In this document: positions 1-46,225 of the stretch, in pieces
Numbering within the stretch: the first letter of the stretch is position 1
Layout of the letters: every line of letters starts with the position of its first letter
Source: Chloroflexota bacterium
GTDB lineage: Bacteria; Chloroflexota; UBA6077; SHYK01
Reading direction: 5' to 3'
Length of the DNA stretch: 46,225 bases
Assembly (NCBI GenBank): GCA_035652535.1
Contig: DASRDP010000023.1
Location: 1 to 46,225, forward strand
The notes under the pieces: generated by a model
The model's input: the letters and a program-made list of their open reading frames with translations, nothing else
The model's database searches: none
What the model was told of the DNA's origin: nothing
Program-made: the position numbers and the translations under genes

Positions 1-153
1 GCCAGGGCAGATGTCCCGCGGATAGAAGACACGCGTGCCACAGACGCGGCAACGCTGGTAGACGAGCCGGTGCTCGCGGGCTGCGTCCCAGAACGGCTGA
101 CTCACCGCGCTCGGCGTCGGCAGCGGCTTCCGGTACTCGGGGCCCTCGCTCAT
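1..153 (-). CDS. DUF35 / acyl-CoA-associated zinc-ribbon OB protein (partial)
   Basis: This is the first 51 codons of a gene that runs off the left edge. The ATG is the reverse of 151-153. The peptide opens MSEGPEYRKPLP and continues through QPFWDAAREHRLVYQ to RCRVCGTRVFYPRDICPG. The FWDAAREHRL stretch followed by CxxC and then a third Cys is the typical N-terminal helix and rubredoxin-like zinc ribbon of the DUF35 family. These proteins pair with thiolase-like enzymes, and the gene directly upstream (20 bases away, same strand) is such a thiolase, so the two probably form a complex. The fourth zinc ligand and the OB-fold lie outside the window. The family call is firm; the substrate is unknown. 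Confidence 0.8.
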   Translation of the reverse strand, partial: MSEGPEYRKPLPTPSAVSQPFWDAAREHRLVYQRCRVCGTRVFYPRDICPG

Positions 154-172
154 TCGTTCCCTCCCGCGCGCC

Positions 173-1366
173 TCACAGCGCTGCCTCGCTCCCCAGCACC
201 ATCGCAGCCTGCTGGGAAAAGGCCCCGCCTGATCCGGTGACGTACACCACGTCGGTCGGCCCGGGGACCTGATGCTCGCCCGCCTCGCGCCGAATCTGGC
301 GTACAGCCTCGGTCACCTGGGCGCATCCGCCCGCGGTCGAGGCCTGGCCATACGAGAGTTGCCCGCCGTGGGTGTTGAGCGGATGGTCCCCCTTGAACGT
401 GAGGTCGTGTTCCTGAACCCAGTCGCCGGCCTCCCCCTTGTTGCAGAATCCGGACTCCTCCAGCTCGCACATCACGGTGATGGTGAAGGAATCGTAGATC
501 TCCTTGACCTGCACGTCGGCAGGACTCACGCGCGCCATGCGAAACGCCTGGCGGGCGGCGCCGCCGACGGGACAGATCGTGATCTCGCCGACGTGCGTGA
601 GGTTGCCGCGGAGGATGCCGAGTCCGCCGCCGAGAATGTACGCGGGCTTGTGGCGCATGCCACGGGCAATGTCCGCCCGAGTCACGATGAACGCGCATCC
701 ACCAGCGCATGGCATGACGCACTCCAGCAGGTGGAGCGGGTCGGCGACGATTCGCGATTTCACCACGTCGTCGACGGTGATGGGTGTGTCGTGCCAGATG
801 GCCATGGGGTTGTGGTTGGCGTTGTACCGGAGGTCCACGCAGATCTTGGCGCGCTTCTCCACGGTCGTTCCGTAAAGCGCCTCATAGCGCTTGGCGATCA
901 TGGCGTACCAGCCGTTCGCGGCGACCGTCGGGCCGAACGGGACGGAAAACTCGGTCGTCGCCGTCTCCGTTCGCGCCGGCGCCGCGGGCCGGCGCCGGCC
1001 GCCCGTGTCGATCGCGGCGCCCATCCCGCACAGCACGTAGGTGGCGAGGCCGGCTTGCACGTACGCGGCCGCTTGCAGCGCCATGGCCACGCCGGCGGCC
1101 CCTTGGGCGTCGCACCCGGTTGCCCACGTCGGATAGATGCCCATGTATTCGGCCATCTTCGCGTTGAAGCCTCCGCCGCCACCAACGGCGAGCTCCGGCT
1201 CCATGATGAGTCCGTCGATGTCGCGTTTCGTCAGGCCGGCGTCCTGAATCGCGAGATACGCCGCCTCCGCGAGAAGGCTCATGGCGTCGCGGCCCGGTCG
1301 GGTGCGCTCGGGCTTCAGCTCGCCGATTCCGACGATGGCCGCGGCGCCTCGCAAGGAATCATCCAT
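173..1366 (-). CDS. Thiolase-family protein (SCP-x / lipid-transfer type)
   Basis: A 397-residue thiolase-fold enzyme, expected to act on acyl-CoA substrates in the cytoplasm. The nucleophilic Cys is visible as C85 in ATGCDAQGAAG. Two other canonical residues are changed: the usual GHP histidine block reads YGQAST after NTHGGQL, and the usual C-terminal CxGGG reads TGSGGAFS. This pattern belongs, as I recall it, to the non-canonical thiolases that partner with DUF35 proteins rather than to classical acetyl-CoA acetyltransferases. It starts at ATG 1366 and lies between the FAH gene and the DUF35 gene, forming one minus-strand operon. It may cleave or condense a CoA thioester after ring opening; the direction of the reaction is not evident. 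Confidence 0.85.
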   Translation of the reverse strand: MDDSLRGAAAIVGIGELKPERTRPGRDAMSLLAEAAYLAIQDAGLTKRDIDGLIMEPELAVGGGGGFNAKMAEYMGIYPTWATGCDAQGAAGVAMALQAAAYVQAGLATYVLCGMGAAIDTGGRRRPAAPARTETATTEFSVPFGPTVAANGWYAMIAKRYEALYGTTVEKRAKICVDLRYNANHNPMAIWHDTPITVDDVVKSRIVADPLHLLECVMPCAGGCAFIVTRADIARGMRHKPAYILGGGLGILRGNLTHVGEITICPVGGAARQAFRMARVSPADVQVKEIYDSFTITVMCELEESGFCNKGEAGDWVQEHDLTFKGDHPLNTHGGQLSYGQASTAGGCAQVTEAVRQIRREAGEHQVPGPTDVVYVTGSGGAFSQQAAMVLGSEAAL

Positions 1367-1413
1367 CGGTCGCTCCCTGATCTGGCGGCGTGCGCTGAGG
1401 GCGCCTGGCCCTC

Positions 1414-2343
1414 TCAGCTCGCCGCGTACTTACCGGTAAGCTGCGGCGTTGTGCCCTTGAGCCCCTTTTCCTGGCGCTGGAGGCGCGTCTCTCGCGCCCA
1501 CGTCCGCTCGAGATCGTCGCGGATGCGGAAATGCAGGCGGCCAAGGCCCTCCGTCTCGACCTCCACCACGTCTCCATCCATGAATGGATTCAGGCCACGG
1601 TGGTTCGTCCCGAGGGAGATCACATCTCCCGGTTCGAGGGTGTGCGTGTGGGTGATCCACTCGATGCAGCGGGGAATCTTGTGGGCCATGTCGCTCGTGT
1701 TGTAGTCCTGCATCAGAACGCCGTTGTTCCAGAGACGAACCTGCAGGGCGTGCGGGTCGGCGATCTCGTCCGCGGTCACCAGGTACGGCCCAATGGGCGC
1801 GAAGGTGTCGCGGGACTTCATCAGGTAGAACGTGTTTCCTTCGGGAGGCAGCCCGCGCGCCGACCCGTCCACGAAGTTGAAGTAGCCGAAGATGTAGCCC
1901 ATCGCATCGCTCGCCGGCACCTGGGAGGCCCGCCTTCCGATGACGAGGGCGATCTCGGCCTCGCCTTCGAAGATGGTCGCGGGGACGTCCGGAAGGACCA
2001 TCGTGTCCCCGTCCCCGATGATGGCGTTCGGCGTTTTGAGAAAGGCGTTGATGGGCGCCGGCGCATCGCGCGTCCCGTCCTCCATGTAATTCACGGCCAT
2101 GCAGACGACGTTGTAGGGCTTGGGCAGCGGAGGCCGAATGCGCACGCTGCCGATCGGCACGCCCGTGCCCGACCGCACGGCAGACTCGAGGGCCGGTCGG
2201 TAGTCGCCGAAGCGCTCGATCAGCCCGTTGATCAGACCGTGCGGGCCGACGTGCGGGATCGCCTGGACCACGCTCGAGACGTCGACCACCGTCTCGCCAT
2301 CCAGCACGCCCAGCTTGTAGTCGTCGAAGAACAGCAGCTTCAC
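1414..2343 (-). CDS. Fumarylacetoacetate hydrolase (FAH) family protein
   Basis: A 309-residue FAH-fold protein, of usual length for the bacterial two-domain members. The metal-binding set is visible: FEGEAEIALVIG gives E126, E128 and E130, and FVDGSARG (D159) corresponds to the NDVSARD block of the family. FAH proteins hydrolyse or decarboxylate 2-oxo acids with Mg2+ or Mn2+ and are typical of lower aromatic pathways (HpcE/HpaG type). The ATG at 2343 is preceded by GGGAGGAAAC, a good ribosome site. It is the first gene of a minus-strand operon with the thiolase and DUF35 genes. A TATATT hexamer (2383 to 2378 on the minus strand) could be its -10 box, but I see no matching -35. Confidence 0.9.
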   Translation of the reverse strand: MKLLFFDDYKLGVLDGETVVDVSSVVQAIPHVGPHGLINGLIERFGDYRPALESAVRSGTGVPIGSVRIRPPLPKPYNVVCMAVNYMEDGTRDAPAPINAFLKTPNAIIGDGDTMVLPDVPATIFEGEAEIALVIGRRASQVPASDAMGYIFGYFNFVDGSARGLPPEGNTFYLMKSRDTFAPIGPYLVTADEIADPHALQVRLWNNGVLMQDYNTSDMAHKIPRCIEWITHTHTLEPGDVISLGTNHRGLNPFMDGDVVEVETEGLGRLHFRIRDDLERTWARETRLQRQEKGLKGTTPQLTGKYAAS

Positions 2344-2499
2344 GTTTCCTCCCGGGAACGCCTTCGGAACGGAGACGAATATACACCGCGTGCGCGGCCC
2401 CCGCTACTGGGGCCGTCCGGAGATCCCAGCGTAATCGCACGTTGACGGCGCATCGATTGCGCACGAGTAGTCGTTGCTCGGCGACAGTCATTCCTGAGC

Positions 2500-2534
2500 T
2501 ATTCATTCACTCTCTATTCACGCACAGATATTCA
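2500..2534 (+). repeat. Three TATTCA direct repeats upstream of the small-ORF operon
   Basis: TATTCA occurs at 2500-2505, 2515-2520 and 2529-2534, with start-to-start distances of 15 and 14 bases. The stretch is clearly more AT-rich than its surroundings. It lies in the 238-base gap between the divergent FAH gene and the small-ORF operon. Spacing near one and a half helical turns suggests a protein-binding array, but this is inference. Confidence 0.4.
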
Positions 2535-2587
2535 ATGGCTAACTGTGCCGTGGGATGTTTGTTGACAGGTAAAGGAGCAACGTGCAG

Positions 2588-2992
2588 ATGACGCAGCAAC
2601 AATTTCTCCATCTGAACGCGGAAGAGATCCTTGTCTTGACCGATCGGGTGCTGAACCAGGACCGCGGGACGGAAGACATGAGCTGCTCCGCCTATCCGCT
2701 CCTCTTGCGACTGGGATCCGCCTACGTCGAAATGCTCGGGGACGGGAAGCGCTCCGGCGACGTGCCGATTGCTGTGTCCGAAGCGGAAGCGTGGCTCCTC
2801 CGGTCGAAAGTGACCAGCGGCGACAAGAGCCCCACCGACGCTCTCTTCGGCGTCAGGCTGCTCTGTAAGCTCTACCGCGTCCTGCTCGCCTACAACACCG
2901 AGCTGAACCTGCCAGAGGCGGACGGCGTCGAGGAAGAGCTTACGGACGAGCGCCGGGCCGCGCTGCGCCGCTGGATTGGAGAGACGCAGTGA
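2588..2992 (+). CDS. Hypothetical protein, first of three coupled small ORFs
   Basis: I do not recognise this 134-residue protein. It is soluble, with no signal or membrane segment, probably mostly helical, and has an acidic middle and end (DGVEEELTDERRAALRRW). AAGGAG at 2572-2577 serves either ATG 2588 (10-base spacing) or GTG 2582 (4-base spacing); I prefer the ATG. Its stop codon lies in a GTGA overlap (2989-2992) with the next small ORF. The block of three ORFs is isolated, co-directional, and lies between two opposite-strand metabolic operons. The upstream region is AT-rich for this window, so it may have been acquired separately. Confidence 0.6.
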   Translation: MTQQQFLHLNAEEILVLTDRVLNQDRGTEDMSCSAYPLLLRLGSAYVEMLGDGKRSGDVPIAVSEAEAWLLRSKVTSGDKSPTDALFGVRLLCKLYRVLLAYNTELNLPEADGVEEELTDERRAALRRWIGETQ

Positions 2993-3123
2993 CTGAATCC
3001 CCACTTCGCACCACGCCCGTGACGCAGCCGACAACCGAGCCTGTCCGTCGCATGGAGCCGGAGAAAGTATGCCCGGCGCAGCGCGTCCGGATCGGCGAGA
3101 CCGTGCGGCGGCTTCTGCCGTGA
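2989..3123 (+). CDS. Small 44-residue ORF in GTGA-coupled operon
   Basis: This ORF starts with GTG inside the stop codon of the previous gene (GTGA at 2989-2992) and ends inside the start of the next (GTGA at 3120-3123). The peptide begins VTESPLRTTP and ends IGETVRRLLP. It has one Cys and no membrane segment. Two consecutive GTGA junctions argue for translational coupling of three proteins. Another reading is that this ORF is the true N-terminus of the next protein, separated by a one-base shift. The function is unknown. Confidence 0.4.
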   Translation: MTESPLRTTPVTQPTTEPVRRMEPEKVCPAQRVRIGETVRRLLP

Positions 3124-3506
3124 TTGGCGACTACACGCCTCGGGTCGAAGAGGGCGTAACGCTCTCGGCCTACACGCTCGAGGTTACCGATTGGCTTCAG
3201 CACTGTTTCGATCTGCTCGAGTCGGGAAACGAGGATCGAATCATGTCGGACCCGTGGTACCGACGCGACGGCGACCGCCCGCCTCTCAGCGACGAGCAGG
3301 TCGACGCGGTGGTTGAGGCGCTGGATAAAGAGTACGAGTACGAGCTGGGTACGTATCCCGGCTACCACCGAAACCGAAGTGGCGCCAATGCGCTTCCGGA
3401 GTTCCGCCGCCTGTCGCCCCGCGCGCGGCGCGCAATGGTCGAGGGTATCGACCGGATCGTGAGCAAGTACCGGCAAAAAGGTCACACGAACCCGGCGAAG
3501 CAGTAG
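3120..3506 (+). CDS. Hypothetical protein, third of three coupled small ORFs
   Basis: I do not recognise this 128-residue protein. It has an acidic middle (EALDKEYEYELGTYPGYH) and a basic, helical C-terminus (RLSPRARRAMVEGIDRIV). The GTG at 3120 overlaps the previous stop as GTGA. An alternative in-frame ATG at 3069, with GGAGAAAGT before it, would add 17 residues rich in Arg and Ala. It has no signal peptide or transmembrane segment. Downstream lie direct repeats and then the end of the convergent UbiD operon. Confidence 0.55.
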   Translation: MIGDYTPRVEEGVTLSAYTLEVTDWLQHCFDLLESGNEDRIMSDPWYRRDGDRPPLSDEQVDAVVEALDKEYEYELGTYPGYHRNRSGANALPEFRRLSPRARRAMVEGIDRIVSKYRQKGHTNPAKQ

Positions 3507-3507
3507 C

Positions 3508-3625
3508 GCCGTGGCGAGCCTCGCCTCGGCGGGGGACGCGCCGCGGCTTCCTCGGCGCCGAGGTGAATGCGACCCTTGAGGTACCGCCGTGGCGAGCCTC
3601 GCCTCGGCGGGGGACGCGCCGCGGC
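3508..3625 (+). repeat. 40-base direct repeat, two copies
   Basis: A 40-base block beginning GCCGTGGCGAGCCTCGCCTC and ending in CGCCGCGGC occurs at 3508-3547 and again at 3586-3625, identical as far as I can read. Between the copies is a perfect palindrome, CTCGGCGCCGAG (3551-3562). The block is very GC-rich and sits in the gap between two convergent operons. It looks like a dispersed genomic repeat element; no transposase is linked to it. Confidence 0.75.
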
Positions 3626-3687
3626 CCTTCGGACCAGCCCTGCCCCTACGACACCCGCCCGGACGAGATTGCGGGATGGCTCCTACC

Positions 3688-5136
3688 TCAGAGGCCGGAG
3701 GCCCCCACTGGCGTCGGGGCGGTGTGGCCGTTATGGCGCGAGCCGGCCGCCCCGAGGTGGATACCGTAGCGGTCCCAGTTCTGATCGACACGGCTCATGA
3801 CTTCCGCGTCGGGGAGGCAAACCGCCGGATAGCTCTTCGCGTTGTAGCGGGTCGCGTCGATGATCATCTTCGACGTGCGCGCCGGCCCCGCCTGCTCCTC
3901 CGGGGGCATCGAGGGGTCCAGGAAGATTCCGGTAACGTCCTTGATGATCTCGACGTCCCGGTGGGCCTGAACGCGCGTTGCAATCGCCCACTCCACGGCC
4001 ACCGGGTCGAAGGGATCCACGTCGTCGTCGACGACGGTTACGAGCTTGATGTGTCGGCCGGGCGGGCAACCCAGGGCCGCCATGCCGATCATCTTCCCGT
4101 AGCCCTCGTAGAGCTTCTCCACCGAAATCACCAGGTGGAGCACTCCGCACCCGCCCTCGGTCAGGTGGACGGCTTTGATCCCGGGGAGCGGGATCGTGCG
4201 GATGAACTCTGCCTCTTTCCCGATGGCCGTCAGCACGTCCGTCTCGTGCGGTGGCGCGCCCTGATAGGCCTGATGGAGGATCGGCCGGTTCCTAAAGGTC
4301 ATCGCGGTGATGTGGATGGTGGTGCGCGGCATGCGGAGCCCGCCGTAATGCCCGGTGAACTCGCCGAAGTGCCCCTCCTCGCGCTTCTCGTTGGGTCGGA
4401 CCTCTCCCTCCAGGACGATCTCCGAGTGCGCCGGTACCTCGATGGGCACGGTCTTGCAGCGGACGACCTCGATCGGCGCGCCCCGCAGCGCGCCGGCCAT
4501 CGCCAGCTCGTCCGTCCCGAAGGGCAACGGCGTCGCCGCCGCCATTGTCACGCGAGGGTCGGGCCCGATGGCGATGGCCACTGGGAAGGGCTCGTCGGGC
4601 GCGCGACGGTGCTGGAGCGAGATGTGCTGGTAGGGACCGGCCAGAATACCCAGCGTATTCCGGTCGTGGACCTGGTTCCGGTAGATCCCGACGTTGCGCG
4701 CGCCGGTCGTTGGATCGAATGTGTGGTGACACGAGAGAGTCAGATATCGCCCGCCGTCCTGCGAGTTCCAGAGGGCGGCGGGCAACTTCAGGATGTCGAC
4801 TTCGTCGCCGACGAGGACGTTTTCCTGGCACGGCGCACGGTCGACGAGGACCGGCGGGACGAGATTTTCCGCGCAGCGATTCCACTCTCGCTGGCACTCG
4901 TTCGGCGCGCATCCCATGGCGAGGGCGTAGCGCCGCCGGGTGGCCAGGAGGTTCGTGAGCATGGGGATGTCGCTCCCGCCCGGGTGCTCAAAGAGCAGGG
5001 CGGGCCCGTACGCGCGAAGGCTCTTGACGCAGACCGCGCCCAGCTCCTGGTCGAGGTCCACCGGCACGGGTATGTGCGCCAGCTCCCCCTCGCTCTCCAG
5101 CAGGTCGAGGAACTCACGGAGACCGGAATAGTGCAT
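3688..5136 (-). CDS. UbiD family (de)carboxylase, type A copy 1
   Basis: A 482-residue prenyl-FMN-dependent UbiD-family enzyme, normal length for the family. Residues matching the known cofactor, metal and catalytic set are all present: N148 and R153 (NVGIYR), H171 (GPYQH), E210 (GTDELAMAG), and the E-x4-E pair E254/E259 (EGHFGE). These enzymes add or remove CO2 on aromatic or alpha,beta-unsaturated acids. ATG 5136 has a strong AGGAGGAAAATCC ribosome site. It is the last gene of a minus-strand operon, behind a zinc-ribbon protein and a type B UbiD. Its nearest relative in the window is 41659-43086. The substrate cannot be read from sequence. Confidence 0.92.
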   Translation of the reverse strand: MHYSGLREFLDLLESEGELAHIPVPVDLDQELGAVCVKSLRAYGPALLFEHPGGSDIPMLTNLLATRRRYALAMGCAPNECQREWNRCAENLVPPVLVDRAPCQENVLVGDEVDILKLPAALWNSQDGGRYLTLSCHHTFDPTTGARNVGIYRNQVHDRNTLGILAGPYQHISLQHRRAPDEPFPVAIAIGPDPRVTMAAATPLPFGTDELAMAGALRGAPIEVVRCKTVPIEVPAHSEIVLEGEVRPNEKREEGHFGEFTGHYGGLRMPRTTIHITAMTFRNRPILHQAYQGAPPHETDVLTAIGKEAEFIRTIPLPGIKAVHLTEGGCGVLHLVISVEKLYEGYGKMIGMAALGCPPGRHIKLVTVVDDDVDPFDPVAVEWAIATRVQAHRDVEIIKDVTGIFLDPSMPPEEQAGPARTSKMIIDATRYNAKSYPAVCLPDAEVMSRVDQNWDRYGIHLGAAGSRHNGHTAPTPVGASGL

Positions 5137-5172
5137 GGATTTTCCTCCTGGTGGTGGCGTCGGCGGCCGCGG

Positions 5173-5370
5173 CTAGCGGCCGGACGGGGACGGGTCGGCG
5201 CTCAGTCTCCCGGTCGGCTCTCCTTCGCGCCTTTGGGCTGCCACTCCGACGGTGAACTCATGGTGGCAGAAGGGGCAGTGGCAGTAGGCGTCCGGGATTC
5301 GAAAGAACTCCACGCCCACCATGAACTGTTCGCGGCACTTCGGGCATGGGACGTAGGCAAAGTCTGCCAA
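5173..5370 (-). CDS. Small zinc-ribbon protein between two UbiD genes
   Basis: A 65-residue protein read from TTG 5370, with GGAG six bases upstream. The stop of the preceding UbiD gene is eight bases away, so translation is probably coupled. It carries CPKC near residue 10 and CHCPFCHHEF about 22 residues later, a four- to five-Cys zinc ribbon. The C-terminal tail is polar. Known non-oxidative hydroxyarylic acid decarboxylases have a small zinc-ribbon-like D subunit encoded next to the UbiD-type C subunit. This protein has the right size, place and Cys pattern to play that part, though its sequence is not obviously the same family. No equivalent is seen in the second UbiD pair. Confidence 0.7.
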   Translation of the reverse strand: MADFAYVPCPKCREQFMVGVEFFRIPDAYCHCPFCHHEFTVGVAAQRREGEPTGRLSADPSPSGR

Positions 5371-5378
5371 ATCGGCTC

Positions 5379-6824
5379 CTATCCCCAGGGCTCGACGGGA
5401 ATTCGCTCGAGGCGGTCCTGGCCGATGATCTCGAATGGGTCGATCCGGTCCATCACGTCTTGCGGGATGGAGAGGCGCTCGGCGAATGGCTTTCCCAGCG
5501 GCTTCGTGCAGTCGAACCCGACCTTGCACGTCGTGAATCCGTCCTCGGAGCTTGGATCCAGGGGCGAACCAGTGATGCCGTTCACGACCACGAGGCCGCG
5601 GTCGGCTTGAAAGCGCGTGGCGAGGGCTAGGAGCACCTCTTTCTCATCGAAGATGTCGACGTCCTCATCGAAGACGAAGGCGTGCTTGTTGGCGAAATAC
5701 GCGTTGAGCGCAGCCAGGGCCGCGACCTTTCCCTGCCCCTCGATGGTCTTACGAATCTGGACGTAGACGTGCTGCACGCCGGCTCCAGACATCGGGACGT
5801 GGACCGCGCGGACCGTTGGCACGGCCTGCTGGACGGCGCGGTGAATCTCGCCTTCCTTGCCGAGGCTGCTGATCCAGTGCGTGTGGCCGACCATGACGTC
5901 GTCCCAGTACGCGTCCCGGCGCCGGGTGATGGCGGTCACCTTCAAGAACGGACACCAGCGCTGGGGCCCGACGTACCGCGTGTACTCCCCGAACGGACCT
6001 TCGGGCTTGCGCTGCCCTCGAGGCATGTAGCCTTCGATCACGATCTCCGCGTCCGCGGGTACGAGGAAATCCTGGCCAAGGGTTTCGGACGGCACGAGGC
6101 GGAGGGGTGATCCGAGCGTGCCGCCGGCCGCCTCGTAGTGACTCTCCTCGACGCCAACCCGCGTCGCCGCGCCCAGCAGGGCGAGCGGATGGTGGCCGAC
6201 CCAGTACGCGGCGGGCATGTCCTCGCCCGCCTCCTCGTACTCGCGCAGGTTCTTCGCGTTGTGGGTGCTGGGACCGAGGAACACGCGGATCTCGTCGCGG
6301 TCGGCGAGCCAGCCGCGTTGCATCGCCGAGTTGTCGCGCCGCGTCTGGCGATTGAAGGTGAGGAACAGCCCCTGGGTGACGTAGCGGCCCGGGTCCATCC
6401 GGTGGTGGCGGAGCGCCGGCAGCTCGCGGACATCCACGGCGCCCCCAGTCGCGACGATTTGCTTCACAGGCGCCTCCTCCCGCGAGACGACCACGGGTGG
6501 GACGCGGTGCTGGAGACGCCGATAACAGGCGATCCCCGCCTCGCGAACGCCGACGCCGAAGGCGCGCGCGAGGCGCAGCCGGCTGGCCATCATGAAGGAA
6601 ACCACGGGAAGCTCCAGCTCCCGGCCGTTCGCGACCAAGCGATGGCAGATGAGAATGGGGAAGCGCTTCTCCCTCTCCAGTCGCGTCGCGAGCGCAGTCA
6701 GCTCCCACTCCACGTCGACGGGGCGCTCAATATGGACGACCTCGTCGGGATAGTCGCGCTCGTACCATTCGAGGAAACCGTGGAGCTCGACCGCCTCCGG
6801 TGGAGCGGCGACGACGCTACGCAT
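5379..6824 (-). CDS. UbiD family (de)carboxylase, type B copy 1
   Basis: A 481-residue UbiD-family enzyme, distinct from type A in its N-terminal half (FLEWYERDYPDEVVHIERP). The cofactor and catalytic residues are kept: N165 and R170 (NSAMQR), H188 (GPSTH) and EGPFGEYTRY for the E-x4-E pair. An ESHYEAAGG segment probably supplies the metal-binding Glu. I chose ATG 6824, which overlaps the last eight bases of the upstream cupin, because homology to 43090-44529 begins there; a longer in-frame reading to 6914 is shadow sequence from the cupin gene. The enzyme is followed by the zinc-ribbon protein and type A UbiD, so a multi-subunit complex or a two-step pathway is likely. Confidence 0.92.
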   Translation of the reverse strand: MRSVVAAPPEAVELHGFLEWYERDYPDEVVHIERPVDVEWELTALATRLEREKRFPILICHRLVANGRELELPVVSFMMASRLRLARAFGVGVREAGIACYRRLQHRVPPVVVSREEAPVKQIVATGGAVDVRELPALRHHRMDPGRYVTQGLFLTFNRQTRRDNSAMQRGWLADRDEIRVFLGPSTHNAKNLREYEEAGEDMPAAYWVGHHPLALLGAATRVGVEESHYEAAGGTLGSPLRLVPSETLGQDFLVPADAEIVIEGYMPRGQRKPEGPFGEYTRYVGPQRWCPFLKVTAITRRRDAYWDDVMVGHTHWISSLGKEGEIHRAVQQAVPTVRAVHVPMSGAGVQHVYVQIRKTIEGQGKVAALAALNAYFANKHAFVFDEDVDIFDEKEVLLALATRFQADRGLVVVNGITGSPLDPSSEDGFTTCKVGFDCTKPLGKPFAERLSIPQDVMDRIDPFEIIGQDRLERIPVEPWG

Positions 6825-7365
6825 CGTGGTCCCCGAAGTCTGGCGCGTCCTCGATCTGCTCCAGCTCCGCACCACGATCGACGCCGAGCAGGTCGACCAG
6901 GTTGAGGTCGGCACAGATAAAGATGGCCGGCTCGCGCCGGTCGGCGTTCACGTGCTGAACCACCACCCCGTCCGTACGAATGGGGATGTTCACCACGTCC
7001 TCCGCTTCCCAATCGTGGCGTACGCCGTCGAGGAGCGTATACCCGCGCCCCTGGATGATGTACATGACGGCTCCGCCCGGCGTGCGCTGCGCGCCGGTCC
7101 GCCCGCCCGGGGGGATCTCCTGTTGGAAGAAGAGCATCGACCGGATGCACGCGTCGTCGAGGGCGGGATGGAGGTACCACTTCATCTTGCCCTGGCGGTT
7201 GCGCTCCCAGTTGAGGTCTTTCCCTTTGATGAGCCACGAAGCCTTCTTTTGCTGGGCCCGCTGCTTGTCTCGCAGAGCGTACAGCCAGTCGAGCAGGTTG
7301 TCCTCGCGCGTCGCGGGCTTCATGCCCAGCGGCTCATTGGGCGAGCGACGAGGCCGCTCCGTCAT
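6817..7365 (-). CDS. Cupin-domain protein with altered metal site
   Basis: A 182-residue single-domain cupin. The barrel is clear from AVMYIIQGRGYTLLDG, RHDWEAEDVVNIP and VVVQHVNAD. The two related cupins in this window have H-x-H in the first motif (GKHRHQGG and GRHKHQGG); here the same place reads GRTGAQRTPGG, so two expected metal ligands are missing, while the second-motif His is kept. The N-terminus is long, charged and helical (ALRDKQRAQQKK). ATG 7365 has GGAGGAAAAGTGAG upstream. It lies between a binding protein and UbiD type B, overlapping the latter by eight bases. It may be a structural or sensing partner of the decarboxylases, or bind metal in another way. Confidence 0.85.
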   Translation of the reverse strand: MTERPRRSPNEPLGMKPATREDNLLDWLYALRDKQRAQQKKASWLIKGKDLNWERNRQGKMKWYLHPALDDACIRSMLFFQQEIPPGGRTGAQRTPGGAVMYIIQGRGYTLLDGVRHDWEAEDVVNIPIRTDGVVVQHVNADRREPAIFICADLNLVDLLGVDRGAELEQIEDAPDFGDHDA

Positions 7366-7384
7366 CTCACTTTTCCTCCGGCGC

Positions 7385-8524
7385 CTATTGAGGCAGGACG
7401 CTCTTGATGAACGCGACGATCTCGCTTCGCATCTTCACGTACGATTCCATGTGGTTGGCCTGGTACTCGACCCCTTCCTGAGGGACGAGGATGGGGTCGA
7501 CGTTGGGGTGGGGCACGTCGCGTCGCAGGCTCGCAAAGCCGATCTCGCGGGTCCAGTCCGCCTGCCCATCCTTCGAGAGCAGCCAGTCCAGGTACACCTT
7601 CAACGCGTTCGGGTGGGGGACATCGCGCAGCACGGCGAGGGTCCCATTTCCCGCCGTGAGGTACGAGCCCTCCTGAATGTTGTCGCCACTCATCAGCTTC
7701 ACCGGCAGGCCGCGCTCGATGTACTCGTTCGTGAGCACGTTGCTGGGCCCGAAGGCGATGGGGTATTGACCCCGGGCCACCCAGTCCAGCACCTGCCGGT
7801 CGTCCGTCGAGATGACAACGTCTTGCTTCAGAAGCTGGCCGAGGAAGTCCTTCCCGAGAGAGTCGGTCGCGTAGAAGAAGGTCGCCGCGGCGAGTCCCCC
7901 GCCCGGGGTCGTGGGATTGCGGAACACGATCTTGCCGCGCCATTTCGAATCGAGCAGGTCGCGGTAACTGGTGATCTCGCCCGGGGCGATCATCGTCGGG
8001 TTATAGACGAACGCCTCTTTCACGTATGCGCTGAAGACCAGGTTGTATTGGCCCGCGTCGTCGGCGAAATTCAGCTTGCCATCTCGCCAGACCGAGGTGT
8101 CGCGCACGTTGGGTCCGACGAGATAGTCCTTGATCGGAACGACCGCGTCGGCGGGGCGGAGCGCCTCGATGACCGTCGTCGTGCCGGTGATGGCGAGATC
8201 GGTGAGGTGCTGATTTGCGGCCTGCTCATTGATGAGCTTGGGCGCAACCTCCGACCCGGAGAGCCCGCTGTAGTCGACTTCGATGTCGGGATACTTCTGC
8301 TGAAACCCTTCGACGAGCGCGTCCCGGGCGTCGCTTCCCTGCGGTCCGACGACGACGACCTTACCCTCGCGTTTCGCGGCGGCCACGATCTGGTCCCACT
8401 CGGATGATGCGCTGGTCTGCGTGCCCCCGGAGGTCTGCGGGGCAGAGCCCGTGCGGGGCGCCTGCGTGCATGCGAGGAGCAGGGCGCCGAGGACAACGAT
8501 GAACACGGGAGCGAATTGCCGCAC
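7385..8524 (-). CDS. ABC transporter substrate-binding lipoprotein (Fe3+/2-aminoethylphosphonate-type fold)
   Basis: A 379-residue extracellular binding protein. It starts at GTG 8524 with AAGGAG nine bases upstream. The N-terminus is a lipoprotein signal: hydrophobic FIVVLGALLLAC with the lipobox Cys at about residue 19, then a low-complexity linker. The mature part shows SEWDQIVAAAKREGKVVV, typical of the SBP_bac family of iron(III)-like binding proteins, and a C-terminal WLLSKDGQADW helix. It is the first gene of the cupin/UbiD operon, so its ligand is probably that pathway's substrate rather than iron. Two further paralogues lie at 24838-25959 and 37280-38392. No permease is in this operon; the nearest is at 9292-11019. 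Confidence 0.88.
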   Translation of the reverse strand: MRQFAPVFIVVLGALLLACTQAPRTGSAPQTSGGTQTSASSEWDQIVAAAKREGKVVVVGPQGSDARDALVEGFQQKYPDIEVDYSGLSGSEVAPKLINEQAANQHLTDLAITGTTTVIEALRPADAVVPIKDYLVGPNVRDTSVWRDGKLNFADDAGQYNLVFSAYVKEAFVYNPTMIAPGEITSYRDLLDSKWRGKIVFRNPTTPGGGLAAATFFYATDSLGKDFLGQLLKQDVVISTDDRQVLDWVARGQYPIAFGPSNVLTNEYIERGLPVKLMSGDNIQEGSYLTAGNGTLAVLRDVPHPNALKVYLDWLLSKDGQADWTREIGFASLRRDVPHPNVDPILVPQEGVEYQANHMESYVKMRSEIVAFIKSVLPQ

Positions 8525-8593
8525 GAGATGAATCTCCTTCTGGCTCGATGAAGCGCATTGTACTGTGGCGACGCGACCCGCGCGAGAGTGCGA

Positions 8594-8625
8594 TTGTTAG
8601 GACCGCGGTCGCGACCGGGTATACT
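8594..8625 (+). promoter_or_regulatory. Candidate promoter/operator for the orphan TPP gene
   Basis: A TATACT -10-like box at 8620-8625 lies 39 bases before the TTG start. Upstream are TTGTTA (8594-8599, 20-base spacer) and TTAGGA (8597-8602, 17-base spacer) as possible -35 boxes. The spacer holds two overlapping palindromes, GACCGCGGTC (8601-8610) and GGTCGCGACC (8608-8617), which could bind a repressor. The region also separates the divergent binding-protein operon. Confidence 0.35.
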
Positions 8626-8664
8626 GGCGTCGGCCGCAACCAGCACGGGATGGGAGAGGGCTGC

Positions 8665-9276
8665 TTGGATCGGTACGATTGTCTGAAGCTGCTCGCCGAC
8701 CGGCTCATCGACGATCAAATGCTCGTCGTGACGAGCCTCTCGACGAACACGAGCGTCTTCGCATCCCTCCGAAAGAGCGGCCCGGGCTTCTACGGGCTGA
8801 ATATGGGGCTGTGCACCGGCTTCGCCGTCGGCGTGAGCCTTGCCTTCCCCAAGCGCAAGGTGATCGCCCTGGACTCTGATGGCAGCATGATGGAGGACAC
8901 CAGCGTCCTCATCACCATCGGCGACGTCAACCCGAAGAACCTCGTCGTGATCGTCTTCGACAACCAAGCGTACGCGCGGATGGGCCCGACCGCCACCGCG
9001 CGCAACGCGAACCTCGCACAGATGGCGCAGGGCGCGGGCATCGAGACGACCCGCACCGTCCGCACCATCGGAGAATTCGAGGAGGCCGTGACGGCGGCGC
9101 TCAAAGGCGACGGCCCGAGCTTCCTCGTCGCGAAGGTGGAGGCAGAAACGACGCGCGCCCGGGCCACGAACCCGCGCCGGACGTACGGCCGCGCGATGCG
9201 CGAGGCCTTTATCGACGAGATCATGAAGTTTCCGGACTATCGCGGGCCGGGCGCGGCGGCCGCCCCGTCCGACTGA
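8665..9276 (+). CDS. TPP-binding enzyme, C-terminal subunit (sulfopyruvate/phosphonopyruvate decarboxylase beta-like), orphan
   Basis: A 203-residue thiamine pyrophosphate-binding domain. The TPP/Mg motif is visible as LDSDGSMMEDTS followed about 24 residues later by FDNQAYARMG. I chose TTG 8665 because GGGAGAGG lies just upstream and because the reading from there (DRYDCLKLLADRL) aligns with the paralogue at 36584 (NRFECLPLLAEML). Two-subunit enzymes of this type need an N-terminal PYR-domain partner that provides the catalytic Glu; none is next to this gene, while the other copy has one. It may borrow the 36075 subunit or a distant one. It is convergent with the permease gene, 15 bases away. 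Confidence 0.85.
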   Translation: MDRYDCLKLLADRLIDDQMLVVTSLSTNTSVFASLRKSGPGFYGLNMGLCTGFAVGVSLAFPKRKVIALDSDGSMMEDTSVLITIGDVNPKNLVVIVFDNQAYARMGPTATARNANLAQMAQGAGIETTRTVRTIGEFEEAVTAALKGDGPSFLVAKVEAETTRARATNPRRTYGRAMREAFIDEIMKFPDYRGPGAAAAPSD

Positions 9277-9291
9277 CGCCTCGGCCCGGGC

Positions 9292-11019
9292 TTACTGGCT
9301 GGCGATGCCGATCTTGCCGCCGAAGAGGCGCGCGATGAACGCGGCGACGACGATCATGGCCACGGTGAGCACCGCCACCACCGTCCCCCGCTCGAGCTGA
9401 CCCCCATATGCGAAGTCGAGCGCGAGGAGCGACAGCGTCCGCGACTGGCTCGACCCCAACAGGACGATGGTGCTGATGTCGCGCGCGGCCGACATGAAGC
9501 ACACAACCCCCACCGTCACCAGCGTCGGGCCGAGGAGCGGGAGCACGACGCGGCGGTAGGTGAGCACCCAGGAGCCGCCAGCGATGCGCGAGGCCTCTTC
9601 CAGCTCGTCGCCGAGCTGCAGCAGCACGCTCTTCGTGAGCTGAACCCCAAGCGGCATGCTCTTGATCACCAGGGCGAGGATCAGCAGGTAGATCGTGCCG
9701 TACAACGGCAGCAGGAACGGGGTTCGGAACACGGTCCACAGCAGCGCCAGGCCCATCAGAATCCCGGGGATCGCCCAGGGCAGCCACGAGAGCAGGTCCA
9801 GCAGCGCGCGTCCGTAGAAGCGCGTCTTCACGATCACGTACGCGACGAGGCCGTAGAAGGCCACGCCGAAGGCCGCGGATCCGAACCCGACGATGAGCGT
9901 GTTCTGGAACGAGCGGACGAGGAGCGGGTCGCGGAGCACGCGCTGCCAGTGCTGGAGGGTCCAGGGGTCCGGGATGTTGAAGTAGCCGAAGGCGCGCATG
10001 AAGGTCCCCATCACGAGGACGGACACAGGGACGAGGGTGATGACCAGGGCGAGAAGCACGACCACCGCGAAGAGGGGCCAACGAGCGCGTCCGAGCGCCG
10101 TCAGCCGTGTGCTGAAGCCGCGCCCGCCGATCGTTCGATACATTCGGCGTCCGAGGAACCACCGCTGGAACCAGACGAGGGCGAGCAAGATCGCGAGGAA
10201 CGCGACGCCCAGGGCAGAGGCCGGCGCATACTGGGGCGGCTCGAACTGGACCAGGTCGCGGATCTTCGTGGAATACACGTACAGGCCGATGGGCACGCCC
10301 AGAAGCAGCTCGATCTCGAAGGCCTCCAGCGAGCGGATCAGCCCGAGGACTGTGGACACGATGATGGCGGGCGCCATCAGGGGCACGACGATTCGGAACA
10401 GCGTCCCGACCGTGCTGCCGCCGCAGCTCCGCGACGCCTCCTCCATGGCAGCGTCGAGGTTCCGAAAGGCCGGCGCCAGCAGCAGCACCTTGACGCCGAG
10501 GGTGGTCGTGAGGTGGACCCAGATGATTCCCCAGAATGAGTAGATGTTGAAGACGGGCCCGATCCCAAACGGCAGCATGCCGAGCCACTGGTTCACGATG
10601 CCGAACTTGCCGTCGAGCAACAGGATCCAGCCGATCGCAACGGGGAGCGGCGGCAGAAAGAACGCGATCCAGAACACGAACTCGAGCACGCTCTTCCCAG
10701 GGAGGTCGGTGCGCGCGATGAGCCAGGCGAGGCAGACACCGATAACCAGGGCGATGGCCTCCCGAACGACGGAGAGCGAGATGGAGTTCGCGAAGGCCGA
10801 CGCGATTGAGGGGTCGCTGATGACGCGCGCCCAGCCGTCGAGTCCGTAGACGACGGGCCGCCCCGGGGCGGAGAGCTGAAAGCTGCTGAGAAGCATCATG
10901 GCCAGCGGTGCGAGCACGGCGAAGGCGACGATCCCCAGGAGGAGCGTCATGAGCACCGCGCTCCACTGGATGTTCCGCGCAAAGGCGCGGCCCTCTATCG
11001 GGACGGCGACGTCAGCCAC
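9292..11019 (-). CDS. ABC transporter permease, fused double-domain iron(III)-type
   Basis: A 575-residue inner-membrane protein made of two permease modules in tandem, like FbpB-type transporters. Both modules show the cytoplasmic EAA loop that docks to the ATPase: EEASRSCGGSTVG at about residue 193 and EEASRIAGGSWVL at about 474. Around twelve hydrophobic segments are visible. ATG 11019 lies 12 bases after the ATPase stop, so the two are co-translated. No binding protein is in this operon, but three of the matching type lie elsewhere in the window, each with catabolic genes. The likely cargo is a small organic acid; iron is a less likely alternative given the setting. Confidence 0.92.
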   Translation of the reverse strand: MADVAVPIEGRAFARNIQWSAVLMTLLLGIVAFAVLAPLAMMLLSSFQLSAPGRPVVYGLDGWARVISDPSIASAFANSISLSVVREAIALVIGVCLAWLIARTDLPGKSVLEFVFWIAFFLPPLPVAIGWILLLDGKFGIVNQWLGMLPFGIGPVFNIYSFWGIIWVHLTTTLGVKVLLLAPAFRNLDAAMEEASRSCGGSTVGTLFRIVVPLMAPAIIVSTVLGLIRSLEAFEIELLLGVPIGLYVYSTKIRDLVQFEPPQYAPASALGVAFLAILLALVWFQRWFLGRRMYRTIGGRGFSTRLTALGRARWPLFAVVVLLALVITLVPVSVLVMGTFMRAFGYFNIPDPWTLQHWQRVLRDPLLVRSFQNTLIVGFGSAAFGVAFYGLVAYVIVKTRFYGRALLDLLSWLPWAIPGILMGLALLWTVFRTPFLLPLYGTIYLLILALVIKSMPLGVQLTKSVLLQLGDELEEASRIAGGSWVLTYRRVVLPLLGPTLVTVGVVCFMSAARDISTIVLLGSSQSRTLSLLALDFAYGGQLERGTVVAVLTVAMIVVAAFIARLFGGKIGIASQ

Positions 11020-11030
11020 GCCTGCGACTC

Positions 11031-12218
11031 CTAGACGGGGGCGCCGTTCGTGCCCGGAGCGGCGAGCGCGCTCTCCACGGGCGCCTCACCCTCCTCTCCG
11101 AGTCCGGCGACTTGAAGCGCCGTGCGGCCGGTGGCCCAGACGCGCAGGTGCTCGGGCGGCAGAGACAGGTCAACCGTCTGGCCGACGTCGGCGGAGCGCG
11201 CGCGAGGAACCGTGAGGGTGAACAGCTCGGAGCCCGCGCGGAGCAGTACCTCGCATTCGCTGCCGAGATACAGCAGCCGCTCGACGGCGCAGCGAATCGA
11301 ATGATCGCCGCTTCCCTCACCACGTCTGCTGAGATCGAGGTCTTCCGGTCGGATGGCCACGAGCACCCGCTGACCCGGGGCCAAGGAGTCGTCGGCCTCC
11401 ACCGTGACGCGCGCTCCGACCGAATCCAGCTCGACGAGCAGGCCCTTCCAGCTTCGGTCAACGATGGTGCCGTGGAACCGCACGACGCGTCCGAGGAAGT
11501 CTTCGACAAAGGGGGTGGAAGGTCGCTCGTAGACTTCCTGAGGCGAGCCGATCTGCTCGATGCGGCCCTGGTTCATCACGGCAAGCCGGGTGGACAGCGA
11601 CATCGCCTCGATCTGGTCATGGGTCACGAAGAGCACGGTGACGGAGACGCGCTCCTGGAGGCGTTTCAGCTCGATCCGCATCTGATTGCGAAGCTTGGCG
11701 TCGAGATTGCTCAACGGCTCGTCGAGGAGAAGAATGCTGGGCGAGTACACCAGCGCGCGCGCCAGCGCCACCCGCTGCTGCTGCCCGCCGCTCAGGAGCA
11801 GAGATGGGCGGTGCGCGAGTCCGGAGAGCCCCACCAGCTCCAGGGTCTGCTCGACGCGTTCCTTCACCTCGGCGCGGGGTACGCGACGAAGGGTCAGGGG
11901 ATAGGCCACGTTGTCGAACACGCTCATGTGCGGCCACACGGCGTACGATTGGAACACCATTCCCAGGCCGCGTTTCTCGGGCGCGACGTTCAGGCGGCGC
12001 GCGCTCGACGAGACGAGGCGACTCTGGATCTCGATCTCTCCGGCGTCCGGACGCTCGAAGCCGGCGACCATTCGGAGCGTAGTGGTCTTGCCGCACCCGC
12101 TGGGCCCGAGCAGCGTGAGGACCTCGCCCTGCCGGACGTTGAACGAGACGTGGTCGACAGCGGTCACGCGGCCGAACCGTTTCACGACGTCGCGAAGCTC
12201 CAAATAGACCGGCTGCAA
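11031..12218 (-). CDS. ABC transporter ATP-binding protein (FbpC/PotA type)
   Basis: An ATPase of about 395 residues. Walker A is GPSGCGKTT (about residue 40), the Q-loop VFQSYAVWPHM, the signature LSGGQQQRVALARAL, Walker B ILLLDEPLSNLDA and the H-loop FVTHDQ; the last third is a TOBE-like domain (AIRPEDLDL). These define the MOI importer subfamily. The start is probably TTG 12218, since GGAG at 12227-12230 sits eight bases before it and overlaps the alternative GTG 12227. It is the first gene of an ATPase-permease operon and diverges from the CoxM operon across about 165 bases. Confidence 0.92.
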   Translation of the reverse strand: MQPVYLELRDVVKRFGRVTAVDHVSFNVRQGEVLTLLGPSGCGKTTTLRMVAGFERPDAGEIEIQSRLVSSSARRLNVAPEKRGLGMVFQSYAVWPHMSVFDNVAYPLTLRRVPRAEVKERVEQTLELVGLSGLAHRPSLLLSGGQQQRVALARALVYSPSILLLDEPLSNLDAKLRNQMRIELKRLQERVSVTVLFVTHDQIEAMSLSTRLAVMNQGRIEQIGSPQEVYERPSTPFVEDFLGRVVRFHGTIVDRSWKGLLVELDSVGARVTVEADDSLAPGQRVLVAIRPEDLDLSRRGEGSGDHSIRCAVERLLYLGSECEVLLRAGSELFTLTVPRARSADVGQTVDLSLPPEHLRVWATGRTALQVAGLGEEGEAPVESALAAPGTNGAPV

Positions 12219-12330
12219 CGAGGCCACTCCTTTTCAGCACCGCGGATAGAGCGCCGTGAGCCAGGCGGCTGATCGACGAGTTCTGGCGGGAATTGCCGTC
12301 GCGAGGCTCGGCGGTTGGATCAGTGTATTG

Positions 12331-12357
12331 CATTTTCTCCAGACGTGGTGGAAAATG
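12331..12357. promoter_or_regulatory. Inverted repeat in the divergent ABC/CoxM control region
   Basis: CATTTTC (12331-12337) and GAAAATG (12351-12357) form a perfect 7-base inverted repeat with a 13-base spacer; CCA and TGG inside the spacer extend the symmetry imperfectly. It lies 27 bases before the CoxM start in an AT-rich patch and could be an operator acting on either direction. Confidence 0.35.
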
Positions 12358-12383
12358 GCCCCGGCCACCGCCCGAGGACTGCG

Positions 12384-13256
12384 TTGAAACCAGCACGTTT
12401 TGACTATTTCGACCCGCGTTCCCTGGAGGAAGCGCTGGCGCTCCTCGACCGGCACGATGGCGACGCGAAGGTCATCGCGGGCGGTCAGAGCCTCATGCCG
12501 CTCCTCAATATGCGCCTTGCGCGCCCCGCCGTCCTGGTCGACCTCAATCGGATCGAGGGGTCCGGCTATGTGCGCGCGTGGAACGGCGGCGTCGCGATTG
12601 GCATGACCGCGCGCCAGCGCTCGCTCCATCGCGACCCGCTCGTCACCGCGCGCTTTCCGATCATGGCCGAAGCCGCCCTCTCCATCGGTCACCCGCAGAT
12701 CCGCAGTCGCGGAACCGTTTGCGGAAGCTTGGCGCACGCCGACCCCGCGGCCGAGATCCCGGCGCTCGCGCTGGCGCTCGACGCCGAGATGATCGCGTCC
12801 AGCTCGAAAGGTCAGCGCACCGTGCCGGCCGCGGAGTTCTTCGTCGGCTTTCTCACGACCGCGCTCGCTCCGAACGAGGTCCTGTCCGAAGTGCGGTTCC
12901 CCGCGCCCGAGCCGGACATGGCCTGGTCGTTCACGGAGGTGAGCCGGCGCCATGGGGACTTCGCCCTGGTGGGCGCGGTCGCGGGGCTCGCGCTCGATCC
13001 CGATCGCGCGGCGATCGCGCGGGCGCGCCTGGTGTACTTCGGTGTCGGCCCGACGCCGCAGCGCGTGGCGGACGCCGAGCGAGCGCTGGTGGGGCAGCCG
13101 CCGGGTGACCGGGCATTCGCGGATGCGGGCGCGGTCGTGAGCGACCAGCTCGATCCTGAGGATGACCTCCACGCGTCGGCCGCGTACCGTCGTTCGGTGG
13201 CCGGCGCCCTGACCCGTCGAACCCTGAGCCAGGCCTGGCAGAAGCTCGCCCAGTGA
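12384..13256 (+). CDS. FAD-binding subunit of molybdenum hydroxylase (CoxM/CutM-like)
   Basis: A 290-residue medium subunit of the xanthine dehydrogenase/CO dehydrogenase family, which passes electrons from the 2Fe-2S centres to FAD. FAD-binding motifs are AGGQSLMPLLNMRLARP (about residues 33-49) and the second block GHPQIRSRGTVCGSL (about 103-117). The start is TTG 12384, with GAGGA five bases upstream; reading from there gives LKPARFDYFDPRSLEEA, which matches the usual beginning of CoxM proteins. It is followed by CoxS, CoxL and a cupin in the same direction. This is the only medium subunit in the window, although three large subunits are present. Confidence 0.92.
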   Translation: MKPARFDYFDPRSLEEALALLDRHDGDAKVIAGGQSLMPLLNMRLARPAVLVDLNRIEGSGYVRAWNGGVAIGMTARQRSLHRDPLVTARFPIMAEAALSIGHPQIRSRGTVCGSLAHADPAAEIPALALALDAEMIASSSKGQRTVPAAEFFVGFLTTALAPNEVLSEVRFPAPEPDMAWSFTEVSRRHGDFALVGAVAGLALDPDRAAIARARLVYFGVGPTPQRVADAERALVGQPPGDRAFADAGAVVSDQLDPEDDLHASAAYRRSVAGALTRRTLSQAWQKLAQ

Positions 13257-13284
13257 CCCCGATGGGAAGGTTGGAGTAGGTAGC

Positions 13285-13800
13285 GTGGCCACCACGCGCG
13301 AGGTCCAGCTCCGCGTCAACGGCATGACGTACAATGCAACCGTCGAGGCGCGGAAGACGCTCGTGGACTTTCTCCGCGAGGACCTGGGGCTCACCGGCAC
13401 GCACGTCGGCTGCGAGCACGGCGTGTGCGGCGCCTGCACGATCCTGTTGAACGGCGAAACGGCTCGCTCCTGCATCATGCTGGCCGTGCAGGCCGATGGC
13501 GCGGAGCTGATGACAGTGGAGGGGCTGGCGAACCCCGACGGCACCCTCCATCCCATCCAGCAGGCCTTTCGCGATGAGCACGGGCTCCAGTGCGGGTTCT
13601 GCACCCCCGGCTTCCTCATGACCACCTACGAGCTGCTCCAGACGATTCCGGATCCGTCGGCGGACGAGATCAAGGACTGGCTCTCGGGCAACATCTGCCG
13701 CTGCACGGGCTACAAAGACATCCTGGAATCGGTGCAGCTCGCCGCCGCCCGGCTGCGCGGCGAAAACCCGGTCCCCACGTCCCAGCGCGAGCACGCGTGA
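13285..13800 (+). CDS. 2Fe-2S subunit of molybdenum hydroxylase (CoxS-like)
   Basis: A 171-residue small subunit. The N-terminal plant-type ferredoxin domain shows CEHGVCGACTILLNG with a further Cys (ARSC). The C-terminal all-helical domain shows QCGFCTPG and GNICRCTGY, ligating the second cluster. GTG 13285 has GGAG about nine bases upstream. The gene lies 28 bases after CoxM and four bases before CoxL, so the three subunits form one transcription unit. Normal length; no oddities. Confidence 0.94.
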   Translation: MATTREVQLRVNGMTYNATVEARKTLVDFLREDLGLTGTHVGCEHGVCGACTILLNGETARSCIMLAVQADGAELMTVEGLANPDGTLHPIQQAFRDEHGLQCGFCTPGFLMTTYELLQTIPDPSADEIKDWLSGNICRCTGYKDILESVQLAAARLRGENPVPTSQREHA

Positions 13801-13804
13801 GGCG

Positions 13805-16228
13805 ATGGCAGTGACCGACGGCGCCATGGGGGGGCCGGAAGCCCTGCCGATCGCGCAGCCCCGCTACGTGGGGAAGGACGTCCCCCGCGTGGAAGACCCG
13901 CTCCTGCTGACTGGGCGCGCGGAGTACGGAGACAACGTCCGCCTACCGGGGATGCTGCACGCGGCGATCCTCCGGAGTCCCCACGCCCACGCCCGCATCG
14001 TTCGAATCGACGCCTCGCGCGCCGCCGCGCTGCCCGGCGTCGCGGCGATCCTCACCGGTGAAGAGGTGAAGGCCTGGTCGCAGCCGGTCTTCGGCGTTCC
14101 CGAGGGGTGGACGGGCTACGCCCTGGCCACGGAGAAGGTGCACTGGGTGGGCGAACCGGTGGCGATGGTCGCGGCGACGGACCGCTACATCGCTGAGGAC
14201 GCGCTCGAGCTCATCGACGTGGAGTACGAGCCGCTCGATCCGGTCGTCGACCCCGAGCGCGCCATCGCCGGTCCCCCCTTCGTGCTGGAGGGGAAGGAGA
14301 GCAACGTTGCCTATCAGCGCCACTTCGAGTTCGGCGACGTCGCGAAGGCCTTCGGCGAGGCGGACCTGATCGTCGAGGAGCGGTTTCGCTGGAACCGGAC
14401 CAGCGGCAATCCCATAGAGACGTGCGTCTGCATCGCCGATTGGGACCCGTATTCGAACATGCTGACGGTTCGGGGGAGCCATCGCTCCCCGCACCTCATC
14501 CTCCCCGCGCTCGTTACGTCCCTCGGAATGCCGTCGAACCAGATCCGCATCGTCCAGTCGCCGCTGGGCGGCAGCTTCGGCGTGAAGACCTTCGCGCGGT
14601 ACATCGTGCTGGTGTGCCTCATGGCCAAGAAGCTGGGCGGTCGGCCGGTGAAGTGGACGGAGGACCGGCTGGAGCACCTGATCGGGAACAGCAGCCACGC
14701 CTGGGACCGGCGCCACGAATGCGCCCTCGCGGTGAAGCGCGATGGGACGATCACCGGTTTTCGCATGCGCATGGTCGACGACTTCGGCGCCTTTGCGGAG
14801 TGGCTCGGCGTCGGCATGGTGCTGAAACCGATGATCTCCTTCAGCGGCTGCTACAAGATCCCCTGCTTCGACTACGAGTGCGTGGCCGTCCTCACGAACA
14901 AGGTGCCGCAGGGCCCGTATCGGGGCTTCGGGCTCCCGTCCCACTACTGGATCCTGGAGCAGCTCATCGACATCGCGGCCGCGCGCCTCGGCATTGATCC
15001 CGTCGAGATGCGGCGTCGCAACTTCGTGCCGATGGACGAGTTCCCCTACACGCTTCCCTCCGGCAACGTCTACGACAGCGGCAACTACGCCGGCAGCCTC
15101 GATCTGCTCCTCGAGAAGTCCGGTCACGCGGAGCTCCGGCGCGAGGTAGAGGCTGCCCGGGCCGAGGGTCGGCTCGTCGGCCTCAGCGTGGTCTCCAGTA
15201 TCGAGCCCGGCCTGACCGGCCCGCCCATGCTGGTGCACCTCTCGCCGCGGATCTTCACGCGCACGGCCTCGCCCGAGGGGGTGCTCATCCGCATGGACGC
15301 CTTCGGGAAGGTGATCGTCGAGGTCGGGTTTCCGTGGGGCGGGCAGAGCCAGCACTCCTTCGTGCGCCAGATCGTCGCCGACTACTTCAACCTCACCCCG
15401 GGAGACGTCCAGGTCGTCACGGTCGATAGCCTCGTGATGCAGCCGGGCACTGGCCCGATCTCCAGCTCGGTGGCCATCGCCCTCAGCGGCGCCGTCATGG
15501 GCGGGCTCGTGCGACTGACGGACAAGCTGAAGCAGGGCGCGGCGGTCATGCTCGAGGTGCACGCCGACGACCTCGAGCTGTTCGACGGCCAGCTCCGCGT
15601 GAAGGGCGCGCCAGACCGGGGCGTGCCCGTGGCGCGGGTGGCCGGGTTCATGCTGATGCGGCCAGACCTCCTGCCGGAAGGAGTCGACGGGAGCGCAGAG
15701 GCGACGTACGTCTGGAACCCGCCGGACCGGGCGCTCCCCGACGAGCAAGGACGCGGCACGTACAGCGTGACGGCCGCCGGCGCCCTCCACCTGTGCATGG
15801 TGGAGGTGGACCGGGACACCGGCCAGGTCAGGATCCTGAAGTACGTGATGGTGGATGACTGCGGGACGCGCCTCAACCCCAGCGTCGTGTCGGGCATGCT
15901 CCAGGGCGGACTGGCCCACGGCATCGGGAACGCGCTTCTGGAAGAGTACGTGTACGACGAGAACGGCCAGATCCTGACGTCGACGTACATGGACTACCTG
16001 CTCCCCACCATCCACGAAGTACCGATGGCGGAGGAGTACCCGATGGTGACACCCTCGCCCATCACCGCGCTTGGGGTGAAGGGGATCGGCGAGGCGGCGA
16101 TCCACACCACGCCGGCGGCCGTCCTCTGCGCGATCAACGACGCGCTGAGCCCGCTCGGCGTGCGAATCACAGAGGCGCCCGCGACGCCGCTGCGGGTATG
16201 GCGGGCCATTCAGGGGGCGTCGACGTGA
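13805..16228 (+). CDS. Molybdopterin-binding large subunit of molybdenum hydroxylase (CoxL-like, non-CODH) 1
   Basis: An 807-residue large subunit of the xanthine oxidase family that binds the molybdenum cofactor and hydroxylates its substrate. The conserved active-site Glu appears in GIGEAA near the C-terminus. The loop that marks form I CO dehydrogenases (AYxCSFR) reads PYRGFG here, so this is a ring or aldehyde hydroxylase rather than a CO dehydrogenase. The cytosine form of the cofactor is usual in this branch but cannot be seen. The start ATG 13805 follows the CoxS stop by four bases and has GAGG nearby. Its stop overlaps the following cupin as GTGA. It is closest to the orphan CoxL at 38431-40860. 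Confidence 0.93.
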   Translation: MAVTDGAMGGPEALPIAQPRYVGKDVPRVEDPLLLTGRAEYGDNVRLPGMLHAAILRSPHAHARIVRIDASRAAALPGVAAILTGEEVKAWSQPVFGVPEGWTGYALATEKVHWVGEPVAMVAATDRYIAEDALELIDVEYEPLDPVVDPERAIAGPPFVLEGKESNVAYQRHFEFGDVAKAFGEADLIVEERFRWNRTSGNPIETCVCIADWDPYSNMLTVRGSHRSPHLILPALVTSLGMPSNQIRIVQSPLGGSFGVKTFARYIVLVCLMAKKLGGRPVKWTEDRLEHLIGNSSHAWDRRHECALAVKRDGTITGFRMRMVDDFGAFAEWLGVGMVLKPMISFSGCYKIPCFDYECVAVLTNKVPQGPYRGFGLPSHYWILEQLIDIAAARLGIDPVEMRRRNFVPMDEFPYTLPSGNVYDSGNYAGSLDLLLEKSGHAELRREVEAARAEGRLVGLSVVSSIEPGLTGPPMLVHLSPRIFTRTASPEGVLIRMDAFGKVIVEVGFPWGGQSQHSFVRQIVADYFNLTPGDVQVVTVDSLVMQPGTGPISSSVAIALSGAVMGGLVRLTDKLKQGAAVMLEVHADDLELFDGQLRVKGAPDRGVPVARVAGFMLMRPDLLPEGVDGSAEATYVWNPPDRALPDEQGRGTYSVTAAGALHLCMVEVDRDTGQVRILKYVMVDDCGTRLNPSVVSGMLQGGLAHGIGNALLEEYVYDENGQILTSTYMDYLLPTIHEVPMAEEYPMVTPSPITALGVKGIGEAAIHTTPAAVLCAINDALSPLGVRITEAPATPLRVWRAIQGAST

Positions 16229-16749
16229 TCGAGCGCGAGCGCGAGCGGGTCCGTCAGCGCGAGTATTACGACCAGCTCATCACCGACCTCCGGGAGGAGC
16301 GGGAGCGATCGTACAGCGGCAAGGTGGTGGTCCGCGCCAAGGAAGAGCCGTGGGTCATGACTCGTCAGGCGCTCGTCAAGTACTTCCTCTGGCCCTCTCG
16401 GCACTCGGACCAGCCGCCGCAGACCGCCCTCGACGACTGGATCGTGTTCGTTCAGGACATCAAGCAGCACTCCGGGAAGCATCGCCACCAGGGCGGGCTC
16501 GTCATCTACATCCTCGAGGGCGAAGGGTATTCCGTCGTCGAAGGCGAGCGCCACGACTGGGAGGCCGGCGACCTGCTGCTTTTGCCCATGAAGCCCGGCG
16601 GGGTCGAGCACCAGCACTTCAACAAGGACGACGCCAGGCCCGCCAAGTGGATCGCCTTCATCTGTCCGACCATCTTCTCCTGGGGAGGGAGCGAGATGGT
16701 CCAGATGGAGCTGCACCCAGAGTTCCAGGAGCGATCAGACCGGGGGTGA
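16225..16749 (+). CDS. Cupin-domain protein in molybdenum hydroxylase operon
   Basis: A 174-residue single-domain cupin. Start at GTG 16225 in a GTGA overlap with CoxL; homology to the cupin at 41123-41662 begins exactly there (IERERERVRQREYYDQL against ISRERERERERDDYQQL). The N-terminal 35 residues are highly charged and helical. The metal site looks complete: HRHQGG, an acidic LEGEG, and GVEHQHFNKDD. RHDWEAGD is shared by all three cupins of the window. Cupins of this kind occur as dioxygenases, isomerases or ligand sensors; the context points to the same pathway as the hydroxylase, but no reaction can be assigned. Confidence 0.88.
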   Translation: MIERERERVRQREYYDQLITDLREERERSYSGKVVVRAKEEPWVMTRQALVKYFLWPSRHSDQPPQTALDDWIVFVQDIKQHSGKHRHQGGLVIYILEGEGYSVVEGERHDWEAGDLLLLPMKPGGVEHQHFNKDDARPAKWIAFICPTIFSWGGSEMVQMELHPEFQERSDRG

Positions 16750-16925
16750 GTGGACGGGCGCAATTGCTGCACGAGCATGTGCGCAAGGCCCAACCCCCAG
16801 TCTCTCGAACCCGGTGATCGCCGCGCCAGTCGAGACCCGAGCAGGCCCGCTTCCTGCCAATTGCGTGGAGCTGGTTTTGCGATCGTTCATGGCGGTGACG
16901 CACCGGTTTGACCTCGGAGGTTCGT

Positions 16926-17312
16926 ATGCTTCGTGCCTTGGCCTTGACCATGCTCCTCGCGTTGGTGGTGGCCGTTGCCCCAGCGAGCGCAGAGGACGAA
17001 TCCAACCCCGACGAAGCGAATTGGCCGAACGACATCCCATGTGGCCGCCTGGAATCGCTACTCTTCCACGTCCATGAAGCTCCGATTCCTCGCACGTTCA
17101 CCCTCGGCGACTTCTTCGCCGTTTGGGGAGAGCCCCTCAGCGAGACGCAAGTCGGCGAGGCCCATGGAGAGGTATTTGCGTACGTCGACGGCGCGCGAGT
17201 CGACGGCGACCCGTCGGACATTGAACTTGCCGACCGCGAGGTGATTCAGCTCAACGTGGGAACCGACACGCCCGCGCCCGAGCCGTACGCATTTCCCGCG
17301 CGGTACGACTGA
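16926..17312 (+). CDS. Secreted hypothetical protein
   Basis: A 128-residue exported protein. ATG 16926 has GGAGG five bases upstream. A clear signal peptide (ALALTMLLALVVAVAPASA) ends near residue 22. The mature part has FTLGDFFAVWGEPLS, then YVDGARVDGDP and a final EVIQLNVGTDTP before PYAFP. I recall a longer family of secreted Chloroflexota proteins that ends in the same way but has a larger His-rich N-terminal domain; this may be a short version that keeps mainly the C-terminal part. The function is unknown. Flanked by gaps of about 175 bases on both sides. Confidence 0.75.
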   Translation: MLRALALTMLLALVVAVAPASAEDESNPDEANWPNDIPCGRLESLLFHVHEAPIPRTFTLGDFFAVWGEPLSETQVGEAHGEVFAYVDGARVDGDPSDIELADREVIQLNVGTDTPAPEPYAFPARYD

Positions 17313-17382
17313 CGCAAAGGAACGCGGCCATGGGCGCGGTCCACGGGAGGCCATCGCACCGTTATCGGCGGGGCTTTGCCGT

Positions 17383-17418
17383 ATTGCAGGTTATTACAGG
17401 GATTGCAGGGTGTTGACA
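17383..17418 (+). promoter_or_regulatory. Repeated CAGG elements next to a consensus -35 box
   Basis: ATTGCAGG occurs at 17383-17390 and 17402-17409, with TTACAGG (17394-17400) between, placing a CAGG core about every ten bases. A perfect TTGACA follows at 17413-17418. I see no good -10 at 16-19 bases (CACTCT at 17436 is the nearest). The block precedes the nuclease gene and could be its activator site and promoter. Confidence 0.35.
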
Positions 17419-17485
17419 TCTGCCGACCCTCCGGCCACTCTTAGGGGTGGCGCATTCGAGACGGCGCTACTACGCCGGGGGCCGC

Positions 17486-18859
17486 ATGGAGGAGGAGCAG
17501 ACAAGCCGTCCACGCCTTCTGCGTGTCGCGACGTGGAACATGGACCACTGGAAACGGACCGTGTCAGCACGCGAAGCCGGTTGGGTGAAACTCACAGAGC
17601 TCGCCATTGATATCGCTCTGCTGCAGGAGACCGTTCCGCCGCGGTCTATCGCCCGAGATCGTGTCGTCTATCGTCCGATCGGCGGGAGACGCGGCTGGGG
17701 GTCAGCGGTCGTGGCAGTTTGTCCCAACTACGCCGTTGATGAGATCGATGTCGTCCGGACCCGCTATTCCCCGCAGCTTTTTTCGATGCTCGGTAGCGTG
17801 CCCGGCGCGGTGGTGGTGGCCAGGACGACTGTTCCTGACTTTGGCTCGGTCGCGTTCGTGAGCGTCTACGGAATGATCGAGGTATATGCCCAGACGACCA
17901 TGTTCCGCATCGTTGCCGATCTCATACCGCTCTTCGATTCCCCCGAGGGTCAACATGTTGTTCTGGGTGGCGACTTCAACGTATCCACAGCTAGCAACCC
18001 CGACAAGCCCGAATGGAAGCGATATGACGCAATCCTGCGTGCAGTGGAAGCTCTGGGCCTCGTGCATCTTGCGGAAGTCGTTCCGGAACGTCCGCCCGCC
18101 CCGCCGTGCTGCTCATGTCATGAGCCAGCGTGCAGGCATCTGATCACATTCAACGGGTCGCAGATGGATTACCTTTACGCCACGCCAGAGCTAGCGAAGC
18201 GCGCTCAGCGGCTTTTACTTCCGGCAGATACGTCAGTCCTGAGCGACCATGTGCCGATCGTTTGCGAATTCGATCTGACGACCCCTCTTCTGCGAACCGA
18301 GTGGGATCCTCGGTCGTTCGCCGCCTTGCTGGCAGAGCGATTCGGTCTCGCAGCCGGTGTTGTGGTTGAGAACCTCTTGGTATGGGTCAATCGCAAACAG
18401 GATGACCTTCAGCGCCTGGGCTACCGGGATATCCGCCTGGACCGTCTGCCATTCGTCAATCGTGGCACCGAGACCGAAATGTATTTCCAACTCGATCGAC
18501 GAAACAGCAAAGGCTTCCAGTGGACATGCAGCATTCGCTCCGATGGAAACGTAGTGATCCAATTCCAGCACATGTCTGCGCCCTTTGACAATCTAGAAAC
18601 CCGCCGGCGGATCTGGGAGCGACTGACCGCAATCCCTGGGGTTCGTCTGGAGCCTCGCCTAAATGGTCGCCCTACGTTTCTGCTGACCGCTTTGACAGGC
18701 GAGCAAGAACTCGGTCTGTTCGTCCAGGTGCTGGACTACATCGTAGATGAGACGCTCGGCGCATCGAGGGACCGCCCGCACCAACAATATGAGGCGGAGG
18801 CTTCTCAGGCAACAGAGTCCGCGGTTGCCCCTTCCCCGTTCGAGGAGGAAAGCGCGTAA
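17486..18859 (+). CDS. Endonuclease/exonuclease/phosphatase (EEP) family protein with unusual C-terminus
   Basis: A protein of about 457 residues. The N-terminal 260 residues are an EEP fold: TWNMD (N18), LLQET (E48), GGDFNVS (D163, N165) and SDHVPIV (D254, H255), the metal and catalytic residues of DNase I-like enzymes. A Cys/His cluster, CCSCHEPACRH, is inserted at 208-218 and could bind zinc. Residues from about 265 to 440 form a separate domain I cannot name, with a strand-rich core (FQWTCSIRSDGNVVIQFQH) and a helical end. Codon use is visibly more AT-rich than in neighbouring genes, and decayed genes lie next door, so transfer is likely. Substrate could be DNA, RNA or a phosphoester. The start is uncertain (ATG 17486 or about 17447). 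Confidence 0.8.
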   Translation: MEEEQTSRPRLLRVATWNMDHWKRTVSAREAGWVKLTELAIDIALLQETVPPRSIARDRVVYRPIGGRRGWGSAVVAVCPNYAVDEIDVVRTRYSPQLFSMLGSVPGAVVVARTTVPDFGSVAFVSVYGMIEVYAQTTMFRIVADLIPLFDSPEGQHVVLGGDFNVSTASNPDKPEWKRYDAILRAVEALGLVHLAEVVPERPPAPPCCSCHEPACRHLITFNGSQMDYLYATPELAKRAQRLLLPADTSVLSDHVPIVCEFDLTTPLLRTEWDPRSFAALLAERFGLAAGVVVENLLVWVNRKQDDLQRLGYRDIRLDRLPFVNRGTETEMYFQLDRRNSKGFQWTCSIRSDGNVVIQFQHMSAPFDNLETRRRIWERLTAIPGVRLEPRLNGRPTFLLTALTGEQELGLFVQVLDYIVDETLGASRDRPHQQYEAEASQATESAVAPSPFEEESA

Positions 18860-18914
18860 CGCGTCGCGGATGCGCAGCGTTACAGCAAGGGCGCAACCGA
18901 CCACCCCGCAACCG

Positions 18915-19240
18915 TGAGTGCTCGGCGTACAACACCCATTCTTGCGCGTTCCAAGCCGTCAGCCCGCCGGACAGGCCGGCGTTTCGCTTGCTGACTCGCG
19001 TGATACGGAGGTCGTAGGGCAGACCTATCACGTTGAGCTGGTCCGAGGTGTGGTGCGCGGACTGGCCGAGGCGTGCGCGGCTCCATCTGGATCGCCGCCA
19101 AATACGTGTCGATCGAGCCGTCGAGCTTGGGGTTCAGGTACCGGGTGCGATTCCTCCCCACGAAGTGAATCGCGGGCAGCGGCGCCTCGGAGCTGTGGAG
19201 CTTCTGAGCGTGCGTCGGCCCGTTGGTGTCTCGTCGCCTT
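18915..19240 (-). pseudogene. C-terminal remnant of a family-5 (peptide/opine-type) ABC binding protein
   Basis: On the minus strand, reading from about 19235, the peptide THAQKLHSSEAPLPAIHFVG runs on through RNRTRYLNPKLDG and DTYLAAIQMEP; the frame then shifts by one base near 19075-19080 and continues as ARLGQSAHHTSDQLNVIGL, YDLRITRV and GGLTAWNAQEW, ending about 18915. This is the characteristic end of SBP_bac_5 binding proteins. The upstream four-fifths of the gene are absent and an in-frame stop lies near 19236. It is a decayed fragment and cannot be functional. Confidence 0.65.
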
Positions 19241-19254
19241 CACGTCTGGTGGCA

Positions 19255-19630
19255 TTCGGGCCGCTGGGAGCGGAAGAAGCGACCGCGGCCACCACGATCC
19301 CGGTCACCTGTCGGACCAACCCGAGCGTCCTCGCCCGCGCGCTGACGGCCGCAACCGCTGGTCACAACCTGGAAATTACCGGAACCTGCAGGGGCCCCTT
19401 TGTGATCGGGAGCACCACTGCCGATACCCTGGCGCTGGACGGGAAGGGTCGTGCCGTCCTCCGTGGGGGCAGCCGGTTCTGACCGTCGCGACCGGGAAGA
19501 CGGTGGGCGCCAAGGATCTGACCATCACGGGCGGCAGCGCGTCGTGCGACCGTGGCGGCTGCTACATCCCTGTCGGCGGCATCTCCAATGCTGGCGCGCT
19601 GATGCTGTCGAATTCCACCGGACAACGCGG
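19255..19630 (+). pseudogene. Frameshifted remnant of a secreted beta-helix-type protein
   Basis: Plus-strand reading gives ATTIPVTCRTNPSVLARALT, NLEITGTCRGPF and TLALDGKGRAVLRGG, then needs a one-base shift near 19470 to continue as PVLTVATGKTVGAKDLTITG and GGISNAGALMLSNST, after which similarity stops. This is the pattern of right-handed parallel beta-helix surface proteins with a repeated LTLxGxG/LTITGG rhythm. It has no signal peptide or anchor and is cut at both ends. It lies head to head with the binding-protein remnant, so 18860-19640 holds only gene debris. Confidence 0.55.
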
Positions 19631-19657
19631 CCGCAGCGGGTCCCGCTGCAGGGTAAG

Positions 19658-19828
19658 GTGTTTACGGGAAGGCTCGTCGTGCTCCCGCTTTCCGTTGGGG
19701 TACTGACTTGCGCCCTGCTCGTCCCTGCCTCGTACGGGCAGGATGACGAGGAGCAGGCGCCATCCGAAGAGGTCCAGCCGTCTGGTGACGAGCGCGGCGC
19801 CGCGCCGGGCGACGAGCCGGACTGCTGA
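19658..19828 (+). CDS. Possible small secreted peptide
   Basis: A 56-residue ORF from GTG 19658. It has a basic start, a hydrophobic segment (VVLPLSVGVLTCALLVPASY) and an acidic, Pro/Glu-rich tail ending DEPDC. The hydrophobic part could be a signal peptide or a single membrane anchor. There is no strong ribosome site and the ORF lies directly after gene debris, so it may be part of the decayed region. No family is recognised. Confidence 0.3.
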   Translation: MFTGRLVVLPLSVGVLTCALLVPASYGQDDEEQAPSEEVQPSGDERGAAPGDEPDC

Positions 19829-19844
19829 GACAGAGAACGGCGGG

Positions 19845-22247
19845 TTAGCGCGACTCGTACCGCCCGCCGCCCCGCGCAATCAGCTCCCACAACCGGGACG
19901 GCGTGATGGGAAGCGCGCCGATGCGGATGCCCAGCGGCGCGAGCGCATCCTCGACGGCGCTGGCGATCGCCGCCGGGGCGATGACCGCGCCCCCCTCGCC
20001 GATCCCCTTCGTGCCGAGGGGCGTGAAGGGCGAGGGCGTTTCTAGTCGATCCCCTTCAATGGTGGGAACGTCGGCGGCGGTCGGCTTCAGGTAGTCCATG
20101 AACGAGGCGGTCAGGAGTTGGCCGTCGTCGTCGCAGACGAACTCCTCCAGGAGCGCCGCGGCGATCCCGTGCACGGTGGCGCCGTGGACCTGGCCCTCGA
20201 CGATCATGGGATTGATCTCGCGCCCGCAGTCGTGCACGACGCCGTAGCGGCGCACGTGGATCACCAGCGTCTCCGGATCGATCTCGACGAGCGCGACGTG
20301 GGCCGCGCTCGAGAAGCCAAGCTGGACGCGGACGCGGTGCTGCGCGTCGGGCCGGTTCGTGTACGGATTGGCGTAGTAATAGACGGCCTCGAGGCCGGGG
20401 CCATCTTCGGGCTGGTCGTCGGCCAGGCTCCAGTAGGCGCGGGTCGCGATCTCGGCGATGGGCACCGCCCGGGACGGCGCGCCGCGAACGACGATCATGC
20501 CGTCCCGGAGCTCCAGGTCCTCGGGCGCCACCTCGAGGTGCGTCGCCGCGCGCTGTAGGAGCTTGTCGCGGACCCTGCGCGCGGCCCCGATGACCGCGGC
20601 CGTGTCCTGGCCGTGGAACTTATTGGAGTAGTTCCCGGACGCCATGACGTAGGGATGGCTGGCCGAGTCGAACGTCGTCGGTACCCGAACGCGCTCGACG
20701 GAGACGCCCAGCTCGTCCGCTACGATCTGCGCGAGGGCCGTGGCGTGGCCCTGGCCGGCGTCGAGCCCGCCGGTCAGCACGGACACGGTGCCGTCGGTCT
20801 CCATCCGCACGCGCGCCGCCTCGCCCTGTCCGCTCAGGAGCTGGCCGGGGCCGCTGATGAGCATCCCATAGCTCAGGTTCGAGCCGCCCGGCTCGACTCC
20901 GGTTGCGATGCCGATCCCGACGAGCCGCCCTGCGCGGCGCGCCGTTTCCTGCTCGCGAAGGGCCCCCTGGTAATCGACCAGATCCAGCGCCTTGCGGAGC
21001 ATCGCCGGATAGTCGCCGCTGTCGTAGACCTGCCCGCCGGGCGTGGTGTAGGGGAACTGGTCCGGCTGGATGAAGTTCCGGAACCGTACCTCCGCCCGAT
21101 CGAGGCCAAGCTCGTGGGCGATGGCGTCGACCGTCCGCTCGACGGCGAGGCACATGAAGGGCTTGCCGATCCCGCGGTTGGCGACGACCGGACAACGGTT
21201 CGTGACGACGGAGTAGCCTTCGTACGAGGCCGCCGGGATCCGATAGCAGTTCACCAGGTTGGTGAGCATCAGCAGGTTGTGGCGGCCGGCGAAGTCGATG
21301 CCGGCGCCCTCGTTCTCGATGTTGCGGACGCGGATCGCTTCGATGACCCCCGCGTTCGTCACCGCCGCCTCGACCTCCATCACGCCGTCCGCGGAATGCC
21401 CGAGGGCGAGCAGGCTCTCGCGGCGGTCCTCGATCCACTTCACGGGACGCCCCGCCTTGCGCGCGAGGAGGGCGAGGGCGATCAAGTTAAGGGGGCGGAC
21501 CTTGTTGCCGAACCCGCCCCCCAGCGGGGGTACGATCAGCCGCACCTGGCTCGGCGAGATCCCGAGCGCCGCGGCAACGCCGTGGAGGTCCTGCCCGGGC
21601 TGCTGCGTGTGGCCCCAGATGGTGTAGGCGCCTGTCGCCGACTCGAGCTGGGCGATGGCGCCGAAGGTCTCGAGGGGTGTCGACGCGTACCGATGCAGCG
21701 TGACGCGCTCGCGAACGACCCGCTCGGCGCGGGCGAAGGCGCCGTCGACGTCGCCGTACGGGAACGTCCCGTGCCAGAGCACGTTGGAGCCGATCTCCTC
21801 GAACACGAGGGGCGCGCCGGGCTCCATCGCGCGCTCGGGGTCGACGACGACCGGCAGCGGCTCGTACTCGACCTCGATCAGCTCGGCCGCGTCCTCCGCC
21901 GTGGCCCGGTCGACGGCGGCGACGGCCGCCACGGGCTGGCCCACGTAGCAGACCTTGCGGTGGGCCAGGGCGAAGACCTGGGGCGAGTTGGCGAGGGGGA
22001 CGCGCCCGCGCTGCGGTCGAGACAGTCGCGCCACTTCGTCCCCTGTGAGCACCGCGAACACGCCTGGATGGGCGGCCGCGCGGCGCACGTCCACGCGCGC
22101 GATCCGCGCGTGGGCGTACGGGCTTCGGAGATACGCCGCGTGGGCCATCCCCGGCATCGCGACGTCGTCGATGAAGCGTCCCTGGCCAACCAGTAGGGCC
22201 AGGTCCTCCGTTCGTCGGACTGGTTGCCCAACGTGGCTCTCCGTCAT
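19845..22247 (-). CDS. Molybdopterin-binding large subunit of molybdenum hydroxylase (CoxL-like, non-CODH) 2
   Basis: An 800-residue large subunit of the xanthine oxidase family. The start is ATG 22247 in an ATGA overlap with the upstream CoxS gene, giving MTESHVGQPVRRTEDLALL; a longer open frame upstream is shadow sequence. The active-site Glu is in GIGEGG. The substrate loop reads VVANRGIGKP instead of the CO dehydrogenase motif. It is more distant from the other two CoxL copies than they are from each other. It has its own CoxS but no CoxM; electrons may pass to a shared medium subunit or another acceptor. The operon partners (hydrolase, luciferase-like monooxygenase, binding protein) suggest ring hydroxylation of a heteroaromatic compound. 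Confidence 0.92.
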   Translation of the reverse strand: MTESHVGQPVRRTEDLALLVGQGRFIDDVAMPGMAHAAYLRSPYAHARIARVDVRRAAAHPGVFAVLTGDEVARLSRPQRGRVPLANSPQVFALAHRKVCYVGQPVAAVAAVDRATAEDAAELIEVEYEPLPVVVDPERAMEPGAPLVFEEIGSNVLWHGTFPYGDVDGAFARAERVVRERVTLHRYASTPLETFGAIAQLESATGAYTIWGHTQQPGQDLHGVAAALGISPSQVRLIVPPLGGGFGNKVRPLNLIALALLARKAGRPVKWIEDRRESLLALGHSADGVMEVEAAVTNAGVIEAIRVRNIENEGAGIDFAGRHNLLMLTNLVNCYRIPAASYEGYSVVTNRCPVVANRGIGKPFMCLAVERTVDAIAHELGLDRAEVRFRNFIQPDQFPYTTPGGQVYDSGDYPAMLRKALDLVDYQGALREQETARRAGRLVGIGIATGVEPGGSNLSYGMLISGPGQLLSGQGEAARVRMETDGTVSVLTGGLDAGQGHATALAQIVADELGVSVERVRVPTTFDSASHPYVMASGNYSNKFHGQDTAAVIGAARRVRDKLLQRAATHLEVAPEDLELRDGMIVVRGAPSRAVPIAEIATRAYWSLADDQPEDGPGLEAVYYYANPYTNRPDAQHRVRVQLGFSSAAHVALVEIDPETLVIHVRRYGVVHDCGREINPMIVEGQVHGATVHGIAAALLEEFVCDDDGQLLTASFMDYLKPTAADVPTIEGDRLETPSPFTPLGTKGIGEGGAVIAPAAIASAVEDALAPLGIRIGALPITPSRLWELIARGGGRYESR

Positions 22248-22768
22248 GACTTTGCCTCTCTCGACGCGGCGACTGAATCGCGCGCGCGCGGAGCCGCGGC
22301 CGCGGCCTCGACGGCCCGGACGATGTTGACGTAGCCGGTGCACATGCACAGGTTGCCGGCCAGAGCGACGCGGATCTCCTCCTCGGTCGGCTGGGGGTTG
22401 TCGGTCAGCAGCTCGATGGCGGAGAGGACCATCCCGGGCGTGCAGAACCCGCACTGGAGGGCGTGGTGCTCGCGAAAGGCCTCCTGGACCGGATGGAGCC
22501 GATCGGGCTGGCCGATCCCCTCGATCGTGGTGATCTCCGCTCCATCGCATTGAGCGGCGAAGAGCAGGCACGCTCGAGTCGTGTGCCCATCCAGCAGCAC
22601 CGTACACGCGCCGCACACCCCATGCTCACAGCCCACGTGGGTGCCGGTCAGTCCGAGATCGGTGCGGAGGAAGTCGGCGAGAGAGAGGCGAGGCTCGACG
22701 GTTGCGCGGTACTCCGTCCCGTTGACGGTCGTCGTGATTGCGACGCCGTCCGGGCGGAGGTCAGTCAT
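22244..22768 (-). CDS. 2Fe-2S subunit of molybdenum hydroxylase (CoxS-like) 2
   Basis: A 174-residue small subunit with CEHGVCGACTVLLDG in the ferredoxin domain and QCGFCTPG plus GNLCMCTGY in the helical domain, so all eight cluster Cys appear present. ATG 22768 overlaps the alpha/beta hydrolase stop by eight bases, and its own stop overlaps CoxL by four, so the three genes are translationally coupled. The Ala-rich C-terminal tail is ordinary. Confidence 0.94.
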   Translation of the reverse strand: MTDLRPDGVAITTTVNGTEYRATVEPRLSLADFLRTDLGLTGTHVGCEHGVCGACTVLLDGHTTRACLLFAAQCDGAEITTIEGIGQPDRLHPVQEAFREHHALQCGFCTPGMVLSAIELLTDNPQPTEEEIRVALAGNLCMCTGYVNIVRAVEAAAAAPRARDSVAASREAKS

Positions 22769-23576
22769 CCAGCTCTCCCGCGAGGAATTGCAGCGCCAGC
22801 CGATTGAAGGCGTTCGCGTACTCCACCTGGGGGTGGTGGCCGCAATTCGAGAAGGCGACGAATCGGCTGTTCGGCGTGCCCTGGAAGCCGACGAGGGCCT
22901 GATCGATGTGGAAGACCTGGTCGTCCTTGCCGAAGAAGAACATCACGGGCGCCTTCAATTCCGCGAGCTGCGGCCGCACATTCGGGACGTCCATCGGATA
23001 CCCGCCGACCTTCGCATACGCCTCATACTGGCGCTTGCTGTTTTCGAGGTACCGAGCGAACACCGGTGGCGGAACGTGCCGGTCGAAATCGAAGTAGCTC
23101 CGGCCGACGACGGCGCGCAGGTTCTCCGGCGACGGCGTGTATTCGGCGAAGGGCGCGAGGGCGCGTGCCTGCATCTCCGGCGGGATGCCGCCGCCCGCGT
23201 TTCCCGCGCAGATGAGCCGGCCGACCTGGTCGCTCCGCTCGGCGGCGACGGAGATCGCGATCAGGCCGCCTCGGGAATTGCCGATGAGGTGGTAGCGGGT
23301 GAGCCCAAGCGCATCGATGAAGGCCAGCATGTGCTCGACGTAGGCGGGGTGGGTGAGGAGCCGGGGCGGCGGGTCCGTCTGGCCGAACCCGATGATGTCG
23401 GGCGCGATGACACGGAAATGCTCGCTCAGCGGCCCGATGTTGTTGCGGTATTCGAGCTCACCGCTGGAGCCCGGATCGGCAGAGTGGAGGACGATGAGGG
23501 CGTCACCGCTGCCCGCCTCGCAGTAGCGCGTGCGATACTGGCCCGCCTGAACGAACGCCGATTTCAGCTCCACCAC
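22761..23576 (-). CDS. Alpha/beta hydrolase (meta-cleavage product hydrolase-like)
   Basis: A 271-residue alpha/beta hydrolase. The nucleophile elbow is GNSRGG, the acid lies in FGKDDQVF and the catalytic His in NCGHHPQVE. The oxyanion region SADPGSSG near residue 33 and the GNSRGG elbow resemble C-C bond hydrolases that cleave ring-opened aromatic products (BphD/MhpC type), though esterase or amidase activity is possible. It starts at GTG 23576 with GGGAG upstream. It overlaps CoxS by eight bases and is separated from the luciferase-like gene by 111 bases that contain a strong hairpin. Confidence 0.88.
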   Translation of the reverse strand: MVELKSAFVQAGQYRTRYCEAGSGDALIVLHSADPGSSGELEYRNNIGPLSEHFRVIAPDIIGFGQTDPPPRLLTHPAYVEHMLAFIDALGLTRYHLIGNSRGGLIAISVAAERSDQVGRLICAGNAGGGIPPEMQARALAPFAEYTPSPENLRAVVGRSYFDFDRHVPPPVFARYLENSKRQYEAYAKVGGYPMDVPNVRPQLAELKAPVMFFFGKDDQVFHIDQALVGFQGTPNSRFVAFSNCGHHPQVEYANAFNRLALQFLAGELDD

Positions 23577-23619
23577 TTTCCGTCTCCCTTGGTTGCGGCT
23601 CCGCGCCGGGCGTTGCCGC

Positions 23620-23640
23620 GGCGGGGGATAAGCCCCCGCC
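23620..23640 (-). terminator. GC hairpin between monooxygenase and hydrolase genes
   Basis: GGCGGGGG (23620-23627) and CCCCCGCC (23633-23640) form a perfect 8-base stem with a 5-base loop. On the minus strand it follows the monooxygenase gene and precedes the hydrolase. There is no U-run after it, so it may pause or protect the transcript rather than end it. Confidence 0.35.
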
Positions 23641-23687
23641 CGATCGGTGCTATTCGCGCTTTTGTCATAGCCGTGAGCGGTGACCCA

Positions 23688-24824
23688 TTAGCTCGCGGCC
23701 ACCGGCTCATGGACGCCGTGAAGCTTGGGGATCAGCTCCTCGCCGATGAGTCGGAGGCACCGCGTCAGGACCTCCTGCGGCATGGTCCCCATGCGAATCA
23801 TGGCGAGCAGCGTACCGAAGCCGCCAACCTCGTGATACTGCTCCATGAGGTCCTCGAACACCCGGTCCGGCGTGCCGACGAGGAGGAGGCCGCGCTCGCG
23901 CAGGTTGTCCATGTTGGCCGTCGCGTAGTCGAAGGGCGGCTTGAGCCGCGCGAAATCGATGTCCGGATTCTGCGCCTTCAGCATGTTCAGCGCCGCGGTG
24001 TTGATCTCTTCCAAGAGATTATTGAAGTAGTACTGCACGTGCTCGCGGCACTGCGCCTCGGCCTCGCGCTGGGTCTCCGCCACGAAGAGGTGCCGCCCGT
24101 AGATGATGTCGTGGTCGGTCACGGCGCGGCCGGTGGCGGCCGCTTCCTCGCGATACGCGGCTAGCTGCTTCTTCACGCCGGGCGTCGGCAGGAAGTTGAC
24201 GGCCAGGCAGACGTTCGGGCGGTGGGCAAGGCGACGGGTCGAATCCTCGCTGATCGCGGCAACCCACACGGGCGGACGAGGCTGCTGGTACGGCCGCGGC
24301 CACATGTCGACGTTATCGTAGTTGTAGAAGCGCCCGTGGTGGGTGAAGCTCTCGCTCGTCCACGCGTTCAGAATGACATCGAGCGCCTCCTCGAAGCGCT
24401 CGCTCGACTCCGACAGCGGCACGCTGTACACGAGATGCTCGCGAGGGATGCCCCGGACGAAGCCGGCGATGATGCGCCCGCGGGTGATGCAGTCCAGCAT
24501 CGCCAGCTCTTCCGCCACGCGGAGGGGGTGCGCATGCAGCGGCAGCAGGTTGCCCAGCATGGTGAGCTTGATTTTCGACGTTGCGCGCGCAATGTAGGAC
24601 AAAAAGACGTTCGGGGAGTTGTCCAGGCCGTAGGGGCTACCGTGGTGCTCGTTGAGGCTGATCCCGTCGAAGCCCAACTCCTCGCAGAGCTGAAATTGCT
24701 CCACGTGGTTTTGGTAGGTCTGGGCGGCGATCTCCGGGTCAAAGTGCTGGCGTCCGACCGGATACCCAAGCGAGCCTTTCAGGTTCTTGGCGTAGGGGAT
24801 GAAGTCGAATGTAAAGATCCGCAC
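23688..24824 (-). CDS. Luciferase-like monooxygenase (LLM class flavin-dependent oxidoreductase)
   Basis: A 378-residue bacterial-luciferase-fold enzyme. The start is GTG 24824 with GGAGG four bases upstream; the longer frame to 24893 is not supported. Family signatures include GFDGISLNEHHGSPYG (about residues 47-62) and RGRIIAGFVRGIPREH (about 112-127). Such enzymes use reduced FMN (or F420) and O2 to oxidise or open rings and cleave C-S, C-N or C-C bonds. It lies 14 bases from the binding protein gene upstream and belongs to the same operon as the hydrolase and molybdenum hydroxylase. No flavin reductase is seen nearby. Confidence 0.92.
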   Translation of the reverse strand: MRIFTFDFIPYAKNLKGSLGYPVGRQHFDPEIAAQTYQNHVEQFQLCEELGFDGISLNEHHGSPYGLDNSPNVFLSYIARATSKIKLTMLGNLLPLHAHPLRVAEELAMLDCITRGRIIAGFVRGIPREHLVYSVPLSESSERFEEALDVILNAWTSESFTHHGRFYNYDNVDMWPRPYQQPRPPVWVAAISEDSTRRLAHRPNVCLAVNFLPTPGVKKQLAAYREEAAATGRAVTDHDIIYGRHLFVAETQREAEAQCREHVQYYFNNLLEEINTAALNMLKAQNPDIDFARLKPPFDYATANMDNLRERGLLLVGTPDRVFEDLMEQYHEVGGFGTLLAMIRMGTMPQEVLTRCLRLIGEELIPKLHGVHEPVAAS

Positions 24825-24837
24825 GCTGCCTCCTGTT

Positions 24838-25959
24838 CTATGCTGGACCGAACACCTCTTCGACCAGGCTGATGACCTGGTCGCGCAGGCCAACCGCTTT
24901 CAGATCGTACGTTTTGATGGCGCCCGGCGCTGGCACGCGCCAGGGCAGTGCGTGGTCGGTCGGCACGTCGAGCCGCGCGCTCACGTAGCCCGAGGCGCGT
25001 GCGAAATCCGTCTGTCCCTCCTTCGAGAGGAGCCAGTTCACGTACACCTTTGCGGCGTTTGGATGCGGGGCTCGGTTGAAGATGGCGAGCGCGCCGTTGG
25101 CCGGGCTCACGTCGGAGCCTTCACGGATCTGGCGCACGTCCATAATCTGGATCGGAATCCCCTGTCGAATCCGCTCCTCAGCGATGGCGTCCGCGGTCCC
25201 GATCAGGATCGAATATCTGCCCTGCCCCACGGAGTCCACCTCCTGCTGGAAGTTGCTCAGGATGGTGATGTCCTGTCTGCCCAGGGCACGGATGAAGTCC
25301 GGGCCAAGGTCCGGGTGCAGGTAGAAGAAGGTGAAGGTCGCGAGGCCCGGGCCGGCGCGGCGCGGGTCGTTCATGACCATCTTCCCGCGCCACTTGGGAT
25401 CGAGAAGGTCCTTATAGGATTTGATCTCTCCGGGCTGGACGATGCTGGGGTTGATGAAGAGGGTTCCGCGCTGGAACGGCGTCATGATAATCAATCGGTG
25501 CTCGGGATCGAGATACTCGATGTCGCCGCCCCGCCAGTTCTTGGGGTCCTTGACGTCGTCGCGGATGAGCGCTTGATCGATCGGGTCAAAGGCGCCCATC
25601 GGGAACATCGCGTTCAGCGCGGTCGTCGTGCCCAGGACGTACACGTCCCATAGGTACTGCCCGGCGCTGCGCTCGTTGGACACCCGCGGCCCGACACCGG
25701 GTCCCGCGTCCGGGAGGAACTCCACGTGGATCCCGTATTCGCGCTCGAAGCCGGCCGTCAGTGCCTCCTGGGTGTTGACGCCTTCGAGCCCGATGACGTT
25801 GACACTGCCCTCCTTCTTCGCCTCCGCGAGGACGCGGTCCCACTCGGAGGTCTGTTGCGCCTGACCATTCGAAGCGCCCCCGGTTCCTCCCGGCGCGCCG
25901 GCCTGGCTCCCGCAGGCGACCATGATGACGACAGCCGCGATCGCCGGGATCAAGCGCAT
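24838..25959 (-). CDS. ABC transporter substrate-binding lipoprotein 2
   Basis: A 373-residue SBP_bac-type binding protein. ATG 25959 has GGAGGAAT about nine bases upstream; the frame open to 26019 is unlikely to be used. The signal AIAAVVIMVAC ends in a lipobox Cys at about residue 16, followed by a Gly/Ala/Gln linker. EWDRVLAEAKKEGSVNV begins the mature fold, and WLLSKEGQTDFARASGY is near the end. It is highly similar to the copy at 37280-38392 (shared REGSDVSPA, ARLDVPTDH, PWRVP and KTYDL) and less so to 7385-8524. It leads the LLM/hydrolase/CoxSL operon, so the ligand is likely that pathway's substrate. Confidence 0.9.
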   Translation of the reverse strand: MRLIPAIAAVVIMVACGSQAGAPGGTGGASNGQAQQTSEWDRVLAEAKKEGSVNVIGLEGVNTQEALTAGFEREYGIHVEFLPDAGPGVGPRVSNERSAGQYLWDVYVLGTTTALNAMFPMGAFDPIDQALIRDDVKDPKNWRGGDIEYLDPEHRLIIMTPFQRGTLFINPSIVQPGEIKSYKDLLDPKWRGKMVMNDPRRAGPGLATFTFFYLHPDLGPDFIRALGRQDITILSNFQQEVDSVGQGRYSILIGTADAIAEERIRQGIPIQIMDVRQIREGSDVSPANGALAIFNRAPHPNAAKVYVNWLLSKEGQTDFARASGYVSARLDVPTDHALPWRVPAPGAIKTYDLKAVGLRDQVISLVEEVFGPA

Positions 25960-26059
25960 GAGTGGAATTCCTCCGGTCGTGGGTGCGTGGAGTCTATCGT
26001 CATCGATGCCCACACGCAAGCGACCGCAGTGTAGACGCTTTGGACGCGGTGTCTGCGCG

Positions 26060-26491
26060 TCAGCCGGTGTCGTGGCGCGCGCCGGCGTCGGGGGTCGCGG
26101 GCGTGAGCACGGGCAGCGACAGCAGGTCGCTGGTCCATAGGCCGCCGACCTTGGTGCTCAGGTAGTCGCCGAGCGCGCCGCGCACGATCGCCACGTCGCG
26201 CCGGAGCCCATTGCGCACGGTGTAGAACGTGTCCTGGCCGCTTTCGAGCAGCTCGACCACCTCCTGGCGCGACTTCAGCCAGCCGGGGCCTGCGAGATGC
26301 GTAATGCCCACGATCGTTTCTGAGCCGGGTTCTCGGCTCACGTGGGTAACGAGGAAGTCTGCCAACGGATGGTCCACGGATATGAGGTTGAGAAGGGGTT
26401 CGTCGCTCTCGGCAGATAGTGTCGCGGACCTAGACTCCGGCAGCCCCGTATGGCGGGGTGGGGCCACCCTACCCGCCGGGGTGGTGAGCAA
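26060..26491 (-). CDS. DUF3892-like protein
   Basis: Up to 143 residues. The core VTHVSREPGSETIVGITHL, then EVVELLESGQDTFYTVRNG and VAIVRGALGDYLST resembles the small DUF3892 domain (a short beta-rich fold of unknown function, often with FYTxxNGxxAxV). The residues before the core look non-conserved and overlap a GC-rich imperfect hairpin, so the real start may be GTG 26377 rather than TTG 26491. It lies downstream of the PF04392 binding protein on the same strand. The role is unknown. Confidence 0.6.
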   Translation of the reverse strand: MLTTPAGRVAPPRHTGLPESRSATLSAESDEPLLNLISVDHPLADFLVTHVSREPGSETIVGITHLAGPGWLKSRQEVVELLESGQDTFYTVRNGLRRDVAIVRGALGDYLSTKVGGLWTSDLLSLPVLTPATPDAGARHDTG

Positions 26492-26530
26492 CGATTCGCG
26501 ATGGCCGATAGCGGACGCCGCACGCGCGAG

Positions 26531-27634
26531 CTACTGGATCAGCTCGGACGCCTGGCCCAGCACAGTCGGGGGAATCGGCAGACCCAGAACGCGAGCCGTC
26601 CGCAAATTGAGAACGACGTCGAACTGGGCGGGCTCTTCAACGGGGAGGTCGCCAGCCCGCGCCCCCTTCGCGATCTTGTCCACATATGCCGCGGCGCGTC
26701 GAAAGTTCGCGACGATATTGGGGCCATAAGCCATGAGCCCGCCCGCGGCGGCCCACTCGCGATCGTCATAAACGGCCGGAATTCGGAGCGTCGCGGCGCT
26801 GTCAATGATCTGTTTCTGTCTCTCTGGATCCGCGAACGCGTCCGCGCCGTATTGCATCATGCCGTCCGTGCGCGCGGGCAGGGCGGCGATCAGCGCGGGT
26901 TTCAGGTTGTCCGCCGCGCTCGGCTGGACGACCCGCACGTCAAGGCCGAGCGTCTGGGCGATCGCCTGCGTCTCAGCCAGTCCCGGTGGGTTGGGTGAGC
27001 TATCCCATGCGACCACGAACGCCACGTGTGAGACGGCCGGCGCGACCTCGTGGAGGAGCTGAAGACGACGAGCGTACTGCCTGGGCTCACTCCGGATAAT
27101 TCCTGTGAGGCTCCCGCCCGGGCGCGCGTAGCTCGCCACTTCGGACGTTCCGATGATCGAAGAGCTCATGAGCGCCTCGACGATGGGAGTCGGGCTCGCG
27201 AGTCGAATGAGTTTCGGGATGAGCTGGGGCGGCGCAGTCGTGACAATTACGTCCACGTTTGCCGCTCGCAGATCGGCGATCGCCAGCTCCTTCGCGCCGG
27301 CGCTTCCGTCGGTCGGGTGGCGTACCTCGATCGCCAAATTCAGTCCCTCACGGTAGCCCAGGTCCCGCAATCCGTTTTGAAGGCCGGCCAGGGCCTCGCG
27401 ATAAACGGGCGCGTCGATCAGGCTCACTCCCACGCGGAGGACCTTGCCCTGGCCCGCCATGGAGGGAGCGACGTTTACCGCCGCGTTACAGCGGATCGAT
27501 AGCGCGGACGCGACAGCGATCAGGAGCGCGAGCCGGGCGATTCGGCCATCCGGGATTCCGCGCCCGGGTCGGCTCCGTGGGTCCGCGGCTCCCGCTCGTG
27601 TCCGTCCGGCTCGCCCCCACGGCTCGGCGTTCAC
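26531..27634 (-). CDS. PF04392-type ABC substrate-binding protein 1
   Basis: About 367 residues from GTG 27634, eight bases after the previous gene's stop; the weak ribosome site makes the start uncertain. A hydrophobic segment (RLALLIAVASALSIRC) resembles an export or lipoprotein signal. The mature part has the PF04392 hallmarks: RVGVSLIDAPVYREALAGL, then GLRDLGYREGLNLAIE, PIVEALMSS, SYARPGGSLTGI, and a C-terminal YVDKIAKGARAGDLPVEEP. Proteins of this family bind small organic ligands and often lack clear transporter partners. None is adjacent here. It is a paralogue of 29676-30737, which is linked to a kinase. Confidence 0.82.
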   Translation of the reverse strand: MNAEPWGRAGRTRAGAADPRSRPGRGIPDGRIARLALLIAVASALSIRCNAAVNVAPSMAGQGKVLRVGVSLIDAPVYREALAGLQNGLRDLGYREGLNLAIEVRHPTDGSAGAKELAIADLRAANVDVIVTTAPPQLIPKLIRLASPTPIVEALMSSSIIGTSEVASYARPGGSLTGIIRSEPRQYARRLQLLHEVAPAVSHVAFVVAWDSSPNPPGLAETQAIAQTLGLDVRVVQPSAADNLKPALIAALPARTDGMMQYGADAFADPERQKQIIDSAATLRIPAVYDDREWAAAGGLMAYGPNIVANFRRAAAYVDKIAKGARAGDLPVEEPAQFDVVLNLRTARVLGLPIPPTVLGQASELIQ

Positions 27635-27641
27635 CGTCAGC

Positions 27642-27953
27642 TCAGTCGCGAAGGTACCCGTTGTCCCGTAGCCAGCGGACGAACTGGAGGCGATCCTCGC
27701 GCAGCCCTCCGGGCGCGGCCGGCTCGAGGGCGCGCTGCCCCGAGGACAGATCGACGGCAATCCACGAATTCCGAGCGAAGGCCACGCGCCGGAGGGCCGA
27801 AGCCCCCCGGCGCACGAGGTCCCAGACGTCGTGGATCACGAGGTCCGCGAAGACGATGCCGTTCGCATCCATCGCGAAGAGCAGCTCTTCCGGGCAGATG
27901 ACGGGCTCGCCGCTCCAGTCGTCGAGCGCGGCCAGCAAGCGTCGCATCACCAC
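27642..27953 (-). CDS. Hypothetical protein
   Basis: A 103-residue soluble protein I do not recognise. It begins MRRLLAALDDWSGEP (after GTG GTG ATG starts, with GGAGG upstream), has a hydrophobic centre (GIVFADLVIHDVWDLVRRG) and ends in a helical RLQFVRWLRDNGYLRD. It lies between a secreted protein and a PF04392 binding protein with short gaps on both sides, so it is probably co-transcribed with them. Confidence 0.6.
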   Translation of the reverse strand: MVMRRLLAALDDWSGEPVICPEELLFAMDANGIVFADLVIHDVWDLVRRGASALRRVAFARNSWIAVDLSSGQRALEPAAPGGLREDRLQFVRWLRDNGYLRD

Positions 27954-27972
27954 GTGTCACCTCCGCGCGCGC

Positions 27973-28788
27973 CTACGGGGCGCTCCAGGTCACGTTGCCG
28001 TCCGCGTCGTAGAGCTCGATGGTCGGGTCACCGTTGTCGGTGGTGCCGATGAAGATGCGAGAACGCTGTTCGTCCGAGATGACCAGGTGCGCGGAAAGCG
28101 GCCGGTCGCCGCTGAGGCCGTGGTCAACGGCCAGGTGCACCATCGGGTGCGACCGGTCCGGCGACCAGAGGTTGAGACTGGCGACGTCCTCGTCGGCCAC
28201 GCCACCGGCGGCGCCGGTTGAGAGCGCTGCTCTGGCCTGCCCATCGGCGTTGAGGAGGCTCAGCCGCGCGCTTCCGTCCGGCTGTGCGCGCAGACTTGCC
28301 CGGGCGCGTCCCTCATCACTCAAGAGGACGAGGGACGGATAGCCGTCCTCGTCAACGCGGGACGAGATACGCGTTCGGCCCGACTGATCATCTAACACCA
28401 GGGTTGCGATGGTTCCATCGTCGCCCGTGCCGTCGTTGCGCTCTCCGGTTCCGAGGCGCGCCACCAACGTCCGACCGTTGGGCTGATACACGTTGATGCC
28501 AGCGGTCAGCGGGTTCGGAGGCTGTCCGGGCGGGGCGCCGCCCGTTGCCGCCTGCACCCGTAACGTTCCATCAGCGTCGAGCGCCTGGATCACGCCGCCA
28601 CCGGTCGGTCTTGCCGAGAGCCGGACCTGATCCGTGCCATTGCCTCCGGACACCGTGACGGATTCAGCCCGAATCGTGCTGTCCTGGGCAGCCACCAGCG
28701 TCGGCCGGGAGACGTTGATCGCCATCATCGTTCCCAGGAACGCCATGACGAACGCGGTGCCGCCGCACGCGAGGATTGTGCGTTTCAT
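27973..28788 (-). CDS. Secreted repeat protein
   Basis: A 271-residue exported protein. The N-terminus MKRTILACGGTAFVMAFLGT, followed by a second hydrophobic turn to TLVAAQD, is a signal peptide or membrane anchor. The rest repeats a strand-turn-strand unit of about 25-30 residues with the pattern DGxxxLxLLxxxGxxRAxL (for example GSARLSLLNADGQARAAL), ending DADGNVTWSAP. I recall proteins with the same ending in Chloroflexota genomes. It is likely an elongated beta structure outside the cell. No function is assigned. Confidence 0.75.
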   Translation of the reverse strand: MKRTILACGGTAFVMAFLGTMMAINVSRPTLVAAQDSTIRAESVTVSGGNGTDQVRLSARPTGGGVIQALDADGTLRVQAATGGAPPGQPPNPLTAGINVYQPNGRTLVARLGTGERNDGTGDDGTIATLVLDDQSGRTRISSRVDEDGYPSLVLLSDEGRARASLRAQPDGSARLSLLNADGQARAALSTGAAGGVADEDVASLNLWSPDRSHPMVHLAVDHGLSGDRPLSAHLVISDEQRSRIFIGTTDNGDPTIELYDADGNVTWSAP

Positions 28789-28818
28789 GATCCTCTTCCT
28801 TATCTGAATCGAGTCGGG

Positions 28819-29439
28819 CTACGACGGGAACGGCGCGATGATGCGCTGAATGCGCTGCTGCATCGGGGCGCGACAGAGGGACGCGACCTTATTGAGGTAC
28901 GGCTGGAACGATCGATCGCTCGCGTTGGCCGCGCGGTGCGCGTCCATATCCGCCATGCTGGCGAACAGCATCGTCACTGCGAGTGCCGGTCCGTCGAGCG
29001 AGCCGATCTGACGGCTGAGCCCAGCTCCGGCCACGGCTCCACCGATGCCCTTCTGGAGGCGCTCGGCGAGCACATTGCGGAGCTCCGGCCCGTTCCCGGC
29101 CGACGGCTGGTAGCGATTGCGAATGAGGAACTTCGGCGTGGCCTTCAAGGGCGTCGAGTCCAGCTCTTCGTAGAGGACGACGGCGCGCTCCCGGGCCAGG
29201 CACTGGTCGATCTTCCGGCTCTCCTCGGGGCTCGGGAGGTGAGCGGCCATGTAGGCCTCGATGGCCGCGAGGTTCTCGAATCGAATCGAGTGGACGAACC
29301 CGGGCTGGGGCGCAAACATGTGGACGCTGAGGGCGTGGGGCGCTGCCTTGTTGCCGGTCGCGTTGCGCGCCTCGAGGGCTGCGCGCAGCTCGGGGCCCTT
29401 CCCGACGGCAGGGACGTGGATGATGCGCTCGGTGTACAT
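28819..29439 (-). CDS. NIPSNAP-like tandem alpha/beta-barrel domain protein
   Basis: A 206-residue protein with two similar halves, each starting with a strand and GKGPELRAALEAR or GNGPELRNVLAER and ending with a helix after FENLAAIEAYMAAH or FASMADMDAHRAAN. This fits two ferredoxin-like (dimeric alpha/beta barrel) units in tandem, as in NIPSNAP and related monooxygenase-like proteins. ATG 29439 has AGGAGG eight bases upstream; a longer frame to 29718 is not credible. It diverges from the PF04392 binding-protein/kinase operon. It could act on a small aromatic compound, but no catalytic residue can be pointed to. Confidence 0.65.
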   Translation of the reverse strand: MYTERIIHVPAVGKGPELRAALEARNATGNKAAPHALSVHMFAPQPGFVHSIRFENLAAIEAYMAAHLPSPEESRKIDQCLARERAVVLYEELDSTPLKATPKFLIRNRYQPSAGNGPELRNVLAERLQKGIGGAVAGAGLSRQIGSLDGPALAVTMLFASMADMDAHRAANASDRSFQPYLNKVASLCRAPMQQRIQRIIAPFPS

Positions 29440-29540
29440 GAGACTCGGCCTCCTTCGAATGCGTCGACCTGTCGGTCGCGATCGGGGCCACTGTAGACGG
29501 GCAGCGCGCCAGAGACCACGAACAGTCCGGACCAATGGCG

Positions 29541-29559
29541 CGAATTCTCGAAGAATTCG
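29541..29559. promoter_or_regulatory. Perfect palindrome in divergent promoter region
   Basis: CGAATTCT (29541-29548) and AGAATTCG (29552-29559) form a perfect 8-base inverted repeat around CGA. Shortly after come GTAAC at 29581 and 29591, its inverse GTTAC at 29605, and a TTGACC -35-like box at 29596-29601. The site lies between the NIPSNAP-like gene and the binding-protein/XRE/kinase operon and is a good candidate for autoregulation by the XRE protein. Confidence 0.45.
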
Positions 29560-29675
29560 TGTCAGAGTTCGTGCCGGGGAGTAACATTCCGTAACTTGAC
29601 CATCGTTACTCGTCGCCGGCGTCAACAGACCAAGAGTTGGCGCGGGCGCTCGCGGAGGTGATTGGCCTGAGCGGG

Positions 29676-30737
29676 ATGCAACCCATTGGCCCGACCGATT
29701 CTCGCGCGGTTCGCGCACGGAGCGCGCTCGCCGCCCTCCTCTGCGTCGTCCTGCCCTTGAGCGCGGCGTGCGCGCCGGCCATTCCGCTCCCAGGCGCGTG
29801 GGCCGCGCCGGAATCGCCGCCGCGCGTGTATCGCGTGGCCGTGATGACCCTGGGGGGACCGGTGTGGGATGGCTGGACGGAGGGGTTCCGCGATGGGATG
29901 CGCGATCTCGGCTATGTCGAGGGTCGGGACCTGGTCGTCGAGGACGTTCCCGCGGACTCCGAGGACGTGCAGACTACGCTGGCGACAATCGCGCGACTCC
30001 GACTTGAGGGTGTGGATGCCATTGTTTCCGCGGTGCTACCCCACCACCTTTCTGTCGTTGCCGCGGCAGCGGCACCCATTCCCATGGTGGAGCCCCTCCT
30101 CAACACGCCGAACGTCGGCGCGCCTCCCATCACCAGCTATGCGCACCCTGGCGGCAATCTCACCGGCATCATCGCCATCGACGTTGCCCAGCACGCGCGA
30201 CGATTGCAGCTCCTGAAGCAGGTCGCTCCCGCCGTCACTCGCGTCATCGTCCTGACACCATGGGACCGGCCGGACGACCTTCCGGGCTGGAGGGAGATCG
30301 CGGACATGGCCCGGTTTCTCCACGTAGACGTGGAGCGCGTGCAGCCGACCGGTCCCGACGACATCGAGCCTGCCCTGGAAGGGGCCGTCGAGCGGGGGGC
30401 CGATGGCCTGCTCCAGTATCAGGGGAATCCATTTGGGGATCAGGCTGTCCGTCAGCGAATCGGCGCCTTCGCGGCGCAATACCATCTGCCGGCGGTGTAC
30501 ATCGATCAGGGCTGGCCCAAGCTGGGCGCCTTGATGGCCTACAACACGAACGACGCGGCCAACTATCGCCGCGCGGCGACGTACGTGGATCGAATACTCA
30601 AAGGAGCCAACGTGCAGGACCTGCCCATCGAGCAGCCAACCACCTTCGACTTCGTCGTCAACCTGAACACTGCGCGCAATCTGGGCCTCACCGTGCCCAA
30701 GGACGTCCTTGCGCAAGCTTCACAGATCATCGAGTAG
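29676..30737 (+). CDS. PF04392-type ABC substrate-binding protein 2, linked to regulator and kinase
   Basis: A 353-residue binding protein from ATG 29676 (TTG 29637 is an alternative). The lipoprotein signal is AALLCVVLPLSAAC, with the lipobox Cys near residue 32. Family marks are RVAVMTLGGPVWDGW, then RDLGYVEGRDLVVED, PMVEPLLNT, SYAHPGGNLTGI and a terminal YVDRILKGANVQDLPIEQP. No permease or ATPase follows; instead an XRE/TPR regulator starts 11 bases downstream and a hybrid histidine kinase follows that. A sensory role, presenting a ligand to the kinase's extracellular domain, is a reasonable inference. It is a paralogue of 26531-27634. Confidence 0.82.
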   Translation: MQPIGPTDSRAVRARSALAALLCVVLPLSAACAPAIPLPGAWAAPESPPRVYRVAVMTLGGPVWDGWTEGFRDGMRDLGYVEGRDLVVEDVPADSEDVQTTLATIARLRLEGVDAIVSAVLPHHLSVVAAAAAPIPMVEPLLNTPNVGAPPITSYAHPGGNLTGIIAIDVAQHARRLQLLKQVAPAVTRVIVLTPWDRPDDLPGWREIADMARFLHVDVERVQPTGPDDIEPALEGAVERGADGLLQYQGNPFGDQAVRQRIGAFAAQYHLPAVYIDQGWPKLGALMAYNTNDAANYRRAATYVDRILKGANVQDLPIEQPTTFDFVVNLNTARNLGLTVPKDVLAQASQIIE

Positions 30738-30748
30738 GGGCAGGCCGC

Positions 30749-32176
30749 GTGACGCGAGTCGTCGACGAACGATTTGGAGCGGTGCTGCGGCAGTTCCGCA
30801 CCGAAGCGGGGCTGACCCAGGAGGGTCTCGCCGAGCGGGCCGGCCTCAGCGCGCGGACGGTGCAGAAGCTCGAGCGCGGTGAGTCAGCCCCCTACCCGGC
30901 GACATTTCGACGGATCGCGCAGGCTCTTCGCCTCTCGCCGGACAGCCGCGACCTCCTGCAATCGCTGCTTCGCCCTCAATCGATTCGCGGAAGCGGGCCG
31001 CCGGACACCGTGCGCCGCACCCCGGTGTTGGGTCATGCGCAGGAAGTGCACCCCGAACCGGCCCTTCCGGATCGTCGAGGTGGGCGGCGCGCAACGTCGA
31101 AGAACACCGAGAAGGACTCGCGCTTCGTCGTCGAGAGCCCAGAGCGGCTCAGACTCGTCCCCCTTGCAGACGAATGGGTAGCGTTCGTGCCCATCGCGCG
31201 CGCGCCGCAGTATGCCGGTCTCCTCGGAGAAATGGCGTCAATGGCCGCCGCGCACGGCGACTCGGGGGTGATGGGCGCCATCGGGAATCGCATCGGCTAT
31301 TGTCACCTGGCCGAGGGCGATCTGCGGCAGGCGCGCGCGGATTTCGAGGGCGCCGTGGGACAGGGCAAGCGTGGCGGAAGCAGCCTGGAGATGGCGCTTT
31401 CGCACGTTCTCCTCCAGTGGACTCGACTGTGCGCGGGCGATTTCGATCAAGTTCTCTTGTGTCACGAGCAGACGCTGGCCGCCCTCGACGAGGTGTCGGA
31501 CGCGCGACTGCGATGCTGGGGGATGGCGCCAGCTGCCCTGGCTGCGGCGTTCCTGGGCCAAGTGGATGTCGCGCGCGGGATCGCCGGCGATGCGCGCGCG
31601 CGGGCAGACGCGTCGGGCGACCCGGACTCGGTCGCCCTGGCAATCTCGGTCGATGCGATGGTTCGCACGGCGGGCGGGGACCCGCGTACGGGCGTCGACG
31701 TCGCCTCGGCGGCCTCGTCGATCACGTGCGGTCCGGCCGTGGGCATCTGGGTCGACGCGGCCCGGGGGTGGTCGATGGCCCGCGCCGCCACGGCGGGCGA
31801 CGGATCGGCCGACGATGCCCGATCCCTGTTCGAAGCGCTCCTCGGCCGCGTGCGTGCCCTCGGCGTCGGCCCGGCGGAGGTCGCCACGATGCTCTTCCTC
31901 GGCGAGAGCTATCGCGGTGCCGGCCAGAGCGCCGCCGGAAGATCGATGACTGAGGCGATGGTTGCGCGCGCCGAGGTGGCCGGCATGCGCTTTCCGCTGG
32001 CGATTGGGCGGCGCCTCCTCGGGGAGATCGCGCTAGACGACGAGCCGGGGGCAACCGCGCGCGCCGCGGCCGCCGGCCAGCTCGATGCGAGCATCGAGCT
32101 GCTCCGTCACATGCGCGCAGGTCCCGAGCTGGCGCTCGCGATCTCCGTCCGAGATCGGCTCGCGCGGACGTCATAG
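30749..32176 (+). CDS. XRE-family HTH regulator with TPR-like C-terminal region
   Basis: A 475-residue protein from GTG 30749. Residues about 8-65 are a classical XRE helix-turn-helix (LRQFRTEAGLTQEGLAERAG, SARTVQKLERG). A poorly structured basic linker (about 80-125) follows. From about 140 onward are Ala-rich helical pairs of TPR character (GNRIGYCHLAEGDLRQARAD). The whole resembles the sensor part of signal-transduction ATPase regulators but without an ATPase domain. The last codon's stop abuts the histidine kinase start (TAGATG), implying fixed co-expression. It may be the DNA-binding output of this cassette. Confidence 0.8.
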   Translation: MTRVVDERFGAVLRQFRTEAGLTQEGLAERAGLSARTVQKLERGESAPYPATFRRIAQALRLSPDSRDLLQSLLRPQSIRGSGPPDTVRRTPVLGHAQEVHPEPALPDRRGGRRATSKNTEKDSRFVVESPERLRLVPLADEWVAFVPIARAPQYAGLLGEMASMAAAHGDSGVMGAIGNRIGYCHLAEGDLRQARADFEGAVGQGKRGGSSLEMALSHVLLQWTRLCAGDFDQVLLCHEQTLAALDEVSDARLRCWGMAPAALAAAFLGQVDVARGIAGDARARADASGDPDSVALAISVDAMVRTAGGDPRTGVDVASAASSITCGPAVGIWVDAARGWSMARAATAGDGSADDARSLFEALLGRVRALGVGPAEVATMLFLGESYRGAGQSAAGRSMTEAMVARAEVAGMRFPLAIGRRLLGEIALDDEPGATARAAAAGQLDASIELLRHMRAGPELALAISVRDRLARTS

Positions 32177-34546
32177 ATGCAGGGCCGAGCGCGTCCGGAG
32201 ACCACGTCCGTCCCGGGTCGCCTGGCGCGAAAATACGCGCTCGTCCTGGGGTTGCTAGTCAGCGGCGCCCTCATCGTGAGCGGCATCGTCCAGGGGTACT
32301 TCGCGGTGACCGAGAGCCAGAATGCCCTCGCCCGGATCCAGCGGACCGAAGCGCGGGCGGCGGCGTCGCGGATCGCCGATTTTCTCGATGGCGTCGAGCG
32401 TGAGGTCGGCTCTGTGGCGCGGAGCGCGCGCCCGAGCGGCGAGGCGGGCGCCGAACAGCGGCGGCTCGACTACCTGCGGCTTCTGCGCCTCGAGCCCGCC
32501 ATCGCGGAGCTGACGTACGTCGATGGGACCGGGCGGGAACAACTCAGCGTCTCGCTTGCGGCGGCGACGATTATTGGAAGCGGCGAGGATCGATCGGCGG
32601 ATCCCATTTTCACAGCGGTGAGTGGGCACACCTACTGGGGCCCTGTGTACTTTCGACGCGGATCGGAGCCCTTTATGACGGTGGCGATGCGCGAGGCGGG
32701 GCCGAATCCGGGCGTGACCGCGGCGGAGGTGAACCTGAAGCTCACGTGGGACCTCGTCTCGCAGATCAGCGTGGGGAAGGCGGGGTATGCCTACGTGGCC
32801 GACGACGACGGGGCGCTGATCGCTCATCCGGACCTCAGCCTCGTCCTTCGGCACACCGATGTGTCGCACCTGGCTCCGGTACAGCAGGCGAATGGCTGGA
32901 CCGGCGGGCCGCAGCTCATCACGATGGGTCCGGACCTCGAGGGCCGCGACGTGCTTTCCGTGGCGGAGGTGATTCGACCAACGGGGTGGCTGGTCGTCGT
33001 CAACGAGCCGGTGGGGGAGGCGCTCGCCCCGCTCTACGCGGTGGTGTGGCGGACCACGGTTCTCGTTCTCCTCGGCATCGCCCTTTCGCTGCTCGCCAGC
33101 GTCCTGCTGGCGCGACGCATGGTCGCGCCGATCCACGTCCTGCAGCGGGGCGCTGCCGACATCGGAGCCGGGAGGCTCGACCAGCGCATCGAGGTTCGAA
33201 CGGGCGATGAGCTCGAGGCGCTGGCCGAATCGTTCAACCAGATGAGCGCGCAGCTCAAGGCCTCCTACGCCGATCTCGAACAGAAGGTCGAGGACCGCAC
33301 CCGAGCCCTGGCGGACGCAGTGCAGGCGCTGGAAGAGAAAGGACGCCAGCTCGAGATCGCGAGCCACCACAAGACGGAGTTTCTCGCCAACATGTCGCAC
33401 GAGCTGCGGACGCCCCTGAACGCCATCATCGGGTTCGCCGAGGTGCTCTCCGATCGACCGTCCCCGGGGCGTGACGAGCGCGAGCAGCGCTATCTGACGA
33501 ATATCCTGGTGGCCGGGCGCCACTTGCTGTCCCTCATCAACGAGATTCTGGACCTCGCGAAGGTGGAGGCGGGCCGGATGGACCTCGAGCTGCGCCGATT
33601 CCCGTTGGCGCAAGCGATCGAGAATAGCTTCATCTGGATTCAGGAGCGCGCCGCGCGCCACCGCATCACGGTGACGCTCGACCTGGACCCGACCGTCGGA
33701 ATGGTCGAGGCCGACGAGCGGAAGATCAAGCAGGTCCTGGTGAACCTGATGTCGAATGCGGTGAAGTACACGCCAGATGACGGACGCGTCGACGTGCGCG
33801 TTCGAAAGATGGGCGACGACGTCCACGTGTCGGTCCGCGACACCGGTGTTGGGATCAGCGCCGAGGACCGCGAGCGGATTTTCGCCGCGTTCGAGCAGGT
33901 GAAGAGTGATGGCTTTCCCCGGACGGAGGGGACCGGCCTCGGACTGGCGCTCTGCCGCCGACTGGTAGAGCTACACGGCGGCCGAATCTGGGTCGAGAGC
34001 GCGCCGGGGGCGGGAAGCACCTTTACGTTCGCCATCCCGCTGCGTCAGGCGCTGGCTGAGCCCACCGGGTCCTCCGTTCCGGAGGCGCGTGACATCCTGC
34101 CACGCCCAGTCGACGAGTGGGACCGTCCCTCGCCGCCGCGCGAGCCAACGGGAAGCGTCGGCGAGAAGCGGCCTACGCTGCTCGTGATCGATAACCACCC
34201 GATGGCGATCGAGGTCGTCGATGCTGTGCTGGCCCCCGAGGGGTATCGCGTGGTCCCGGCGCTCGGCGGACGTGAGGGAATCGAGATGGCTCGTCGCGAG
34301 CTGCCGGGGCTGATCATTCTGGACCTGATCATGCCGGATGTCGACGGGTACGCCGTCCTGCGTCTGCTTCGCGCGGATCCGGCCACGGCGTCCATCCCCA
34401 TCATTGTTCTCACGTCGAAGACGCTGTCCGCGGAGGAGCGGAGCGCCCTCTCGACCCAGGTCACCTCCATTGGCCAGAAAGGTGACTTCGACCGCCAGGC
34501 CTTCGTCGAGCTGGTCCGTCGCACCATTCGCGTCGTTTCCGCCTGA
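32177..34546 (+). CDS. Hybrid histidine kinase (Cache-HAMP-HisKA-HATPase-REC)
   Basis: A 789-residue membrane sensor. Domains in order: TM1 (about 16-38), an extracellular Cache-like domain (about 40-285, with VYFRRGSEPFMTVAMRE and GYAYVADDDGALIAHP), TM2 (about 288-312), HAMP (about 313-365), a short coiled coil, HisKA with phospho-acceptor H408 (NMSHELRTPLNAI), HATPase with NLMSNAVKYT, DTGVGIS and TEGTGLGLAL, and a C-terminal receiver with D716 (ILDLIMPDVDG). The receiver's usual acidic pair reads VIDNHP, so one acidic residue is Asn. The start directly follows the XRE stop. UbiD type C begins 37 bases after the end, suggesting that the sensed compound is its substrate. Confidence 0.93.
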   Translation: MQGRARPETTSVPGRLARKYALVLGLLVSGALIVSGIVQGYFAVTESQNALARIQRTEARAAASRIADFLDGVEREVGSVARSARPSGEAGAEQRRLDYLRLLRLEPAIAELTYVDGTGREQLSVSLAAATIIGSGEDRSADPIFTAVSGHTYWGPVYFRRGSEPFMTVAMREAGPNPGVTAAEVNLKLTWDLVSQISVGKAGYAYVADDDGALIAHPDLSLVLRHTDVSHLAPVQQANGWTGGPQLITMGPDLEGRDVLSVAEVIRPTGWLVVVNEPVGEALAPLYAVVWRTTVLVLLGIALSLLASVLLARRMVAPIHVLQRGAADIGAGRLDQRIEVRTGDELEALAESFNQMSAQLKASYADLEQKVEDRTRALADAVQALEEKGRQLEIASHHKTEFLANMSHELRTPLNAIIGFAEVLSDRPSPGRDEREQRYLTNILVAGRHLLSLINEILDLAKVEAGRMDLELRRFPLAQAIENSFIWIQERAARHRITVTLDLDPTVGMVEADERKIKQVLVNLMSNAVKYTPDDGRVDVRVRKMGDDVHVSVRDTGVGISAEDRERIFAAFEQVKSDGFPRTEGTGLGLALCRRLVELHGGRIWVESAPGAGSTFTFAIPLRQALAEPTGSSVPEARDILPRPVDEWDRPSPPREPTGSVGEKRPTLLVIDNHPMAIEVVDAVLAPEGYRVVPALGGREGIEMARRELPGLIILDLIMPDVDGYAVLRLLRADPATASIPIIVLTSKTLSAEERSALSTQVTSIGQKGDFDRQAFVELVRRTIRVVSA

Positions 34547-34583
34547 CCCTCAGGCGATATCATTGGCGCGCTGGGAGGGAAGA

Positions 34584-36062
34584 ATGACTGACGTTGCTGC
34601 GCGCGATCTGCTGGGAACGGAATTGCGCGAAGTGATCCGCTCCTTCGAGGCCATGGGGGAGTTGCGGCACGTGGATGAGGCCGACCCGCACCTCGAGCTG
34701 GGCGCGATCACGGAGATGATGGCCCTCCGGGAGGGGCCTGCATTGCTGTTCGATCACCTCCCCGGCTACGCACCGGGCTACCGGGTGCTGTCCAATTTGT
34801 TGAATTGTCCCCGGCGAGTCGCGGCCCTCTTCGGGCACCCCAGCGATGTCGGCGGCATCGCGCTCGTCCGGGCGATTCGCGAGCGCTTCTCGAGTCTCCA
34901 GCTCATCGACCCGGTCACGGTGTCGCGGGCCGATTTTGCCGAGGAGACCGAGCGGGGCGACGACGTGAATCTGCTCAAATTCCCCGCGCCCTTCTGGCAC
35001 GAGCACGACGGCGGCCGCTACATCGGAACGGGCTGCTCCGTCATCATGCGGGACCCCGTCGATGGGTGGGTGAACCTGGGAACCTATCGCGTGCAGGTGC
35101 ACGACGAGCGGACGCTGGGTCTCATGGTCGAGCCGGCCCATCAGGGATCCCTCATCATGCGCCGCCATTGGGAATCTGGCCATGATTGCCCCGTGGTGCT
35201 CTGTATCGGGACGGAGCCGGCGGTCCTCATGGGCTCGTTCCTGGCGATGCCGTGGGGCATGAGCGAGTACGGCTGGGCCGGCGCCGTCGTTGGCCGGCCG
35301 ATCGAGGTTGTCGAAGGCGAGGTGACCGGGCTGCCGATCCCGGCCTCCGCCGAGCTGGTGATCGAGGGGTACGTTCCGCCGCCGTCGGTCGAGACGCGGA
35401 TCGAAGGCCCGTTTGGCGAGACGATTGGCTACTACGGCAGCGGCGCCAGCGAGCAGGCGGTTATCCGCGTGCAGCAGGTGCAGCACCGGCGCGACCCGAT
35501 CATCGTGGGCACGCCTCCGCTGCGGCCGCCAGCGTCCAGCAACGCCTCCTATCTCTTCCGCGCGGCGAACCTGTGGACGGAGATCGAGCGGGCCGGCGTG
35601 CCGGACGTGCAGGGCGTGTGGATGCACCCGGCGGGCAGCTCCTCGTTTCTCGCCATCATCTCGGTGCGCCAGCGTTACAGCGGCCACGTCAAGAATGTGG
35701 CCCAGGCGGCCATGGGCGGCCGCGCGGGCGGCGCGCAGCTCGGGCGATTCGTCATCGTCGTGGACGACGACATCGACCCGTCCGACATCAACCAGGTGCT
35801 GTGGGCTGTGTCGACGCGGTGCGATCCGGAGACGAGTATCGACGTGATTCGAAACTGCGCCTCCAACCACCTCGACCCGCGCCTCACGCCGGAGAAACGC
35901 GCGAGCGGCGACTTCTCGGCGGCCCGGGCGGTCATCGACGCCTGCCGGCCGTACCACTGGCGCGATCGATTTCCGCGGTCCGTGGGCACGAGTCCCGAGT
36001 ATCAGGAGCAAATCCTGCACGACTGGCCGGACCTGTTCCAGACCGGCCCACAGACTCACTGA
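34584..36062 (+). CDS. UbiD family (de)carboxylase, type C
   Basis: A 492-residue UbiD-family enzyme, distinct from types A and B. Conserved residues: N164 and R169 (NLGTYR), H186 (EPAHQG, one position shifted compared with the other types), the metal Glu in MSEYGWAG and the E-x4-E pair in EGPFGETIGYYG. ATG 34584 has GGGAGGGA upstream; the longer frame that overlaps the kinase is shadow. It is followed after 12 bases by a two-subunit TPP enzyme. Pairing of a prFMN decarboxylase with a 2-oxo-acid decarboxylase-like enzyme suggests two successive C-C bond steps on one substrate. Confidence 0.92.
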   Translation: MTDVAARDLLGTELREVIRSFEAMGELRHVDEADPHLELGAITEMMALREGPALLFDHLPGYAPGYRVLSNLLNCPRRVAALFGHPSDVGGIALVRAIRERFSSLQLIDPVTVSRADFAEETERGDDVNLLKFPAPFWHEHDGGRYIGTGCSVIMRDPVDGWVNLGTYRVQVHDERTLGLMVEPAHQGSLIMRRHWESGHDCPVVLCIGTEPAVLMGSFLAMPWGMSEYGWAGAVVGRPIEVVEGEVTGLPIPASAELVIEGYVPPPSVETRIEGPFGETIGYYGSGASEQAVIRVQQVQHRRDPIIVGTPPLRPPASSNASYLFRAANLWTEIERAGVPDVQGVWMHPAGSSSFLAIISVRQRYSGHVKNVAQAAMGGRAGGAQLGRFVIVVDDDIDPSDINQVLWAVSTRCDPETSIDVIRNCASNHLDPRLTPEKRASGDFSAARAVIDACRPYHWRDRFPRSVGTSPEYQEQILHDWPDLFQTGPQTH

Positions 36063-36074
36063 CGGGAGCGATGG

Positions 36075-36587
36075 GTGGACAAAGAATCGACGCGCATTGT
36101 GGTTGACGGCTTGAAGGAGGCGGGGATCGATCTGGTCGTCACCCTACCAGAGGAGCCGACCCACTCGGTGATCGACGAGACGCGGGTCGATCCGTATTTC
36201 ACGACCGTGACCGTGACGGCGGAGGGCCACGGGCTGGCGCTCTGCGCGGGCGCCGCGCTCGGCGGGCGCGACTGCGTGTTCTTCACCGGCGTCGCCGGGC
36301 TCCTGGTGGGCACGTGGGCGCTGGCGCAGGTCGGCATGGTCTACGGCGCCCCCTTCACGATCATCGCCTCCTATCGCGGCGACTTCTCGGATCGGACCGG
36401 CATTCCCGGGTCCCAGCTCCTCATGTTTCGCCAGGTGCTGGAGCCGCAGCTCAACATGCTGCGCATCCCGTACGAGATCATCAACGACCCGGCGAAGCTC
36501 AAGCGCTCGATCAAGGGGGCGTCCGTCGCATGCCGGGAATACGGAACGCCCATCGCGCTCCTCCTGACCGGCGATTTCCTATCGTGA
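36075..36587 (+). CDS. TPP-binding enzyme N-terminal (PYR) subunit, sulfopyruvate decarboxylase alpha-like
   Basis: A 170-residue PYR-domain subunit. The catalytic Glu that activates TPP is seen in VTAEGHGLALCAG (about residue 50). GVAGLLVGTWALAQ and PFTIIASYRGDFSD match the ComD-type subunit of sulfopyruvate and phosphonopyruvate decarboxylases. GTG 36075 has GGGAG six bases upstream. Its stop overlaps the beta subunit start as GTGA. The coenzyme M pathway is not otherwise present, so the substrate is more likely another 2-oxo acid from the UbiD-linked pathway. Confidence 0.88.
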   Translation: MDKESTRIVVDGLKEAGIDLVVTLPEEPTHSVIDETRVDPYFTTVTVTAEGHGLALCAGAALGGRDCVFFTGVAGLLVGTWALAQVGMVYGAPFTIIASYRGDFSDRTGIPGSQLLMFRQVLEPQLNMLRIPYEIINDPAKLKRSIKGASVACREYGTPIALLLTGDFLS

Positions 36588-37171
36588 ATCGCTTCGAGTG
36601 CCTCCCGCTCCTCGCGGAGATGCTGGAGGAGCATACGCTCACGGTCACCAGCCTCTCGAGCAACGCACGGATCTGGGCCGGGGTCTGGGACCGTGGGCCG
36701 ACATTCGCGGGGCTCAATATGGGGCTTTGCATTGGGTTTGCCCTTGGGCTGAGCCTCGCCTTTCCCCATCGGAAGGTCGTCGCGCTGGAGTCCGACGGAA
36801 GCATGATGGAAGACACGAGCGTGCTCATCTCCGTCGCGGACGCGAACCCGACGAACCTGGTGATCCTGGTCTTCGACAACGAGTCCTACGCGCGGATGGG
36901 CGCCACTGCCACGGCGCGCGGCGCGGACCTCGTCCGGATGGCGCAGGGCGCGGGCATCCGGTCGACAGGCCTGGTGCGGACGCTCCCGGAGTACGAGCGC
37001 GCCGTCCGCGACGCGCTCGCGAAGCCCGGCCCGACGTTCTTGCAGATCAAGGTGGAGGCCGAGACCGCGCGCGTGCCGGACAGTCGCACGACCTACGGCC
37101 CCGCGATGAAGGAGCAGTTCCTGGACCGCGTCCTGAGCCACCCGGACTATCGGGGGTGGCACGGGGGCTGA
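36584..37171 (+). CDS. TPP-binding enzyme C-terminal subunit, sulfopyruvate decarboxylase beta-like
   Basis: A 195-residue PP-domain subunit. The TPP/Mg motif is LESDGSMMEDTS with FDNESYARMG downstream. GTG 36584 overlaps the alpha stop by four bases, so both halves should be made in equal amounts. It is closely related to the orphan subunit at 8665-9276 (shared GLNMGLC, GFA, LSLAFP and MAQGAGI). It is convergent with a binding-protein gene 108 bases away. Confidence 0.9.
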   Translation: MNRFECLPLLAEMLEEHTLTVTSLSSNARIWAGVWDRGPTFAGLNMGLCIGFALGLSLAFPHRKVVALESDGSMMEDTSVLISVADANPTNLVILVFDNESYARMGATATARGADLVRMAQGAGIRSTGLVRTLPEYERAVRDALAKPGPTFLQIKVEAETARVPDSRTTYGPAMKEQFLDRVLSHPDYRGWHGG

Positions 37172-37279
37172 CTCGCTCCGCTGCCGGACGCCGAGGACCG
37201 AAAGTGGGATATGAGCTGCGATCCCACCGGAAACCCGCTCGAATCGTGCGCGCTCGGCAGCGTCGCCGACGAGCGCGAT

Positions 37280-38392
37280 CTACTGCGGGAGCACCTCGCG
37301 GAGCAGGTCCAGCACCGCGTCCTTCGTCTCCATCGCGCGGAGGTCGTACGTCTTCACTGCCCCCGGCCTCGGGACGCGCCATGGGAAGGTGTGGTCGGTG
37401 GGAACGTCGAGGCGCGCGCTGATGTACCCCGTCGCGCGCGCGTAGGCTGTCTGGCCATCCTTCGAGAGCAGCCAATCCAGGTACACGCGGGCCGCATTCG
37501 GGTGGGCAGCGCCGTTGAAGAGCCCCACCGAGCCGGACGCTGGGCTCACGTCGGAGCCCTCACGCAGCGTGCTGGGGTCGACGATGGTGATCGGCACTCC
37601 CTGCTTGATCCGCGCCTCGGCCAGGGCGTCCGAGCTGCCGAGCAGCACCGGATACCGCCCCTGTCCGACGCCGTCGATCTCCTGCTGGTAGTCCTGGAGG
37701 AGGGTCAAGTCCTGCTTGACCAGCGCGCGTATGAAGTCGGGCCCGAGGTCAGGGTGGAGGTAGAAGAAGGTGAAGGTCGCCTGGCCGGGGCCCGCGCGTC
37801 GTGGGTCGTCGCTGGCGAGCTTGCCCCGCCACTTGGGGTCCAGCAGGTCCTTGTACGAGGTGAACTCCTCGGGCTTCACGAGGGTCGGATTGACGAAAAG
37901 CGTGCCGCGATGAAAGGGCGTGATGACAAGGCACGTTCGCCCTTCATCGACGAACTCGAGGGCCCCGCCGCGCCAGCTGGACGGGTCCTTGACCTCCGGC
38001 CGGATGAGGGCGGGCTCCATCGGGTCCAGCGCACCCATGGGAATCAACGACTCCAGCGCCGTCGTGGTCCCCCCGACGAAGATGTCCCAGCGGTACTGCC
38101 CGGCGCCGCGCTCCGCCGAGAGGCGCGGCGGGATGCCGGCGCCCGCGTCCGCCAGGTAATCGACCGTTATTCCGTAGCTCTGCTCGAAGCCCTCGGTGAG
38201 CGCGGTGCGGCGATCGTCGCCGGTCGGGCCGATGATGGCGACGGTGCCCTCCTCCTTGGCCGCGGCCAGAACCCGGTCCCATTCGCTCGGCTGGCTCGGC
38301 GCCTGCAAGGGGGGCGCCGCCGTTTTCGGCGCCGCGGTACAGCCGACTATCGTCATCGCCGCGAGCAAGAGGAGCAAACGCGCACGAGCCAT
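37280..38392 (-). CDS. ABC transporter substrate-binding lipoprotein 3
   Basis: A 370-residue SBP_bac-type binding protein. ATG 38392 opens MARARLLLLLAAMTIVGC, a lipoprotein signal with the lipobox Cys at residue 18; GAGAGGAT lies upstream. The mature protein starts with SEWDRVLAAAKEEGTVAI and ends with KTYDLRAMETKDAVLDLLRE. It is nearly collinear with 24838-25959. It follows an orphan CoxL gene on the minus strand with a 38-base gap, unlike the other two, which lead their operons. No permease is adjacent. Confidence 0.9.
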   Translation of the reverse strand: MARARLLLLLAAMTIVGCTAAPKTAAPPLQAPSQPSEWDRVLAAAKEEGTVAIIGPTGDDRRTALTEGFEQSYGITVDYLADAGAGIPPRLSAERGAGQYRWDIFVGGTTTALESLIPMGALDPMEPALIRPEVKDPSSWRGGALEFVDEGRTCLVITPFHRGTLFVNPTLVKPEEFTSYKDLLDPKWRGKLASDDPRRAGPGQATFTFFYLHPDLGPDFIRALVKQDLTLLQDYQQEIDGVGQGRYPVLLGSSDALAEARIKQGVPITIVDPSTLREGSDVSPASGSVGLFNGAAHPNAARVYLDWLLSKDGQTAYARATGYISARLDVPTDHTFPWRVPRPGAVKTYDLRAMETKDAVLDLLREVLPQ

Positions 38393-38430
38393 TCGACCAA
38401 ATCCTCTCGAGATGATTGAGAGCCGCGCCG

Positions 38431-40860
38431 TCACCCGCCCGCCCGCTCAGCGCTCTGGATGACCTCCCACAGCCGAAGCGGCGTGGCGGGCACCGTCGTG
38501 CAGCGGACGCCGAGGGGCGCGAGCGCGTCGTTGATGGCGCTCATGAGGACCGCCGGCGTCGCCAGCACGGCCGCCTCGCCGGCGCCCTTCACGCCGAGCG
38601 GGGCAACGGGCGACGCCGTCTCGGTGTACACGCTCTCGGGCATCGGCACCTCGCAGATGGTCGGGAGGAGGTAATCCATGTACGAGGCCGTGAGGTACTG
38701 TCCGCCCTCGTCGTAGACGTGCTCCTCCAGCAGCGTCTGGCCGACGCCCTGGGCCAGCCCGCCCTGGACCATCCCCTCCACGATGGCCGGATGGAGGCGG
38801 ACGCCGCAGTCGTCGGCGATGGCGTACTTCAGGATTGACACCTGGCCGGTCTCGCGGTCGATCTCCACCATCACGACGTGGACCGCGTTGGAGGCGGTGA
38901 GATCGAAGCTCCCCCGCCCCTCCGCGTCGGGCAGGCGACGGCTCGGCGGGTTGAAGGTGTAGGTGGCCTCCGGGCTTCCGTCGACGTCCTCGGGCAGGAG
39001 ATCGCACCGGGTGAGCATCGTCGCGGCGACCTGGCGCAGGGGGAGCGCCTTCGACGGCGCCCCCGCTACCCGGAGGAGGCCATTGCGAAGCTCCACGTCG
39101 TCGGCGTGGACCTCGAGGAGGACTGCGGCCACCTTGCGCAGCTTCTCGGCTACCCGGCCCGCGGCCCCGAGCACGGCGCCGGACAGCATCACGGCCTGGC
39201 GGCTGCCGATGGGCCCCGTTCCAGGACCGGCGCTCAAGCTGTCGACGGCCACGACCTCCACGTCCTCCCGATCGACGCCGAAGTAGTCGGCGAGCACGTG
39301 GGCGACGATTGTGTGCTGGCCCTGGCCCTCCCACGGGAACGTGACCTCCGCGACGATCTTGCCCGCGGCGTCGATCCGGACGCGCGCGCTCTCGGGGACC
39401 GACGTCCCAAAGGGCGCGCCTCCGCCGAGCAACGTGAACATGCTCATGGCAACGGCGCTGATCTCCACGCCGGTATAGACGCCGATCCCCACGAGCCGTC
39501 CCTGGGCGCGCGCCTCCTCCTGCTCGCGTCGCAGCGCAGGGTAGTCCGCGAGGTCCAGGGCGAGGTCGAGGGACCGCTCGTAGTCTCCGCTGTCGTACGC
39601 GGCCCCATTGGGCGCGACGTAGGGGAATTGCTCCGGGCGGAGGAGATTTCGTCGTCGGATCTCGGCGGGGTCGAGCGCCAGCTCCCGGGCCGCGAGATCG
39701 AGACAGTGCTCCATGGCGAGATTGTGGGGCGGGACGCCCCAGCCGCGGTATGAGCCCTGCGGACACTTGTTGGTCGTGACCACGGCGAGGTCGTAGGCGA
39801 CGTTGCGGACGCGGTATGGACCGGTAAAGGCGGAGAGGGGCTTGAGGGTCATCCCCATCGCCACCGACACGACGTGGGCGCCGATGTCCTCGAGCGCCGT
39901 CACGCGAAATCCCGTCATCTCCCCGTCGCGCGTCAGGGCCATTTCCGCCGTGTACCGGCGATCGGGCCCATGGCTGTATGCGCTCATCAAGTGCTCCACG
40001 CGGTCTTCGATCCATTTCACCGGCCGTCCGCCCGCTTTGCGCGAGAGGAGAGCGATCCGGACCACGTGGTGCGGCACGATCTTCGTGCCGAAGCTGCCGC
40101 CATGGGGCAGCGGGATGAGGCGGATCTTGTTGGTCGGGAGGCGCAGCGCGCGGCTCACCGATGGGACGTAGAAGCCGGTCCCCTGGAACCCGCCCCACGA
40201 GGTGAGCATCTGATCCATCGGGTTCCACTGCACGATGCAGCCGCACGTCTCTAGGGCGTTCCCGCTGGCGCGGTGCCAGCGAAAGGTGTCGCGCACGACG
40301 AGGTCCGCGTGCGCGAACGCCTCGTCGACGTCGCCGAAGGCGAATTGGCGCTGGTACACGACGTTCGTCCCCTGCGACTCGTACACCAGCGGGCCCGCCG
40401 CCTCCCGCGCGCGCTCCGGGTCGAGGATCGGCGGGAGATCTTCGTAGTCGACGTCGATCAGCTCGAGCGCATCCTCGGCGACGTAGCGGCTCGTCGCCGC
40501 CACGACGGCGATGGGCTCGCCGACGAAGCGGACTTTGTCCGTGGCGAGGCAGTGCCCAGCCCAGCCCGGCGGAAGCCCGGGCACCGGCTCGGACCACGCT
40601 TCGGCGTCGGCGCCGGTGATGACCGCGGCGACGCCGTCGAGCTGCCCGGCGCGCGAGGTGTCGATCCGCCGGATGCGGGCGTGCGGCCGGGTACTTCGGA
40701 GGACGGCCGCGTGCAGCATGCCGGCGAAGGCAAGATTGTCGGTGAAGTCGACCCGCCCGGTGAGGAGCGCGGCGTCTTCGATCCGGGGCAGGTCCTTCCC
40801 GACGTAGCGCGGCTGCGTGACCGGCAGGTCAGCGATCCGGATGGGGATCGTGGCGGCCAT
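38431..40860 (-). CDS. Molybdopterin-binding large subunit of molybdenum hydroxylase (CoxL-like, non-CODH) 3, orphan
   Basis: An 809-residue large subunit. Its opening (VTQPRYVGKDLPRIEDAALL) nearly matches that of the copy at 13805 (IAQPRYVGKDVPRVEDPLLL). The active-site Glu is in GAGEAA. The substrate loop reads GSYRGWGVPP, not the CO dehydrogenase motif. Neither CoxS nor CoxM is encoded nearby; because of its similarity to copy 1, it may use that operon's small and medium subunits. ATG 40860 lacks a strong ribosome site. It is followed by a binding protein gene. Confidence 0.92.
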   Translation of the reverse strand: MAATIPIRIADLPVTQPRYVGKDLPRIEDAALLTGRVDFTDNLAFAGMLHAAVLRSTRPHARIRRIDTSRAGQLDGVAAVITGADAEAWSEPVPGLPPGWAGHCLATDKVRFVGEPIAVVAATSRYVAEDALELIDVDYEDLPPILDPERAREAAGPLVYESQGTNVVYQRQFAFGDVDEAFAHADLVVRDTFRWHRASGNALETCGCIVQWNPMDQMLTSWGGFQGTGFYVPSVSRALRLPTNKIRLIPLPHGGSFGTKIVPHHVVRIALLSRKAGGRPVKWIEDRVEHLMSAYSHGPDRRYTAEMALTRDGEMTGFRVTALEDIGAHVVSVAMGMTLKPLSAFTGPYRVRNVAYDLAVVTTNKCPQGSYRGWGVPPHNLAMEHCLDLAARELALDPAEIRRRNLLRPEQFPYVAPNGAAYDSGDYERSLDLALDLADYPALRREQEEARAQGRLVGIGVYTGVEISAVAMSMFTLLGGGAPFGTSVPESARVRIDAAGKIVAEVTFPWEGQGQHTIVAHVLADYFGVDREDVEVVAVDSLSAGPGTGPIGSRQAVMLSGAVLGAAGRVAEKLRKVAAVLLEVHADDVELRNGLLRVAGAPSKALPLRQVAATMLTRCDLLPEDVDGSPEATYTFNPPSRRLPDAEGRGSFDLTASNAVHVVMVEIDRETGQVSILKYAIADDCGVRLHPAIVEGMVQGGLAQGVGQTLLEEHVYDEGGQYLTASYMDYLLPTICEVPMPESVYTETASPVAPLGVKGAGEAAVLATPAVLMSAINDALAPLGVRCTTVPATPLRLWEVIQSAERAGG

Positions 40861-40945
40861 CGGGCGCTAACCCAGACCCCGCGCCGTCAAGGCAGTGCGG
40901 TGAGTCCCTATGGTCGAGGCCAAACGCGCGGGGCGTGCGTGGTCA

Positions 40946-41060
40946 CCCGCTCCTGCCGCAGGAGTAGCGGGCGGGGTAAGGGCGTACCCTGGGCCAGGAC
41001 CTGCGGCATGGAGGCGCCGACGAGGGCCCCTCACCGAACGTCTCCCATTGCGATGGGAGA
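40946..41060. repeat. Two hairpins in the gap between cupin and CoxL genes
   Basis: The 262-base gap 40861-41122 holds no credible gene. Hairpin one: CTCCTG (40950-40955), loop CCG, CAGGAG (40959-40964), extended by CCCG and CGGG outside. Hairpin two: TCTCCCAT (41041-41048), loop TGCG, ATGGGAGA (41053-41060), a perfect 8-base stem in a CCCTCACC context that resembles common dispersed palindromic elements. Hairpin two lies 63 bases past the cupin stop and could end that operon, though it has no T-run. Confidence 0.45.
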
Positions 41061-41122
41061 GGAACAAATCGAAGCCTGGTGCGCGGGAACTGACTCACTC
41101 GAGTGCGATGGAAAGAGACGGA

Positions 41123-41662
41123 TCATCGGATTGACCCGGTCGCGTTCGCCTGGGGGTCTTGGAAGTCCGGGTGGTTCTCGATCTGCACCATCTCGCTCGA
41201 TCCCCAGGTGAACAGCGGGACGTTGATGAAGGCGATCCATTTCACGGGCTTCGCGTCGTCCTTGTTGAAGTGCTGGTGGTCCACGCCGCCGCGCTTCATG
41301 GGCAGGAGGAGAAGGTCCCCCGCTTCCCAGTCGTGGCGCTCGCCGTCCACCATGGAAAACCCCTCGCCCTCCAGGATGTAGATGACCAGGCCGCCCTGGT
41401 GCTTGTGGCGGCCCGAGTGCTTGAGGATCGTTTGGACGAAGATGGTCCAGCCGTCGAGCGCCGTGTCGACCGGCTCGCCCGTGTACTGGGACGGCCACAT
41501 GTACTTCCGGCGAAGCGCCTGGCGCGTCTGCTTCAGGGGAACGTCCTTCGCCCGAATTACGACTCGTCCTTCGAAAGACCGGTCGCGCTCCGCGCGATGG
41601 TAGTCCAGGAGCTGCTGATAATCGTCGCGCTCGCGCTCCCGTTCTCGCTCTCTCGAGATCAT
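41123..41662 (-). CDS. Cupin-domain protein linked to UbiD pair 2
   Basis: A 179-residue cupin. ATG 41662 overlaps the UbiD type A stop as ATGA, and the protein opens with an Arg/Glu helix (ISRERERERERDDYQQL). Metal ligands are present: GRHKHQGG, LEGEG, then RHDWEAGD and GVDHQHFNKDD. It is closely related to the cupin at 16225-16749 and more distantly to 6817-7365, which has lost the H-x-H. It is the last gene of its operon. Linkage of such cupins to UbiD pairs twice, and to a CoxL operon once, argues that they share a substrate class. Confidence 0.9.
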   Translation of the reverse strand: MISRERERERERDDYQQLLDYHRAERDRSFEGRVVIRAKDVPLKQTRQALRRKYMWPSQYTGEPVDTALDGWTIFVQTILKHSGRHKHQGGLVIYILEGEGFSMVDGERHDWEAGDLLLLPMKRGGVDHQHFNKDDAKPVKWIAFINVPLFTWGSSEMVQIENHPDFQDPQANATGSIR

Positions 41663-43086
41663 GTCGGCTGCCTCCCCCCGTTCGGTAGGCCGTATCGTCC
41701 CCAGTTCTGATCCACCTGCTCCTGCACAGTCGCGCGCGGGATGCACAGGGGAGGATAGCTCTTGGCGTCGTAGCGCGTCGCGTCGATGATGACCTTCGAC
41801 GTTCGGGCGTGCACGCTCTGCTCCGCACGCGGGAGGGAGGGATCGAGGATGATGCCGGTCACCTCGTTGATGATCTCCATGTCCCGATGTGGCTGCACCC
41901 GCGTCGCGACGGCCCACTCGACCGCGCTCGGATCGAAGGGATCGACGTCGTCGTCGACCACGATGACCTGTTTGATGAATCGGCCGGGGTGTGTCCCGAG
42001 GACGGCCATGCCGACGGACTTCCCGTAACCCTCGTACAGCTTCTCGATGGAGACCACGGCGTGGAGCGCCCCGCCGCCAGGGGCCGTCACGTGCACCCGC
42101 TTGATTCCCGGCAGGGCGATCTGCCGCATCAGCTCGGCTTCACGCGGCACGCCGGTGAGGATTGCCGACTCATGGGGCGGGCGTCCCTCGTAGGTCTGCT
42201 GCAGGATCGGCCGATCCCGATGGGTGATGGCCGACACGCGGATCACTTGGCGGGGCTCCGTTGGGCCGCCGTAATAGCCGGTGAACTCCCCGAACGGGCC
42301 TTCGTCCACAAGGAGGTCCGGCGCGATGTGGCCTTCGATGACGATCTCCGCGGAGGCCGGCACTTCGAGGGGTACCGTCACGCAGCGCACGAGGTCGAGG
42401 GGCGCCTCCCGCAGGGCGCCGGCCACCGCCAGCTCGTCGGTGCCGAAGGGGACCGGGGAGGTGGCGGTCATCAGCACGACGGGGTCGGCGCCGATGGCGA
42501 TGGCGACCGGAAACGGCTCGCTGGGCGCCTTGCGACGCTGCAGCATCAGATGCGTGTACGGCGCGGAGAGGAGGCCCAGGAGGTCGCGGTCGTGCACCTG
42601 GTTTCGGTAGACGCCGACGTTCCGCGCGCCGGTCTCCGGGTCTCTGGTGACGTGGCACGAGAGGGTGAGATACGGCCCGCCGTCGAGGTCGTTCCAGATG
42701 GGGGCCGGCAACCGTTTTAGGTCGACGTCGGACCCGACCAGGACGTGCTCCTGGCACGCGCCCCGCTCCACGATTCGAGGAGGGAGGAGCGTCGCGACGC
42801 GCCGGTTCCACTCCGAGGCGAGCCGATCGGGCTCTGTCCCCAGCGCCAGGGCGTACCGAGCTCGGCTGGCGAGCAGGTCCACGGCCAGCGGAATGTCGGA
42901 GCCGCCGGGCCGCTCGAAGAGGAGCCCCGGCCCGTGGTTGAGCAAGTTGCGGTAGCAGATCGCGCCGATCTCCTGATCAAGCGCGACCGGCGCTGAGACC
43001 CGGGCCAGCTCGCCCGCCGCCTCCAGGGCGGCGAGGTAGCTTCGGAGGTCGTGGACTGAGCTTCGGGGACGCGTTTCCACTGCCAC
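41659..43086 (-). CDS. UbiD family (de)carboxylase, type A copy 2
   Basis: A 475-residue UbiD-family enzyme collinear with 3688-5136. Conserved residues are NVGVYR (Asn and Arg), APYTH (His), GTDELAVAG (metal Glu) and EGPFGEFTGYYG (E-x4-E). It starts at GTG 43086, three bases after the type B stop, so the two UbiD genes are translated together. The end overlaps the cupin start. The close match in order with the first cluster indicates an old duplication or a conserved functional pair. No zinc-ribbon gene is present here. Confidence 0.93.
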   Translation of the reverse strand: MAVETRPRSSVHDLRSYLAALEAAGELARVSAPVALDQEIGAICYRNLLNHGPGLLFERPGGSDIPLAVDLLASRARYALALGTEPDRLASEWNRRVATLLPPRIVERGACQEHVLVGSDVDLKRLPAPIWNDLDGGPYLTLSCHVTRDPETGARNVGVYRNQVHDRDLLGLLSAPYTHLMLQRRKAPSEPFPVAIAIGADPVVLMTATSPVPFGTDELAVAGALREAPLDLVRCVTVPLEVPASAEIVIEGHIAPDLLVDEGPFGEFTGYYGGPTEPRQVIRVSAITHRDRPILQQTYEGRPPHESAILTGVPREAELMRQIALPGIKRVHVTAPGGGALHAVVSIEKLYEGYGKSVGMAVLGTHPGRFIKQVIVVDDDVDPFDPSAVEWAVATRVQPHRDMEIINEVTGIILDPSLPRAEQSVHARTSKVIIDATRYDAKSYPPLCIPRATVQEQVDQNWGRYGLPNGGRQPT

Positions 43087-43089
43087 CTG

Positions 43090-44529
43090 CTACCCCCAGG
43101 GCTCCGCCGGGATACGCGCCAGGCGATCACGCCCGAGGATCGCGACCGGGTCCATTCGGCCCAGCACGTCGGCGGGCACGGCGAGGCGCTCGGCGAAGGG
43201 TCTGTCCAGCGGTTTCGTGCAGTCGAACCCGATTTTCGCCGAGGTTCGCCCGTCCTCGGAGCTGGGATCGAGGGGACCGCCGGTCAAGCCGCTGAGCTGA
43301 ACCATGCCGCGGTCGGCCTGGAATCGCATGGCCAGCGCCAGGAGAACCTCCTTTTCGTCGAACACGTCGACGTCGTCATCGAACACGAAGGCGTGCTTCA
43401 TGCTCCCCTGCGTGTTGAGCGCGGCAAGCGCCGCCACTTTGCCTTGCCCCTCGATGGTCTTGCGGATCTGTACGTACGCGTGGGCCACGCCGGCCCCGGA
43501 CATGGGAACGTGCACGGCGCGCACGGTGGGCACGGCGCGCTGGATCGCCTGGAAGATCTCGCCCTCTTTGGCCAGGCTGCTGATCCAGTGGGTGTGGCCG
43601 ACCATCACGTCGCTCCAGAACGCGTCGCGGCGCCGGGTAACCGCCGTGACCTTCAGAAACGGGCCCCAGCGTTGGGGCCCGATGTAGCGGGTGTATTCTC
43701 CGAACGGGCCTTCCGGCTTGCGCTGGCCCGCGGGCACGTATCCCTCGATGACGACCTCGACATCCGCGGGGACGAGGAAGTCGTCGCCAAGGGTCTCCGA
43801 TGGAACGAGCCGCAGGGGCTCGCCGGCCAGACCACCGGCCGCCGCGAAGTGGCTGTCCTCCGGCCCGATGTGGCTGGCCGCGCCGAGGACCACCAGCGGA
43901 TGGTGGCCGATCCAGAACGCCGCGGGCATGTCCTCACCGGCGTCCTCGTACTGACGCAGATTATGGGCGTTGTGGGTCTGGGGTCCCATCCAGACGCGGA
44001 TCTCGTCGCGGCCCGCCAGCCAGCCGCGGTGCAGCGCCGAGTTGTCGAGGCCCGTGGAGCGATGTCTCGTCAGGAACAGCCCCTCCGTGATATAGCGGCC
44101 CGGGTCTGTCCGGTGGTGGCGCGGCGCCGGGAAGCGCCGCACGTCGACGGCCGAGCCGGTCTCCACGATCTGCTTCACGGGCGCCTCCGCGCGCGGGACC
44201 ACGATCGGCGGCCGACGCCGCTGAACGCGCTCGAAGCAGACGCGGCCGGCCTCCGGCACGCCGGAGCCCAGGAGCCGTGCGAGCCGGAGCCTGCTGGCCA
44301 TCATGAAGGTCACGAGCGGGATGTCGAGGGGCAGGCCGTCGACGCGAATGTCGTGGAAGATGAGCACCGGAAAGCGCTTGTCGCGCTCGAGCTTCGCCGC
44401 GAGCGCCGTCAGCTCCCACGTCGCGTCCATCGGTCGCTCCACGTGAACGACCTCGTCGGGATAGTCGCGCTCGTACTGGATCAGGAAGCCGTGGAGATCG
44501 AGGGTGGCGGCGGATGCAGGCGAAACCAT
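43090..44529 (-). CDS. UbiD family (de)carboxylase, type B copy 2
   Basis: A 479-residue UbiD-family enzyme collinear with 5379-6824 (FLIQYERDYPDEVVHVERP against FLEWYERDYPDEVVHIERP). NSALHR, GPQTH and EGPFGEYTRY supply the conserved Asn, Arg, His and E-x4-E residues; EDSHFAAAGG corresponds to the metal-Glu segment. ATG 44529 has GGGAGGA close upstream; the frame to 44589 is not needed. It is the first gene of the operon, and its control region, shared with the kinase gene, contains a strong palindrome. Confidence 0.93.
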   Translation of the reverse strand: MVSPASAATLDLHGFLIQYERDYPDEVVHVERPMDATWELTALAAKLERDKRFPVLIFHDIRVDGLPLDIPLVTFMMASRLRLARLLGSGVPEAGRVCFERVQRRRPPIVVPRAEAPVKQIVETGSAVDVRRFPAPRHHRTDPGRYITEGLFLTRHRSTGLDNSALHRGWLAGRDEIRVWMGPQTHNAHNLRQYEDAGEDMPAAFWIGHHPLVVLGAASHIGPEDSHFAAAGGLAGEPLRLVPSETLGDDFLVPADVEVVIEGYVPAGQRKPEGPFGEYTRYIGPQRWGPFLKVTAVTRRRDAFWSDVMVGHTHWISSLAKEGEIFQAIQRAVPTVRAVHVPMSGAGVAHAYVQIRKTIEGQGKVAALAALNTQGSMKHAFVFDDDVDVFDEKEVLLALAMRFQADRGMVQLSGLTGGPLDPSSEDGRTSAKIGFDCTKPLDRPFAERLAVPADVLGRMDPVAILGRDRLARIPAEPWG

Positions 44530-44659
44530 GCTCCTCCCGACAAGCCGACGCGGGTTTGGACGGCCGTCGCACGCGGGCAAGCATACCATCCCGCGCTCGA
44601 GGGGTCACGGGCGCTTCAGCGCGCGCCGACATGAATCGTGCAACCTGGAGCGCCGACGT

Positions 44660-44693
44660 GTGTTGTACGTGCGCTCCACCGCACGTACACTAC
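44660..44693 (+). promoter_or_regulatory. Palindromic operator overlapping a promoter-like sequence
   Basis: TGTACGTGCG (44664-44673) and CGCACGTACA (44680-44689) form a perfect 10-base inverted repeat with a 6-base loop; outer bases extend it to 44660-44693 with one mismatch and one G-T pair. The same stretch reads as TTGTAC (44663-44668), 17 bases, TACACT (44686-44691), a plausible weak promoter for the kinase gene, whose ATG is 65 bases on. The UbiD operon diverges from the same 226-base region. Confidence 0.5.
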
Positions 44694-44755
44694 GCGCTGT
44701 TGTCCGGAGTCGGGGCGCCGGCGAGCCACGTCCGGATCAACGCTGGAGGCTTGGA

Positions 44756-46225
44756 TGCCGAGCGAGCGAATCCAGCGCCAGATCGATCGCCTTCTTGATG
44801 AGGCGGACGACGCGGTGCGCCGCGATGACTGGGCCACCGTACTGCAGCGAGCCCAGGCGGCGCTGCGCCTCGATCCCGAGAACGAAGACGCCCTCACGTA
44901 TCTGGCCGCTGCCTCTCGCAGCGCCAATCCGATTGGCGCGGCAGAAGACGGGGCGGGAGAAGCAGCGTCGGCAGTTTTCGCTCCCGCCCCGGAGCCGACC
45001 TCGTTTTGCAACGGCCGCTACCGGGTCAAGGAATTCCTGGGTGAGGGCGGGAAGAAGCGGGTCTATCTCGCGACTGATACGCTGCTGGATCGGGATGTGG
45101 CCTTCGCCCTCATCAAGACCGATGGGTTGGACGAGGTGGGCCGCGAGCGCGTCCGGCGCGAGGCCCAGGCCATGGGTCGGCTCGGCGCGCATCCGCACGT
45201 CGTCTCGGTGTTCGATCTGGGGGAGGAGGGTGGCCAGCCCTTCATCGTCACCGAGCTGATGGAAGGGGGTGACGTCGAAGGACTGATCGAGCGGGCCGAG
45301 AGCCACCGGGTGTCCCTTCAAGATGCGATTCGGATCGCCGATGAGGTGTGCGAGGGGCTGGAGTTCGCCCACGGGAAGAACGTCGTGCATCGGGACCTGA
45401 AGCCCGGGAACGTGTGGCTGACGGCGGAGGGGACGGCGAAGCTGGGGGATTTTGGGCTGGCGGTGTCGCTGGACCGGACCCGGCTGACGCAGGCTGGGAT
45501 GATGGTGGGGACGGTGAGCTACATGCCGCCGGAGCAGGCGACCGGGGGCGAGGTGACCCCGCGCTCGGACCTGTACTCGCTGGGGGCGATGCTGTACGAG
45601 CTGGTGACGGGCCGGCCGCCCTTTGTGGGGGATGAGAGTGTGGCGATCATCACCCAGCACCTGAACACGCCGCCGGTGGCGCCGAGCTGGCACGTGCCGG
45701 ACCTGCCGGTGGGGTTGGAGGCGCTGATCCTGCGATTGCTGGAGAAGGACCCGGGGAAGCGGCCGGCCAGCGCCGGGGAGGTCCGGGCGATGCTGGCTGG
45801 GGCGCGGGCCGCGGCGAAGGGCGAGGGGACCGCGACCCGCGGGGAGGGATCGGTCGAGCGTGGGAGTCGCGCCCTTGACGATCCGCTCTACCGGGAGGCG
45901 TTCGTGGGGCGGGAGGCGGAGCTGAAGCAGCTTCGAGCGGCGTTTGACGGGGCGATGTCGGGGCAGGGGTCGCTGGCGGCGGTGGTGGGGGAGCCGGGGA
46001 TTGGGAAGACGGCGTTGTGCGAGCAGCTTGCCACCTACGTGTCGATCCGGGGTGGGAAGACGCTGGTCGGGCATTGCTATGAGGAGGGCTCGCTCTCCCT
46101 GCCGTATCTACCGTTCGTGGAATCGCTCCGGTCCTACGTGCTGGCGCGGGACCCGGAGGGGTTGAAGGGCGACCTGGGGTCGGGGGCGGCCGAGGTGGCG
46201 CGGATCGTGAGCGAGGTGCGGGACC
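44756..46225 (+). CDS. Serine/threonine protein kinase fused to AAA-type ATPase (partial)
   Basis: The first 490 codons of a large regulator that runs off the right edge. ATG 44756 has GGAGG five bases upstream. Residues 1-60 form a helical, TPR-like N-terminus. The kinase domain (about 85-345) shows LGEGGKKRVYLATD, the Lys in FALIK, HRDLKPGN (about 211) and GDFGLA (about 231), so it should be active. After a linker, FVGREAELKQL (about 383) and VGEPGIGKTALC (about 411-422) begin an ATPase module like those of LuxR- or cyclase-type signalling ATPases. The C-terminal output is outside the window. I recall this kinase-ATPase architecture from Chloroflexota. Codon use is very G-rich. Confidence 0.92.

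Follow-up and report, generated by a model that had tools for sequence, protein, structure and literature searches.

Two distinct UbiD subfamilies, here called A and B, lie twice in the same order within the window, which is one entire contig of 46,225 bp from a 4.45-Mb draft genome (G000), and the B members belong to a clade in which a histidine stands at the position of a manganese-binding glutamate. This His-ligand clade is the new part, two-UbiD enzymes being already known. The reading that we prefer, and to which we give about an even chance, is a catabolic cassette in which a VdcCD-like unit of B with a small zinc-ribbon protein (ZnR) and a canonical A, co-inherited yet separable, would serve one (hetero)aromatic acid pathway. 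The genes concerned are as follows.

5379..6824, minus strand: B1, B-type UbiD whose Mn-ligand position is occupied by His
5173..5370, minus strand: ZnR, 65-aa two-CxxC zinc-ribbon protein between B1 and A1, beginning with TTG 8 bp beyond the B1 stop
3688..5136, minus strand: A1, A-type UbiD with a canonical site, 36 bp after ZnR
6817..7365, minus strand: cupin1, single-domain cupin of the same family as cupin2, without H-x-H, with an 8-nt overlap with the B1 start
43090..44529, minus strand: B2, B-type UbiD in which His (residue 227) replaces the Mn-ligand Glu, with no adjoining zinc ribbon
41659..43086, minus strand: A2, A-type UbiD with a canonical N/R/H/E/E/E site, 3 bp after B2
41123..41662, minus strand: cupin2, ~179-aa single-domain cupin with a gentisate-dioxygenase-like H-x-H, its start overlapping the A2 stop by 4 nt
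16198-16749: cupin3, third cupin of the window, same family, H-x-H present

All four UbiD open reading frames are intact, full-length and on the minus strand, with B upstream of A in both pairs; identities are 73% between B1 and B2, 63% between A1 and A2, and 32–34% between A and B. A1 and B2 show the Pfam PF20695-PF01977-PF20696 architecture, A2 and B1 were placed in the family by a PF01977 genome search together with the TIGR00148 cutoff, and the UbiD tree placed A and B in different halves, each well supported (trees of 77, then 126 UbiDs). The claim of an earlier note on this DNA, that two distinct UbiD subfamilies occur twice in the same order, is thus borne out by reading frames, domain and subfamily models, identities and tree. 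Its description of both pairs as tightly coupled holds for pair 2, with its 3-bp gap, but not for pair 1, where a 242-bp gap between B1 and A1 is filled by the ZnR gene, which was absent from that reading of the window. The PF01977 search returned 35 UbiD-domain matches in the 4.45-Mb genome, five of them inside the window. The fifth window UbiD (34338-36062, plus strand) has a reading frame whose start overlaps an upstream histidine kinase gene, the true start lying further in. Immediately after it comes a sulfopyruvate-decarboxylase-alpha-like TPP subunit (36075-36587, plus strand), and the matching beta-like subunit lies 27 kb from the alpha-like one (8548-9276, plus strand). Divergent from B2, a serine/threonine protein kinase with an AAA domain (44638-46224, plus strand) runs off the contig end. 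Candidates for a UbiX-type flavoprotein were found on other contigs of the genome, one beside a UbiD on C128, and none within the window.

The residue that sets B apart is a metal ligand. In Fdc1, E233 binds Mn2+ (PMC4947166), and we compared the ligand set Asn-His-Glu (Fdc1 N168, H191 and E233), which is common in the UbiD family and is not a curated membership rule. A1 and A2 carry the whole set, and in B1 and B2 Glu is changed to His. The Glu is found 44 residues before E-x4-E in E. coli UbiD (E241), HmfF and A, with His in B at the same place. This exchange was present in 20/20 B-superclade rows of the first set, whereas no UbiD outside the superclade showed it there; with His found again in six additional, distant B proteins, the total comes to 26 from 12 genomes, and a conserved S-H-[YFW] context surrounds the His of the B superclade. 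The Mn-ligand position, where A has Glu and B has His, had been missing from the key-residue check of the earlier note, although it was right that all four UbiDs retain N-x4-R, His and E-x4-E. Its further view that neither partner looks dead survives in part, since the catalytic R and E-x4-E (E-R-E) are present in A1, A2, B1 and B2 but the metal site of B is altered. Judged from this alignment, the His of B may itself bind metal, and the B branch probably holds the prFMN-phosphate metal by Asn-His-His, not Asn-His-Glu. A literature search that left most subscription journals outside its reach yielded no paper on the His substitution or on a B-ZnR-A cassette, and we treat the novelty of both as a lead, not a finding.

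A second property of the B side is its zinc-ribbon neighbour. A ZnR-like gene immediately followed 16 of the 27 B-side UbiDs (B1 and 15 others) and 0/77 other UbiDs (Fisher P-value about 5e-12, uncorrected for relatedness and, because clade and residue were examined on the same sequences, descriptive like the other P-values). At one locus (L122) B and the zinc ribbon share a single reading frame, the ribbon forming a natural C-terminal fusion. No ZnR stands beside B2 or beside the B subgroup of L001, L003 and L006. Several B-side UbiDs with a zinc-ribbon gene nearby have changed key residues (L125 4741-6249, L126 4877-6349, L127 16546-18009 and L046 7299-8732, as well as L058, L063, L064 and L065), with the patterns N-T-H-E-H-D or D/N-K-H-D-x-E; these proteins possibly perform other chemistry or are non-catalytic.

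The closest parallel to this arrangement is the vanillate (hydroxyarylate) decarboxylase VdcC/VdcD (ShVdcCD, PDB 7AE4), which, like B-ZnR, combines a UbiD with a separately encoded two-CxxC zinc ribbon, there placed near the catalytic loops. VdcC hexamers bear six zinc-ribbon VdcD subunits close to the catalytic E-R-E loops (PMC8379154), and VdcC alone is inactive (PMC10865409). The window system differs from VdcCD in the His at the Mn ligand of B and in the second UbiD encoded alongside, and the zinc-ribbon partner gene is found beside B1, not B2. By sequence, A is nearer to VdcC than B is (336 vs 205 bits on the VdcC model), and an assignment as VdcC was rejected for all four UbiDs, which score 203–336 bits on NF041204 against a cutoff of 650. 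Searches of NCBIfam and PDB gave no significant sequence match of ZnR to VdcD or any family, so the likeness of ZnR to VdcD is confined to architecture and gene position. The association of ZnR with B, the one fusion and the likeness to VdcCD nevertheless point to a B:zinc-ribbon complex. B and the small ZnR subunit would then form a VdcCD-like decarboxylase in which ZnR steadies the active-site loops of B, and B2 would either need no zinc ribbon or borrow that of pair 1. Folding of a B-ZnR fusion (L005) and of a read-through B2-A2 fusion from shallow alignments gave low pLDDT values, 35 and 28, respectively.

We surveyed the B-A pair in MAGs, many of them incomplete, from two sampled groups and a scan of close relatives, counting loci rather than independent events; the contig scan reached close relatives only (7 loci), the survey rests on genome searches, and the named relatives carry 'Chloroflexi' and 'Deltaproteobacteria' labels, all being MAGs. 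By our own estimate ~0.1 adjacent UbiD pairs would be expected at random from 35 matches in 4.45 Mb, and the same ordered pair occurs in other genomes, so the pair exceeds chance. Counted from the B side, the tree gave 13 B proteins of the close clade: A adjoins B in 6/13 (the window twice, G401, G526, G534 and G540) and lies about 4.6 kb off in the same cluster for one (G403), two are at a contig edge (both in G400), and four have no A near them (G402, G404, G405 and L122). The order B-ZnR-A was seen at window pair 1, G401, L119, L120 and L121, and by genome in the window, G401, G526, G534 and G540; an apparent 4-bp overlap of ZnR and A at L119 was traced to an over-long ORF start, the real gap being about 20 bp. 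Counted from the A side, a class-wide search returned 13 A-type matches with 12 readable loci, at which two A genes adjoin a His-type B, a further two have one within about 5 kb, one is beside other B-side UbiDs and seven are without B. One or both parts of a split TPP decarboxylase accompany A at seven loci (L102, L104, L140 and L142-L145). The most constant partner is the zinc ribbon for B and the split TPP decarboxylase for A. At the A locus of G017 (L102 6464-6655, minus strand), a 30-aa N-terminal remnant of B runs in frame into the latter half of ZnR, which looks like a deletion scar.

Other UbiD arrangements were met in the same survey. At L123 (917-6154, plus strand) an A-type UbiD, a FAD-binding fumarate-reductase-like protein, a 2Fe-2S protein and a His-type B stand in a row, the redox module sitting between the two UbiDs, and at L056 (5072-8097, plus strand) overlapping UbiDs, one from each family half, lie downstream of a Mo hydroxylase. 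A very large UbiD expansion marks G534 as well as the window genome, with >130 candidates in its 8.3 Mb.

The trees describe an association that is old at its base and loose at its tips. The deep split is the same for A as for B, and the A and B proteins of G526, G534 and G540, about 50% and 53% identical, respectively, to those of the window, form the sister group to the window clade in both tree halves, which argues for an old A-B association. In the genome of the window, B1 and B2 are sisters, whereas A2 groups with the A proteins of G402 and G403, and forcing B2 together with the B proteins of G402 and G403 was rejected (AU P-value = 0.0135). Because B2 stays with B1 while A2 joins the A of other genomes, we infer that the pairs were reassembled; a simple within-genome duplication of the A-B pair is unsupported on the same grounds. 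The conserved adjacency proposed earlier does recur, in G401, G526, G534 and G540, but it is optional: either gene is commonly met without the other, and the recent histories of A and B are in conflict. On these sequences the pairing is best described as recurrent and partly inherited, neither fixed nor strictly co-evolving.

The surroundings of the four genes suggest a catabolic role. A cupin was rightly noted earlier beside each UbiD pair, and B-type genes in several other genomes also have cupins, there of a two-domain kind (L005, L007, L030, L039, L044, L100 and L121). The three window cupins form one ~180-aa single-domain family with a weak likeness to gentisate 1,2-dioxygenase, and the H-x-H metal motif missing in cupin1 is present in the other sampled members of the family. 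Besides the cupins, the neighbouring genes include xanthine-dehydrogenase-type Mo hydroxylases, an FAA hydrolase, a luciferase-like monooxygenase, substrate-binding proteins, ABC genes and the split TPP decarboxylase. In riboflavin catabolism, LumK/LumL is a two-subunit TPP decarboxylase, LumJ a xanthine-oxidase-like enzyme and LumY a cupin (PMC12746152); this combination resembles the surroundings of many A-type UbiDs. The relation is a gene-content analogy only, with no UbiD mentioned in the text consulted of that paper. By this analogy, the neighbour genes suggest aerobic breakdown of (hetero)aromatic acids. A would be a canonical prFMN UbiD and the second decarboxylase of the same pathway as B, the two acting on different steps or on different carboxylates of one (hetero)aromatic acid, and the pathway would also use the molybdenum hydroxylase, cupin proteins, the split TPP decarboxylase and an ABC uptake system. 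A shared pathway for A and B is suggested by these surroundings, the substrates are probably heteroaromatic acids by the same comparison, and the reaction direction and substrate class are guesses from neighbours.

Several competing readings were weighed against this cassette. B, ZnR and A may assemble into a single hetero-oligomeric UbiD (de)carboxylase comparable to phenylphosphate carboxylase, with one UbiD catalytic, the other (perhaps the His-type B) in another role, and ZnR bridging or activating; we regard this as possible, if rather unlikely. It would account for the B-ZnR-A order fixed in five loci of distant genomes, the matching deep splits of A and B, the B-ZnR scar beside A in G017, and the finding that a His-type B has an A-type or other A-half UbiD for its partner, never a second B. 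Two or more UbiD subunits occur in phenylphosphate, phenylphosphoamidate and naphthalene carboxylases, and both UbiD subunits are needed in phenylphosphoamidate carboxylase (PMC7500099, PMC12016498). These enzymes, in which, as in the cassette, at least two different UbiD-like proteins come together (PpcA and PpcB in the phenylphosphate type), supply the precedent for a hetero-oligomer, to be set beside the remark of the earlier note that UbiD enzymes are usually homo-oligomers. An assignment as phenylphosphate carboxylase itself was rejected (78–207 bits vs cutoffs of 565 and 469 for TIGR02723/TIGR02724); its setting is a phenylphosphate synthase, that of A and B a Mo hydroxylase, cupin and ABC uptake, and no HAD delta subunit was seen. 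Against a hetero-oligomer stand A without B in 7/12 readable loci of the A-side count, several genomes with B and without A, and the disagreement of recent A and B histories in the AU test. The hetero-complex idea of the earlier note thus keeps the recurring adjacency, the shared deep split and the scar in its favour, but not as an obligate complex.

A and B might alternatively be independent homo-oligomers that remove two carboxylates of one di- or tri-acid in turn, ZnR serving B only. This, the second option raised in the earlier note, is the specific-substrate form of the cassette explanation, and we consider it unlikely. It agrees with the catalytic residues kept in A and B and with the TPP decarboxylase near A, which would add one more decarboxylation. 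The 2,5-furandicarboxylate decarboxylase HmfF (PDB 6H6V) is moreover the best PDB match and closest solved structure for both A and B, with the UbiD fold and core motifs in common. The relationship is distant, however; HmfF is a single UbiD that, unlike B, has Glu as the Mn ligand, and no di-acid is named by the neighbour genes. We know of no zinc ribbon or UbiD partner of HmfF.

The conserved B-ZnR-A order, which counts against a cassette of separable decarboxylases, also fits a three-subunit enzyme; a three-part UbiD enzyme in which ZnR joins A to an Asn-His-His B of different metal or cofactor state, with chemistry new for UbiDs, seems distinctly improbable to us. Chance or hitch-hiking, by which UbiD-rich genomes (20 to >130 copies) would bring UbiDs together without functional meaning, could draw on the huge expansions and on other tandem UbiDs at L056, L127 and L128, but is very hard to credit given that several genomes repeat this order of the two subfamilies at about 50% identity and that a few tens of UbiDs per genome would rarely abut at random.

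UbiD enzymes form and cleave C-C bonds with CO2, and a practical question for them is what sets the metal and cofactor state. A UbiD branch with His at a metal-ligand position, a recurrent zinc ribbon and one natural fusion would allow a direct test of the roles of ligand and partner, and the B-ZnR-A cassette would offer a new case for judging when UbiDs form hetero-complexes.
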